This document shows positions 1 to 50,403 of a stretch of 50,403 nucleotides of DNA, piece by piece. This stretch comes from Thermoplasmata archaeon. Lineage in GTDB: Archaea; Thermoplasmatota; Thermoplasmata; Sysuiplasmatales; Sysuiplasmataceae. The stretch spans positions 1 through 50,403 of the forward strand of contig JAJZXY010000017.1 of the NCBI GenBank assembly GCA_021806165.1. The letters run 5' to 3'. Position numbers and translations under genes: made by a program. Each line of letters starts with the position of its first letter. The stretch's first letter is position 1. Below the pieces are notes generated by a model. The model searched no databases, was not told the DNA's origin, and was given only the letters and a program-made list of their open reading frames with translations.

Positions 1-40
1 CACAAAATCCTTAACCTTCCTTTCGTTTACATTATCTGTG

Positions 41-92
41 GAGTGCATCCCTTCACCCAAACAACGGAATGCACTCTCACATCAAAAAATGT
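41..92 (-). terminator. Possible terminator of the surface-protein operon
   Basis: Reading the minus strand past the stop codon at 179, there is a run of six T (84-89) and then an inverted repeat whose arms GAGTGCAT (41-48) and ATGCACTC (69-76) match perfectly over 8 bases around a 20-base loop. Archaeal RNA polymerase stops mainly at T tracts, so the T run is the likelier signal. The palindrome could instead be an operator for a gene left of the window. Nothing else is recognisable in 1-178. Confidence 0.3.
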
Positions 93-178
93 CGCCAGTG
101 CAGTAATTTCCCTATGCGGGACTACTGAGAGGATACCGATGCGATGATCACAAAGGACAGCGCCGTTCTGCCGTCCGA

Positions 179-796
179 TCAGGACGATGTCGCAAGCACG
201 ATTGCTATGTATGATGCCAGAGTGGCAACAAGATAGATTGCAGGCATGTTCGCAACGGCTGACCTGAATTTCCTGTGCTGGCGGACTGCCATGGTTGCTG
301 TCTGAAGCGAAAAACCGCACCATGCGGCGAATAGCATTCCCGCCCCGGCTGGCTTCCCCTGGAACAGCAGGAGCAGCGCTGCGGCAAGCAGCGGGAATGT
401 GAGCACCACTTCAACCGCAATCGTCCTCCCCCTCGGCAGCGCACTGTAGGCGGCAAGGGAATTAACGCAGTACATCAGTGCGAATGCGGACATCGCTGCA
501 AGCAGGTAGAATTCCACATCCCAGTCTTCTGCCGGACCGTAGTAAGGCGAGGTGCCCGACTGGAGGAAATGGATTGTGAAGAGCACAAGTATGCCCGCGC
601 TCACAGCCATCGGGTATCTAATGCGGTCCGGTCCCGCATGAAGCACCTCGTCGAACGGCCTCTCATCGTCAGGGAGCGTCCTGTATCTTCTCCTCCCTGC
701 CAGACCGGACAGTGCGTACAGCGAGTCGGCAGTGATGAGGGAGGCTATCATGGCCACAGCCCACGGGTAGATGTTGGCGTAGGAGACGTGCAGCAT
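179..796 (-). CDS. Five- or six-pass membrane protein, function unknown
   Basis: A 205-residue integral membrane protein with hydrophobic segments at about residues 8-30, 63-82, 94-116, 126-145, 151-168 and 184-203, and a charged loop between the first two. It is the last gene of a minus-strand run, starting 4 bases after the stop of the secreted protein at 801-2309, so it is probably co-transcribed and translationally coupled. Size and segment number faintly recall the TspO/MBR family, but the family's Trp/Pro-rich motifs are not clear, so this is only a thought. Its place in a secreted-protein operon suggests a role at the cell envelope, which is an inference. Confidence 0.75.
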   Translation of the reverse strand: MLHVSYANIYPWAVAMIASLITADSLYALSGLAGRRRYRTLPDDERPFDEVLHAGPDRIRYPMAVSAGILVLFTIHFLQSGTSPYYGPAEDWDVEFYLLAAMSAFALMYCVNSLAAYSALPRGRTIAVEVVLTFPLLAAALLLLFQGKPAGAGMLFAAWCGFSLQTATMAVRQHRKFRSAVANMPAIYLVATLASYIAIVLATSS

Positions 797-800
797 TCCC

Positions 801-2309
801 TCACACCACCGGTGTGTAGCTGAAATGGTTTGTTACCGCCATCATGACTTCATACTGCACTATGGCAGTGTGCACACCGTTTGACGGGCAGACCTGAACG
901 AACAGCAGGGCCGATGAGTTGAATGCGAGCGCAGACAGCATTGTCATATTGAGCGATATGGAGGAGGATGACTGCAGGGGAGCATTCTGGCCCGGGCCCC
1001 CAGGCTGGCCTCCGGCCTCATATGATATCTCCCTGTAAATGCTGCCTCTCCCCTCCACCAGGTTCACCTGCAGCGACTGCACATATGTCTTCCCCGAAAG
1101 TTTACCCAGCGTCAGGTAGATGTCAAGCGCCGAAGAGGAGAGGGAGGAGATCAGGAGCAGCGGTGCATAGTGCTGCGCGCCGACCAGGCCGTAGTCGAAC
1201 ACGGGCCATTCAAGAACCAGGGATGTGTTCAGTTTGGATTCCAGCAAAGTTCCGTTGGTCTCGATGACATAGAATGCGGATGTGACAACAGACTTCTGGT
1301 ATGCAATCCCCTCATTGGTGCCTGTGACATCGATGCTGACACCTATGGCTGCAAAGCTCGAAGTGTTTGAGGGTGCGGTTCCGGACACTGGATTGTTGCT
1401 GGCGAATACAGGTGTCTGGTTCTTCATATCAATGACAAAGATGTAGCTGTTGCCGAAGTTGGTGCCGTCATTGCCTATCGCAAGGCTGGAGGTATCCTGA
1501 GCCGAGGTCTTCCCGTAAACCGCCCAGCCTGCCTGTGCAAGTCTGAGCACCGTGCCGTTGAAGGCGAGCCCGTAGAGCTGCCCCGTCTGGTATGCTGCAG
1601 TGGCGACAATGCTGTAGGCTGATACATTCCGGTTCAGCCAGCCGCTACCTGCGGGCGCTGCGGGATCAAACCTGTATACGCTGCCGCTGACATCTGTGAA
1701 GTAAAAATACTCGCCTCCGCCTGAAATATAACCGTTCGTGTTAGCAGTCACTGAACTCCATTTGCTCCCCGCGGCCGGCAGTGGAATGGAGTAGGCCGAG
1801 GTCGCGTTAGACCACTGTCCCGAACTCTCGTTGTAGAAATAGACATATCCGTTGACTGTAAGGAGCGCCACGTACGTGACTGTGCCGGCAGAAAGCGAGG
1901 TGAAATTGACCGCGGCTATGGAGGTGACCTCGCCGGGCTGGGACATGGTCGTAAAGGGGCTTCCGAGCGCGGTGTCTGCTGTCAGCAGCACGTATCTTGC
2001 GTAAGTGAGACCATATGTCGTTGTCCAGAAGATGTTGCCACTGTCATCCGTGGCGATGGCGCTGGCCCAGTTGCCTGTCACGTTGAGGTATGCCATCGTG
2101 CTGCTGTTCACAAGGTTTCCAGTCCAGAGTGGCGGTGAGTTTGTGCTGTTGTTGAAAACGGTGAAAGCGTTTGGGGCCGGGACTGGCACTCCATAGGTGT
2201 AGATGGTTGTCACTGCCCCTCTCGCAGCAACGCTTGCCGCCATCAGGGTAATCAGCGCCAGGGCCGCCAGTCTCAGGCAACCCCGCCGGGCCGATCTCCT
2301 TTTGCCCAT
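801..2309 (-). CDS. Secreted, probably glycosylated propeller-like surface protein
   Basis: A 502-residue protein with a basic N-terminus and a hydrophobic signal peptide (about residues 10-32, ending near ARGAV). The rest is Ser/Thr/Asn/Tyr-rich with many N-x-S/T sequons and no further membrane segment. Repeated short patterns such as GNIFWTTT, GYVYFYNES, EYFYFTDVSGSVYRFD and GQLYGLAFNG look like blades of a beta-propeller; this is a reading of the pattern, not a proven fold. It lies 54 bases downstream of the SipW/TasA-like gene and 4 bases upstream of the small membrane protein, so the three likely make an extracellular structure together. The ATG at 2309 directly precedes a signal peptide and is probably correct. 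I know no close family. Confidence 0.8.
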   Translation of the reverse strand: MGKRRSARRGCLRLAALALITLMAASVAARGAVTTIYTYGVPVPAPNAFTVFNNSTNSPPLWTGNLVNSSTMAYLNVTGNWASAIATDDSGNIFWTTTYGLTYARYVLLTADTALGSPFTTMSQPGEVTSIAAVNFTSLSAGTVTYVALLTVNGYVYFYNESSGQWSNATSAYSIPLPAAGSKWSSVTANTNGYISGGGEYFYFTDVSGSVYRFDPAAPAGSGWLNRNVSAYSIVATAAYQTGQLYGLAFNGTVLRLAQAGWAVYGKTSAQDTSSLAIGNDGTNFGNSYIFVIDMKNQTPVFASNNPVSGTAPSNTSSFAAIGVSIDVTGTNEGIAYQKSVVTSAFYVIETNGTLLESKLNTSLVLEWPVFDYGLVGAQHYAPLLLISSLSSSALDIYLTLGKLSGKTYVQSLQVNLVEGRGSIYREISYEAGGQPGGPGQNAPLQSSSSISLNMTMLSALAFNSSALLFVQVCPSNGVHTAIVQYEVMMAVTNHFSYTPVV

Positions 2310-2363
2310 GCAGTCATCAGCCGTCGTCTGCCATGTCCGAGAGCCTTGCCAGCTTAACCAGCC

Positions 2364-2987
2364 TTACATCTGGTACTGCAGGGTCATGGTTCCGGTGCCT
2401 GTGGCTGCGGATGTCACTTCAAAGCCTATGTAGAGCACTGTCTGACTCGCACCGTATAGGTGGACCTGAGCGCTGAAAGCCGTTGCAGGCGATCCGGGTG
2501 AGGCCAGGCTGCTGACAGATGCACCTGAGAGAGTCGCGTTGGTGACAGCCGAACCGGTGAACGACATCGGTATGGCACTGTAGAACAGAGTCACGCCGCT
2601 TGGCAGCGTCCCGTTTATCCAGACGAACACATTTGTGTTCGCAGGCAGGGAGGTCGCGTTCACGATCTTAAGAACATTGAGCATGTAGACTGTCCCGCCG
2701 CCCGCACTGCTGCCGAACTGTATCGTTGTAGTGGAGGTCACCTCATTGACAGTCGTGCTGCCTGTTGTGACAGACGTCTGCGTTGCAGTAATCATATTGA
2801 GTGAGTTGGCTGCTGCGTAATTGGGTCCCTGGGCCAGATAAATCTGGTCGCTCTGTGCTGCCACGCTGTTGGGGTAACTGTATGCGACAACAACCGAAGC
2901 CACGACCACCGAAGGCACTGCAATCAGGAGCAGGAGGTTCAGTAGACCAATCCTGCTGATGAATCCGAATCTGCTCTTCCTTTTCAT
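2364..2987 (-). CDS. SipW/TasA-like secreted surface or fibre protein
   Basis: A 207-residue protein. MKRKSR is followed by a long hydrophobic segment (about residues 13-38) ending VVVAYSYPNSVAAQ, then a Thr/Ser/Val-rich beta-type domain. It closes with IGFEVTSAATGTGTMTLQYQ at the extreme C-terminus, a pattern seen at the end of small archaeal secreted beta-sandwich proteins. Size, signal segment and composition recall the TasA/camelysin/archaeal bundling-pilus subunit group. That group forms extracellular fibres by donor-strand exchange. The relation is inferred, and no SipW-type signal peptidase is adjacent. It is first of three minus-strand genes. A TATA-like element (3077-3085) would give a leader of about 65 bases. 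Confidence 0.75.
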   Translation of the reverse strand: MKRKSRFGFISRIGLLNLLLLIAVPSVVVASVVVAYSYPNSVAAQSDQIYLAQGPNYAAANSLNMITATQTSVTTGSTTVNEVTSTTTIQFGSSAGGGTVYMLNVLKIVNATSLPANTNVFVWINGTLPSGVTLFYSAIPMSFTGSAVTNATLSGASVSSLASPGSPATAFSAQVHLYGASQTVLYIGFEVTSAATGTGTMTLQYQM

Positions 2988-3076
2988 TTTGTTTCACACT
3001 ACCGTTGCTGTCCCTGTCTGCAGGGGATGCTTTGCTCAACCCTCCTGGAAGCTGGATTTGCACGCGGCCTCAGACT

Positions 3077-3190
3077 ATTTAACGAATATCTGCAGGCTAT
3101 CTAAAATGAAAGTCATCTCAGCGGCCGGGAACGGGCCAGGATATCATATTTAAGCATATTCCCGAATATGTTGGCCTTGCCGGTAATATA
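3077..3190. promoter_or_regulatory. Divergent promoter region, surface operon / DoxX-like gene
   Basis: On the minus strand GTTAAATAG (3085-3077) is a TATA-like box for the surface operon. On the plus strand there are two candidates: CATATTTAAGC (3145-3155) and GGTAATATAC (3182-3191). The second lies about 30 bases before the ATG at 3219. Both plus-strand boxes argue that the ATG at 3168 lies at or upstream of the transcript start, so the real start codon is probably 3219. Confidence 0.45.
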
Positions 3191-3218
3191 CTCCGCAAGT
3201 CAATCAGCCGGTTCAATC

Positions 3219-4370
3219 ATGGACCTTTACAACGATGATCTGCTGCCCCGCGACAGCAGTCTGCCCGGCGACCGGATGGAGCCGCTCGTCGTCCGTGTGG
3301 ACAAGGGCCTTGCAGGGTTTGAGAACAGGCCAGTATGGCGCAGGGGTGTCAGACTGGCGAAAATAGTCGCCCTGATATTCGGTGCGCTGTGGGCAATTGA
3401 CGGGTATTTTAACTTCCAGATGGGGCTCTACAGGCTGCTGCCTGCGAAGGTGCTCGCAGCATCCGCAGGCCAGCCATCATTCCTAGGCGGGTGGTATTCA
3501 TGGTGGTATTCCTTTGTTTCCACCTATCCGATGATTGCCGCCTACGGGACGGGCATCCTTGAGCTGATGGTTGCAGCTGCTCTGATCCTGGGCTTTGCAA
3601 GAAAGGTTGCCTACATCGGCGGTATTGCGCTGGCTCTGCTGATATGGAGCGTCGTGGAGGGTTTCGGTGCACCATACGGGCCAGGATCGGTCACAGTCGG
3701 GCAGTCAAACATCTATGCCATAGGGCTGCTTCTCCTGATAGTATTCAATTCCACCTACGGCAGCAACCCGTACACACTCGACAGGATAATTGAGAGGAAA
3801 TATCCGTGGTGGTCGAAGGTTGCCGAAATGCCGAAGATTACCCCATCAGGGCTGAAGGGCTGGTTTGCAAGGAATTCAATGAAGCTCAGCAGGGGTTTTG
3901 CTGTTGTGTTCGGCCTCGTCTACCTTGCGGAAGCATACCTGGCTTTCAGATACGACCTTGCAGGGAATATAGTTGCCGTGGTGCAGTCGCAGTCATCCAG
4001 CGCCCCCTCATTCCTTTCCGGATGGTTCGCTTTCTGGAAGGGGCAGGTGGCCGCCGCCCCCGCATTTTATGCTGCGGCAGTAGGAATTCTCGAGGCTTTG
4101 CTCGCCATCTCCCTGATGCTGGGTCTGGGTAGGAAGGTGGGCTATGCCGGCGGTGCCGTGTTTGCGATAATCGCCTGGGGAGTCGGAGAGGGTTTCGGAG
4201 GTCTTCCCGCATCAGGTTACACCGACCCGGGCACAGGTATAATTCAGGCCATAGTGTTCCTCATGCTTCTCAGTCTCAATGCCACGCACGGAACAGACCC
4301 ATTCACTCTTGATGCCAGGATCGAGAAGAGGTTCCGCTGGTGGAGAAGGATTGCGGAAATGTCCTATTGA
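3219..4370 (+). CDS. Tandemly duplicated DoxX-like membrane protein
   Basis: A membrane protein of 383 residues from the ATG at 3219 (an in-frame ATG at 3168 would add 17). It is two copies of one four-helix unit of about 160 residues, encoded by about 3345-3840 and 3870-4367. Each copy ends its helical bundle with a related motif (GFARKVAYIGG / GLGRKVGYAGG, then VVEGFG / GVGEGFGG). Each then carries the same cytosolic tail pattern: NPYTLDRIIERKYPWW / DPFTLDARIEKRFRWW, then AEM. Helix layout and the GRKVGY/EGFG signatures resemble DoxX/DoxD-type quinone-linked proteins, usually a single unit of 130-180 residues. Substrate unknown; the DoxX label is by resemblance. It converges on the pirin gene, 16 bases away. 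Confidence 0.8.
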   Translation: MDLYNDDLLPRDSSLPGDRMEPLVVRVDKGLAGFENRPVWRRGVRLAKIVALIFGALWAIDGYFNFQMGLYRLLPAKVLAASAGQPSFLGGWYSWWYSFVSTYPMIAAYGTGILELMVAAALILGFARKVAYIGGIALALLIWSVVEGFGAPYGPGSVTVGQSNIYAIGLLLLIVFNSTYGSNPYTLDRIIERKYPWWSKVAEMPKITPSGLKGWFARNSMKLSRGFAVVFGLVYLAEAYLAFRYDLAGNIVAVVQSQSSSAPSFLSGWFAFWKGQVAAAPAFYAAAVGILEALLAISLMLGLGRKVGYAGGAVFAIIAWGVGEGFGGLPASGYTDPGTGIIQAIVFLMLLSLNATHGTDPFTLDARIEKRFRWWRRIAEMSY

Positions 4371-4386
4371 GGCATGCCTGAGGCGG

Positions 4387-5310
4387 CTATTCGAAGTAGT
4401 CGTAGGATGTTGCCTTGTGCTTTATGAACTCGCCAGTCTGCAGCTCCTGGAATGCATCAGCCAGCTGGTCCCGCGTGTTCATCACAATGGGCCCGTACCA
4501 TGCAACCGGCTCCCTCAGCGGCCTGCCTGATATGAGCAGGAAGCGAAGTGGCGAGTCCTCAGTCCTTATGCTCACCCTGTTCCCCTCCCTGCGGTAGAGC
4601 ACCACGCTCCTCTCACCGGCAGTCGCGTTCTGAGCGGAGTCGAATATTCCGCGACCGTCCATCACGTAAGCGAATGTGGTGTATCCGTCCTTCACATCAT
4701 ATGTGATGCTGCTCCCCTCCTGCATGGAAATGTCGAGGTAGTGTGCATCCACATACGGATTCTGGACAGGGCCGGTCAGGTGTCCCAGCCCTGGAACATC
4801 CTTCAGCTCCCCGGCAACCACCTTGACCTTTGTTCCGTCATCCAGCTCGGCCGCTGGAATGTTCTGGCGCAGGAGGTTCTTGTAGTTGGGTTCATCCATC
4901 TTGTGGGTCGAGGGTATGTTCACCCATAGCTGGAAACCACGCATTTCCGTCCCCGGATCCTCTGGTCCGGTCTTTGGAGGCGGCCTGGGCATTTCGGAGT
5001 GGTAGATGCCGCTGCCTGCGCTCATCCACTGGAGGTCGCCGTCCCTGATAGTCCCCTTTGTTCCAGTGCTGTCCTCATGCTTCACCTCGCCCTTCAGGAG
5101 GTATGTCACAGTCTCTATCCCCCTGTGCGGGTGCCACGGGAATCCTGCCATGTATTCGTGAGGTGCGCTTGAGCCGAAATCGTCCAGCAGAAGGAATGGA
5201 TCGAAGAGAGGCGCAAGCTGCGGGCTTCCGAATGCCCTCATGAGCTTGACACCTGCCCCCTCCAGTGTCGGCCTTCCCTGCAGGACTTCTGCAACAGCTC
5301 TTGTTTCCAT
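4387..5310 (-). CDS. Pirin family cupin protein
   Basis: A 307-residue bicupin of normal pirin length. The N-terminal cupin holds the metal site HPHRG (His60, His62) with GIYHSEMP (His104, Glu106), matching the His-x-His, His, Glu ligands of pirins. The start region, FDPFLLLDDFG, is also typical. Pirins bind iron; some are quercetin dioxygenases or redox-linked regulators, so the substrate here is open. On the minus strand a TATA-like CAATAAAC (5344-5337) sits about 30 bases before the ATG, implying a nearly leaderless transcript. It is a single gene converging with the DoxX-like gene; both families are often tied to oxidative stress, though no operon links them. Confidence 0.93.
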   Translation of the reverse strand: METRAVAEVLQGRPTLEGAGVKLMRAFGSPQLAPLFDPFLLLDDFGSSAPHEYMAGFPWHPHRGIETVTYLLKGEVKHEDSTGTKGTIRDGDLQWMSAGSGIYHSEMPRPPPKTGPEDPGTEMRGFQLWVNIPSTHKMDEPNYKNLLRQNIPAAELDDGTKVKVVAGELKDVPGLGHLTGPVQNPYVDAHYLDISMQEGSSITYDVKDGYTTFAYVMDGRGIFDSAQNATAGERSVVLYRREGNRVSIRTEDSPLRFLLISGRPLREPVAWYGPIVMNTRDQLADAFQELQTGEFIKHKATSYDYFE

Positions 5311-5350
5311 CTGTCTGTCTCACCGCTTCAGATACGTGTTTATTGATTGT

Positions 5351-6018
5351 TCACCTATATGAACCTCCAACCCTCGTTGGCAGAATTATAGCTGGTATTG
5401 TCCATAGAACCGCCCCATTCCGGCGTGCCGCGGTCCCTCCCCGCAAGCTTAATGCAGGAGCAGGTGTAGGCCGCGGGATATGTGCCCTCGCCTCCCCACC
5501 CCTGAGGATGGCCAGGGCGATTGCAACTCCTATAGTGGAGGCGGAGGCGAGGGGCGCCACATGTATCCCTGTATGAATGCGGCCGCCAACGGATATCCCC
5601 AGAACAGCACCCGCAGAAGAACCCGCTCCGCTGCGGCCGCAGGCCCTGCCCCTGTCCGCAGGCTGGAATGTGTCTGCGATTATAGCACCGCTGTTGGCGG
5701 ATATGAACGCACCTCCGAGGCACTGAAGGATCATGAATGCTATGATTTCCAGTTAATTCAGCGCGAGTCCTCAGAGATGTGAACCGATTGTGAAGACGAC
5801 AAAGCCAAGGTTGTGCATCCTCATCCTGCCGTACATGTCTCCGAGCCTTCCCGCCTGAGTCTCCACAACGGCCGGTATGGGCACATATGCCATACGACCC
5901 AGACCATGCCTGCTATGCTGGCCTGCAAATCATTCGCAATCACCGGAAGGCCCAGGACCACCGCCGTCGTGTCGGCCGCAGTCATTGTGACGCCCGCCAT
6001 TACAACGGGTATGGCCAT
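5351..6018 (-). pseudogene. Decayed MFS drug-efflux-type transporter (N-terminal half)
   Basis: The minus strand from the ATG at 6018 reads MAIPVVMAGVTMTAADTT and then GLPVIANDL and MVWVV, the first helix of DHA2/EmrB-QacA-type MFS transporters. A frameshift near 5882 is needed to continue into YVPIPAVVETQAGRLGDMYG, which carries the family loop motif GRLGDxxGR. In that frame two stops (TGA then TAA, about 5742-5765) interrupt before QCLGGAFISANSGAIIADTF and RGRACG...GAVLGISVGG, matching helices 4-5. Similarity fades by about 5500 and the C-terminal half is missing. One frameshift, two stops and truncation make it a clear pseudogene. A relic TATA box (GGCATAAATGC, near 6065-6055) survives upstream. 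Confidence 0.8.
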
Positions 6019-6027
6019 CGTGCTGTC

Positions 6028-6047
6028 GCGCCTGTCAAAGCAGGCGC
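6028..6047. repeat. Perfect inverted repeat upstream of the MFS remnant
   Basis: GCGCCTG (6028-6034) and CAGGCGC (6041-6047) are perfect complements around a 6-base loop. They lie just before the start codon of the MFS pseudogene and after its relic TATA box, where an operator would sit. It may be a leftover repressor site or simply an mRNA hairpin. Confidence 0.4.
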
Positions 6048-6124
6048 CAGATGATGCATTTATGCCATGCCTGCTACCTTTACGCTGCCGGCGCATTAAG
6101 TTTATTCCTGAAGGCGTGCTGCCG

Positions 6125-7636
6125 TCAGAGCAGGTCCACGAATGCCCTGACAGGAGCAAGGCTCTTCGGGATGAGGTTTATCAGAAGCTGCTTGTCAGCA
6201 TTGCTCAGCGCGGATGTCAGGCGGAGCATGGCAATGTATGCCACCACCCCTGTGATTACATAGAGGGGGAGCAGCACGCCGAGGAATCCTGTCGCAGCCG
6301 CAAACAGGTAGACGAGAGCTGCCATCACAATGCTGGAGAGCCATATCCTGCTCAGCATTCTCATGTCCACCATGACCACATGCGCCTTCAAGGCGTAGTA
6401 GAGAATGATGGCGAAGGAGACCACTATTATCGATGAGTATCCTATGGCTGCACCTATGAGGGAGAAGGTGGGGATCAGCATCAGTGAAAGCACAAGGTTG
6501 GAGAGAAGTGACATTGAGGCGGACAGCACAAACACCTTGGTCTTCCTCGTTCCCTGCAGTGCGCTTGAGAACGACCCCTTCGCTATGAACAGGCCGTTAA
6601 CAACCAGTATTATGACCAGCGGAATGCTGCCCACAACGTACGCAGGCCCTCCCAGGACCCTGAGCATGGGAACTGCAAGGGCAGAAAGACCGAGGGCGGA
6701 AGGTACGTAGAGCACAGATGCAGCATTGACCGAAATGCGTACGCCCTCCCTTATCATCTCATTGTCCTTCCTGGCATAGAATTCAGAGAATTTCGAGAAG
6801 ATTATCGAACCGATCGGGGAGCTCAGGAGCGTGGTTCCGCTGACTATGAGCAGGACCAGGGTGTATATGCCTATGCTCGACAGGTCCTTGAGAAATGCAA
6901 CTGTCAGCCTGTCTATGTAACTGGCGCCGAAACTAAGTATGCCAGTGGCGTATAGTGGGATGGAGTACCTGAATACATCGCCAATCTCCCGCCTGCCAGT
7001 GGCTTTGGCACGCCTGCCCCGCCTCAGCTCAGTGTAGTAGAGGATGACTCCGGCCAGATATCCTATGCCCCATCCGATGGGAACGGCCTCAATGGAGTGC
7101 AGGACATTCATCAGCACCACCGCCGAACCGTAGACGAGGACGATGTAACTCATACCTATTATGCCCGAATTCCTGAATCTCTGCAGCCCCATCATGATGC
7201 CGTTGAGTATCGAAATCATAATGGCGGAGGGTATGTCAAGCGTCAGGAGAAGGACAAGATTTGTGTATTCGGCTGTGTGGAAGAAGAATATCGAGATGTA
7301 ATGCGCAGTTGCAACAAGGAATAGGACTGCGGCGAGAGACAGGAGCAGTCCAGTCCGCATTGCCTGCCTGATTAGCCTCCCTATCTCCTCCGAATCCCCC
7401 TGTCCGATGCCGTAGGAGACAAAGTGCTGCCAGCCGTACTGCAGACCAAGCGTGAAGAAAGCGGGGAAGAGGCCGACTATTGCAAGCAGCAGTGATATGG
7501 AGCCTACAACCGATGTCGGGTAGAGGTGTGTGACATAGAGGTAGAAGGCAGCCCCGGAAAGTGTCATCGCAGCGAAGTATGCATACTGGAAGACAATGCC
7601 GCTGCCTATTGATTCCTTCCTCGAAAGCTCTTCCAT
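6125..7636 (-). CDS. Polysaccharide flippase (Wzx/RfbX-like, MATE-type fold)
   Basis: A 503-residue protein with about 14 membrane helices, the length and layout of the oligosaccharide/polysaccharide exporter group of the MOP superfamily, which flip lipid-linked sugars across the membrane. Family-like features are an N-terminal amphipathic stretch with a Gly/Ser-rich first helix, the LGLQYGWQHFVSYGIGQG loop after helix 2, and the central RYSIPLYATGILSFGAS motif that starts the second half. A TATA box on the minus strand (7665-7655) lies about 30 bases before the ATG, so the mRNA is likely leaderless. It would fit export of lipid-linked glycans made by the glycosyltransferase genes elsewhere in the window, though it is not in one operon with them. 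Confidence 0.88.
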   Translation of the reverse strand: MEELSRKESIGSGIVFQYAYFAAMTLSGAAFYLYVTHLYPTSVVGSISLLLAIVGLFPAFFTLGLQYGWQHFVSYGIGQGDSEEIGRLIRQAMRTGLLLSLAAVLFLVATAHYISIFFFHTAEYTNLVLLLTLDIPSAIMISILNGIMMGLQRFRNSGIIGMSYIVLVYGSAVVLMNVLHSIEAVPIGWGIGYLAGVILYYTELRRGRRAKATGRREIGDVFRYSIPLYATGILSFGASYIDRLTVAFLKDLSSIGIYTLVLLIVSGTTLLSSPIGSIIFSKFSEFYARKDNEMIREGVRISVNAASVLYVPSALGLSALAVPMLRVLGGPAYVVGSIPLVIILVVNGLFIAKGSFSSALQGTRKTKVFVLSASMSLLSNLVLSLMLIPTFSLIGAAIGYSSIIVVSFAIILYYALKAHVVMVDMRMLSRIWLSSIVMAALVYLFAAATGFLGVLLPLYVITGVVAYIAMLRLTSALSNADKQLLINLIPKSLAPVRAFVDLL

Positions 7637-7654
7637 CGCCGATGCATTACAGCC

Positions 7655-7665
7655 GATATATTAAG
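7655..7665 (-). promoter_or_regulatory. TATA box of the flippase gene
   Basis: CTTAATATATC on the minus strand, about 25 bases before the ATG at 7636. Confidence 0.5.
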
Positions 7666-7835
7666 AATTATATGCAAATATCGCACGCTGCGAGAGTCGC
7701 GATTTTCGTCACATTGTACGCTGGCATTTCACATCGCTCAAATCAGGGCAGAATGACTCATTCAGACCTATGCTTTCATAATGCTGTCTACCCAGCGTCA
7801 AGTTCGCCGCCTGTTCGATAGTGTGCATATGAACT

Positions 7836-7904
7836 CATTATAAGCGTTGAGGGAATATAGCAGCAACGGGCAGGCACGGCCCTGCTGCTCAGTGGCGGAG
7901 GTGA
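7836..7904 (+). promoter_or_regulatory. TATA box and strong ribosome-binding site of the antiporter gene
   Basis: CATTATAAGC (7836-7845) is a good TATA box predicting a start near 7868 and a leader of about 40 bases. GGAGGTGA (7897-7904) is a near-perfect Shine-Dalgarno match 6 bases before the TTG at 7911, and it decides that start: the ATG at 7905 opens a frame that ends after four codons. This is one of few leadered, RBS-driven genes here. Confidence 0.6.
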
Positions 7905-7910
7905 TATGCG

Positions 7911-9080
7911 TTGGAAGTGATAACTGCAATACTGGTTCTCTTGGGAATTGGCCTTGTCCTGGGCCAGGTTTTTGAGCGGTTCAAGCTTGCCGCTGTCGCG
8001 GGGGAGATTCTGGGTGGCTTCGTCATGGGCCCCGCAATCCTGAATATAATCACTCCTGGCAGGGAACTGTCAAGCATCGCAGACGTTGCTCTCTTCTTCA
8101 TTGTCCTGCTGATAGGCATCGAGGTCTCGACCTCAACGATACTGAAGTCATACAGGTCGGCGCTGCCGTTCAGCCTTGTCAGCTTCGGCGTCCCCGCTGC
8201 CTGCATGGCCGCACTGCTTTACTTCGTCTTCTCGGCCGGCGTTGCAGCATCAACTCTTGCGGCCATCGCGATTGGCGTCCCGTCGATTTCAATCGTGAGC
8301 GTTCTTGTAAAGAACTATGGGCTGCTGCAGCAGCCATCAGGCCAGCTCATGATATCGACAGTCGTCATATCGGACCTGGCAGCATTCATAGTCCTCTCCT
8401 CCTTCCAGAATCATGACGGCTTCCTCTTTAAGATGGGTGCGATTGCCATCTTCATTGTCGCACTCTTTATAGGTGACCTCCTGCTGAACAGGTATTCCGA
8501 GGGAGTGGTAAGGGCATTTTCCAGGCTGCACGCAACCGAACACGGGGAGCGCATTATATTCGGAGCGATCATATTAATCGGGCTGCTCGCTGCGATATTC
8601 TTCCAGGAAATAGGTTTCTCGTATGTCCTTGGAGCATTCTTTGCAGGCATGATAATCACGGAGTTTGTAGTCGGTAAGGAGCTGCTTGGAATACTGACGA
8701 GGACGCTGAACAGGATGAATGACGGGTTCTTCATCCCTGTTTATTTCACAGTGGCAGGCCTGAGCGTCGTCATACCCGGACCCTCCTATTTCCTGGTCCT
8801 TGTTGCACTTCTGCTTGTAACCGGAGGCCTTGGCTCATACCTGACAAGGAAGCTCAGCCGCACACTCAGTGTCGGGTTGAGCCCATCAAGCACAGCAGGT
8901 TTTCTTGGAAGCAGGGGGGCGGTAGGAGTGGTCATTGCCTCCGCCGCGCTGAGCAATTCACTGATAAGCTATGACCTCTACTCTGTGGTCCTGCTGGGCA
9001 CCGTCATACTCGCCCTCTTCTTCCCGCTGTTCATCAGGGTTGAGAAGGGTGAGCAGCAGGCACCGGAGGCGGCAGAGTAG
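7911..9080 (+). CDS. Kef-type cation:proton antiporter (CPA2 membrane domain)
   Basis: A 389-residue protein made of 11-12 membrane helices. It matches the Na+/H+ exchanger (CPA2/KefB-type) fold: an early GLVLGQVFERFKLAAVAGEI segment; GxxVSTS in helix 3 (LIGIEVSTSTI); the unwound-helix region VISDLAAFIVLSSF, whose Asp is the proton/ion-binding acidic residue; and the late GFLGSRGAVGVVIASAAL segment with the conserved Arg. It stops after the membrane domain, with no KTN/RCK regulatory domain, so this is a short form. It would exchange K+ or Na+ for H+, useful for pH balance. Translation starts at TTG behind a strong ribosome-binding site. Confidence 0.92.
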   Translation: MEVITAILVLLGIGLVLGQVFERFKLAAVAGEILGGFVMGPAILNIITPGRELSSIADVALFFIVLLIGIEVSTSTILKSYRSALPFSLVSFGVPAACMAALLYFVFSAGVAASTLAAIAIGVPSISIVSVLVKNYGLLQQPSGQLMISTVVISDLAAFIVLSSFQNHDGFLFKMGAIAIFIVALFIGDLLLNRYSEGVVRAFSRLHATEHGERIIFGAIILIGLLAAIFFQEIGFSYVLGAFFAGMIITEFVVGKELLGILTRTLNRMNDGFFIPVYFTVAGLSVVIPGPSYFLVLVALLLVTGGLGSYLTRKLSRTLSVGLSPSSTAGFLGSRGAVGVVIASAALSNSLISYDLYSVVLLGTVILALFFPLFIRVEKGEQQAPEAAE

Positions 9081-9150
9081 CTCGTCGGCGGCTCAACCCT
9101 CCGGTCATGCACGGACCGGTAATGGAAATAATACCTGGTATTGGTGAATG

Positions 9151-9187
9151 TTAAATATTTGACTCCTTCTAACAACCGCACTGAGGT
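9151..9187 (+). promoter_or_regulatory. TATA box and RBS of the CDGSH gene
   Basis: TTAAATATTT (9151-9160) predicts a transcript start near 9185. GAGGT (9183-9187) lies 7 bases before the TTG at 9195. Both argue against the earlier TTG/GTG codons at 9141-9146, which lie upstream of or inside the TATA region. Confidence 0.5.
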
Positions 9188-9194
9188 AACAGAG

Positions 9195-9413
9195 TTGGCA
9201 AGGATTATATTGCACGAGGCAAACAGGCCGGCCGTCATAACGGTCGGGGATAAGAGTGTGTACATATGCCAGTGCGGACTTAGCAAGAACAAGCCCTACT
9301 GCGACGGCCATCACAAGCTGACTGCAGCTGAAAAGGATGGTGTCATGTACTTCTACGATGGAGAAGACAAGCAGCATACACTGCCAGACCTCTATCCAAA
9401 GGAGAAGGCCTGA
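9195..9413 (+). CDS. CDGSH iron-sulfur domain protein
   Basis: A 72-residue protein from the TTG at 9195, beginning MARIILHEANRP as small stand-alone CDGSH proteins do. The cluster motif CQCGLSKNKPYCDGHH carries three Cys and one His, the ligand set of the mitoNEET-like [2Fe-2S] fold. Such proteins are soluble redox or cluster-transfer proteins; the partner is unknown. The frame is open back to 9141, but TATA box and RBS placement favour the shorter form. It follows the antiporter by 114 bases and has its own promoter. Confidence 0.92.
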   Translation: MARIILHEANRPAVITVGDKSVYICQCGLSKNKPYCDGHHKLTAAEKDGVMYFYDGEDKQHTLPDLYPKEKA

Positions 9414-9499
9414 AGCACTTCCCCCTCACTTTCCTTTACGCTATCAAACACCATACATTTCTTCCCGCCTTTTCCTTAGAGATTTATAACCACGTCAAA

Positions 9500-9568
9500 A
9501 TTTACGTGCAATGTTTTTCTGATACGTCTGGAATTGTTTTACAAAAGCTAAAACTTTTAAACGTAAAT
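9500..9568 (+). promoter_or_regulatory. Sedolisin promoter with paired ATTTACGT sites
   Basis: CTTTTAAACG (9554-9563) is a TATA-like box giving a start near 9585. ATTTACGT (9500-9507) and its exact complement ACGTAAAT (9561-9568) bracket the upstream region, 54 bases apart, the second overlapping the TATA box. This could be a pair of regulator half-sites controlling protease expression. AGGAGGGG (9624-9631) is the likely ribosome-binding site for the TTG at 9643. Confidence 0.4.
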
Positions 9569-9642
9569 GTGGATACAGAGCCGCCTTGTCGCATTGCTTG
9601 GGAGAAGAGTGGGCGGCAATGCGAAGGAGGGGGGTTAACGTA

Positions 9643-12600
9643 TTGAACAATAGGACGAAAATTGTGTTTTCAGCAGTCGTCGGCATCGTCATGATCGCCG
9701 CGGCGCTGCTTGTGCCTATAGGGACGCACGTTATTGCGTCGCCCTCGCAAGGGGCGGGAAACACAGCGATAGTGAAGCAGATGCAAAGCTCGCCGCTGAC
9801 AGCGGTGACAGGACCGGCCTCGATATCGTCCGGCAATGCCGTTCTTGGGCAGTTCTCGGTACTGCCTGAACAGTCACTGTTCAACCCGGCTGCTCAGATA
9901 TCCATCACGGTAGGTCTGAAGGCCAAGTCGGGTCTGAACTCGTTTGTCAACTCGCTGAACAATCCGAACTCGCAGAGCTTCAGACACTATGTCACGACTC
10001 AGCAGCTCGGCTCGGCGTTTGGCATCAGCAGTGCAGCTTACAGCACAATTGCCAGCTACTTTGAGTCATACGGCCTTTCGGTGACACCAAGCAACACCAT
10101 GATGTCAATGCAGGTCTCCGGCTCTGTGGCACAGGTCCAGCAGGCACTGCACACGACTCTCGGTGCATTTGTCACCCAGTATGCCTCCAACGGCATATGG
10201 CACGCCGGATTCGGGAACGCTTCTGCCCAGGCGGGCAGTGTGTCAACCTCACCTGTCTATTATGCGAACGTGGCAGACATCAGCCTGCCCTCGCCAATAG
10301 CATCTTATGTATCTGGCATAGTCGGACTCAGCGGCGCTCAGGCTGTGCCTGACATAGCAGCTCCGTACGGCGTATCACCCGGAGGAGTTTATGGCAACAC
10401 GAACAACCTCTCCGCGCTTGAGAATTTCAGCACCAGCGGACTGGTTTCATCATCATCCTACACAGTGCAGAACATTCAGTCTGGAAACTACGCCTACATT
10501 CCGGCGGAGTTCGCCCAGATACTCCTTCCAGGCTACACGGGCGGCAACTACCAGATACTGTTCCCGAGCACAATGCATGTGCTCACCGGAGCCACAAACC
10601 TCTGGAACGGGCTGAACACAATAAGTTCGGAACCTGACCAGGGACAGGGCATCACCGTTGCAGTGATAGAGGTTGGTTCCATCTATCCCTCGATTCTGCA
10701 GTCCTTCTCGCAGATGGTATGGAATGACTCCAACCACATCACCAACAACCTCACAGTGATACCTGTGGGCAACTTCCAGTACAACCCGGAGGCAACCGGG
10801 CTTATTTACGGCTGGATGCTTGAGACTGCGCTCGACATCGAGTACATTGCCGCGATGGCTCCGATGGCACACATCGACCTGATAGCTGTGCCAAACCCGA
10901 ACTTCTCATCGTTCGACATGGCCTACCAGTACATTGCGCAGTATCTGACAAACGGCCAGACACCTGCTTCCAGCATAACCATAACAAGCAACTCATACGG
11001 CTCAGGCGAAGTGTACACCGCCTTCTTCGGCTCGCCCATGTATCTGACGGTCGAGGACACGCTGCTTGAGAATCTCAACGCAGTCGGTGTGACTAACTTC
11101 TTTGCATCGGGCGACTACTCCGGAGCGGCATCTTCAAGCGCCGCCAACTCTGCAGGCGTGCCGGCAATATCCCCCGGCTCCACATCGGTGGGTGGCGGAC
11201 AGGTTACTGCCTACGGTGTCAACGGCCAGGAGTTCCCTGCTTCCAACACGTACTTCTCTCTCGGGACGCTATATGAGTATGTGCCCTATCCGCCCTATGT
11301 AATAGTGATCACCATTCCCGGCTTTATTACGCCTGCGATGGGTGTTGCCAACTACACCTACTGGGCCTATGGTGAGGGTATACAGGGAACATTCTCCGGA
11401 GTTGTCGGCGGCGGCTTCGGACAGTCAATAGCCGAACCACAGCCCTGGTGGCAGAACGCACTGGACACATACACCACTGGCGCGCTGATAGACCCTGTAG
11501 TCAGTAATGCAGCAGCATTCAACATGTCCGTCTGGATAGGATTCCTCGGCGGATGGCAGTTCTATTACGGCGGAACCTCCTTCGCCACACCCATAACGGC
11601 AGGCGAATGGGCGCTCATCGAGCAGCAGGCAAACGTTGCGTTCGGCTCTCCGCAGATGGGTGACATAAACCCGTTGCTCTTTGCCGCACACAACGCCTAC
11701 CAGGCAGGAGTGTCCTCCTTCCACAGCGACCCGTACATAACAATGACCAACCAGGGATCGAGCTTCGACGCCTCCCCTGTCAACAACTACAACTGGTACT
11801 ACTACAACCTCTCCATAACCGAGCCTGGAGACCCGCTTCTTCCATGGTGGTTCAACACCATATTCAACCCGGCGGGAAGCGGATGGAACTACCTCCAGGG
11901 ACTTGGAATGGTCAATGTGCTCACAATGGACAACGAGCTCATAGGCCAGGTGCCTGCAACACAGCACTCGCTGATGAACGAGCCTTTCAGCGTGATGCAG
12001 GTCACATCCGGAGGGCTGCAGCCAATCACCACGCTCACAGCGGGTCAGACGTACATGCTGCAGATAGTGCTCGCCAACGGCCAAACGGGAGGCGTCTACA
12101 ATGTCATGGCTTACAGCAACAATCCGAATGACGGCACATACGGCGGCGGGATGATGTCCACCTTCCAGACAGGGAGCAGCGGCCAGTTCAACTACACGCC
12201 GATGTGGAACAGCATGACTCCAACCGAGGCAGGAAGCAGCTACGGCTACATACTGGTCACTTCGGCTGGCAGCAATGACTGGTCATTCCAGCCTTTCGCT
12301 GTAGCCACACCGCCGCTCACCTGCGGCAATCTGACAGTGGGCGTTGTCAACGCTTACGGCCAGCTGCAGACAAGCACGGCAGAGGTTACAATGTTCACGA
12401 CAGGACAGACAGGCTACTACAACGTCTACGGACTCGGACCTGCGGAAGTGACACTCAACGGGACACCTGTTGCCAACGCACTTGTGACGGAGACATCCGT
12501 GAATGTTTCCCAGTTCGCGATTGAGGACCCGACAATGCCAATGAGCTCCTATGCTCCCGGCGTCGTCCTGGGCAACTTCCTGAGCGACCAGAGAGGCAAC

Positions 12601-13956
12601 ACACTCTTCTGGACCGACGCATTCCTCGCTGAGAACAACGGACCGCTCTACACTCAGGTCGTGACTCTGCAGGCATCCTACAGGGGACTGACGTCAAATG
12701 TTGTCACGGTCTACATAGAGCCTCAGACGGGCACATTCCACCCAGCCGTTACAATGAACAGCGCCGGCACAGCTCTTGTCGGCAATGTCGCGTTCAACGG
12801 CATGAGGAATGTCAACTACATCAATATCTCCATAGGGAGCATGCCAGGGCAGTACGTGAATGAGTCATTCCCGCCTGCATACTATGACAGCGCCGCAGGC
12901 ATATGGCTTAGTGGTGTGAACGATGGGGTCGTACCCATCAACTTCACCAACCTGCCTTCGCCTGGAACACCGGTGCAGCTGAGCATGGTCGCACAGGGAG
13001 CAAATGACCTGTCCATCGTGGAGATATTCTTCGGCCTGAACTTCGGCTTCAGCGCAGTCCAGAACCCGATATACTACAGCGACCCGATAACCATTGCCAA
13101 CCTCGGGCCCAGCCCGACCGCGTCACTCGCTTCTCCGTCAGCCAGCACTGTCAGCGGCATACTGCCTCTGGACTTTGCAGGTACATGGGGCGGCGGCAGC
13201 TTCAACGGCGTTCTGACAGTATCGTCTGCTGCCGGAACCACGACACTGGCCACAGGTCTCTCAACGGGCACATACGCTCTGAACACGAGCGCCTATATGG
13301 ACGGCTTCTACACAGTGACATACACAGCCACTACAAGCACCGGGCTGAAGGCATCATCGTCCCTCAGCTTCTACTTCGACAATCAGCAAGCTTCGCTGAA
13401 CTCGCTCGTAGCCCAGCTGCAGTCCTCACTCAGCAAGGCACAGGCAACCATAGCCACGCTGCAGGGAGAACTCGCTGCAGACAACGCGACAATTGCCACA
13501 ATGCAGTCACAGATAGCCACGCTGAACAGCCAGATAGGCACACTTCAGTCGCAGCTCGCCTCAGCCAGGGCAAGCTACAACTCGACCGCTGCACAGCTTG
13601 CAAGCGTTCAGGCGTCGCTGAATTCCGCGAACAGCAACATTGCGGCACAGAAGGCACAGGTCGCATCACTGCAGGCGCAGCTCAAGACGGACAGCACAAC
13701 AATTGCCTCGCAGACCTCACAGGTGGCATCGCTGCAGGCACAGGTGACTCAGCTGCAGCAGCAGCTGAACTCCAGGAAGGGTATGGTTCCAGCAGCCTGG
13801 TATGACATATTCGGCGGGGCTGGAATATCACTGCTTGTCTTTATCGCAGTGATATCCCTGCTTGTGGGTCTCATCGCAGGCGGCAGCGTGGCTGTCTCGA
13901 AGAAGAAGCGCAATGCCGAAGAGTCCACCAGGGTTCCTGAAAAGGCAAGGCAGTGA
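9643..13956 (+). CDS. Sedolisin (S53) protease on a coiled-coil stalk with C-terminal anchor
   Basis: A 1437-residue protein from the TTG at 9643, behind an AGGAGGGG site; in-frame starts at 9586 and 9619 would add residues before the signal peptide. Order: signal peptide (about 8-30); pro-kumamolisin activation domain (about 60-220); S53 catalytic domain with Glu394/Asp398 in LETALDIE, the oxyanion Asp491 in FFASGDYSG and nucleophile Ser646 in GGTSFATP; beta-rich domains (about 770-1245); a Gln/Ala/Ser-rich coiled coil (about 1247-1380); a membrane helix (about 1394-1416); and a basic tail, KKKRN. Sedolisins work at low pH. The layout puts an active protease outside the cell on a stalk, resembling in plan (not by homology) the tetrabrachion protease complex of Staphylothermus. 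Typical bacterial sedolisins are only 500-700 residues. Confidence 0.95.
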   Translation: MNNRTKIVFSAVVGIVMIAAALLVPIGTHVIASPSQGAGNTAIVKQMQSSPLTAVTGPASISSGNAVLGQFSVLPEQSLFNPAAQISITVGLKAKSGLNSFVNSLNNPNSQSFRHYVTTQQLGSAFGISSAAYSTIASYFESYGLSVTPSNTMMSMQVSGSVAQVQQALHTTLGAFVTQYASNGIWHAGFGNASAQAGSVSTSPVYYANVADISLPSPIASYVSGIVGLSGAQAVPDIAAPYGVSPGGVYGNTNNLSALENFSTSGLVSSSSYTVQNIQSGNYAYIPAEFAQILLPGYTGGNYQILFPSTMHVLTGATNLWNGLNTISSEPDQGQGITVAVIEVGSIYPSILQSFSQMVWNDSNHITNNLTVIPVGNFQYNPEATGLIYGWMLETALDIEYIAAMAPMAHIDLIAVPNPNFSSFDMAYQYIAQYLTNGQTPASSITITSNSYGSGEVYTAFFGSPMYLTVEDTLLENLNAVGVTNFFASGDYSGAASSSAANSAGVPAISPGSTSVGGGQVTAYGVNGQEFPASNTYFSLGTLYEYVPYPPYVIVITIPGFITPAMGVANYTYWAYGEGIQGTFSGVVGGGFGQSIAEPQPWWQNALDTYTTGALIDPVVSNAAAFNMSVWIGFLGGWQFYYGGTSFATPITAGEWALIEQQANVAFGSPQMGDINPLLFAAHNAYQAGVSSFHSDPYITMTNQGSSFDASPVNNYNWYYYNLSITEPGDPLLPWWFNTIFNPAGSGWNYLQGLGMVNVLTMDNELIGQVPATQHSLMNEPFSVMQVTSGGLQPITTLTAGQTYMLQIVLANGQTGGVYNVMAYSNNPNDGTYGGGMMSTFQTGSSGQFNYTPMWNSMTPTEAGSSYGYILVTSAGSNDWSFQPFAVATPPLTCGNLTVGVVNAYGQLQTSTAEVTMFTTGQTGYYNVYGLGPAEVTLNGTPVANALVTETSVNVSQFAIEDPTMPMSSYAPGVVLGNFLSDQRGNTLFWTDAFLAENNGPLYTQVVTLQASYRGLTSNVVTVYIEPQTGTFHPAVTMNSAGTALVGNVAFNGMRNVNYINISIGSMPGQYVNESFPPAYYDSAAGIWLSGVNDGVVPINFTNLPSPGTPVQLSMVAQGANDLSIVEIFFGLNFGFSAVQNPIYYSDPITIANLGPSPTASLASPSASTVSGILPLDFAGTWGGGSFNGVLTVSSAAGTTTLATGLSTGTYALNTSAYMDGFYTVTYTATTSTGLKASSSLSFYFDNQQASLNSLVAQLQSSLSKAQATIATLQGELAADNATIATMQSQIATLNSQIGTLQSQLASARASYNSTAAQLASVQASLNSANSNIAAQKAQVASLQAQLKTDSTTIASQTSQVASLQAQVTQLQQQLNSRKGMVPAAWYDIFGGAGISLLVFIAVISLLVGLIAGGSVAVSKKKRNAEESTRVPEKARQ

Positions 13957-14152
13957 ACGCGGTCTCTGTCGCAAAGGACAGCAAACCTTTTACACAAATC
14001 ATTTCCAATTTTCATTTTGCATCTGTGCCATTGCACCATCATGCACCGGGAGCAGGACCGCCGCCTGTCATGTTATTAGGTCTATTGTCTCATCCTCGGA
14101 AAGTGCAACGAGCGTCCCGTAGTGATGCTACCATGATTCCCCGCCGGCAGTC
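13957..14152. other. Gene-free stretch after the sedolisin
   Basis: T-rich runs (CCTTTTAC near 14000, AATTTTCATTTTGC near 14010-14023) could end the sedolisin transcript. On the minus strand, about 14130-14075, one frame reads YGTLVALSEDETIDLIT before a stop, which looks protein-like but has no start codon in front of it. It may be a remnant. Nothing else is recognised. Confidence 0.3.
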
Positions 14153-14332
14153 TCATCTCAGTTGTTTCATCAGGCGTTTCAATATCCGGACTGCATCTGT
14201 CCTGCCGAGTGTGCAGTAGAGCGCAGGGTTCCTGACGTCTTCCCTATCCTTCTTCTCGAACATCCTGTCTATCTCCTCCACATCGCTCTTTCCTATCCTG
14301 CCGTTGAATTCAATCAGGCTGATGAAGAGCAT
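14153..14332 (-). CDS. Small 59-residue protein, unknown
   Basis: A short frame on the minus strand from the ATG at 14332 to a TGA at 14155-14153. It begins MLFISLIEFNGRIGKSDVEE and ends in RTDAVRILKRLMKQLR. The product is charged, balanced and helical in character (predicted helices at both ends), unlike a random frame, and the coding space is not used by any plus-strand gene. It lies between the sedolisin and the methyltransferase, pointing toward the former. No family recognised. The 14153-14332 interval may be the intact part of a longer decayed gene, given the protein-like stretch just downstream. Confidence 0.45.
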   Translation of the reverse strand: MLFISLIEFNGRIGKSDVEEIDRMFEKKDREDVRNPALYCTLGRTDAVRILKRLMKQLR

Positions 14333-14429
14333 GTATTGTGATCGTCAGATGCTGCCTCATTTCAAATTCCATTGGACTCAGGTGCTGAAGACGAAACCCT
14401 TATCTTCACCCTCCTACGCTTCTCCACCC

Positions 14430-15050
14430 ATGTCGGATGAACAGCACCGCAGGCCACATGGCCACTCTTCGCATGACCCTAACCACGTACACAATTTCGA
14501 CCACATGGCTTCCAGTCTGCTCTCCGAGGAGAGGAGGAGCTGGCAGGACCCCGAGCGGATATTCGATTCTGTTGGCATTCCGGACAGCGGTGTTATGGTG
14601 GATATAGGATGCGGGCCAGGTTTTTTCACCGTCCCCGCCGCTGCCAGGTGCAGGGGCACAGTGATAGGTATGGATGCGAGCCCCCACCTCCTCTCGATAT
14701 GCCGCAGCAGGCTGGACGTGGCTGGATGCAGCAACGCTGAGCTTGTGCTCATGGATGCAGGAAATTCAATTCCGCTTGCCGGGGAAAGTGCTGAACTTGT
14801 GCTCATTGCAAACGTGCTGCATGATATGACCAGCCCTCCGGCGCTGCTTGCCGAGGTTGCCCGCATACTCAAGCCGGGCGGCAGGCTCGTCAATATAGAC
14901 TGGAGCAGGGACGACTCCGAATTCGGCCCTCCGCAGGAGATCAGGCTCTCCGCGGATGAGAGTTCCTCCATGATGCTCAGCGCAGGGCTGCGCATTGAAT
15001 CGACATTGGATGCGGGACCATACCACTACTGCCAGGTGGCGCGCAAGTGA
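14430..15050 (+). CDS. Class I SAM-dependent methyltransferase
   Basis: A 206-residue protein from the ATG at 14430. The frame is open to 14304, but a TATA-like CTTATCTT (about 14399-14406) sits about 28 bases before this ATG. The sequence opens with a His-rich segment, RPHGHSSHDPNHVHNFDH. Motif I is VDIGCGPGFFTVPAA, the acidic end of strand 2 is VIGMDAS, motif II is LVLMDAG, and the post-motif LKPGGRLVNIDW is in place. This is the methyltransferase-11/UbiE-like fold; the substrate cannot be told. The His-rich N-terminus could bind metal, and arsenite or metalloid methylation is a loose possibility. It is followed 40 bases later by the S9 peptidase, which seems to have its own promoter. Confidence 0.9.
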   Translation: MSDEQHRRPHGHSSHDPNHVHNFDHMASSLLSEERRSWQDPERIFDSVGIPDSGVMVDIGCGPGFFTVPAAARCRGTVIGMDASPHLLSICRSRLDVAGCSNAELVLMDAGNSIPLAGESAELVLIANVLHDMTSPPALLAEVARILKPGGRLVNIDWSRDDSEFGPPQEIRLSADESSSMMLSAGLRIESTLDAGPYHYCQVARK

Positions 15051-15089
15051 CACAGGAATTGCAGAAGTGTTATTTCCACGCCTGCCATC

Positions 15090-16139
15090 ATGGAAGGCAT
15101 GGGCAACCTGTCTCCTGACGACTTCTACAGACTGAGATTTGTAAGCGATCCGCAGGCGAGCGGCGGGCGTGTGGCATTTGTATCAAGCGCGCCGGACAGG
15201 AAGGCGGATGACTATTCCTCCTCAATATGGGTGCATGACGGGAGGGCACGCAGGTTCACAAGGGGAGGGAAGGATTCCATGCCTCGATGGTCACCTGGCG
15301 GCAGGAGTCTGGCATTCGTCTCCAGGGATGTGCAGTCCAAGAAAAGCAGACTTATGGTCATGCCTTCGGACGGCGGCGAGGCTGAGGAGATATGCTCCTT
15401 TGAAGGCGAGATAGACTCCCTTCTCTGGTCGCCGGATGGCAGACGGCTTTTTTTCATCGGCACTGCAAGGAGAGGGGAGGAAATCAAGCGTTTCGGCAGA
15501 TATCCATTCTACTTCAATGCAAAGGGATTCCTGCATGACAGGGAATCACACCTCTACGGCGTGAACCTTGCAGGCAGGGTCCGTCATATCACCAGCGGCG
15601 CCCTGACTGTCAATTCGTTCGACATCGTGCCCGGAAGGGACCTTCTAATACTGTCAATAAGGCGGGATGAATGGGACGTATACACATCAGCTCTCTTCAG
15701 CTGCACAACGGGAGGGAGGGAGCTGAAGATGCTCACACCCTCTCCATCTTCCCAGGCATCACCCGCCGTATCTCCCGAAGGCAGGACGATAGCCTTTATA
15801 CACAGGTCAGCAGGCAGCCCGCTTTACACCCACCACCGTGTTGCATTCATACCGGTGGGTGGCGGGGAGCCTGCAGTGAGCAGTGGAAGCGACCTCAACG
15901 CGGGCAACGGTCTCAACTCCGATTCCAGGGTAACTGCAGGGAATGAACTGAAGTGGGCAGCCGACGGCAGCGCCGTCTACTACCTGAGCACGGAGGCACC
16001 AGACTGCAGCATCTACCGGTGCGACGCAACCTCCCTCAAATGCAGCAGGGCGCTTGGGGGGATTGGAAGCATAGACTCGTTTGACCTCGTGGAGGGGGGG
16101 TTTTGTATTCATACGGCAGACTTCAACCACCCCTGTTGA
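15090..16139 (+). CDS. S9 prolyl oligopeptidase-type protease, N-terminal propeller part
   Basis: 349 residues forming the beta-propeller of an acylaminoacyl-peptidase-type S9 enzyme. The blades show repeated PRWSPGGRSLAFVS, LLWSPDGRRLFFIG, PAVSPEGRTIAFIH and LKWAADGSAVYYLS motifs. Propellers of this family gate access of oligopeptides to the hydrolase. The frame breaks near 16093-16100 at a run of seven G: the family sequence LVEGG continues as FVFIRQTSTTPVEL in the next frame, whereas this frame runs to a stop at 16139. Removing one G would restore a single 628-residue enzyme, the normal family length. Start: ATG at 15090, about 20 bases after a weak TATA-like GTTATTT. Confidence 0.88.
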   Translation: MEGMGNLSPDDFYRLRFVSDPQASGGRVAFVSSAPDRKADDYSSSIWVHDGRARRFTRGGKDSMPRWSPGGRSLAFVSRDVQSKKSRLMVMPSDGGEAEEICSFEGEIDSLLWSPDGRRLFFIGTARRGEEIKRFGRYPFYFNAKGFLHDRESHLYGVNLAGRVRHITSGALTVNSFDIVPGRDLLILSIRRDEWDVYTSALFSCTTGGRELKMLTPSPSSQASPAVSPEGRTIAFIHRSAGSPLYTHHRVAFIPVGGGEPAVSSGSDLNAGNGLNSDSRVTAGNELKWAADGSAVYYLSTEAPDCSIYRCDATSLKCSRALGGIGSIDSFDLVEGGFCIHTADFNHPC

Positions 16140-16977
16140 GCTGTACAGCCACACCTCAGGGAAGCTCAGGAAGCTTACCGCGTTCAACACATTCATCACC
16201 TCCCGTCGGCTGCGGGAACCGGAGCACACACCATTCCGCACCTTCGACAGGAGGGAGATAGACGGGTGGGTGCTGGGCCACAGCGGAAGGAGGAAGGGTA
16301 TTGTGCTGGAGATACACGGCGGGCCAAAGACAGCATATGGCAATGCATTCGAGTTCGAATTCCACCTGCTTGCCTCAAGCGGCTATGATGTCATCTACTG
16401 CAACCCGCGGGGAAGCGACGGCTACGGCGAGAATTTCGCCAGGCTGGTCAAAGAGCATTTCGGCGACGGCGACTACAGGGACATCATGCGGTTCGTGGAC
16501 AGCCGGGTGAAGGGAATGCCGAAGGCGGAGAGGAAGCTCTTCGTCACAGGCGGCTCTTACGGCGGTTTCATGACCAACTGGATTGTAGGCCACACAAACA
16601 GGTTCAGTGCTGCAGTAACACAGCGTTCTATAAGCAACCAGGTCTCATTCTACGGCACTTCGGACATTGGACCCAATTTCAACGGCGACCAGATTGGAGG
16701 CGACATATGGGCAAACACGGACACATACTGGGAGAAGTCCCCCCTCCGGTACGCGGGGAGTATGAAGACACCCCTTCTCATTCTGCACTCAGAGGAGGAT
16801 TACAGATGTCCCGTGGAACAGGCATACCAGCTGTTCACAGCTCTGAGGCATCACGGTTGCGAGGTGGAGATGGAACTTTATCCAGGGGAGAACCATGAAC
16901 TGTCGAGGTCTGGAAAGCCGTCCCACAGGGTGCGCAGGCTGAACTCCATACTGGACTGGTTCCACAGGCATGCCTGA
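16081..16977 (+). CDS. S9 prolyl oligopeptidase-type protease, C-terminal catalytic part
   Basis: The alpha/beta-hydrolase half of the peptidase that starts at 15090. The catalytic Ser is in GGSYGGFMTNW (16552-16584), the Asp in LHSEEDYRCPVEQ and the His in YPGENHELSRSGKP; the oxyanion region IHGGPKTAYG also fits. The first real codons of this part are near 16093; the TTG at 16081 lies inside the upstream reading frame and has no ribosome-binding site, so separate translation is unlikely. Either a one-base error in the G run, a slippery site giving some full-length enzyme, or a recent mutation explains the split. All catalytic residues are intact, which favours an error or a very recent event. 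Confidence 0.88.
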   Translation: MTSWRGGFVFIRQTSTTPVELYSHTSGKLRKLTAFNTFITSRRLREPEHTPFRTFDRREIDGWVLGHSGRRKGIVLEIHGGPKTAYGNAFEFEFHLLASSGYDVIYCNPRGSDGYGENFARLVKEHFGDGDYRDIMRFVDSRVKGMPKAERKLFVTGGSYGGFMTNWIVGHTNRFSAAVTQRSISNQVSFYGTSDIGPNFNGDQIGGDIWANTDTYWEKSPLRYAGSMKTPLLILHSEEDYRCPVEQAYQLFTALRHHGCEVEMELYPGENHELSRSGKPSHRVRRLNSILDWFHRHA

Positions 16978-16992
16978 AGGCTCTGTCAGCAT

Positions 16993-19551
16993 TCAGTTGG
17001 CAATCCCGAATCCCAGTTCCTCGTCAACCGCCAGTCGTGCGTTCCTGAATTCAAGGATGAAGGTGGTGCCCTGGGCATAATCGCCCGGGACTCTCTCCCT
17101 GATGCTCACACTGCCCCCTATGCTCTGCATGATCTGCCTTACAAGCGGCAGCCCGAGACCAGTGCCTCCTGCCCCCTTGTTGAAACGGTCGAAGACCTCC
17201 TTTGCCCTTGCAGGCTCAATCCCCCTGCCGTGATCAGAGACTTCCACCCGGATGAGACGTCCGCCTCCTGCCTCGGGTGAAGATGCACTCACCTCAATGA
17301 GCGTCTCCTCCCCATTGGAGTATTTCACTGAATTGGAGAACAGGTTCATGAAAACGTCCTTAACAAATTCGGTCCCTGTTATCCTGTACGCACGTGAGCC
17401 CTCCCTGTCAAAATCCAGGATAATATTCCTTCCGGGGAAGCTCTCACGGATTATGCCGAATGAACTGTCAATAATATCCGCAAGGCTGTATTCCCCGAGC
17501 GTGCCTATCTTCCCGGCCTCCAGTTTCACTATTGTCAGGACCTCCTCAAGGAACCTGTGCGCTCCGAGTATACCATTCTTCAGTGCGGCCAGGTTCTCAT
17601 CAATGTCTGCAATCGTCTGCTGCTTCCCCGCCCCCTTGATGCGAATCAGTTCCACGTGCGTCGATAGAGCCTGGAGGATGTTCCTGAGATCATGTGCTAT
17701 AAGGTTGTTGCGAGCTTCTGCGATCTCTCCCCTCTCGCGTATCTGCGCGTAGAGCCTTCTGAGATTCACGGACATGGAAAGGAGCCTTGCGACAGTTGCA
17801 ATCACCTCCTGGTCCAGAGGTTCGAATGCATTCCTCTTCGATGACTGTACATCCAGCACAGCATAGCACTGTCCGTCCACCAGGATTGGTATGGCCAGCT
17901 CGCTCTTGGTGGTCTCGCCGAAGAGATTGAGGTACTGTCCGTCCATCGACGTGTCATTGACGAGTACAGGCCTCCTTTCACTTGCAGCCCTCCCTATGAT
18001 GCCGACCTTCGCAGGCAGCTTTGTCCCCTTTCCCCTCTCCGCGCTGATGCCTTCCGGCCAGCGCCATGCTGTTGCGGTAAGCGTGTCATCCTTTTCAAGC
18101 AGCCAAACGGACGAACTTTCATACCCAAGCATTTCGACCAGGGCGCCGACAACCTCATCAAGACCCCCGCCCTCATCATCCCCCACGTTCGTAAGTATCC
18201 TGGTGGTCTGCACCATTGCGAGCATCTGCGAAACCGTGTGAGCCCTCTTCTCGATTATTCCCTTCTGAACGACCGACGAGGCATACATGCTTGCCATCTG
18301 CAAGAGGAATCTCTTTTCCTGCTGCGTCCAGATAACCTTTGCCTCCTGCCGGACGCCAACAAGCCTGTACATGTCGTCGCCGACCTTGTTTGATGTGAGC
18401 ATGAACCCGTTGCCCAGCAGTCTGGCAACACCGTCCCCATTCACCCTTTCGTCCTCATGTGTGACAACAGTCGGCCCCTCAAGGTACTGCCGATCGCGCA
18501 GGTCAATGCTCAGGCTTTCAGGCATCTTTCCCCTGGTTTCACCCGTTGCGGGAATACACTCCTCCAGCTTCCAGTTGCAGCCGTCACTGGATGTGTATGA
18601 GAATGATATGCCCTCCGGAAAGTTCCTGGCCACCGTCTCGATGGGCCTGTAGCTCCTGTCCGGTGTGGAGAGGGAGGAGAGGAACCACCATCCCGCATCC
18701 TCGAGAGACATGCTCAGCCTGTTGCCCTGGCTGAGTGCAGCAAGGAAATCCAGCACCATTCCCCAGAAGGGGAAGAGGAAGGACTGGCCCAGCAATATGC
18801 CCTTCACATACCAGAGCAGTGTAAACTGCCCCTCCTGAATGCTTGCAGTCGCCATGCTGAGAGCCTGCATCACCAGGAGTATTATGAGACCGTCGACGCT
18901 GTATCTGTAAGGCCAGTTGCGCTTCATCATGAGGACGGCCGCTGCAATGACGCAGGCAGTGATGCCTATCGCATGAAGCCACCCTTCCAGCGAGGTGAGA
19001 TATCTGCCGAATGCGAGTCCATTAAGGCCGTATACGCCTGTCGGCATTCCCATCAAGACGGCTGAAACAGCCGCTGCTGCCGCAAACCAGGCAATTGCCT
19101 CTTTCCTGCCTATTCTCCTGAACCTGTAGCCGGTGACCGCCCCGGCAATGAGCACCAGCCCGGTAACGATGGAAGCGAAGTGCTGCAGGAGGTCCAGTCT
19201 TTCAATGACATCAGCATTGTAGTTCATCACCAGTATCTGATTCGCCAGCCCCGCGCCGTAGACGTAGAACAGGAGCGCTGAGACAACTGCGACCGCTGTG
19301 GCAAGATCAAAGCTGTAACCGCTCATCCTGTAGCGGAGGGCGTAGAGTCCTGCCGTTATGAGCAGAAGAGCCACGCTGTAGTTAACTATCAGAAAAGGGT
19401 ATGCTGGAACGACCGGGAGGGAATTTGCAAGAAACAGGATGACCATGCTGATGATTAAAACCAGGGTTGCCATTGCCGGGACTGTCCATCCTCCGAACAG
19501 CGACACGAAGGCGGATCCGATCCTTCCCGGAATCCCTCCCCTTTCAGACAT
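16993..19551 (-). CDS. Membrane histidine kinase: 8 helices, GAF, HisKA-like, HATPase
   Basis: An 852-residue sensor kinase. About eight membrane helices fill residues 20-285 (a MASE-like sensor), followed by a cytosolic region with a GAF domain (about 430-595), a coiled linker, the dimerisation helix with phospho-acceptor His620 in LIAHDLRNILQAL, and a GHKL ATPase domain with FMNLFSNSVKYSNGE (N box), DHGRGIEP and GGTGLGLPLVRQI (G boxes). The HDLRN H-box is typical of archaeal kinases. It carries no receiver domain. It is second in a minus-strand pair, 81 bases after the REC-PAS kinase, so the two may form one signalling unit, with that receiver a candidate partner. No output regulator is beside them. 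Confidence 0.92.
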   Translation of the reverse strand: MSERGGIPGRIGSAFVSLFGGWTVPAMATLVLIISMVILFLANSLPVVPAYPFLIVNYSVALLLITAGLYALRYRMSGYSFDLATAVAVVSALLFYVYGAGLANQILVMNYNADVIERLDLLQHFASIVTGLVLIAGAVTGYRFRRIGRKEAIAWFAAAAAVSAVLMGMPTGVYGLNGLAFGRYLTSLEGWLHAIGITACVIAAAVLMMKRNWPYRYSVDGLIILLVMQALSMATASIQEGQFTLLWYVKGILLGQSFLFPFWGMVLDFLAALSQGNRLSMSLEDAGWWFLSSLSTPDRSYRPIETVARNFPEGISFSYTSSDGCNWKLEECIPATGETRGKMPESLSIDLRDRQYLEGPTVVTHEDERVNGDGVARLLGNGFMLTSNKVGDDMYRLVGVRQEAKVIWTQQEKRFLLQMASMYASSVVQKGIIEKRAHTVSQMLAMVQTTRILTNVGDDEGGGLDEVVGALVEMLGYESSSVWLLEKDDTLTATAWRWPEGISAERGKGTKLPAKVGIIGRAASERRPVLVNDTSMDGQYLNLFGETTKSELAIPILVDGQCYAVLDVQSSKRNAFEPLDQEVIATVARLLSMSVNLRRLYAQIRERGEIAEARNNLIAHDLRNILQALSTHVELIRIKGAGKQQTIADIDENLAALKNGILGAHRFLEEVLTIVKLEAGKIGTLGEYSLADIIDSSFGIIRESFPGRNIILDFDREGSRAYRITGTEFVKDVFMNLFSNSVKYSNGEETLIEVSASSPEAGGGRLIRVEVSDHGRGIEPARAKEVFDRFNKGAGGTGLGLPLVRQIMQSIGGSVSIRERVPGDYAQGTTFILEFRNARLAVDEELGFGIAN

Positions 19552-19632
19552 AAGACATTACCCTTAAGGTGCTAATGCGTCCACTCGGGTGTGATTTGGC
19601 ACGAAAGGTACTTAATGCATCCACCGTGCTTA

Positions 19633-22600
19633 TCAAACGTGCGAATCAATGGCGCTATTTTCCCTGTCTGCGTGCTTCCTGTAATTCAGCCTGGGTACGA
19701 GCAGCTCGAATCTTGCCCCCCTGCCCTCCTCACCTGTTTCGGAAATGCTGATGCCTGTAATGCCAAGTATGTCCCTTACGAGCCTAAGTCCGTGGTTGGG
19801 TCTCTCTGCCGTCTCGGAGAATATGAACTTCTTTGCAGGTGCTGGAACGCCGACTCCGTCATCTGTGTAGGTGACGAGTGCCGCATGTCCCAGATCATTT
19901 ACCCTGAGCGTGATCCTGTGCACCTCTCCGCCGTGCCTGATGGAATTGTCCACAAGGTTATAGAAGACCCTGTCAAGCAGCGGATCTGCCATTATCTCCG
20001 CATCGCTTCCTTCCACATCGACGTCAATGCCCCCGAGATCCACGCCTCTTATGCTCTGAATAAATGTTTCACGCACATTCAGCCACGCCGGGTTTCCTGA
20101 ATACTGGAGATCCTTGAGTGCGCTCAGCTGCATTCTCATCTGGTCGGCTATCCTCTTGATTTTGTCCACAGTAGCCGCCATATGCTCCTCCATGCTGCTC
20201 CTGAGGGCAATCTGTGCGTAGATCTCTATTGCCTGAAGATGGTTGAGCATGTCGTGGCGGCTGATAGTTTCCATGAGACTGAGCTTTTCATTGACCTTCT
20301 TCAGGTTCTCCCTCTGCTCCACCAGGTCGGTTATGTCCCTCTGCAGCTGTACCCAGTGGGTTATTCCGCCCTTTCCGGTGCTCAACGGGAAGAGTGAAGT
20401 CTCGTTGTATCTTGGGGAGCCTCCGTCGCTCTTGACCACGATTTCCCCCCTGTACGAGGTGCCTGATGCAAATGCGCTGTACATCCCGTTCATGGCCTCC
20501 GGACTGACAGAGGCGCCGTCCACCTCCCACAGCCTCTTGCCTTGAACATCATCCGCCGACAGATTCTTGTTCCTTAGGAATGAGGGGTTTGCGTAGACAA
20601 CAACGGGTTCTCCCTTCCTGTCTGTTTCGGCAACAAGCACCATCTCCTGCAGATTCTCAATAACAGTGTGGTTGAGCTTGATCTCCTGCTCGTTCCTCCT
20701 TTCAGCTGTCACCTCCCTGCATACGCTGATGAGGTGTGTAGTTCTTCCCTCGCTGTCCTTGATAGGGGAGAGCGTTACCCTGATCTGTATCAGCCTGCCC
20801 TGCTTGGTTATTCTCGTTGCCTCGTAGCTGGTTGGTATGCCCTTTACTACCTCCTCGAACCTCTTCTTGAGCGCATCGAACTCCCCCTCAGGCACCAGGA
20901 TCTTCATATTCTTCCCAACTATCTCCTCAGACTTCCAGCCGTAAGTATCCTCGAAAGCGTCATTGACTGAAACTATGTTGCCCTCAAGATCGGTGGAAAG
21001 CACCATCAGCGGTGTGTTCTTGACAAAGGACTGCATGTTTTGTAGCAGGAGTCTCAGCTGAGCCTCTGCCGTAATCCTTGCAGCAAAGAGCCCCGCCTGC
21101 TTTCCTATGTCAGTTATGGTATTCATCATGTTTTCATCCGGCTGCAGCTCGGTCCTGCTGTATAGGAGCATCACGCCTATGAGTTCCTCCTTGCTTGTCA
21201 GAGGTATGCCGAAGGCAGATCTCAGTCCCGCCTTCTCCACAAGCTCGCGCCTTATGAACGATTCATCGTCAGAGAGGTCTGGAATCCACTTGGGCCCCAT
21301 CTGCTGCCAGACTGCGCCTGGAAGGCCCATTCCCCTTGCGAATTTGAACTCATGTGCCATGGTGGCATACCGCTCCAACTCAGTTGAGCCCCTGTGCCAG
21401 GATGTCCTGAGGTGCAGCATATCATCATCCTTCTGGGGCATCCACAGTTCTGCAAGGTCCAGTTTCAGACTGGCGACCAGAGCCCGAAGGACCCTAGGCA
21501 TGGCGTCATCCATCGACTCGCTTGTGGCTAATATTTCGGAGACCACTCTCCTTGCCTCGCGCCTCCTCTCAGTGAGCTTCCTTGCGGTGGCGTCCCTGAA
21601 GACCAAGACGACTCCCCTGATGTTGCCGGCGGAATCAGTCAGCGGCGACGCTGAATCCTCAATAAGCTTCTCGCTGCCGTCCTTTGAAACAAGAACAGTG
21701 TGATTGGATATTCCCCTGACGAGTCCGCTTTTTATCACTGTGTCGACGGGCACCTCGACAGCCTCACCCGAATCTTCGTTCCTGATGTGGAAAATGTCAT
21801 CTATATTCCTGCCGGCGGCTTCCTCCTTCCCGTATCCGGTCAGGCCGGAGGCGATGCTGTTCATGTATAGCACCCTTCCGCTGACATCTGTTGCTATCAC
21901 CGCATCGGCAATGCTCTCAATGAGTACATCGAGCTCCTCCCTCTGCCTCGCAACCAGCTCGAACTCATTCTGCTCTTTGGTAATGTCCCTGGCGAGTCCG
22001 GCTATTCCAACTGTCTTTCCGTCAGGTCCCTTCACTGCGGAAATTGTCATACTGGCCTCGAACTCAGAGCCCCCCTTCTTGAGCCTTCTCCCGCTGTAGT
22101 GTATCGGCCTTCCCGTCCTGGCGACCTCGTTGAACATGCTGTCAACCCTCTCCAGCTCCGCCTCTGGAACCATGGGCAGCCTGCGTCCCACAGCCTCAGC
22201 CGATGTCCAGCCGTATAGTGTTTCAAAGGCCGGGTTAACCGCACGAATCTTGCCGTCCATGTCGAAAAGAAGAATGGCATCAGATGTGTTTTCCATGAAT
22301 GATTCGAGTCTGCTGCTGACATCCCGCAGCTCATTCTCCTTTTCCCTTCTTCCCACCGCCAGCCTGATGTAGTGGGTGAGTTCGGCAAACAGCGCATTCG
22401 GTTCTCCCCCTTTCTGCACGTAGTAGTCAGCGCCATTGTTGAGCGCTTCAATCACAATCTCCTCCCTGCCCTTACCGGTGAACAGAATGAATGGTATGCC
22501 GTTACCGGAATCACGCAGCCACTTCAGGAAGTCGATGCCTGACTTCCCAGGCATCTGGTAATCGCTGACAACCGCATCGAACTGGCGGGTGCTGAGCAGC

Positions 22601-22749
22601 CGGACGGCCCCGTCCACCGAATCTGCTGTCTCAACATCAATGGGGTAGACGGCCTCCATGAACTGTTTGAAAACGGAGCGAATTGTGGACTCGTCGTCCA
22701 CGTAAAGTATGGAAAGCCTGCCACCATCGTTAGCGACTTCTTCCGGCAC
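19633..22749 (-). CDS. Hybrid sensor kinase REC-PAS-PAS-GAF-PAS-PAS-HATPase
   Basis: 1038 residues, no membrane segment. Receiver domain at 12-125 with the acidic pair Asp18/Asp19, phospho-acceptor Asp63 in VVSDYQMPGKSG and a Lys in YYVQKGG. PAS domains at about 145-265 and 275-390, GAF at about 400-560, PAS at about 570-690 and 695-815. The kinase core has His832 in SRHDMLNHLQAIEIY and a GHKL domain (about 920-1030) with FYNLVDNSIRHGG, DDGVGVP and NHGLRLVRDIL. An N-terminal receiver before PAS domains is a plan common in methanogen and Thermoplasmata cytosolic kinases. Start is GTG behind GGGAGG; a TATA-like box lies near 22812-22820. The ATPase G2 box is slightly degenerate (HGLRLVR). Confidence 0.93.
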   Translation of the reverse strand: MPEEVANDGGRLSILYVDDESTIRSVFKQFMEAVYPIDVETADSVDGAVRLLSTRQFDAVVSDYQMPGKSGIDFLKWLRDSGNGIPFILFTGKGREEIVIEALNNGADYYVQKGGEPNALFAELTHYIRLAVGRREKENELRDVSSRLESFMENTSDAILLFDMDGKIRAVNPAFETLYGWTSAEAVGRRLPMVPEAELERVDSMFNEVARTGRPIHYSGRRLKKGGSEFEASMTISAVKGPDGKTVGIAGLARDITKEQNEFELVARQREELDVLIESIADAVIATDVSGRVLYMNSIASGLTGYGKEEAAGRNIDDIFHIRNEDSGEAVEVPVDTVIKSGLVRGISNHTVLVSKDGSEKLIEDSASPLTDSAGNIRGVVLVFRDATARKLTERRREARRVVSEILATSESMDDAMPRVLRALVASLKLDLAELWMPQKDDDMLHLRTSWHRGSTELERYATMAHEFKFARGMGLPGAVWQQMGPKWIPDLSDDESFIRRELVEKAGLRSAFGIPLTSKEELIGVMLLYSRTELQPDENMMNTITDIGKQAGLFAARITAEAQLRLLLQNMQSFVKNTPLMVLSTDLEGNIVSVNDAFEDTYGWKSEEIVGKNMKILVPEGEFDALKKRFEEVVKGIPTSYEATRITKQGRLIQIRVTLSPIKDSEGRTTHLISVCREVTAERRNEQEIKLNHTVIENLQEMVLVAETDRKGEPVVVYANPSFLRNKNLSADDVQGKRLWEVDGASVSPEAMNGMYSAFASGTSYRGEIVVKSDGGSPRYNETSLFPLSTGKGGITHWVQLQRDITDLVEQRENLKKVNEKLSLMETISRHDMLNHLQAIEIYAQIALRSSMEEHMAATVDKIKRIADQMRMQLSALKDLQYSGNPAWLNVRETFIQSIRGVDLGGIDVDVEGSDAEIMADPLLDRVFYNLVDNSIRHGGEVHRITLRVNDLGHAALVTYTDDGVGVPAPAKKFIFSETAERPNHGLRLVRDILGITGISISETGEEGRGARFELLVPRLNYRKHADRENSAIDSHV

Positions 22750-22811
22750 TCAAAGCAACCCTCCCTTGGATATTGCCTCACATGTACAGTGTAAGCGACA
22801 TTATGTTCCCT

Positions 22812-22820
22812 GATAAACCT
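22812..22820 (-). promoter_or_regulatory. TATA-like box of the kinase pair
   Basis: GGTTTATCA on the minus strand, about 70 bases before the GTG at 22749, so this transcript would carry a leader of about 40 bases containing the GGGAGG ribosome-binding site. Confidence 0.35.
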
Positions 22821-22944
22821 TTACATACGCCTATCATGCGCCGATACGGTCTATTAAGGGCCATCTTCCGCTCCCTCCCGGCAACCCAGCTGTGGCTTAT
22901 ATGCACAGATTGTTATTTATTGGTGGTGCACCGTGCTGAAGAAG

Positions 22945-22952
22945 TTTAATAA
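22945..22952 (+). promoter_or_regulatory. TATA box of the Cys-rich epimerase gene
   Basis: TTTAATAA about 28 bases before the GTG at 22977, implying a leaderless mRNA; no ribosome-binding site precedes the GTG. Confidence 0.5.
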
Positions 22953-22976
22953 GACGCTGCCACATACAAACAGGAC

Positions 22977-24092
22977 GTGTCAAAAGTTCTTGTCACCGGA
23001 GGGATGGGTTTTATCGGCAGCCATACCGTTGATTCGCTTATCGCGGACGGCTATGATGTTGTCGTCATGGACAACCTGGAGCGGCAGGTTCATCTGGGCA
23101 AGAGGCCAGATTACCTCAACAGGAAGGCCAAGTACGTAATTGGAGATGTTCGCTTCCAGAAGGATTGGTCAAAGGCATTGAGGGGCGTGGACTCTGTCAT
23201 CCACCTGGCTGCAAGCGTCGGCATTGGCCAGAGTTTCTGGGAATCAAGAAAGTACCTGCAGACCAATGTGGTCGGGACAACAACGCTGTTCGAACTTCTC
23301 ACCAAGGAGCCGGCACTGAAGAAGAGTATAAGTAAAATTGTGGTGGCATCAAGCAAGAGCCTGTACGGTGAGGGAGCATACAGGTGCAGCAGGCATGGTG
23401 TATTCTACCCTGAGCAGAGGGGCCTGTCCCAGCTACGCGCCGGGGACTGGGAGGTCAGGTGCGCCGTCTGCGGTGCTCCCGGCTCGGCAGTTGGCGTACC
23501 GGAGGAAAAGCCTCCCCAGAACCTGAATCCATACTCACTTTCCAAGTATGCAACCGAGCGCCTTGCCCTGGATTATTCATACGCCCTCGGCATTCCTGCC
23601 GTTGCATTCAGGTACTTCAATGCATATGGTCCAAGGCAGAGCCTCTCCAATCCGTACACAGGGGTGCTTGCCATCTTCCTTTCAAGGATAAAGAACGGGA
23701 AGAGACCTGTCGTCTTTGAAGATGGAAATCAGCTGAGGGACTTCATCTACGTGGAGGACATCGCCCACGCAAATGTGCTTGCCCTTGAGAGGGGGGAGGG
23801 TGTATACAACCTTGGCACCGGCAGACCCTCTTCCCTGCTGCAGATGGTCACCATGATTAACAACGAGCTTGGTACCGGAATAGAGCCTGACGTGACTGGC
23901 GATTTCCGGCCGGGCGACAACAGGCACGACTTTGCAGACAACATGAAGTTCCTGAAGTCATTCGGACCGAAGGTTTTTACAGGTCTGAGTGACGGCGTCT
24001 CCAAACTGGTCGAGTGGTCTCTCAGGCAGAAGGCACAGGACAGGTTCTCGTCAGCAGAATCGCTGAGGAAGAAGTACATACCCGGGGCCTGA
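22977..24092 (+). CDS. NAD-dependent sugar epimerase, dTDP-L-rhamnose 4-epimerase-like
   Basis: A 371-residue extended SDR. The NAD site is VTGGMGFIGSHT at the N-terminus and the catalytic pair is Tyr186/Lys190 in NPYSLSKYATER. Between the catalytic Ser strand (VVASSKSLYGEG) and the Tyr there is an insert with Cys137-x2-His140 and Cys162-x2-Cys165, likely a structural zinc site. I associate this Cys-containing insert with the dTDP-L-rhamnose 4-epimerase (WbiB-like) branch; the exact sugar is an inference. It would make an activated sugar for surface glycans and opens a run of sugar genes (decayed GT2, GalE-like SDR). GTG start from a leaderless promoter. Confidence 0.88.
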   Translation: MSKVLVTGGMGFIGSHTVDSLIADGYDVVVMDNLERQVHLGKRPDYLNRKAKYVIGDVRFQKDWSKALRGVDSVIHLAASVGIGQSFWESRKYLQTNVVGTTTLFELLTKEPALKKSISKIVVASSKSLYGEGAYRCSRHGVFYPEQRGLSQLRAGDWEVRCAVCGAPGSAVGVPEEKPPQNLNPYSLSKYATERLALDYSYALGIPAVAFRYFNAYGPRQSLSNPYTGVLAIFLSRIKNGKRPVVFEDGNQLRDFIYVEDIAHANVLALERGEGVYNLGTGRPSSLLQMVTMINNELGTGIEPDVTGDFRPGDNRHDFADNMKFLKSFGPKVFTGLSDGVSKLVEWSLRQKAQDRFSSAESLRKKYIPGA

Positions 24093-24210
24093 GTCATGGT
24101 CACGCGGGGTAATGCCGATACGTTCATTCCTTACCGTGTATGGGATTTGTTTATCAACCCATCCTGTCTGAAGGCCAGCAGAAGGGGGGAGGAAGCTGGA
24201 AAGGGAATTC

Positions 24211-24971
24211 ATGGAAAGGCATTTCGCCAGTCATTCCCGCATACAACGAGGAGAACAGGATTTCAAAGTCACTCGACAGCCACATACCAGTTCTGCAGCG
24301 AACCGGTATGCAGTATGAGGTCATAGTGGCCATAGATGGAAGCGACAGGACCTATGACGTTGCCGTGAGGTACGCAGGCAGCGGTGTCAGGGCGTACCGT
24401 TTTGACTCTAAGCCGGGCAAGGGCGGGGCGGTCAGGAAGGGGATTGACCTCTCCTCCAACCGGTATGTGTGATGGGTGGATGCGGACGGGGAGCCTGTTT
24501 CCCGATGCCCCTGGAAGAATGATGGAGACGGGGAAGAGCAGCGACTGTGTGGTCGCCCACCGCTGGCTGAAGGACAGTGTGTGGCTTGGAAGGGAGCCGC
24601 CTTTCAACCTGGCTGTCGGGAGAGTGTTCAATTTCCTGGCCAGGGGGATGCTGAGCCTGCCTGTGATGGATACGCAGTGCGGCGCCAGGCTCCTCAGGGC
24701 TGAAGTTGCAAGGAGGGTCAATTCAACCACGGCGGTCACCAACCGCACCTTCGATGTCGCTATGCCCTACCACGCGAAGAGACAGGATGCATCAACCGGC
24801 GAGATAGGGGTGAGGTGGAAGCATGACCGCGAGACAAGGATGCCAATCTTCAGGGTAATCCACATAATGCTGGTCACGCTGCCTGGCATCAGGGTGATGA
24901 ATTTCCCAACCAGGCGGTACTTGCCAGGGAGCCTTGCCGGCTGCCTCGCACGAATGAATGCCTGGGATTGA
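24211..24971 (+). pseudogene. Decayed family 2 glycosyltransferase (DPM1-like)
   Basis: Pieces of a GT2 enzyme lie in three frames. After an ATG at 24211 a one-base shift is needed to enter KGISPVIPAYNEENRI, the GT2 start. That frame continues through VIVAIDGSDRT and SKPGKGGAVRKGIDL and hits a TGA at 24470-24472, where the family has a residue before WVDADG. Another one-base shift at GACGGGG (about 24482-24488) is required to enter GSLFPDAPGRMMETGKSSD, which continues through VMDTQCGARLLRAEVA to the end at 24971. Two indels and a stop make function doubtful. It sits between two sugar-nucleotide genes, where it presumably used their product. An isolated sequence error cannot explain all three lesions. 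Confidence 0.8.
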
Positions 24972-25007
24972 AAAGACGCTCTCACATCCTCACGGCGTAT
25001 AGAATAC

Positions 25008-25016
25008 TCTATAAAC
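25008..25016 (+). promoter_or_regulatory. TATA box of the GalE-like gene
   Basis: CTCTATAAA, about 35 bases before the ATG at 25048, so the gene can be transcribed independently of the broken glycosyltransferase upstream. GAGGCAGTGA directly before the ATG may aid translation. Confidence 0.5.
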
Positions 25017-25047
25017 ACGGTTTGGAGTCGTGAATACGAGGCAGTGA

Positions 25048-26049
25048 ATGGGCAAGAATATACTGGTCACAGGAGGAGCCGGATTCATGGGTTCGTGGCT
25101 CGTCGACGAGCTTATCAGGAGGGGACACAGCGTTTCGTCAGTCGACGACCTTTCAGGCGGCTACATGCGCAATGTCAGCAAGGAATGTCGGTTCACGAAG
25201 GGTGATCTGCGCGACAGCGACCTGGTGAACAGGCTGGTGAAAGGGGTGGACATAATCTACCATCTTGCGGCGTACGCGGCGGAGGGGCAGTCAGTTTTCT
25301 CCCCTATATCAATCAATGACATCAACATAAAGCCCATGAACAACCTGCTTGTCGCTGCAGTCAACAATGGTGTGGAGCGCTTCGTGTTCACATCCTCCAT
25401 GGCCGTCTACGGCAATCAGCCCGCACCCTTCAGCGAGGAGATGGCAAGGCTTCCGGAGGACCCGTACGGTGCAGGAAAGGCATACTGCGAGAACATGCTC
25501 GAGATATTCAGGGCGGCCCATGATCTCGATTATGTAATCATAAGGCCGCACAATGTTTACGGGCCGCGCCAGAATATTGCCGACCCGTTCAGGAATGTCA
25601 TAGGCATCTGGATCAACAGGCTCATGTCCAACAGGGCACCCATAGTATATGGAAACGGCGAGCAGGTGAGGGCCTTCTCCTACATCGAGGAATCCACAGA
25701 CGCAATCGCCAACGCAGGCTTCGCTCCCGGGGCGAGGAACGAGATAATCAATGTCGGGAGCCCTGAAAGGGTCACGATAAACGAGGCATGCTCCAAGGTG
25801 CTGAGGCTCATGGCCTCGGAGCAGCGCCCCGAATATGTTCCGCCGCGCCCGCAGGAGGTCAAGGTGGCCTACAGCACCACCGAGAAATCGGAAAGGCTGC
25901 TTGGCTATTCAAACAGACATACGCTCGAAGAGGGCATTGCCTGCATGATCGAATGGGCCCAGGGAATGGGGCCGCAGGAACCAAGCTACAGGCTGCCGCT
26001 TGAGATTGTCAAGTCTGCACCCAGGGTGTGGGTTGACAAGTCGATGTGA
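25048..26049 (+). CDS. NAD-dependent nucleotide-sugar epimerase/dehydratase (GalE-like)
   Basis: A 333-residue extended SDR. The NAD-binding loop is VTGGAGFMGSWLVDEL, then YHLAAYAAEG, the Ser strand FTSSMAVYG, the catalytic YGAGK (Tyr-x3-Lys), RPHNVYGPRQN, and a substrate-binding end region YSTTEKSERLLGY. This is the UDP-glucose 4-epimerase / UDP-glucuronate epimerase group; the substrate cannot be decided by eye. It follows the broken GT2 gene and precedes the F1-type peptidase by 42 bases. Own TATA box, ATG start. Confidence 0.92.
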   Translation: MGKNILVTGGAGFMGSWLVDELIRRGHSVSSVDDLSGGYMRNVSKECRFTKGDLRDSDLVNRLVKGVDIIYHLAAYAAEGQSVFSPISINDINIKPMNNLLVAAVNNGVERFVFTSSMAVYGNQPAPFSEEMARLPEDPYGAGKAYCENMLEIFRAAHDLDYVIIRPHNVYGPRQNIADPFRNVIGIWINRLMSNRAPIVYGNGEQVRAFSYIEESTDAIANAGFAPGARNEIINVGSPERVTINEACSKVLRLMASEQRPEYVPPRPQEVKVAYSTTEKSERLLGYSNRHTLEEGIACMIEWAQGMGPQEPSYRLPLEIVKSAPRVWVDKSM

Positions 26050-26061
26050 GCATCCACTAAC

Positions 26062-26070
26062 CATTTAGTA
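26062..26070 (+). promoter_or_regulatory. TATA box of the proline iminopeptidase gene
   Basis: CATTTAGTA about 26 bases before the ATG at 26092. This supports the ATG over the in-frame TTG at 26077. Confidence 0.45.
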
Positions 26071-26091
26071 TCACCTTTGCCATATTACACC

Positions 26092-26976
26092 ATGCATTCA
26101 AGACAGGGATATGTGGACGTCCAGGGCAACAGATTCTATTACAGGATATTCGGCGAGCAGAACCGCGGCAGCAACATTGTCTGCCTCCATGGCGGACCTG
26201 GTGCCACCCACCACTATATCCTCCCGCTTGCGGACCTTGTTTCCAGCGGCTACATGGTTGTGTTCTATGACCAGCTTGGCTGCGGCAGGTCCCAGTTTCC
26301 AAAGAACACGGCGCTGCTTACAATCGAGAGGGCTGTGGAGGATCTCGAGGTGCTGAGGAGGAAGCTCGGACTGGGAAGGATACACCTCTTCGGCTCAAGC
26401 TATGGCGGGCTCCTTGCAATTGCCTATGCACTGAAGTACCAGCGCAACATGAGGAGCATGATAACAGCGGGGGGGCTCGCCAGCGTCCCACTCACCATCA
26501 GTGAGATGGAAAGGCTGAGGTCGGAGCTGCCAAAGAAGGTGCGGACAACGATGGAGAAGTTTGAGTCACTTGGCAAGTACTCCCACAGGGATTACCTCAA
26601 GGCTGTCGACTTCTTTTACAGGAAGCATCTCTGCAGGCTCAGGGAATGGCCCGAAGAGCTCAACTATTCCCTGCAGCACACAAGCGTCCCTGTCTACGGC
26701 ACCATGAACGGTCCAAACGAATTCACCATCATAGGAAACATAAGGTACTGGGATGCCAGCGCAGACCTGCACAGGATCAGGGTTCCGACACTGGTCACGG
26801 GCGGGCGGTATGACGAGGTGACGCCAAAGGTTGCATCCCAGATACACAGGGGCATAAAGGGGTCGCGACAGGTTGTGTTCGAAAGGAGCAGCCATCTTCC
26901 AATGTGGGAGGAAAGGAAGAAATACATCAGCACTCTGGCATCCTTCCTTGCCACTGCCGGTGCGCCCGGGAAATGA
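26092..26976 (+). CDS. pip: Proline iminopeptidase, tricorn-interacting factor F1 type
   Basis: An alpha/beta hydrolase of 294 residues from the leaderless ATG at 26092, close to the length of the Thermoplasma F1 enzyme. CLHGGPGATHHY forms the oxyanion hole, FGSSYGGLLAIAY holds the nucleophile Ser, GGRYDEVTP the Asp and SSHLPMWE the His. The cap region is present. F1 peptidases trim N-terminal residues, classically proline, from short peptides released by the proteasome and tricorn protease. With the S9 peptidase and the sedolisin, this gives the window a peptide-utilisation theme. Some related S33 enzymes act on non-proline substrates, so the exact specificity is inferred. Confidence 0.9.
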   Translation: MHSRQGYVDVQGNRFYYRIFGEQNRGSNIVCLHGGPGATHHYILPLADLVSSGYMVVFYDQLGCGRSQFPKNTALLTIERAVEDLEVLRRKLGLGRIHLFGSSYGGLLAIAYALKYQRNMRSMITAGGLASVPLTISEMERLRSELPKKVRTTMEKFESLGKYSHRDYLKAVDFFYRKHLCRLREWPEELNYSLQHTSVPVYGTMNGPNEFTIIGNIRYWDASADLHRIRVPTLVTGGRYDEVTPKVASQIHRGIKGSRQVVFERSSHLPMWEERKKYISTLASFLATAGAPGK

Positions 26977-27070
26977 GCCAACCGCAGATACGGGGCAGCC
27001 GATATTACTTACGGAATAATTTCGTTAAAAACAAGTAATAACCAACTGCTCCTTCGCAACCCCGGTTTAC

Positions 27071-28243
27071 ATGACGATAAAGACAACCATGACCGGGAGC
27101 TGGTTCAGGCCAGATGATATAATGTCTCTGCTTGCAACAAGCAGTACGGGCGAGATTTCCAGCTCACACAGAGCAGTTTATGAAGCGGCCGAGCGCAGGG
27201 CAATCAGGGACCAGCTCCATCCTGGCGGCTCACTTTCAGGGCTGGACGCCGTCAGCAACGGGGAGCAGAGGAAGTCTGGTTACACGCAGTACCTTGCAAA
27301 CAGGTTCAACGGCTTCTCAAAGACGGAGAGGGTCAACATGGCATGGTCCGGCGATCTGGTTGCCGAGATACAGGAAAGCAATCCCTCAATGCTCGCAGTC
27401 CTCGGCAGCCCCGAGAATTCAGCTGCATTCTCCGCACCAAATATCGTCGACCCTCTCCAGTATACGGGCAGCAGCCTCGCAAGGGATGAGGCATCGGATG
27501 CAGTCAAGCTTGCCAGGGAGGAGGGGGCGGGGGAGATATTCCTCAACTCCGCCTCCCCGGGGGTAATGACAATGTTCTTCCCCATAGGCGGAGCATACAA
27601 GGACCATCTCGATTACCTCTTCAGCCTTTCAAAGGAACTGAGGAGGGAGTACCAGGCAATCCTCGGCGTGGATGGACTCAAGCTGCAGATAGATGCACCC
27701 GACCTTGCAATGGCCAAGCATCTCGCGGGCGACTGGAAGATGGACTTCTATGATGCCCTCCCCCATCATGTGGACGCAATAAACGAGGCAATTGCAGGTC
27801 TCCCGGCAGACAGGATAAGGGTTCATTACTGCTACGGCAACTACCTTGGTTCGCACAGGTACGATGCAGACTACGGCAGAGTGCTCCCTGAACTGCTCAG
27901 ACTCAAAGTCGGGACAATAGTGGGGGAGGCTGCGAACCCGAGGCATGAGGGCGACTCCATAACACTCCGCCGCTACCTCAGGGAACACAGCTGGCCAAGC
28001 CACATGAAATACGCAGTGGGGGCTATTGATGTGAAGACGCCGTTCCTTGAAACGCCTGAGACTGTTGCAGCGCGCCTTGGGCGTTTTGCATCCATTGACC
28101 AGCTTGGGCCGGAGCGCGTCATTGGCGGTACAGACTGTGGATTCCAGACATTTGCATCATTCACATCTGTGCCATATGCAGTCGGTCTCCAGAAACTGTC
28201 ATCCCTCTCTGCAGGCGCCAGGCTTGCATCGGGGGAACTGTAG
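27071..28243 (+). CDS. MetE C-terminal-like zinc methyl/alkyl transferase
   Basis: A 390-residue enzyme of the UROD/MetE-like barrel family, the size of archaeal MetE proteins that lack the N-terminal half of bacterial MetE. Candidate zinc ligands are His252 and Cys254 in RVHYCYGNY and Cys356 in GGTDCGFQTF; Glu286 in IVGEAANPRHE may be the fourth. The N-terminus MTIKTTMTGSWFRP is like the start motif of this family. Archaeal members make methionine from homocysteine using a methylated corrinoid or other donor. The spacing between Cys254 and Cys356 (102 residues) is longer than in bacterial MetE (about 83), so a relative such as an epoxyalkane:coenzyme-M-type transferase is also possible. Single gene, ATG start. 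Confidence 0.82.
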   Translation: MTIKTTMTGSWFRPDDIMSLLATSSTGEISSSHRAVYEAAERRAIRDQLHPGGSLSGLDAVSNGEQRKSGYTQYLANRFNGFSKTERVNMAWSGDLVAEIQESNPSMLAVLGSPENSAAFSAPNIVDPLQYTGSSLARDEASDAVKLAREEGAGEIFLNSASPGVMTMFFPIGGAYKDHLDYLFSLSKELRREYQAILGVDGLKLQIDAPDLAMAKHLAGDWKMDFYDALPHHVDAINEAIAGLPADRIRVHYCYGNYLGSHRYDADYGRVLPELLRLKVGTIVGEAANPRHEGDSITLRRYLREHSWPSHMKYAVGAIDVKTPFLETPETVAARLGRFASIDQLGPERVIGGTDCGFQTFASFTSVPYAVGLQKLSSLSAGARLASGEL

Positions 28244-28309
28244 TTCAGCCGGATAAAAACGGGGTTGGAAATGGTTTGGTTAATGTGTTTGCACCAACCC
28301 GAGTCCCGT

Positions 28310-29041
28310 TCACGGGGCGCTTGCAAGGTGTGACGGTATTGCCTCGAGTCCAATCATGAATGCAATTACTGCCGCCGCAACGAGGAAGAGGAGGAAGAGC
28401 ACGAATGTCAGGTTGGTTGATATCCCGAGCCTGTACTTCGCCTCCCCAACAACCTTCTGAGCGTGTGCGGCAACGAGCACGGTTCCGGCGGGTATTCCAA
28501 CTTCCTTCCTTGCACCGCTGCCGGATGGAAGAACCCTGGACGCCGATATCCTGTCGATGACAAGCGTCATCGGGTATGTGAATATCCCGGCGCCGCCGAA
28601 TGCAATGTAGAGCCCGAGGAGCGCAATGGGCTCCCTCGTCATGCCCAGCAGGTATCCGTGGTAGCCGTAATACATGGTCACCGCTCCGGCACCGAGCGCG
28701 AAGAGTCCGAGGTACTGTGTCTTGAGGTTGAAGGCTATGGTGAATGCATATGCAAGCAACACTATGCCGAACATCATCGTGGGGTCATAGAACAGTATGT
28801 TGTACCTGACTCCCGCAGTCCCGGCGAAGAGGGGCCATGCCAGTTCACCGAAAACACCAAAGATAAGGACCACAAATCCGAGGATCCCGATTAGTGGTGC
28901 ACTCGACTTCAGTTCGCTCATCGCCTTGTCATTTCCGCCTGTCCGATATCTGATGTAGGTCCTCGCTCCGACATAGAAAATGACCAGAGCGATGAGGCCA
29001 ATCAGTATCAGCTGCAGACCCAAGTCGTCTACGAACGCCAT
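28310..29041 (-). CDS. DUF981 family membrane protein
   Basis: A 243-residue protein with about seven membrane helices. FGELAWPLFAGTAGVRYNI followed by LFYDPTMMFGIVLL matches the DUF981 signature (a WPL...YNILF-DP pattern), and the N-terminal FVDDLGLQLILIGLIAL also fits. An extra pair of segments at the end (FVLFLLFLVAAAVIAFMIGL) extends beyond the usual domain. Function unknown; such proteins are common in Thermoplasmata and haloarchaea. It converges with the MetE-like gene, 66 bases apart. Confidence 0.88.
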   Translation of the reverse strand: MAFVDDLGLQLILIGLIALVIFYVGARTYIRYRTGGNDKAMSELKSSAPLIGILGFVVLIFGVFGELAWPLFAGTAGVRYNILFYDPTMMFGIVLLAYAFTIAFNLKTQYLGLFALGAGAVTMYYGYHGYLLGMTREPIALLGLYIAFGGAGIFTYPMTLVIDRISASRVLPSGSGARKEVGIPAGTVLVAAHAQKVVGEAKYRLGISTNLTFVLFLLFLVAAAVIAFMIGLEAIPSHLASAP

Positions 29042-29185
29042 TTTCGTTCACCGTGTGCAAGAATAAGCTCGGCTTTAGAAATATTGAAAGCTCAATATGT
29101 AAGGTACCGCGCTTATAAAGAGTTCGTATGTATACGATTTACGGCGTGCTGCTGCGGAGTGCGCCTCTCCTCTCAAGACACAGAG

Positions 29186-30097
29186 TCAGCGCCCGGGTAC
29201 CGGCTCATTCTTCGCCTCATCGGCCGAACTCATCTTCACGCTGCTGCCATCTCCCCTGAGGTCCAGGAGTTTCGCCATGGACCTGATACTCTCAAACCGG
29301 CCGATCAGGGAGCTGCAAAGCAGTCTGGAGTGGATGTGAAGTGTCACGGGCATTACGGATGTACCGAGGGAAGCGAACCTGTCGTCAACGATCAGAAGCC
29401 TTTCGCTGAGCGAGGGCAGGAGGTAATAGCCGGTGCGGAGAAGGTGGCCGCAGCTCATCACCGTCCTGTTCCATGTTGTCCTCTCCTCCGCAGACATGTG
29501 CTCCATGAACCGCCTGGGCTCGATTGATGTGACTATGTCCGTCCGGACGCTCTCCCTTATCCTAACGGGCGAATTCCTGGCCCTGTCCAGAAATCCCGAA
29601 CCAGGCACAAGGATGCGTATTGACTCCTCCGCCTTCTCCAACTCTTCGAATTCCTTCCTGCGCAGCGCGTCTATTCCCTCTATGAATTCGACTGAACCCT
29701 GCCCAACTCCTTCATCAAGTCTGATCACAGGCACGAGCGATGTGATCTGCCTGACCCAGACATCCCTGAACTGCCTGTCCGGTGACCTCCTCACCGAAGA
29801 GAGATTCTGCAGGAGCGGTGTCATTATGTAATCCTCCACTATCTCGCCGAGGGGCTTGGCAACATATTTCTTCGGCCGGCCGCCGACATTCCGCACAATG
29901 CCCTTCTCCTCCAGTCCGACAAGGATGGAGTGTATCCTGCCGTACGGCACATCGGTTTCGGCCATGATGTCCTTGTAGTCCAGGGGGCCGCCATCGCCCC
30001 CGACAAGCGCAAGCACAACCTCAGTCTCGTATTTCGAAAGCCCCAGCCTCCTGAAGACCGCCGCAGTATTCTTCGATACAGAACCCAATGTATGCAC
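29186..30097 (-). CDS. TrmB family transcriptional regulator
   Basis: A 303-residue protein. The N-terminal winged helix (about 16-75) reads RRLGLSKYETEVVLALVG, then IMAETDVPYGRIHSILVGLE and EKGIVRNVGGRPKKYVA, the classic TrmB pattern. A coiled linker follows, then a C-terminal region (about 130-280) of the phospholipase-D-like regulatory type. TrmB proteins are archaeal repressors/activators often responding to sugars; the ligand here is unknown. It starts at GTG and has a strong TATA box at 30158-30147 with a leader of about 28 bases. The adjacent DUF981 gene (downstream) could be a target, but this is speculation. Confidence 0.9.
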   Translation of the reverse strand: MHTLGSVSKNTAAVFRRLGLSKYETEVVLALVGGDGGPLDYKDIMAETDVPYGRIHSILVGLEEKGIVRNVGGRPKKYVAKPLGEIVEDYIMTPLLQNLSSVRRSPDRQFRDVWVRQITSLVPVIRLDEGVGQGSVEFIEGIDALRRKEFEELEKAEESIRILVPGSGFLDRARNSPVRIRESVRTDIVTSIEPRRFMEHMSAEERTTWNRTVMSCGHLLRTGYYLLPSLSERLLIVDDRFASLGTSVMPVTLHIHSRLLCSSLIGRFESIRSMAKLLDLRGDGSSVKMSSADEAKNEPVPGR

Positions 30098-30146
30098 TCC
30101 CGTTCTTCAGCCTTCTTCCATGTGCGAATCACCAATCGCTCCACTC

Positions 30147-30158
30147 ATATTTATACAA
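30147..30158 (-). promoter_or_regulatory. TATA box of the TrmB gene, nearly palindromic
   Basis: GTATAAATATGA on the minus strand. Read on the plus strand it is also TATA-like (ATATTTATAC), so it could drive transcription in both directions, the plus-strand product covering the possible RNA at 30240-30283. Confidence 0.5.
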
Positions 30159-30239
30159 CTCAAAAAAGAGGCAAGCAAAATAAGGTCCTGTCCGGTTACA
30201 TCAAAAAGGACTGCACAAGTCAGGTGTCGGAGGAAGAAG

Positions 30240-30283
30240 CCACAGCCTCGGGTCTTGACACCCGGATGGATATTGTGCTGTGG
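30240..30283 (+). ncRNA. Possible structured RNA
   Basis: In a stretch with no gene, CCACAGC (30240-30246) pairs perfectly with GCTGTGG (30277-30283), enclosing a second hairpin CGGGT/ACCCG (30249-30253 and 30260-30264) with a 6-base loop. The 12-base asymmetric loop on the 3' side resembles a guide or binding pocket. Further short hairpins lie on both sides (GTCC...GGAC near 30185-30211; TGCC/GGCA near 30297-30309). Strand is not certain because stems fold on either strand. It could be chance, since the region is GC-rich. Confidence 0.25.
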
Positions 30284-30340
30284 TCGCGCACTCTGTGCCC
30301 TGCACGGCATCCTATCCTTCTAACGGCTCCGTATACCAGG

Positions 30341-30412
30341 CGGCTCCGGACCGATTCGAACGGTCATCACCTGGTTAACAGCCAGATATCTTGCCCGTTG
30401 GACTACGGAGCC
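30341..30412 (-). tRNA. tRNA-Asn (anticodon GUU)
   Basis: The minus strand folds into a 72-nt cloverleaf. The acceptor GGCTCCG pairs with CGGAGCC, followed by discriminator G. The anticodon stem-loop TCTGG-CTGTTAA-CCAGG gives anticodon GTT, and the T arm GACCG-TTCGAAT-CGGTC is standard. The D stem is weak (one G-U pair and one mismatch). No intron is seen and CCA is not encoded, as usual in archaea. A TATA-like GCTAATAACC (30450-30441) lies about 30 bases upstream. It points away from, and is 114 bases from, the Lrp-gatCAB operon, whose product acts on this very tRNA. Confidence 0.93.
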
Positions 30413-30488
30413 ATATGCATTTTGCTCCCAATACAAAGCCGGTTATTAGCTTTTTGCTGATTGTGTTCACGGGCCAATGTTCAATCAG

Positions 30489-30497
30489 TTTTATATC
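30489..30497 (+). promoter_or_regulatory. TATA box of the Lrp-gatCAB operon
   Basis: TTTTATATC, centred about 33 bases before the ATG at 30526; predicts an essentially leaderless mRNA and argues against the upstream in-frame start at 30391, which lies within the tRNA gene. Confidence 0.6.
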
Positions 30498-30525
30498 TTG
30501 CCCCGAATCTACTCGAATCGATATT

Positions 30526-30960
30526 ATGATAGACAGAACAGACAGCCGTCTGCTCGATCTGCTAAGACAAAATGCCAGAATGCCCGTTTCCGCCATTGCA
30601 AAGCATCTGGGTATCGGAAGGGCCACTGTTAAGCAGAGAATGGACAGGCTGGAAACTGAGGGCGTGGTGAAGAAGTATACTGTCGATGTCGACGAGGGAA
30701 AGGTAGGCACAGGCTATTCGGCTGTCGTTCTCATATCATTCATTCAGGGTGTTGCGTCGCAGAGGGAGGTTGCCAGGCGCATAGCCTCCATCAAGGGGAT
30801 AAGCGAACTGCATCTGATATCCGGTACATGGGACATGGTGGCCAGGGTGCACGCACCTAGCACAGAGGAGATTGGAAGGCTAGTCATCGACCAGCTGCGC
30901 TCGATAGAGGGTGTTGGCAGGACGGAGACCTGCTCTATCTTCGCGACAATCAAGGGGTGA
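30526..30960 (+). CDS. Lrp/AsnC family transcriptional regulator
   Basis: 144 residues from the ATG at 30526, the usual Lrp length. The N-terminal helix-turn-helix spans DRTDSRLLDLLRQNARM, SAIAKHLGIGRATVKQRM and RLETEGVVKKYTVDV. The C-terminal RAM (ACT-like) ligand and dimer domain has GISELHLISGTWDMVARVHA, the conserved G-x-x-D region. Such proteins sense amino acids. It is the first gene of an operon with gatC-gatA-gatB: gatC begins about 50 bases inside it. This hints that the regulator controls, or is tuned by, amide-aminoacyl-tRNA synthesis, perhaps sensing Asn, Asp or Gln; that is inference from position. Confidence 0.92.
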   Translation: MIDRTDSRLLDLLRQNARMPVSAIAKHLGIGRATVKQRMDRLETEGVVKKYTVDVDEGKVGTGYSAVVLISFIQGVASQREVARRIASIKGISELHLISGTWDMVARVHAPSTEEIGRLVIDQLRSIEGVGRTETCSIFATIKG

Positions 30961-31243
30961 TGCTCTGGCGGGGCTCTCTCCTGAGGAGATAAGGCACATA
31001 TGCTCACTGGCCATGCTTCCTATACCTCCTGGCGAGGAGGAGCGCTTCCGCTCGGAAGTCAATGCCATACTCGAATTCTTCGGCGACATTTCCGGCCTTC
31101 CGCCTCTGAAAGAGCAGCCCCTCACGACCGTCGGGGGAGTGAGGGATGACGAGGTCGGCGGAAGCAAGGATGAATCGGCCGCTATTGCACGCAACTTCCC
31201 GAGGACGGAGGGGGCAAGCCTTTCAGTTCCAAGGAGTGAATGA
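30911..31243 (+). CDS. gatC: Asp-tRNA(Asn) amidotransferase subunit C
   Basis: Small GatC subunit, up to 110 residues. The conserved part begins near residue 22 with LSPEEIRHICSLAMLPIPPG and EEERFRSEVNAILEFFGDI, like the LSxEEVxHIAxLAxL start of the family. The tail wraps the GatA-GatB interface. The start is uncertain: GTG 30911 and TTG 30914 both lie inside the upstream Lrp gene, and no good codon lies closer to the conserved part. Its TGA stop is directly followed by the gatA ATG, with AAGGAGTGA acting as ribosome-binding site. Confidence 0.85.
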   Translation: MLAGRRPALSSRQSRGDALAGLSPEEIRHICSLAMLPIPPGEEERFRSEVNAILEFFGDISGLPPLKEQPLTTVGGVRDDEVGGSKDESAAIARNFPRTEGASLSVPRSE

Positions 31244-32587
31244 ATGTCTTCCTCCCATGCACGAAGACTCTTCAGTTCAAGGCTCCGCAATGCACGTATG
31301 AGCCAGGGCAACACATTCATCACTCTCTCCGATGAGCCTGCGGAGGTCCCGGAAGGGCCGCTTCACGGAGTGGTGCTGGGCATAAAGGACAATTTCGCAG
31401 TTGAAGGGATGAGGATGACCTGTGCCTCAAGGATACTCGACAGCTACACAGCCCCATTCGATGCGACCGCTGTTTCGAGGCTGAAGTCGGCAGGCTGCAT
31501 GATACTCGGGAAGAACAATATGGATGAGTTTGCCTGCGGCTCCTCGGGTGAAAACTCCGCATACGGTCCTGCCCTCAACCCTCTCCTTCCTGGAAGAGTT
31601 GCAGGTGGAAGCTCTTCAGGATCGGCTGCATCGGTCGCCGAAGGGCTTGCGGACGCGGCAATGGGCTCGGACACCGGCGGATCGGTCAGATGCCCCTCGG
31701 CATACTGCAGCGTCATAGGGCTGAAACCAACCTATGGAAGAGTGTCGAGATACGGTCTCGTGGACCTCTCCATGAGCCTTGAGGGTCCGGCTCCCATGGC
31801 AGCATGGGGTGCGGAGCTCACACTCGCGCGGATGATGGATGCAGTCAGCGGCCCTGATGCCAGGGACCAGACAACGGCATTCTCAACCAGAACAGACGCG
31901 GAGCGCAGAATCGATTCATTCGAGCCCCGTGCAACCAAGGTAATATTAGTTCAGAATGCAGTCGAACAGTGCTCGGCTGAAGTCGCCGGGGCGTTCGAGC
32001 GGGCCATATCCTTCCTCGCTGAGAGGGGTGTCAGCATAGAGCGCAGGCGCATGTCCTCTCTCCGTCTTGCTCTGCCGGCGTATTACCTCCTCATGTATTC
32101 CGAATTCGCTTCGGCCATGCAGAGATTCGACGGCCTGAAGTACGGAAGGAGGGGGGCCGGATTCACTCCTGCTGAAGCAATGGCTGACGCTCGCTCCCTG
32201 CTCGGGCCGGAGGTAAGGCGTCGAATACTGCTTGGCACCTACGTCACCTCCAGGGAGGGGTGGAGCACATGGTATGAGAGGGCGCTCTCCGCACGTGAAC
32301 AGGTTTCCGCTGAACTCACATCCATGCTGCAGGAATGCGACTACATTGCCATGCCGACGATGCCTGCGGCGCCATTCGCACTCGGTGAGCGCGCATCCGA
32401 CCCTGTGAGCATGTATGCGGCCGATATACTCACCGTCCCGGCCAATCTGTCAGGAATTCCAGCCGGCACCCTGCCCGTGGGCACAGGCACCGGGCTGCAG
32501 CTGCTGGCTGGGAGGAACGGGGACGAATCCATCATAGCAGCGATGCACTTCTTCAACAGGGAGGGATGGAAATGGCGGAGGGAGTGA
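31244..32587 (+). CDS. gatA: Asp/Glu-tRNA amidotransferase subunit A (amidase)
   Basis: A 447-residue amidase-signature enzyme that frees ammonia from glutamine or asparagine for GatB. The triad is visible: Lys48 in GVVLGIKDNF, cis-Ser123 in AGGSSSGSAAS and nucleophile Ser147 in GSDTGGSVR. Also typical are PTYGRVSRYGLVD and LGTYVTSREGWSTWY. It is slightly shorter than bacterial GatA (about 480), mostly at the N-terminus. It abuts gatC and overlaps gatB by 22 bases, so the three subunits are coupled. Confidence 0.96.
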   Translation: MSSSHARRLFSSRLRNARMSQGNTFITLSDEPAEVPEGPLHGVVLGIKDNFAVEGMRMTCASRILDSYTAPFDATAVSRLKSAGCMILGKNNMDEFACGSSGENSAYGPALNPLLPGRVAGGSSSGSAASVAEGLADAAMGSDTGGSVRCPSAYCSVIGLKPTYGRVSRYGLVDLSMSLEGPAPMAAWGAELTLARMMDAVSGPDARDQTTAFSTRTDAERRIDSFEPRATKVILVQNAVEQCSAEVAGAFERAISFLAERGVSIERRRMSSLRLALPAYYLLMYSEFASAMQRFDGLKYGRRGAGFTPAEAMADARSLLGPEVRRRILLGTYVTSREGWSTWYERALSAREQVSAELTSMLQECDYIAMPTMPAAPFALGERASDPVSMYAADILTVPANLSGIPAGTLPVGTGTGLQLLAGRNGDESIIAAMHFFNREGWKWRRE

Positions 32588-33939
32588 AGATTGGCCTTGA
32601 GGTTCACATTTATCCGCGAACGGTCAGCAAGATGTACTGCAGCTGCAGCTCAGACTTCCTGAACGCATCTCCGAACTCGAGGATATGTCCCGTCTGCTCC
32701 GGACAGCCCGGATCGAAACCCATGCCTCCAAACAGGAGGTGCATAGAGGCTGGACTCATGATAGCAGCCGCACTTGGCATGAGTGCTGCCGGGGCTCCCG
32801 TCAGGACGCTCAGGAAGCATTACTTCTACCCGGACCTGCCAAGCAACTACCAGCGCACGGCCGAACCAATGGCCACAGGAGGATCGCTGCACGGGTTCGC
32901 ACTGGGGGAGATACACTGGGAGGAGGACCCCGGGCAGTATGACATGGCAAAGGGACGCGTGGACCTGAACAGGTCGGGCGTCCCGCTTCTTGAGCTTGTG
33001 ACTGAACCGTCCATGCACAGGCCACAGGATGCAATGGATGCACTCGATGACCTTCTCCTGCTGCTGCAGTACCTGGAAATTGACAGGCGGGAGCTCCCAT
33101 TCAAGGTCGACACAAATGTATCGGTGGCAGGTGGCGAACGCGTGGAGGTGAAGAATATCAACTCGGTCAACGGAGTAGTCCGCGCACTCGAGTTTGAAAT
33201 CAGTCGCCAGTCCTCGCTGCTGGAGGGCGGTGGAAGGGTGGAGATGGAGACAAGGCACTTCGACGAGATAGGTGGGAGGACAGTCTCCATGAGATACAAG
33301 GAGACTTCGGAAGGCTACAGGTACATGGCAGACCCGGACATGCTCCCAGTGGACCTGAAATCGGTATCGGTTTCATGCCCGGAGAATCCATTTGCGATAC
33401 TGGCGCGCATGAAGGATGGCGGGGTGAGGGAGGAGGATGCGCGCGTCATCATTTCCGACAGGAGGCTTCTTTCTGTCTATGACAGCGCAGCAGCGGTAAC
33501 CGGGGCCAGGTTCGCATCAGTTTTCGTAGCGCGCGACATAGTTGGGGAGCTGAATTTCAGGAAGCTTCCCTCATGCTTTATCGACGGCACGCTCATCGGG
33601 CAGCTGCTGCCGCTTGCATCCGCTGTTCATGGAGGGCGCCTGAGCAACAGTAACGCATCCAAGCTGCTGCGTTCAGCCTTCGACGGAAGGGACATCGCTC
33701 CCGAACTGGCAAAAATGGAAGGTGTCTTCGCCGGCCGGGACGCCATCTCGGCAGTTGCGGATGAGGTCATTGCGTCGGAGAAGGAAGCTGTTGCAAGGTA
33801 CAGGAAGGGGAGCAGCGGTTCGCTGAACTTCCTTGTCGGGCTCTGCATGAAGAAGCTTGGAGGAAAGGCAAAGGCGGGGGAGATAATCGCGGTGCTCAGG
33901 AGCAGGCTCGACGGTGCAGGCGATCAGGAGATGAAATAG
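32566..33939 (+). CDS. gatB: Asp/Glu-tRNA amidotransferase subunit B
   Basis: A 457-residue GatB, which binds the misacylated tRNA and converts Asp-tRNA(Asn) to Asn-tRNA(Asn); in archaea Gln-tRNA is made by GatDE instead. The zinc motif is Cys25-x-Cys27 with Cys41-x2-Cys44. KHYFYPDLPSNYQRT, EEDPGQYDMAKGRVDLNRSG and LVTEPS are family signatures. The C-terminal helical and YqeY-like tail (about 320-457) ends RYRKGSSGSLNFLVGL and KAKAGEIIAVLRSRL. A departure is YRYMADPDMLPVD where most GatB have a PEPD motif. ATG 32566 or 32572. The last 16 bases overlap the opposite-strand gene. Confidence 0.96.
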   Translation: MEMAEGVKIGLEVHIYPRTVSKMYCSCSSDFLNASPNSRICPVCSGQPGSKPMPPNRRCIEAGLMIAAALGMSAAGAPVRTLRKHYFYPDLPSNYQRTAEPMATGGSLHGFALGEIHWEEDPGQYDMAKGRVDLNRSGVPLLELVTEPSMHRPQDAMDALDDLLLLLQYLEIDRRELPFKVDTNVSVAGGERVEVKNINSVNGVVRALEFEISRQSSLLEGGGRVEMETRHFDEIGGRTVSMRYKETSEGYRYMADPDMLPVDLKSVSVSCPENPFAILARMKDGGVREEDARVIISDRRLLSVYDSAAAVTGARFASVFVARDIVGELNFRKLPSCFIDGTLIGQLLPLASAVHGGRLSNSNASKLLRSAFDGRDIAPELAKMEGVFAGRDAISAVADEVIASEKEAVARYRKGSSGSLNFLVGLCMKKLGGKAKAGEIIAVLRSRLDGAGDQEMK

Positions 33940-35768
33940 AGCAGCTGTCCGCCAGATGCATCAAATGCGACAGTAGCGCCAGAATGCGATGTGAGCAAGT
34001 ACTCCACGGGCGCATACATGGAAGGGGGAGGGATGAATGGTGTCAGGACGGGGAGATAAGGCCGGTTCACCGCAAAGCTGAAATCAGAAATTCCCAGGTC
34101 TCCGGATGAGTTGAGGAAATAAGGTGCATAGGGACTGCTGCGCAGCAGGGAGAGCATGGACTGCAGCGTCATTATGCCGCCGCCGGGCTGCGCCTCCGGC
34201 GTGAGCGGCACATCCCTGCCCGTGGCCGATACTGAGCCGTTTGCAAATGTTACGTTCAGCAGATAGCCGTTCCCGCCGGGGGAGGAGAATGTTACGTACC
34301 ATACCCTGTTCGTGTAATTGTACGAGGCGGACGAGATGAATGCTGCACCGTTGCCTGCAAGGTAGCCTGAGAGGCTGGTTAGCGAGCTGCCGTTCTCGAC
34401 AGCGCTCGCGAGGCCGACAGGCAGGACTGAAGTGTCATTGAGCGGGGGGGTGGCAGCTGACCACTGGATGTAGCTGCCTCCCCTCCCCTCCGGAAACGCA
34501 GACGCGGATGTCAGGGGCACAGTCTCCGAGCCTCGGTGTGCTGCCATGCCGCCTATGTCCACCTGCACTCCCGTGGTCAGATTCCCTGTTGTTCCCGACT
34601 GATGAATGCTGTAGGCCTCGGGAAACGGGCTCCCAGAATCAAGTGTGAGCGTATAGTAGGCTCCAGGCAGCGTTCCGTTGACATTCCGCATCCCTATGAT
34701 AAGTGAGGAGGTGCCTACACCGGGGACGAATGTAGATGCGGTCCAGCTGTAGCCGCAGGCGGTGCCGTTCAGGCCCATGTCTATTGCCGGGGGGACGTGG
34801 GAACTGTATGAATGCATCTGACTCTGGCTGAGAGCGAATGTGCCGTTGTCGCCCAGACTGCTGAACAGCAGCCTTGGCGGGAGCTGAAGCGCGACAGGAG
34901 AAAATGAGGCAATGAGCGTGGATGTCGGCCCGACTATGCTGATCGTCCTCCCTCCGTAAACAAGAGAAAGGGAGTAGGTTGCGCTGCTGTTCTGCGCGAT
35001 AGCCTCCCCTCCTGCAACTGTCATGACGCTTTCCGATTGCACTGCAAGCTGCAGCTGCGCCGTGAGGTTCATACCTATCCCGGCAGCCAGCGCGTTGACA
35101 TAGCCGGTGCCTGAGAGGTTGAGTGTGCTGTTGACCGCAAACACCCTGTGCTGCGCAAGCAGCGCGTCTGCGGCCTCAAAACTGGAACTGCTGACAGAAG
35201 AGCTCAGGTTGCCGGTCAGCTGCAGCCCGATGGAAATGACGCTCAGTGAGCTGCTTCCAACGGGGGTCTGAAAGGGTACGCTGTATATGCCGAACGGATC
35301 GGAGGCGGTCAGCGACCCGCTGATGTTCCTGTATTCAGCCGAATCCCCATACCTCAGGGCAGCCGCGGAAAAGTTCGAGGGCAGAACTGTAAGCTGTGCA
35401 GTCGCCTTCCCCTCCGTCCCTCCGTATATGAATGACGCTGCCACAACGTACCTGCCGGGCCTGTTGAAGACCTGTGTCCCGGTGTAGCCGTTCATGTCCG
35501 CAACCGGCACGGGCTGGTGGGTGCCGTTGGCGGGCGCGTAGGTGACATTCCGAAGCTGGAAGAAATGCCCCCTCCCGATTATGCCGGGCGGGATGACACT
35601 GATGGTGACAGGGTTGCCTGCCAGTGATGTTGAGGGTGAAAGTTCAAGCTGAGGATGGCTCGTAAGCTGCACGGCGACAGCGATGCCCGCGACGGCGGCG
35701 ACCACCACAACGGCGGCGAGAATTTCCGCCTTCGCCTTTTTGCTCAGTACCACACTGCCTATCTTCAT
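33924..35768 (-). CDS. Large N-anchored extracellular protein, unknown
   Basis: A 614-residue protein with a basic start, one hydrophobic helix (about 13-34) and then an all-extracellular sequence rich in Ser, Gly, Thr, Asn and aromatic residues, with many N-x-S/T sequons. An early segment (about 40-130) has the look of an Ig-like beta domain (LAGNPVTISVIPPG, then GRYVVAASFIYGG). No catalytic motif is visible. It is probably a surface protein, perhaps N-glycosylated by products of neighbouring genes. A TATA-like GGTTTTAAAG near 35812-35800 precedes it. It is tail-to-tail with gatB, overlapping 16 bases. Confidence 0.8.
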   Translation of the reverse strand: MKIGSVVLSKKAKAEILAAVVVVAAVAGIAVAVQLTSHPQLELSPSTSLAGNPVTISVIPPGIIGRGHFFQLRNVTYAPANGTHQPVPVADMNGYTGTQVFNRPGRYVVAASFIYGGTEGKATAQLTVLPSNFSAAALRYGDSAEYRNISGSLTASDPFGIYSVPFQTPVGSSSLSVISIGLQLTGNLSSSVSSSSFEAADALLAQHRVFAVNSTLNLSGTGYVNALAAGIGMNLTAQLQLAVQSESVMTVAGGEAIAQNSSATYSLSLVYGGRTISIVGPTSTLIASFSPVALQLPPRLLFSSLGDNGTFALSQSQMHSYSSHVPPAIDMGLNGTACGYSWTASTFVPGVGTSSLIIGMRNVNGTLPGAYYTLTLDSGSPFPEAYSIHQSGTTGNLTTGVQVDIGGMAAHRGSETVPLTSASAFPEGRGGSYIQWSAATPPLNDTSVLPVGLASAVENGSSLTSLSGYLAGNGAAFISSASYNYTNRVWYVTFSSPGGNGYLLNVTFANGSVSATGRDVPLTPEAQPGGGIMTLQSMLSLLRSSPYAPYFLNSSGDLGISDFSFAVNRPYLPVLTPFIPPPSMYAPVEYLLTSHSGATVAFDASGGQLLYFIS

Positions 35769-35799
35769 CCGGTCTGCTACCGGCCGCTTCTACCCCGCG

Positions 35800-35854
35800 C
35801 CACTTTAAAACCTTTCCTGAGCCGCGCGGGGGGGTGCCTGGAAACGATAAATAG
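35800..35854. promoter_or_regulatory. Divergent TATA boxes, surface protein / DUF2079 gene
   Basis: Minus strand: GGTTTTAAAG (about 35812-35803) for the gene starting at 35768. Plus strand: CGATAAATAG (35845-35854), about 25 bases before the GTG at 35875, implying a leaderless mRNA for the DUF2079 gene. Confidence 0.5.
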
Positions 35855-35874
35855 GTTCGACCGATCCTTTCCGC

Positions 35875-38079
35875 GTGGCAGAGGATGCGCCCCGGGGACC
35901 CGCGCTGCGCAGTGTGGACATTACTCTTCTTGCGGCAGTTATCGCCCTTTATGCCGCCGCTGTCGCTGCCCTGTCCTACCTCCACTACGAGGACTTCCAG
36001 ACATTCAACTGGGATCTTGGCATTGCAATGCAGTCCATGTGGAGCACCGCCCACGGGGGGCTGATGTTCAACACGGGCGGGCTGATCACTCTGGGCTACA
36101 GGAGCTACCTGGCTGTCAACAGCGCTTTCATCGGCCTCCCTCTGGCACTCGTCTACGGCATATTCCCGGATGCGCTCACACTGTTCCTCATACAGTCCAT
36201 AGCATTCTCCCTTTCCGCAGTCCCGCTGTTCCTCATCATCCGTTTCCACGCAGGCAGCAGGTCCGCTGCACTGCCGCTCGTCCTCCTGTACCTGTCAAGC
36301 TTCGCAGTCCTGTCCGGCCTCTTCTATGACTTCCACTGGGAGGCTTTCATACCTCTGGAATATTTTTCATTCTACTACCTTCTTGCAAGGAGGAGGATTC
36401 TCCTGTCGCTCATCCCCTTTGCAGCGGGGAGCCTGACGCTGCAGCTCTTCCCCCCTCTTGCGGGAGCCGTCATACTCCTGCTGGTGTGGAATACCCTGTC
36501 GGGGAGGAGGACTGGGGATGAGAGGAGATGGATGCTTGCTCTCGCGCTCTACGCCGTCGCGGCGGCTGGGGCATTCATAGCTCTCGAGGCTGCTCAGTCG
36601 CTGATTGCCTCATCACCGCTGACATCTGGAAGCACGCTGCACTACATCAGCACGGGCAAGTTCGGCTCCACCCCGTTCCAGCTCTTCCCAGGGCTGTCAC
36701 TCGTCTACTGGCTCCTTCTCCTCTCCTCCGCCGGCTTCCTGCCTCTGCTGTCGCCGCGCCACCTCCTCCTCAGTCTCCCGTGGTTCGTCGAGTCAGTCTT
36801 CCTTTTCTCAAGATACTCATCCTTCTTCGGCAACCAGTATTCTCTGATAGCCTTCCCGCCGCTGTTCATAGCAGCAGCGGCAGGGATTGGCAGGATCCGC
36901 GACAGGTCTCTCCCCCGGCTGCTGCTGCTGGTCCCAGCGTGTGCGGCGGCAGTCTCAATCTTTATCGCTGTGACGGGAGTGGTGAGGTCATTGCTCGACC
37001 CTGAAGAGCTCTGGCAGCTGCTCATCATCGCAGTGCTCTCCCCCCTTGCGCTCTTCATTCTGTGCTATTCCTCGCTCTTTCCAGTCCGTTACTCCATTCA
37101 GGGCAGCACCCTGCTTTCAAGGATGAAGGGGAGGAGGGCAGTGCACGCGAAAACACTGCTCACCGCCCTTATCGTGTCCCTTCTGCTCTTCAACATGGTT
37201 ATGGGCCCCCTGAACCCCGAGAACTACGGCGCTACCAGGTTCCCGGGCTATTCAGTCTCCATTCACCTCAACCCGTCAGCAGCTTATCTCCACGACCTGA
37301 CATCACTGGTTTCGGGGAGGCCAACGATGCTTGTTTCAAACAACCTGATGCCGTATGTGGCAAATGATCCCAACGCTTACTCCCTTCTCAGCCCCTATTC
37401 GAAAATAAAGCCTCCATACTTCCCATTCACACCTGCGAACCTGCCTGAATTTGTATTCACCGATTCCTGTGAGGCTGGAATCATGCCATCATTCATACTC
37501 GGCGACCTGTTCAACTCAACTGTATACGGTCTTCGCGCCTACATATTCAACCCGGGCTTCCCGGGCACAATATACCTCTTCCAGCTTGGCTACGGGGCGC
37601 AGCCCGTCTCCTATGTCTCCGTCCCCCCTCCCTCCAGCTACTACTTCTCCTACAGAAACCTCTCCACCGGCCCTTCGGGCAGGGTTGTTGCAGACAGGAC
37701 AAGCATGTTCGGCCGCGTAATAGAAAGTGTCAACGGGAGGGCGCTTCAGCCAGGAAACGTGAACAATGCGTCGATATGGTACGGTCCATACGTCACACTC
37801 CTCCCGGGGGAGTACAGGGTCACCTTCTCCCTCTCGGGGCAGGGCGCGACTCCAGGCGCACTGCTCTACATGGACGGGAGCGGCTACGGCCTTCCCTATT
37901 ACTACTCGTCTGATGTCAACGCCACCGCAGTCAGCGGAAGCGGATGGTCTGAAATCTCGTTCACAATGAACATCAGCCTGCCTTTCCTCATGAATGAATT
38001 CAGGGGATACCTCATCTACCGCGGAGGTGCGCCCGCCGGGACCGTATACCTGAATTACATCAGGCTGCAGAGGATATGA
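35875..38079 (+). CDS. DUF2079 family membrane protein, GT-C-like
   Basis: A 734-residue protein. About eleven membrane helices occupy residues 15-450; a soluble extracytosolic domain of about 280 residues follows. FQTFNWDLGIAMQSMW and FYDFHWEAFIPLEYFSFYY match the DUF2079 signatures (an early acidic residue and a D-F-H motif). These recall the acidic catalytic residues of GT-C glycosyltransferases, which use lipid-linked sugars. The Ser/Tyr-rich C-terminal part looks beta-sandwich-like, possibly carbohydrate-binding. It converges with the DPM1/GtrA gene (3 bases apart), which could supply dolichol-phosphate sugar. Starts at GTG from a leaderless promoter. Confidence 0.88.
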   Translation: MAEDAPRGPALRSVDITLLAAVIALYAAAVAALSYLHYEDFQTFNWDLGIAMQSMWSTAHGGLMFNTGGLITLGYRSYLAVNSAFIGLPLALVYGIFPDALTLFLIQSIAFSLSAVPLFLIIRFHAGSRSAALPLVLLYLSSFAVLSGLFYDFHWEAFIPLEYFSFYYLLARRRILLSLIPFAAGSLTLQLFPPLAGAVILLLVWNTLSGRRTGDERRWMLALALYAVAAAGAFIALEAAQSLIASSPLTSGSTLHYISTGKFGSTPFQLFPGLSLVYWLLLLSSAGFLPLLSPRHLLLSLPWFVESVFLFSRYSSFFGNQYSLIAFPPLFIAAAAGIGRIRDRSLPRLLLLVPACAAAVSIFIAVTGVVRSLLDPEELWQLLIIAVLSPLALFILCYSSLFPVRYSIQGSTLLSRMKGRRAVHAKTLLTALIVSLLLFNMVMGPLNPENYGATRFPGYSVSIHLNPSAAYLHDLTSLVSGRPTMLVSNNLMPYVANDPNAYSLLSPYSKIKPPYFPFTPANLPEFVFTDSCEAGIMPSFILGDLFNSTVYGLRAYIFNPGFPGTIYLFQLGYGAQPVSYVSVPPPSSYYFSYRNLSTGPSGRVVADRTSMFGRVIESVNGRALQPGNVNNASIWYGPYVTLLPGEYRVTFSLSGQGATPGALLYMDGSGYGLPYYYSSDVNATAVSGSGWSEISFTMNISLPFLMNEFRGYLIYRGGAPAGTVYLNYIRLQRI

Positions 38080-38082
38080 AGC

Positions 38083-39117
38083 TCATGTCCATACCACTCC
38101 CTCGCTTCCAGCATAGTTCGCGGCAAAACCCAGCATGATGCCCACGAAGTTGGCAGCCAGGTACTCCAGGTGAACGAATACCAGCCCCGCGAGAACCATA
38201 ATGTTGGTGGCAGCTCCGAGGATGGTTACAGTGTTGTACTTGGCCAGCCGCTTGAAAAGTCCCGAACCGCTTCTCCCCCTGAATGTCCAGAAATTGTTCA
38301 TTATGAAGTTGGCTATTATGGATGCCTCCACAGCCATGGCAGACGCAGCAAGCAGCGGTGTGTGCGGAGCAAGCAGGAAAAGCAGTCCCTCGTTGACAAT
38401 CACGCCTGCGGAGCCGACAAGGGTGAACTTGAGCGCCCTGTAGTCTGAAAGCTGAAGCACCAGCCTCAGGTAGCGTATCATTTCGCCTATGCCGAGCTTG
38501 CTCTTTCCCCTGAGTCTTGTGCCGAATGCATATGGTATTTCGGAAACCTTCCTCACATTCCCCCTTACCAGCATCTCAAGGAGGACCTTGTAGCTGTTTG
38601 AACGGATGCATGAAGGATCTATGACGCCATTCCTGAATATGAAGAATCCTGAAAGCGGGTCGGCTATGCTCCTGGTCTGCTTCAGCAGAAGGTGCGATAT
38701 TCCAGTGGCCGTCCTCGAAACGAGCTTTCTAGCCGCGCCGAAGCTCGACCTGCCACCCTGCACGTACCTCGAGGCGATTACCACATCCGCCCCCCTGGTC
38801 GCCTCCTCCAGCATCACCGGTAGAAATTCGGGAGGGTGCTGCAGGTCGCAGTCCATCACTGCAATGTATTCACCGCCTGCCGAACGCATCCCCTCACGGA
38901 TGGCGCTCGTGATTCCCATCTTCCCCTCCCTCCTGATGACCTTGATGTTTCCAAACCTCGCGGCCAGCTCTTCAGCTACCCTGTATGTGCCGTCCGGGCT
39001 GTTGTCATCCACAACAACTATCTCGGCATCCATGCCGAGCTTCTCTATCCTCTCCACAAGGACAGGGAGGTTTTCAGCCTCGTTGTAGGTGGGTATTTCG
39101 ATGGAAAGGAGTGTCAT
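38083..39117 (-). CDS. Dolichol-phosphate mannosyltransferase with GtrA domain
   Basis: 344 residues in two parts. Residues 1-225 are a GT2 catalytic domain: IEIPTYNEAENLPVL at the N-terminus, VVVDDNSPDGT, the DxD in MDCDLQHPPEF and RYVQGGRSSF, then SGFFIFRNGV, all as in DPM1-type enzymes that load mannose or glucose onto polyprenyl phosphate. Residues 230-344 are a GtrA-like four-helix membrane domain, which anchors the enzyme and may help flip the lipid-sugar. Its ATG overlaps the TGA of the upstream gene (ATGA at 39114-39117), so it is translated with the GT-C-like protein. Together they probably make and use a lipid-linked sugar for surface glycosylation. Confidence 0.93.
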   Translation of the reverse strand: MTLLSIEIPTYNEAENLPVLVERIEKLGMDAEIVVVDDNSPDGTYRVAEELAARFGNIKVIRREGKMGITSAIREGMRSAGGEYIAVMDCDLQHPPEFLPVMLEEATRGADVVIASRYVQGGRSSFGAARKLVSRTATGISHLLLKQTRSIADPLSGFFIFRNGVIDPSCIRSNSYKVLLEMLVRGNVRKVSEIPYAFGTRLRGKSKLGIGEMIRYLRLVLQLSDYRALKFTLVGSAGVIVNEGLLFLLAPHTPLLAASAMAVEASIIANFIMNNFWTFRGRSGSGLFKRLAKYNTVTILGAATNIMVLAGLVFVHLEYLAANFVGIMLGFAANYAGSEGVVWT

Positions 39118-41405
39118 GTCCGGAACCCCTTCAGCAGTAAGCTATTAAACTTTGCGCCGAAGGAGCCTGGCTGCGTCCAGCTTCCTGCAAGGTATGCAAA
39201 ACCTGCTCTGGCAGTCGGCCATCCAGCGGATGAGGCCAGCGCCTCCATTGCTGTGAAATTGACCACTGTCATGTTTGTTATGACAACAATCATATTCGCA
39301 TCAGGCCTGTATACTGAATAGTTTGCGCTGGCGTTGTAGCCTATCCATATCTGCTTCAAATCCCCCGCAAACTGCAGCTGCACACCGTAGAATATGTCAG
39401 GGAAACCTGACCTTGTGACATTTGAACCCGGGGTGCAACCCTCAATCTGTATGCTGTATGACAGCGTGTAACCCCCGCCGGCAAGCCCGGAGAGGTTTAT
39501 GCCTGTGTTGGTAAACTGTGACACAGCCCAGGCAGTCCCATGCACTGTCTTTGTCGCATTCAATGTTAATTCAGTCCCGATGACCGAGTAGCTGGCCGTG
39601 CCTCCGGCAGTATCGGGCGTGAACTGCCATCCCGGCGGCTGGGCCTCTGACCTGTCCGCCGCAGGCGTGACCATGTACGGATTGACGAAGAGAGGCGCGC
39701 TTCCCGGCTGTACCGGTGCGGAGCTGAATTCAGCCTGGTAGCTGCCATAGTATGCTATGAGCCTGAACGAGACTCCGAACGGGAGGTAGTCGACGACTGT
39801 CAGAGGTATGATCGTGAGGTTGCTGGTGCCAGGACCTATGTTCGGGTCAGGCGACGTCCACAGAAGTCCGTTGGCGCTTATTATAGGGCTGTCGGTAAGT
39901 ATGCGGAAGAAGACAGGGATGCTCCTCGGCCCCCCGTCCTGGGGTGTATATGAAAGTGTGACGTTCATGGAGGTGACGCTCGTCCCTGTCTGAGCGGTGT
40001 CTGCAAACCCGCCTATGCCGTCAATCCTGAGCACCTGCTTGGAGCCCGTGACAAAGCCGTACGTTGTGACTGCTGTCCCGGCAACCAGGATAAGGACCAG
40101 CAGAGCCGCCTCCACCTTCTTCCTTCCGATCCCGCCGAGAAACTCCCTTATGCCCAGGAGGGGCCACATCCTCTCCTCCTCAGTCACGGATATCTCATGC
40201 AGCAGGTCCGGCAGGAGGAGGAGTACCAGGAAGGGCCAGTAGATGATGTAGTTGAGCAGCAGCCGGTAGTAGAATACGAACGCTATCACAGGAAAGGCGA
40301 AGAATGCATACTTCATCCTGTCATAGTTGGAGACATACACCACGAAACAGGCTGCAAGTATCAGGGCGGGAATTGCAAAGAAGACTATGCTCGCTATCTG
40401 CAGCACTCCAGTGAAGGCAAGTATAGACGGACCGAGGCCAATGCCCACAATCGGCTGGCTTGCCACCCCTGCAACATTGTGAAGCCAGTCAACAGGCGAC
40501 ATCATGATGAAAGGGATGTTCGGGAGCAGGAAGCCTGCCGCCGTCGCTCCTGCAAATGAGATTGACCTGCGCGCGCTCCTCCCCCCCTCCATGTACAGGA
40601 AGTAGAGGAAGAAGGGGAAGAGCAAGGCGGGTGTCTGCTTGAATGCCACCGCGAGTCCGAACAGCGCGCCGGAGGCGTAGACGTCAGACCTGTACACGTA
40701 AGCGAGAGCAACAAGCACCACCCAGACAATGTCTGTGACACCGCCCACCGAGTAGTATATCCAGTTGATATTGATGAGCAGAGCGAATGCGGCATACGGG
40801 TAGAAGTCGGTGAACTTCCTCTTCCTGTAGTAGAGGAAGAGAACCACGAAGCCCGCAAGGTTGAACAGTATGAGCATGATGCTGCTCTGCACACCAAGCA
40901 GGACCGCCGGCACGAAAAGCAGCACAGACAGGCCCGGGTAGGTGAGGTAGTGGACGTAGCCGCCCGTGAGGACAGGCGTGATGAAGTAGAGGGGGACATG
41001 GTAGAAGTTGAACACATTGATGAGGTTGCCATTGCTGTACGGGTTCAGCCCGTGAATGAAGATATAGGCGGAATAGGTGTCAATTGCCAGCTCGTCCGTC
41101 CCGAACACGGGGAAGCTCTTCAGCAGCGCCGCGAAGACCGCCGCCACGCTTGGGACGAGCAGGGCGATGAACAGGTAGTCTGTCTTCGCCTCCGCCCCCT
41201 TCATGGCTGACGCTATCAGCGAAATACCTGCGGCAATCAGCAGCACCCACACGGCAGCAAGCATCTGCAGGTCGAGGTAGCCGTTGGCCGACCATATCAT
41301 GGTTGCCGAGGTTATGTCCACTATGGTCAGCCCTATGTACGAAAAACGGTTGACAATCCGCCTCAGCCTGGCGGCCTCAAAATGTATCTCCGGACCGTCT
41401 CCCAT
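39114..41405 (-). CDS. GT-C-like multi-pass membrane glycosyltransferase
   Basis: A 763-residue protein with about twelve membrane helices up to residue 450 and an extracytosolic beta-rich C-terminal domain. The first loop has FGTDELAIDTYSAYIFIHG followed by LNPYSN, the acidic-loop pattern of GT-C mannosyltransferases (PMT/ALG-like), where an Asp or Glu is catalytic. GLAVAFKQTPALLFPFF is another GT-C-like helix. The substrate is unknown. A TATA box (GTTATTATAC, 41439-41430) lies about 30 bases before the ATG, so the mRNA is leaderless. It is first of a two-gene operon with the DPM1/GtrA fusion. Confidence 0.85.
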   Translation of the reverse strand: MGDGPEIHFEAARLRRIVNRFSYIGLTIVDITSATMIWSANGYLDLQMLAAVWVLLIAAGISLIASAMKGAEAKTDYLFIALLVPSVAAVFAALLKSFPVFGTDELAIDTYSAYIFIHGLNPYSNGNLINVFNFYHVPLYFITPVLTGGYVHYLTYPGLSVLLFVPAVLLGVQSSIMLILFNLAGFVVLFLYYRKRKFTDFYPYAAFALLININWIYYSVGGVTDIVWVVLVALAYVYRSDVYASGALFGLAVAFKQTPALLFPFFLYFLYMEGGRSARRSISFAGATAAGFLLPNIPFIMMSPVDWLHNVAGVASQPIVGIGLGPSILAFTGVLQIASIVFFAIPALILAACFVVYVSNYDRMKYAFFAFPVIAFVFYYRLLLNYIIYWPFLVLLLLPDLLHEISVTEEERMWPLLGIREFLGGIGRKKVEAALLVLILVAGTAVTTYGFVTGSKQVLRIDGIGGFADTAQTGTSVTSMNVTLSYTPQDGGPRSIPVFFRILTDSPIISANGLLWTSPDPNIGPGTSNLTIIPLTVVDYLPFGVSFRLIAYYGSYQAEFSSAPVQPGSAPLFVNPYMVTPAADRSEAQPPGWQFTPDTAGGTASYSVIGTELTLNATKTVHGTAWAVSQFTNTGINLSGLAGGGYTLSYSIQIEGCTPGSNVTRSGFPDIFYGVQLQFAGDLKQIWIGYNASANYSVYRPDANMIVVITNMTVVNFTAMEALASSAGWPTARAGFAYLAGSWTQPGSFGAKFNSLLLKGFRT

Positions 41406-41429
41406 TCAGTGGTTGAAGTCAGCTAACTA

Positions 41430-41439
41430 GTATAATAAC
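41430..41439 (-). promoter_or_regulatory. TATA box of the GT-C / DPM1 operon
   Basis: GTTATTATAC on the minus strand, about 30 bases before the ATG at 41405. Confidence 0.55.
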
Positions 41440-41454
41440 TGATTGAGGAAGAAT

Positions 41455-41482
41455 AAAAAAAGGGCGGCGCATGAGATGCCGC
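41455..41482 (-). terminator. Hairpin plus T7 terminator after the Lrp gene
   Basis: Downstream of the Lrp stop on the minus strand, GCG-GCAT-(3-base loop)-ATGC-(2-base bulge)-CGC folds (41482-41464) and is followed by seven T (41461-41455). The T tract alone would suffice for an archaeal polymerase. It separates the Lrp transcript from the GT-C operon promoter just beyond. Confidence 0.55.
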
Positions 41483-41503
41483 TCCTGCAGCCAAATCATC
41501 TTT

Positions 41504-41950
41504 TCATGTCATCTTTATGAGCGTCATGGTGTCTATCACGCCCGGGAACGAGCGTATCTCATCCACCTTGTTGTTAAAGAGTTCAACATTGTCCGCCCTC
41601 ATCTCAGCCGCGAGGTCATATTCACCGCTTGTCTCGTAGATGGCCACCGCCATCTCCCTCAGTCTCTTGCCCACAACCCTCATCTGGTCGAGCTGCGTCT
41701 TTATCAGTATCAGGCCGGAGACGTCGTTGCTCCTGGTGACGACGGTGAACTTCTCTATCACACCGTCCTTGAGCATCTTTGCAATCCTCGCCCTGACACC
41801 CCCTTCGGTGAGATTCACACGCCTTGCAATCTCCACGTTCTTCGTTCTTGCGTTTTCCCTCAGTATGGAGAGTATCTGGCTGTCAATGTCGTCAACAACC
41901 CTCACAGACACCTTTTTCATTGTTCGGTCTTCAACACCGAGACTCGTCAT
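41504..41950 (-). CDS. Lrp/AsnC family transcriptional regulator
   Basis: A 148-residue protein. HTH: VDDIDSQILSILRENARTKN, EIARRVNLTEGGVRARI and KMLKDGVIEKFTVV. The RAM domain follows, with AVAIYETSGEYDLAAEMRA and SFPGVIDTMTLIKM. Its TEGGVRARI recognition helix and short GEYD loop differ from the regulator at 30526, so it belongs to a different subgroup. The TATA box CTTAAATAC (41982-41974) is about 28 bases before the ATG, and transcription is leaderless. It is transcribed alone and ends at a T7 terminator. The gene diverges from the two small membrane protein genes; control of these is possible. Confidence 0.93.
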   Translation of the reverse strand: MTSLGVEDRTMKKVSVRVVDDIDSQILSILRENARTKNVEIARRVNLTEGGVRARIAKMLKDGVIEKFTVVTRSNDVSGLILIKTQLDQMRVVGKRLREMAVAIYETSGEYDLAAEMRADNVELFNNKVDEIRSFPGVIDTMTLIKMT

Positions 41951-41973
41951 TAAATTCCAATTTATGCATCGCT

Positions 41974-41982
41974 GTATTTAAG
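41974..41982 (-). promoter_or_regulatory. TATA box of the second Lrp gene
   Basis: CTTAAATAC on the minus strand, about 28 bases before the ATG at 41950. Confidence 0.55.
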
Positions 41983-42120
41983 TCATTCCTATTGTCCATT
42001 CATTCTGTCGCAAAATTCTGTTACCAGCAGTCAGATTGTCCCCTGATGCGCGCCGGCCCGGATCTCCCCGGCCGTTCACACGCCGCCGCGCTCCGTATCG
42101 TTTGATTTTCTGACTGATCC

Positions 42121-42130
42121 ACTTAAATAT
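42121..42130 (+). promoter_or_regulatory. TATA box of the small membrane protein pair
   Basis: ACTTAAATAT about 27 bases before the GTG at 42153. It is nearly identical to the box of the diverging Lrp gene (CTTAAATAC). Confidence 0.55.
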
Positions 42131-42152
42131 TCGCTGAAGCGGATATTACCGT

Positions 42153-42674
42153 GTGTCTGCCGCCAGATCCGGCCGGATTGCCTCCGGGACACTGCTGGGC
42201 ATATCGACCATCATCCTCCTCCTGTTCATTGTATCGATAGTGCTGCCCCTCGCCCAGGGGAAGGTCACAGTATCGGTACCCAAGTCAGGAGGCTTTACAG
42301 AATCGCTCACTCCCCAGACTGTTTTCATCAACGGGTCTGTCAGTGTTAGCAACCTGGGTTACTACGCGATAAGCGGTCTCACCCTTAACGCCCTCCTCCT
42401 CTCCTCCAACGGCTCAACCCTCTTCAATTACACCACCACGCTCCCGGCGGTCAGACCGGGGCCGCCGGTTCTCCTGCCAGTGTCAATCCCAGTCCCGCTT
42501 TCGGCGCTTTACGGCGCTCACCCTCCGGCGCAGCCTCCCCCCCGGTCGAGCGTCGCGCTCTCCCTGACAATAAACGGGAGCTATGCACTCAGCGCTGTCA
42601 CATTCACTCTCCACTTCTCGTCCATAGTGCAGCTTTCTGCAACCTATGGCGGCGGCGCGCAGGGGGCTGCCTGA
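42153..42674 (+). CDS. Single-pass membrane protein with LEA-like domain, unknown
   Basis: 173 residues. One membrane helix (about 12-34, LLGISTIILLLFIVSIVLPL), then a small beta-rich extracytosolic domain of about 130 residues. Its SVSVSNLGYYAISGLTLNAL segment resembles LEA type-2-like domains, which have a V-x-N-x-G-x-Y-x-I pattern. Function is unknown. GTG start from a leaderless promoter. The TGA is directly followed by the ATG of the next gene, so the two proteins are made together and perhaps form a complex. Confidence 0.78.
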   Translation: MSAARSGRIASGTLLGISTIILLLFIVSIVLPLAQGKVTVSVPKSGGFTESLTPQTVFINGSVSVSNLGYYAISGLTLNALLLSSNGSTLFNYTTTLPAVRPGPPVLLPVSIPVPLSALYGAHPPAQPPPRSSVALSLTINGSYALSAVTFTLHFSSIVQLSATYGGGAQGAA

Positions 42675-43133
42675 ATGGAGGAGATGCAACCGAGGGCACC
42701 CCATCCTCTGCATCCAGGCAGGGCAGCTCTGTCGGGCGTCAAGGGGGCACTGCTCTTCCTTGCACTGCCACTGGCTCTGATAGCGATATTCTCCACGCTC
42801 ATAGCAAGCCAGAACATACCGCTGAACACAAGCTTCTCCTCTGCCGGCAATGACATAATCGCCATCGGGACTTCAATCGTGATACTCTCGATGCTCTCAT
42901 CGCTGATGGGCGTGGAGCGCATGTCGGGCCTCGCCCTCCGCGCAGCAAGACAGATGGCATCAGCTGTCTATGCGGTTGCGGTCGCGGGAAGGGGCTATTC
43001 GTTGATTGTCGATGGCAACCTTTCGCTGTCGTTCAGCCTGCTGCCAATCGCACTCGCAATGGCGGCGCTCTCGCTGCTGGGAATAATACCGGCAGTATTC
43101 GAGCATGCCGAAAAGAGGGAAAATATCCATTAG
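42675..43133 (+). CDS. Four-pass membrane protein, unknown
   Basis: 152 residues, about four membrane helices (20-45, 57-78, 88-107, 119-142), with a hydrophilic His/Pro-rich N-terminus and a charged C-terminus, EHAEKRENIH. It starts immediately after the stop of the LEA-like protein (back-to-back TGA ATG). An in-frame ATG at 42684 follows GGAGGAG, too close for a normal ribosome-binding site. It converges with the zinc-ribbon gene, overlapping its stop by 4 bases. No family recognised. Confidence 0.78.
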   Translation: MEEMQPRAPHPLHPGRAALSGVKGALLFLALPLALIAIFSTLIASQNIPLNTSFSSAGNDIIAIGTSIVILSMLSSLMGVERMSGLALRAARQMASAVYAVAVAGRGYSLIVDGNLSLSFSLLPIALAMAALSLLGIIPAVFEHAEKRENIH

Positions 43134-43375
43134 AAGATGGCGGAAGCTCCAGCAGGTCTCAGATTCCTTCGAATTCCCTCGAGGCCCGCCTCATCAGCCG
43201 AGTCGGTCTGAAACAGGCCAGCAGGCTCCATCTCCTTGGACACTCTGGAGTTCCTGCAGATTGCGCACTCGACCCTCTTCTGCAGTTTACGCTTGGTCGC
43301 AACGGCATGTGCATCGAGCCTTATGCGCATGTTGCAGCTCTCACACTCCACCTCAACCATATCTGCTTCGCTCAT
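43130..43375 (-). CDS. Small zinc-ribbon protein
   Basis: 81 residues from the ATG at 43375 (a GTG at 43384 would add three). CESC is followed 23 residues later by CAIC, a two-knuckle zinc ribbon. The sequence between, NMRIRLDAHAVATKRKLQKR, is basic. The C-terminal part is charged and contains a G-L-x-G-I-R-R segment. The family is unknown; such small ribbons act in nucleic-acid or protein binding. An AGGTG (about 43383-43387) is a possible ribosome-binding site. Confidence 0.72.
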   Translation of the reverse strand: MSEADMVEVECESCNMRIRLDAHAVATKRKLQKRVECAICRNSRVSKEMEPAGLFQTDSADEAGLEGIRRNLRPAGASAIF

Positions 43376-43469
43376 TGAAGACACCTACCCTATCCCCTCT
43401 GCTCCCCGTTTCGCATGCCGCTGCGCAAGTCGCAATACTGGAAGCAGTCAGTGTAATGATAAACTGTTT

Positions 43470-46400
43470 TTAATCGTTTGCATCGCCGTTTGACGAATCT
43501 CCGTCCACGCCCACAAACTCCTCTATTCCCCTGTTCATGTACCTCTTTTTCAGCTCAACCGTGTCAAGCTCCTCGAACATCTTCCCTATCATTGCAAGGT
43601 CCTTCTGGTCGAATGTGAGCCTGTTGATCGCAGCAAGCATCACCGCCCCTCCATCGACCACCTTCTGCATGACATTCTCCATCATTGCAATAACCCTGAT
43701 CATGTTGTTGTTTGCAAGCAGGTATTCCACGCCGTCGAGGAAAACCACTGCATTGTCATGCCTTTCTAGGAATGAGATGATTGCGCTTGTGATGACAGAC
43801 AGCTTCGACGGGTCAAGATTGTTGTTGCCCACGACCTGTGTGAGCCATCTCAGGTCTGCTGTTCCCAGGTCATACTTCTCCCTGAGCTTGGACGGATGCT
43901 CCCTGCTGATCACAAGGGCGTCGAAGCCGGCAGATATGAGGTCCAGCAGGGTGGCGTATGCCACGGCAGGCTTCTCTTCTGAGACGGCATAGCTGAAGCC
44001 CCGCCTGAGCTCAAAGCGCATGCCGCGGATTTCAGCGTGCCTCTCCATTACAAGGCCGGTCCCGCCCGGAGTCGCCTTCTCCTGCCTCACCGCCCCCTCA
44101 TCCCTGGCGTAGAGGACAGTTCCGCGCTTCTTCCCCCTGTCTGTTATCTGCTTACCTGAAACGTGTATCCTCCTCATGGTGTTGCCCACATGGAAGGTGT
44201 ATTCTCCTTCGAAGCGCTCCCCCTTGCGTATCGATTCCATGAAATCCACAACCTGCAGAGAATCGGTGTCGCTCAGCAGCTCCACCAGCTTTGGCGCCCT
44301 GTCGCTCCCGTCAAGCCCGAGCATCTTTCTCGCAATGCTGTTGGCGAAGGATATGGCTCCTTCGTTGTCAATGCGTATGATGCCACCTTCTATCCCGTCC
44401 AGGAGTTCAGTCAGCTCTGCCTTCTTGAGCTCTGCCTTCCTCTTCATCAGCTTCTCCTGCTTGAGCGCCTCGATGGTCTTTATGGAGGCGGTTATGTTGG
44501 AGCTGAGTCTCTCAAGAATCCAGACATCATTCTCGTTGAAACCCTGTCCCCCAAGCTTGTTTATCAGCAGGATAAAGAGCGGAGGAAGACCGCTCTCCCT
44601 GGCGGTCACGGGGTATATCATCAGATTCTGTATCAGCCCCGCCGACACATCCTGTGCTATGAGCCCGTCAGATGCGTCATTTACAATGCTCTCCATCCCC
44701 TTCTCCATGGATTTGATTGCAAGCTTCTCAATGAATTCCGGGACCCTTGTATCATAATATCCGTTCCACTCTATGTTGGATGAGCTCAGGAGGCCCACAA
44801 GCGCATATTCAGAGCCAATCAGGTGGCCTGCGGCGGACGACACGGCGTCGAGCATCCTGCCGAACTCGCCCTGCCTGACAATGCTCCGCGACATCTCGTC
44901 TATCAGGTTGAGAAGGCCTGTCCTGTGCCTCTCCTGACTGAGTGCCGTAAGCTGCCTGACCTTGGCCGAGAGCGTCTTGAGCAGTTCCGAGAAGAATGCC
45001 TCACCGGCAGACATGTCATTCTCCCTGTCATAGCCAGCCACCACGAGGTAGTCCATTGCATCCATTGATGATATCTTCCCCACAAGGAGGCTGTTGGAGA
45101 AGAATGAGTGGAAGGGCAGGTCCTCCCCCTCCTGGCGCAGACTGGTTATCTTCTTCCTGCTCTGTATTGCCGTGACGAGCACCTGCGCCTGCTCCATGGC
45201 CATCCTCTCCGGAGGCTGCGGCATGCCGCTGAAGGCCGTGGCAGCCATCCTGTCGAATGATGAATTTGAATAGTTAACCAGGTAGACTGCTGTGAGTGAG
45301 CAGCCTGCAAGGTCCGCGATTGCAGGAACCGCCTTCTCAAAGAGTCTTGTCATGTCCGTTTCCGCGTACACCAGGTCTTTGAAGTATGAACCCTTCTTCG
45401 CCCTGAGCAGCTCATCGCTGTCTATCTTCCTGTCATTAATTTTCGAGTACCTCAGTTCAAAGAAGCTGAGCAGCTTCTGCAGCAGGTGCCCCCTGAACAG
45501 CTGCCTGGACTTGGCCTGCTGGAATCCAAGCCCCATGAATACCGACTCACACCCTGCCGATCCGCCGCCGCTGTAGGCAAGCATGTATGGCGCTCCAAGA
45601 CCGGAGCCGTCTCCGGCCGCATCCGTATCGAGCGTGAAACCGAGCCTGTCGCATGCATCCTCCACACTGTACATATCTTCGATGATGCACACATTGTTGG
45701 CAAGCCTCACCCCCTGCTTCTTCAGCGCCTCCATCTCCTCCCCCTTCAGCTCCCTTGCCGCATTGGGCCGCATCACGGGCCTGAAGGCAACGCACCTGAA
45801 GATGTCTGAACCTGCCATCCTCACGTAGAGCGCTCCAGAATCACACCCCGAGAATTCGGAGCACCTCCTGAGCATCCTCGGCGCCAGCGTCTCCTGCCCC
45901 TCCTCCCTGAGCTCCTCGATGAACTCCTCCGCCAGCTGGGAGGAGAGCATTGCCTCCGTCTCCTTCTCCTGCACTATCTTTCTCATCTCCACCGCTGCAT
46001 TCGCCCTCTCCATCACTGTGGAGAGCTGCCTGGCGACCAGAGATATGACATCCATGTCCTCAGGCGAGTATCCCCTCTTCCCCGACCTGTGCAGTGTTAT
46101 TACACCAATATCCTCCTTGATGCTCTTGATTGGTATGACAAGTATGGATTCGGGCTCATTCGGCGCACCGGGCATGTTGACAGCACGGAGGTCTGCCCTG
46201 GCGTCGTTGATGATTTCAGGCTTGTCGTTCGATATTGCCTTCCCCACGATGCCTTCCCCTATCGCCACGGAGAAGGACAGCATCTCCTCCGCAAAGAGAC
46301 CCCTGGACGTTACAGGAATGAGTGTGCTCCTCGATTCGTTCAGCACATAGAACACGGAAATGGTGGAGGGCACAACAGATTCGATGAATGACAGCGACTC

Positions 46401-47561
46401 GTCGGCAATCTTGACAGGATCTGACTCCCTGTGCAGAAGCAGCATCTCCTCCAGAAGCATGTTGCGAAGGAGCACCTTCCTGTCCCTGTCCGAAATGAAT
46501 ATGCTTGATGTCAGCCTTTCCGAGAGCATTGTGGAAACAAGCTCAATGTCCCTGAGCTCGCTCTCGCTGTACGGCGAGCTCCTGCGGCTCTCAAGAATCA
46601 GCAGCGCATTGTGTCTTGAGTGTGTTTCCAACGGCACGAGCGCGGCCCACCTGACCCCGGTACCCAGAGGGCGGTAGCCGGATGTTTCAATGTCACCGAT
46701 GACTAGCTTCTCCTTCTGTCCCGTCACTGTATGTATTATCTTGCCCAGCCTCATGCTCTGGGGTGTATCGTAGAGCGGTGTCAGCGACTCGCTTATTCCT
46801 GCTAATTCCACCTCCCCTCTCCCCTCGTCAAGGATTATCAGAGCAACGTAGTCGACACCCATCTTCTTCTGTATGGTGTCTGCGGCCCTGTTGAGGAAAC
46901 TGGAGGCGAGTGCGCTGTCCCCTATCTGGCTTCCGAGTTCTATGGCAGCGGCAAGCCTGGCAGAGTGGGCGAGCTGCTCTCCCACGGCGAATTCCCTCTT
47001 GATTATTGAATCAAGAACAACTGTTACAGAAGCAAATGCATCGATCTCCGCCTGCGAGAGAGACCTCCTGCCTCCAGTGTACAGGTAGACGGAAGCGTTG
47101 CCTCTTGAAGTCCCCCTGAAAAGAATGAATTCCGTGCAGCCTGTCGATATCGAGATGCTGTCTATGAGCTCAATACCTGAGGAGGGGCCCCGGACCTTCT
47201 TGACGCTCTCCCCGAAATCTGCATTCAGCGGAAGGAGCTCCTCGTACTTGACCTCCTGGCGTTCGCCAAGCCTGTCCATGTGGGTGGTCCACCTGAATCG
47301 GAGTTCACCGCTGACGACAACGAAGACGGCGAAAACATCTCTCATGTGCAGTGCTATTTTCCTGCTGAAGCCTGTGAGCAGAGAACGCCAGTCGCCCGCC
47401 TCCCTCAGCGCTTCAGTGGCCTGCAGCATTATCTCCGCTGCACCAGAATCCCTTGCCGTCCCATTACCGGCGCCGGTCCCCTGCGCCACCTTCTCAAAGA
47501 TACTCCTCTGAGGTACGAAATCTTCTCCCATCTTCATCTGATTCCCGGCTTTGTCGGGCAA
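43470..47561 (-). CDS. Multi-GAF, PAS and DUF835 sensor protein
   Basis: A soluble protein of 1363 residues. Five to six GAF-like domains run from about 45 to 1050, the clearest being 205-350 and 370-520 with ARSLALGEGIVG-like patterns (SFSVAIGEGIVGKAI, VIPIKSIKEDIGVITL). A PAS domain sits at about 1065-1170, with ELLDGIEGGIIRIDNEGAIS. The C-terminal DUF835 domain (about 1190-1335) has DALVISREHPSKLREKYDL, DLRWLTQVVGNNN and VFLDGVEYLLANNNMIRVI. DUF835 is a Thermoplasmata/Methanomicrobia signalling domain of unknown output. No kinase or DNA-binding domain is present. The start is TTG at 47561 (ATG at 47537 is an alternative), behind AGGGTGAT and a TATA box near 47612-47603. Confidence 0.9.
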   Translation of the reverse strand: MPDKAGNQMKMGEDFVPQRSIFEKVAQGTGAGNGTARDSGAAEIMLQATEALREAGDWRSLLTGFSRKIALHMRDVFAVFVVVSGELRFRWTTHMDRLGERQEVKYEELLPLNADFGESVKKVRGPSSGIELIDSISISTGCTEFILFRGTSRGNASVYLYTGGRRSLSQAEIDAFASVTVVLDSIIKREFAVGEQLAHSARLAAAIELGSQIGDSALASSFLNRAADTIQKKMGVDYVALIILDEGRGEVELAGISESLTPLYDTPQSMRLGKIIHTVTGQKEKLVIGDIETSGYRPLGTGVRWAALVPLETHSRHNALLILESRRSSPYSESELRDIELVSTMLSERLTSSIFISDRDRKVLLRNMLLEEMLLLHRESDPVKIADESLSFIESVVPSTISVFYVLNESRSTLIPVTSRGLFAEEMLSFSVAIGEGIVGKAISNDKPEIINDARADLRAVNMPGAPNEPESILVIPIKSIKEDIGVITLHRSGKRGYSPEDMDVISLVARQLSTVMERANAAVEMRKIVQEKETEAMLSSQLAEEFIEELREEGQETLAPRMLRRCSEFSGCDSGALYVRMAGSDIFRCVAFRPVMRPNAARELKGEEMEALKKQGVRLANNVCIIEDMYSVEDACDRLGFTLDTDAAGDGSGLGAPYMLAYSGGGSAGCESVFMGLGFQQAKSRQLFRGHLLQKLLSFFELRYSKINDRKIDSDELLRAKKGSYFKDLVYAETDMTRLFEKAVPAIADLAGCSLTAVYLVNYSNSSFDRMAATAFSGMPQPPERMAMEQAQVLVTAIQSRKKITSLRQEGEDLPFHSFFSNSLLVGKISSMDAMDYLVVAGYDRENDMSAGEAFFSELLKTLSAKVRQLTALSQERHRTGLLNLIDEMSRSIVRQGEFGRMLDAVSSAAGHLIGSEYALVGLLSSSNIEWNGYYDTRVPEFIEKLAIKSMEKGMESIVNDASDGLIAQDVSAGLIQNLMIYPVTARESGLPPLFILLINKLGGQGFNENDVWILERLSSNITASIKTIEALKQEKLMKRKAELKKAELTELLDGIEGGIIRIDNEGAISFANSIARKMLGLDGSDRAPKLVELLSDTDSLQVVDFMESIRKGERFEGEYTFHVGNTMRRIHVSGKQITDRGKKRGTVLYARDEGAVRQEKATPGGTGLVMERHAEIRGMRFELRRGFSYAVSEEKPAVAYATLLDLISAGFDALVISREHPSKLREKYDLGTADLRWLTQVVGNNNLDPSKLSVITSAIISFLERHDNAVVFLDGVEYLLANNNMIRVIAMMENVMQKVVDGGAVMLAAINRLTFDQKDLAMIGKMFEELDTVELKKRYMNRGIEEFVGVDGDSSNGDAND

Positions 47562-47602
47562 TGTGCAGAATCACCCTGTTTTTGCAGCACTATCCGGACG
47601 GT

Positions 47603-47724
47603 TTCTATTTAAACAAGAATAGTCGCGCTATCTCTCTTGATATTGAGCTGGCGATGTAACGTTCAGCCTTCTTTCGGCCGCAGTTGCCGCAGGCATCCTT
47701 CCGCTCCGGAGAGATTTAAATATT
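47603..47724. promoter_or_regulatory. Divergent promoters of the DUF835 sensor and the orphan gene
   Basis: Minus strand: GTTTAAATAG (47612-47603), about 50 bases before the sensor start. Plus strand: GATTTAAATATT (47713-47724), about 27 bases before the ATG at 47745. The two boxes share TTTAAATA, so the same factors may read both. Confidence 0.5.
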
Positions 47725-47744
47725 GATTCAGCATTGTCCGACTC

Positions 47745-48344
47745 ATGTCTGACGCTATCCTGAACGGCGGTCAGGACCACTATTACTATGTCGGCAGCGA
47801 CAGGTTTCCGTTCGCTTCCGGTTCCGGGGCTGAACCCATCGAGGATGCACTGGGCCAGCCTGCTGAAGAGTCGATTGCGGCATTCCCCATGGGTGCCTCG
47901 CTCGGTGCAATCGCCATGTCCCGCAGGGAGCGGATATCATCCACAATGTCATTTGCGGCTTCAATAACCGATTTCTGCTCCGGTCTGCTTCGCTCCATGG
48001 AGGAGCGATATACAACGGGCGAAGTGCTGGCTGCATCTCACCAGGCAGACAATGCTTCGGGCAGCGACTCCATCCAGGACAATGTGCAGCCTGAGTTGCC
48101 CGAATTTCCCAGGAGCCAGAAGATCGGAAGGGATACATGGGAGACGCTCTTCCGCCTGGCACAGTCGAGGCTCTCGGAGGAGGGTTGCCTGATAACACAG
48201 AGGGACAAGAATTACCTCTCCTCGAGCAGCGGCGTCGAAATCACCCCTTACATCTGGTCCACCCTTGTCCATAGAATGAATCTCAGACGGGTGAAGAATC
48301 CATATTCCTCCTCAGCCCTGGTCATTTACGTGCCGCGAGCATGA
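47745..48344 (+). CDS. Orphan protein, unknown
   Basis: 199 residues with no signal peptide or membrane helix and no family I recognise. The N-terminal half (1-95) contains a Met/Ala/Ser-rich helical segment, MGASLGAIAMSRRERISSTM. After an acidic linker (about 100-120) the C-terminal half reads IGRDTWETLFRLAQSRLSEE and EITPYIWSTLVHRM-LRRVK, which could be a small helical or winged-helix domain ending in a beta hairpin (ALVIYVPRA). It is transcribed divergently from the GAF/DUF835 sensor and may be its partner. Leaderless ATG. Confidence 0.7.
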   Translation: MSDAILNGGQDHYYYVGSDRFPFASGSGAEPIEDALGQPAEESIAAFPMGASLGAIAMSRRERISSTMSFAASITDFCSGLLRSMEERYTTGEVLAASHQADNASGSDSIQDNVQPELPEFPRSQKIGRDTWETLFRLAQSRLSEEGCLITQRDKNYLSSSSGVEITPYIWSTLVHRMNLRRVKNPYSSSALVIYVPRA

Positions 48345-48412
48345 ATTGTCATCCCCGCCCGGCCTGTGCAGCTTCGGCTGCAATAGGATATTAATGGCTG
48401 TGACACATTGTA

Positions 48413-49489
48413 ATGGCCATGCTCTCAGTCATAGGCGCAGGACTTGTAGGCAGGGCCATCATCGATGATCTTTCCAATGACTTCGATCTTGCAGTCTTCG
48501 ACAGGTCGAAAAAGGCACTTTCACAGGTGGAGACGGGGCGCAAGTACTCCGATGACATATTCTCCAGGAAGCAGGTGCTGGAGCGCTCCGAACTTGTTAT
48601 ATCAACTCTCCCAGGCAGCGTCGTCTATCCTGTCGTCAGGAAGCTGCTCCGGTCAGGTAAGAAGGTGGTTGACACGTCATTCATGGAGGAGGACCCTTTC
48701 TCGCTGGACAGCGGGGCCAGAAGGAGCGGCGCTCTCTATATCCCGGATGCTGGATATGCGCCGGGAACCACCAATGTGCTTGCCGGAAGGCTCTTCAAGA
48801 AGGAGGGGGCATCTTCCATAGAGATCATAGTCGCGGGCCTGCCGCTGAAGGCTGCCGAACCATTCCTTCACGCCGCAACATTCAACGTTGAGGGGCTTAT
48901 TGACGAATATACAAGGCCGGCACGGATTGTCCGCGGAGGCAGCGTTGCGACAGTCGACCCTCTGGGTGATATCGGGAGATATACATTCCAGGATGAGGGG
49001 GAATTCGATTCATTCTATACCGACGGCCTCAGGACTCTGCTGACTACATTAAGGGTAAGGGAGATGTATGAGAAGACGCTGAGGTATCCGGGCCACCTCC
49101 AGCTCATGAAGGCACTGCGCGGCCTGGGCTACTTCTCAACTGCGAAGGTTGGCGGCGCAGTTCCCAGGCGCGTCAGTGAGGAACTCTTCGCTTCGCTTGA
49201 ATCCGATTTCAGGGATATGTGCCTCACCTCAGTCACAGGCATGAACGGTGGCAGAAGGGCAGTCTACACCAACGTGGACCGCTACAGGAATGGCATGAAA
49301 TCCATGGCAAGGATGACCGGTTACGCCGCCTCATCCATGTCTAGGATTGTTCTGGATGGCATGGTGGATTCCACTGGAGTATACCCTCCGGAGTATTTCG
49401 GCTTCTCCGACAGCATATTCCCTGAGTACATGAGACTCCTTTCCAGGAAAGGCATACGTTTCGATTACAGAGTGGAAGAAGGGCAGTAG
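48413..49489 (+). CDS. Saccharopine/lysine dehydrogenase-like protein
   Basis: 358 residues. The NADP-binding N-terminus LSVIGAGLVGRAIIDDL, then SELVISTLPGSVVYPVV and PDAGYAPGTTNVLAGRL, match the saccharopine dehydrogenase / L-lysine 6-dehydrogenase family (a D-x-G-x-A-P-G motif). The C-terminal substrate domain has YEKTLRYPGHLQLMKAL, as in lysine dehydrogenases that oxidise the epsilon-amino group. Carboxynorspermidine dehydrogenases are the nearest alternative, so the amine substrate is uncertain. TATA-like GGATATTAAT (48386-48395) precedes; the ATG may be 48413 or 48419. It precedes the Cas4-like pair by 63 bases but has its own promoter. Confidence 0.85.
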   Translation: MAMLSVIGAGLVGRAIIDDLSNDFDLAVFDRSKKALSQVETGRKYSDDIFSRKQVLERSELVISTLPGSVVYPVVRKLLRSGKKVVDTSFMEEDPFSLDSGARRSGALYIPDAGYAPGTTNVLAGRLFKKEGASSIEIIVAGLPLKAAEPFLHAATFNVEGLIDEYTRPARIVRGGSVATVDPLGDIGRYTFQDEGEFDSFYTDGLRTLLTTLRVREMYEKTLRYPGHLQLMKALRGLGYFSTAKVGGAVPRRVSEELFASLESDFRDMCLTSVTGMNGGRRAVYTNVDRYRNGMKSMARMTGYAASSMSRIVLDGMVDSTGVYPPEYFGFSDSIFPEYMRLLSRKGIRFDYRVEEGQ

Positions 49490-49552
49490 CGGGACACCCC
49501 TGGCGATTCTTATATACAACAACTGTGAAACACGGGCGGGAGTTGGCAGAGG

Positions 49553-49840
49553 ATGCATCAGAGGGATGGGATGCATGTGCGTGACACAGGACTGATCAGC
49601 GCCTCAGGTATAGGCACATTTGTATTCTGTGCAAGAAAGTACAGGTTGAGGACTGAACCCCCTGATGGTTTCGTCGGGACACTGGAGTCAGCCTCTCTCA
49701 GGCGCAGCGGCATAATCTACCACAGGAGGAGGGGTTTGGCACTGCTCGGGCGATTGATACTCCAGCGGCTGATGCTGGTCGCTGCTCTGCTGATCATTTC
49801 AGGGGCAATCGTGCTATGGCTCTCTCCACCACTGCCCTGA
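49553..49840 (+). CDS. Cas4-like nuclease, N-terminal part with membrane helix
   Basis: 95 residues. LISASGIGTFVFCARKYRL carries the first cluster cysteine (Cys26) of Cas4/RecB-type nucleases, and SGIIYHRRRG has the G-x3-H motif I histidine (His57). A membrane helix (about 74-92, LVAALLIISGAIVLWL) follows, and the frame ends there. The rest of the nuclease is in the next gene, which starts 25 bases before this one stops, in the -1 frame. The two parts together hold all needed residues: Cys and His here, Asp, Glu-x-Lys, Gln and three Cys there. A TATA box (CTTATATAC, 49509-49517) precedes. No homopolymer run lies in the overlap. Confidence 0.75.
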   Translation: MHQRDGMHVRDTGLISASGIGTFVFCARKYRLRTEPPDGFVGTLESASLRRSGIIYHRRRGLALLGRLILQRLMLVAALLIISGAIVLWLSPPLP

Positions 49841-50283
49841 CGGTGCTGCTTGCACTGAGCGCCCTACTGCTCTTCCTCTGGTGGAGGATCAGGAGGGTGA
49901 CAGTCAGCCAGGATCTGCTCCTTCGCACAGGAACCCCTCTGGTTTCACGCACTGCAGGAATTGTCGGAAAACCGGATGAAATCAGGAGGAGCGGGGGTTT
50001 CTACATTCCTGTGGAATACAAGAGCGGCATATCAAGGGGCACCCCCAGGGAGTGGGACATCGCCCAGCTTCTGGCATATTGCCTCCTGACTGAGGAAAAC
50101 ATGGGACCGGTGAACGGAGGGGAACTGGCATACAGTGATGCATCCTTCCTCATTCCTTGGAATGGTGAAAACAGGCGGTATCTGCTGTCTGTCTTAAGAA
50201 ACATGAGGAATGGAGACGGAGGCTTGACTGCAGATGTGTGGAAATGCAGAAGTTGTGAATTCGGCAGCTATTGCGGGCGCTAG
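49816..50283 (+). CDS. Cas4-like nuclease, C-terminal catalytic part with membrane helix
   Basis: 155 residues. A membrane helix (about 7-24) is followed by a PD-(D/E)XK core: Asp54 in GIVGKPDEI, Glu67-x-Lys69 in YIPVEYKSG, Gln84 in WDIAQLLAYCLL, and cysteines 144, 147 and 153 in KCRSCEFGSYC, which complete the [4Fe-4S] site begun by Cys26 of the upstream part. This is a Cas4/Dna2-type nuclease fold with a two-helix membrane hairpin inserted between motif I (His) and motif II (Asp). The ATG lies inside the upstream gene with only a weak GGGG before it. No CRISPR repeats or other cas genes are in the window. Either a genuine two-subunit form or a one-base frameshift. Confidence 0.8.
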   Translation: MALSTTALTVLLALSALLLFLWWRIRRVTVSQDLLLRTGTPLVSRTAGIVGKPDEIRRSGGFYIPVEYKSGISRGTPREWDIAQLLAYCLLTEENMGPVNGGELAYSDASFLIPWNGENRRYLLSVLRNMRNGDGGLTADVWKCRSCEFGSYCGR

Positions 50284-50307
50284 TGTGCTGTTACACAAAT
50301 AGCTAGT

Positions 50308-50317
50308 GTTATATATC
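50308..50317 (+). promoter_or_regulatory. TATA box of the edge gene
   Basis: GTTATATATC about 25 bases before the GTG at 50337; leaderless start expected. Confidence 0.45.
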
Positions 50318-50336
50318 TTCATGCCAGTCAGGTGTC

Positions 50337-50403
50337 GTGCGCAAAGCTGTATCTATCACAGTCACACCCGAGGAACGGCTGCAGCTTGAAAAATGGAGCC
50401 GCG
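50337..50403 (+). CDS. IS630-type transposase, first 22 codons (cut by window)
   Basis: The frame from the GTG at 50337 reads MRKAVSITVTPEERLQLEKW and is open to the window end. Transposases of the IS630/Tc1 group often begin with such an ITLTPEER-x2-LE-x-W segment before their helix-turn-helix. The part seen is too short to be sure, and the element's ends cannot be located. A TATA box (50308-50317) sits just upstream. Confidence 0.55.
   Translation, partial: MRKAVSITVTPEERLQLEKWSR

Follow-up and report, generated by a model that had tools for sequence, protein, structure and literature searches.

A membrane-anchored Cas4-like nuclease predicted to be divided between two protein chains in Thermoplasmatota and Chloroflexota

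INTRODUCTION

The PD-(D/E)XK nuclease domains of Dna2, MGME1 and the AddAB/AdnAB enzymes are parts of soluble single chains or of helicase fusions. To our knowledge, none of them carries a membrane hairpin, or a chain break at the site equivalent to the one described below. Cas4 and solo-Cas4 proteins (PF01930, TIGR00372) carry PD-(D/E)XK motifs, including QxxxY, together with a four-cysteine Fe-S pattern. The survey of solo-Cas4 proteins by Hudaiberdiev et al. (2017) reported the four cysteines in all Cas4 and a monophyletic solo-Cas4 set in many Chloroflexi, and its text holds no wording on split proteins, transmembrane proteins or frameshifts (PMC5704561). We searched open-licence papers for accounts of a Cas4 that is split or transmembrane, and there were none.

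A second described system that resembles the locus reported here is the translationally coupled overlapping gene pair. Termination-reinitiation has been measured for archaeal pairs of this kind, which are enriched for genes that encode subunits of complexes (PMC6728339, PMC10666635).

Here we describe two overlapping archaeal genes, ORF1 and ORF2, whose products belong to the same superfamily as the nucleases named above and very probably make up one membrane-anchored Cas4-like PD-(D/E)XK nuclease in which both chains are obligate. ORF1 would supply the first cysteine, the motif I histidine and one membrane helix, and ORF2 would supply a second membrane helix, the catalytic core (GKPD, ExK and QxxxY) and the other three cysteines. 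The chains are predicted to join as a two-helix membrane hairpin without its outer turn, and the nuclease core would assemble at the inner membrane face, where a metal site and an Fe-S cluster would each be common to both chains. No naturally divided Cas4-like nuclease of this kind appears to have been described.

RESULTS AND DISCUSSION

Two overlapping genes with a recurrent break

The window, by which we mean the whole stretch of 50,403 nucleotides that was analysed, is the entire contig C29 of a 1.88-Mb archaeal assembly of metagenome type (33 contigs, 95.9% complete). Close relatives of the host genome include Candidatus Sysuiplasma superficiale, a member of the Thermoplasmatota, and the host archaeon is labelled as acid-mine-type. 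The original prediction described two ORFs that share 25 bases in the -1 frame, with the break outside a homopolymer and with an ATG of its own for the second ORF. The sequence agrees with each of these statements, and the coordinates were correct throughout. The features of the locus are as follows.

49510..49516, + strand: TTATATA, read from the sequence; a possible archaeal TATA box of the ORF1-ORF2 transcription unit
49553..49840, + strand: ORF1, small subunit, 95 residues; N-terminal Cas4-like segment (Cys26, Gly53, His57) with a membrane helix at its end
49628..49630, + strand: ORF1 Cys26, predicted first Fe-S ligand; invariant in 44 archaeal ORF1 sequences and across domains
49721..49723, + strand: ORF1 His57, motif I histidine of the RecB/Cas4 type; at least 90% in the archaeal set, invariant in the cross-domain set
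49769..49822, + strand: membrane helix 1, ORF1 residues 73-90, predicted N-in from hydropathy and K+R flanks
49816..49840, + strand: ORF1/ORF2 overlap of 25 bases, phase -1; identical overlap site in six family relatives
49816..50283, + strand: ORF2, large subunit, 155 residues, own ATG; N-terminal membrane helix, PD-(D/E)XK core and three cysteines
49828..49887, + strand: membrane helix 2, ORF2 residues about 5-24, predicted C-in; helix 2-26 in the AF2 model
49975..49977, + strand: ORF2 Asp54 within GKPD, motif II; invariant
50014..50022, + strand: ORF2 Glu67-x-Lys69, motif III; invariant
50065..50079, + strand: ORF2 Gln84...Tyr88, QxxxY motif; invariant
50245..50274, + strand: ORF2 Cys144, Cys147 and Cys153, predicted Fe-S ligands 2-4; at least 90%

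After its helix, ORF2 presents its motifs in the order GKPD, PVEYK, QLLAY and CxxC...C. One TGG is common to the ORF2 start codon and to the codon for ORF1 Trp89, and a scan of the overlap revealed neither a homopolymer nor a slippery heptamer.

Two other observations concern the contig itself. Copies of its last 124 bases (50280-50403) lie at the ends of two further contigs of the assembly, C1 and C12 (99-100%), and thus contig C29 breaks within a repeated element. On the - strand, positions 43470-47561 encode a protein of 1363 residues with the appearance of a multi-domain sensor, and homologous large ORFs occupy the corresponding place at loci L035-L037.

The original prediction proposed a search of archaeal genomes for the same split point. 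We searched 400 genomes of the class and 293 genomes of the phylum, and then paired the resulting loci by profile. The pair is present at 84 distinct loci, each with a homologous ORF1, in at least six Thermoplasmatota families (f1, f9, f17, f26, f31 and f48). Within the family, the gene was found in six relatives, and in every one of them the break falls at the identical place; a saccharopine-dehydrogenase-like gene adjoins the pair in these relatives wherever that side is in view. Values of dN/dS for both ORFs, computed where possible for close species pairs and outside the overlap, are mostly 0.03-0.3; by this measure, both genes are under purifying selection.

Catalytic residues, fold and relation to Cas4

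ORF1 and ORF2 had been proposed to hold a complete Cas4/PD-(D/E)XK residue set between them, and every residue named in that proposal was confirmed and found to be conserved. To evaluate conservation, we aligned 44 ORF1/ORF2 pairs, which came from four archaeal families and from named metagenome contigs. The invariant residues of ORF2 are G51, P53, D54, P65, E67, K69, Q84 and Y88, and C144, C147 and C153 are kept in at least 90% of the pairs. For ORF1, C26 and G53 are invariant and H57 is present in at least 90% of the 44 archaeal sequences, and all three positions are invariant in the cross-domain set (n=31). Judged from these alignments, the conservation greatly exceeds what chance would give. 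The catalytic motifs of the RecB/Cas4 type (H; D; ExK; QxxxY) are complete only across both chains, and the four-cysteine Fe-S pattern (one N-terminal, three C-terminal) is present, as a sequence pattern, across both chains as well.

ORF2 of the window scores 30.7 bits against Pfam PDDEXK_1 (cut-off 22) and lies below the cut-offs of both Cas4 family models (52 versus 65 bits for TIGR00372 cas4, and 19.5 versus 22.7 for PF01930 Cas_Cas4). Homologues in f17 (68.2) and at locus L039 (75.4) exceed the curated Cas4 cut-off. The ORF2 profile matches the solved Cas4 structures 7mi4 (4e-9) and 4r5q (4e-8), and the PADLOC models for Cas4 and DruK also match ORF2. ORF1 gave no significant family model and, when compared alone with solved structures, no significant match (Cas4 4r5q at E 0.17). 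Because the NCBI model scores some ORF2 genes as 'cas4' and no family model matches ORF1 significantly, half of the enzyme has likely been overlooked in annotation. The Chloroflexi solo-Cas4 proteins surveyed previously may include some of the present ORF2 proteins.

Modelled alone, ORF2 has an AF2 pLDDT of 88, a best Foldseek match to the Cas4 structure 7mi5_A (E 6e-6) and a TM-score of 0.38 (target length) against Cas4 8d3l_I. A composite model was built from the homologous in-frame pair at locus L077 as one chain, with the stop read as glycine and with unpaired homologues in the alignment (AlphaFold pLDDT 87, pTM 0.81). In this composite, a single long helix leads out of the motif I region and continues as membrane helix 1, and a further helix in the membrane is present as well. 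Its best Foldseek match is 7mi4_A (E 2.4e-7). The composite appears to resemble Cas4 much more than does ORF2 of the window alone, although the TM-scores against 8d3l_I (0.65 versus 0.38) are only indicative because the two models differ in species and in alignment. Dna2 and MGME1 also match the models structurally. The PDDEXK_1 score, the motifs and the Cas4 fold found by Foldseek all argue for the Cas4-like nuclease call of the original prediction, and nuclease activity is predicted.

The pair thus shares with Cas4 and solo-Cas4 the PD-(D/E)XK motifs including QxxxY, the four-cysteine pattern and the fold. It departs from them in being made of two polypeptides, each with its own membrane helix where the insertion lies, and in lacking neighbouring cas1/cas2, as well as CRISPR linkage more generally. 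The window ORF2 also departs from Cas4 in falling below the curated cut-offs.

A membrane hairpin without its outer turn

Two helices had been placed between motif I and motif II, one in each piece, and this placement holds in the window. A hydrophobic helix is predicted in each chain of all 84 pairs. Positive charges precede helix 1 in 81 of the 84 (N-in) and follow helix 2 in 77 (C-in). These positive-inside flanks lead to the prediction that both nuclease halves lie in the cytoplasm and that the break falls in the outer turn of the hairpin. The helix and charge predictions thereby support a membrane-anchored form. Membrane embedding of a Cas4-like protein is not peculiar to this organism, since one-chain relatives with 2-8 helices span the phylum.

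Gene context and role

The pair had been described as lying outside CRISPR systems, and the evidence agrees. A crude scan for CRISPR-like arrays found none in the window, and no Cas1 was found in the whole assembly. In f17, smc lies upstream at 33 of 33 split loci (Pfam SMC_N 2e-21 in L077) and an ScpA-like gene directly precedes ORF1. The ScpA-like call is a weak match (2e-5 for a five-member profile against ScpA 6ivh), and neither Pfam nor NCBIfam recognizes this gene. A tyrosyl-tRNA-synthetase-like gene follows the f17 pair, with fen1 and radB nearby at some loci. In f9, rpl24e is upstream and ndk is downstream at 18 of 30 loci. Because gene context differs from lineage to lineage, no single functional partner emerges.

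The original prediction suggested a function in defence, competence or conjugation, for which we obtained no positive evidence. In its most developed form, this idea would make the pair a defence or anti-mobile-element nuclease that acts on DNA entering via the membrane, in CRISPR-independent immunity or in competence control. Membrane position, kinship to Cas4 and the matches of ORF2 to PADLOC models are what such a nuclease might be expected to show, and elsewhere nucleases linked to SMC can have a defensive function (PMC10586767, PMC10123090). However, two scans of viral contigs revealed no relatives of the pair, and the neighbouring genes that were seen serve housekeeping or chromosome maintenance. 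The near-constant presence of the pair in some lineages, its low dN/dS and the predicted cytoplasmic position of the nuclease half likewise count against defence, which we regard as unlikely. Gene context makes an ancient housekeeping function in maintaining DNA more likely than defence, perhaps a function tied to SMC in some lineages. The most likely specific role, which we propose tentatively, would be DNA end-processing or degradation in chromosome maintenance at the membrane rather than CRISPR adaptation.

ORF1 and ORF2 occur together even when unlinked

ORF2 could in principle be a solo-Cas4 that works alone, with ORF1 as an unrelated membrane peptide encoded next to it. ORF2 does have a confident fold by itself. 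However, ORF1 bears exactly the cysteine, glycine and histidine that ORF2 is missing, and one-chain forms have an N-terminal half that is homologous to it (see below). The distribution of the two genes in Chloroflexota also bears on this question. On a Thermoflexus contig that also bears recA- and sigma-factor-like genes, a relative of ORF2 occurs with no neighbouring ORF1, and the ORF1 profile finds ORF1 elsewhere in the same genome (E 6e-16), where it has its own ATG preceded by GGAGG. Throughout the order around Thermoflexus, both genes are present in 9 of 9 genomes and adjacent in none. For example, in genome G620 the two genes are on one contig (C1) at positions 244709 and 3051903, which are 2.8 Mb apart. 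In the rest of the Chloroflexota the genes adjoin, with overlaps or with gaps of tens to hundreds of nucleotides (at most about 680 bases).

Among 201 genomes drawn across Chloroflexota, ORF2 is present in 55 and ORF1 in 53. Both genes occur in 52 genomes, ORF2 only in 3, ORF1 only in 1 and neither in 145 (Fisher p 2.6e-43, a value that is overstated because the species are related). The three genomes with ORF2 and no detected ORF1 are what a self-sufficient ORF2 would predict, whereas the co-occurrence of ORF1 with ORF2 even when the genes are unlinked is not, and we consider an independent ORF2 quite improbable.

Separate chains rather than a frameshifted product

An obligate pair might still be translated as one protein if a programmed -1 ribosomal frameshift fused ORF1 and ORF2 around the two-helix hairpin, as the original prediction had allowed. 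ORF2 is in phase -1 relative to ORF1 at 69 of the 84 archaeal loci, including all loci of f1, f9, f31, f26 and f48 sampled in the genome search. One-chain homologues exist, and some ORF2 genes have no canonical start. Phase -1 is nevertheless also expected from the ATGA and TGATG overlaps that are common among coupled pairs (PMC6728339, PMC10666635), and a slippery heptamer is present in just 3 of the 69 phase -1 overlaps, that of the window not among them. The other loci are in phase +1 (11 of 84) or in phase 0 with an intervening stop (4 of 84). At L077, L095 and L096, the ORF2 ATG directly follows the ORF1 stop in frame; at L109 the ORF1 stop abuts or nearly abuts an in-frame ORF2 start; and at L041 a 7-nt gap separates the two genes. 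The unlinked genes of Thermoflexales cannot be joined by frameshifting at all. A general programmed frameshift is therefore untenable, and we judge fusion by this route to be even less probable than an independent ORF2. The occurrence of all three phases, in-frame stops, gaps and unlinked genes instead supports a real two-subunit arrangement, which the original prediction had offered as the other possibility.

Although the assembly is of metagenome type with 33 contigs, it is vanishingly improbable that the split reflects faulty sequencing or assembly or a pseudogene in decay, because the same break recurs in six independent family relatives and in at least five other archaeal families, and because both homologous ORFs are under purifying selection with their catalytic residues intact.

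Possible signals for the ORF2 start

In the host archaeon, the second chain would probably be produced by termination-reinitiation or by internal initiation at the overlap. An ATG inside the end of ORF1, combined with phase -1, fits termination-reinitiation in the window by likeness to the measured archaeal pairs, and a coupled start of this type would aid stoichiometric assembly. The locus shares with translationally coupled pairs (PMC6728339, PMC10666635) a short phase -1 overlap and two products meant to assemble. It differs in that neither product has the whole of the predicted catalytic and metal site, and in the unlinked position of the genes in Thermoflexales.

At the f1 loci L005-L010, the NTG start of ORF2 (ATG, TTG or CTG) always lies within the TGG of a conserved ORF1 tryptophan codon, and CTG alone occupies this position in L008. 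At some loci (e.g. L008, L076, L084 and L150), including several of L076, L084 (f31) and L148-L153 (f48), none of the codons ATG, GTG and TTG lies close to where ORF2 should start. An ATAG overlap, in which a possible ATA start overlies a TAG stop, is found in L076, L148, L149, L150 and L151, and several of the f48 examples are directly preceded by GAGGTGAT or GGGTGAT. Initiation at the ATAG overlaps is possibly non-canonical. We evaluated an internal ribosome-binding site by codon-usage-matched synonymous randomization of the ORF1 end, and rejected it as a general explanation because enrichment at the junction is confined to f48.

A separate observation concerns the other end of ORF2. At four f17 loci (L104, L105, L111 and L116), a lone TAG terminates ORF2, and hundreds of codons follow it in frame before the next stop. 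Possible read-through of TAG in this lineage may merit attention.

One-chain relatives

The original prediction also raised the question of whether a single fused protein with the helix insert exists. One-chain transmembrane Cas4-like homologues do occur across Thermoplasmatota (e.g. L154-L166), as a separate clade, and the host genome holds both forms, split on C29 and one-chain on C15 (G000:C15, L074). The ORF1 and ORF2 profiles correspond, in order, to the N-terminal and C-terminal halves of these homologues. The one-chain proteins share with the pair the motif order, the helices between motif I and motif II and the Cas4-type core. They differ in their single chain, in their clade, in a TPD-motif neighbour and in their 2, 4 or 8 predicted membrane helices (L154-L170 and L027), numbers that look as if the hairpin had been repeatedly duplicated inside the nuclease fold.

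In unrooted trees of the short nuclease core, the one-chain forms make up one side of a single branch (SH-aLRT 85 to 95), and the rest of the tree consists of the split forms of archaea and Chloroflexota. Because a single branch separates them, one change between the one-chain and split states suffices.

The one-chain gene adjoins a TPD-motif gene (PF14811, CDIN1-like) at seven loci in f1, f3, f19 and f20, and the one-chain paralogue lies directly downstream of it in L074, L022, L021 and L028. The one-chain nuclease and the TPD-motif gene are thus a candidate functional pair.

CONCLUDING REMARKS

We think it quite possible, though somewhat short of probable, that the two-chain proteins constitute an unrecognized family of obligate membrane nucleases in Thermoplasmatota and Chloroflexota, with an f17 member that serves chromosome maintenance from an SMC-ScpA operon. 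If this reading is true, nuclease activity depends on assembly in the membrane, and ORF2 assayed on its own would probably be dead. Enzymes in which one active site and one metal cluster are each shared out between two membrane-bound chains are rare. Assembly, topology and function can be put to a direct test with the unlinked genes of bacteria, the one-chain homologues and the archaeal operon that contains smc. These also tie solo-Cas4 biology to the membrane, and possibly to chromosome segregation.
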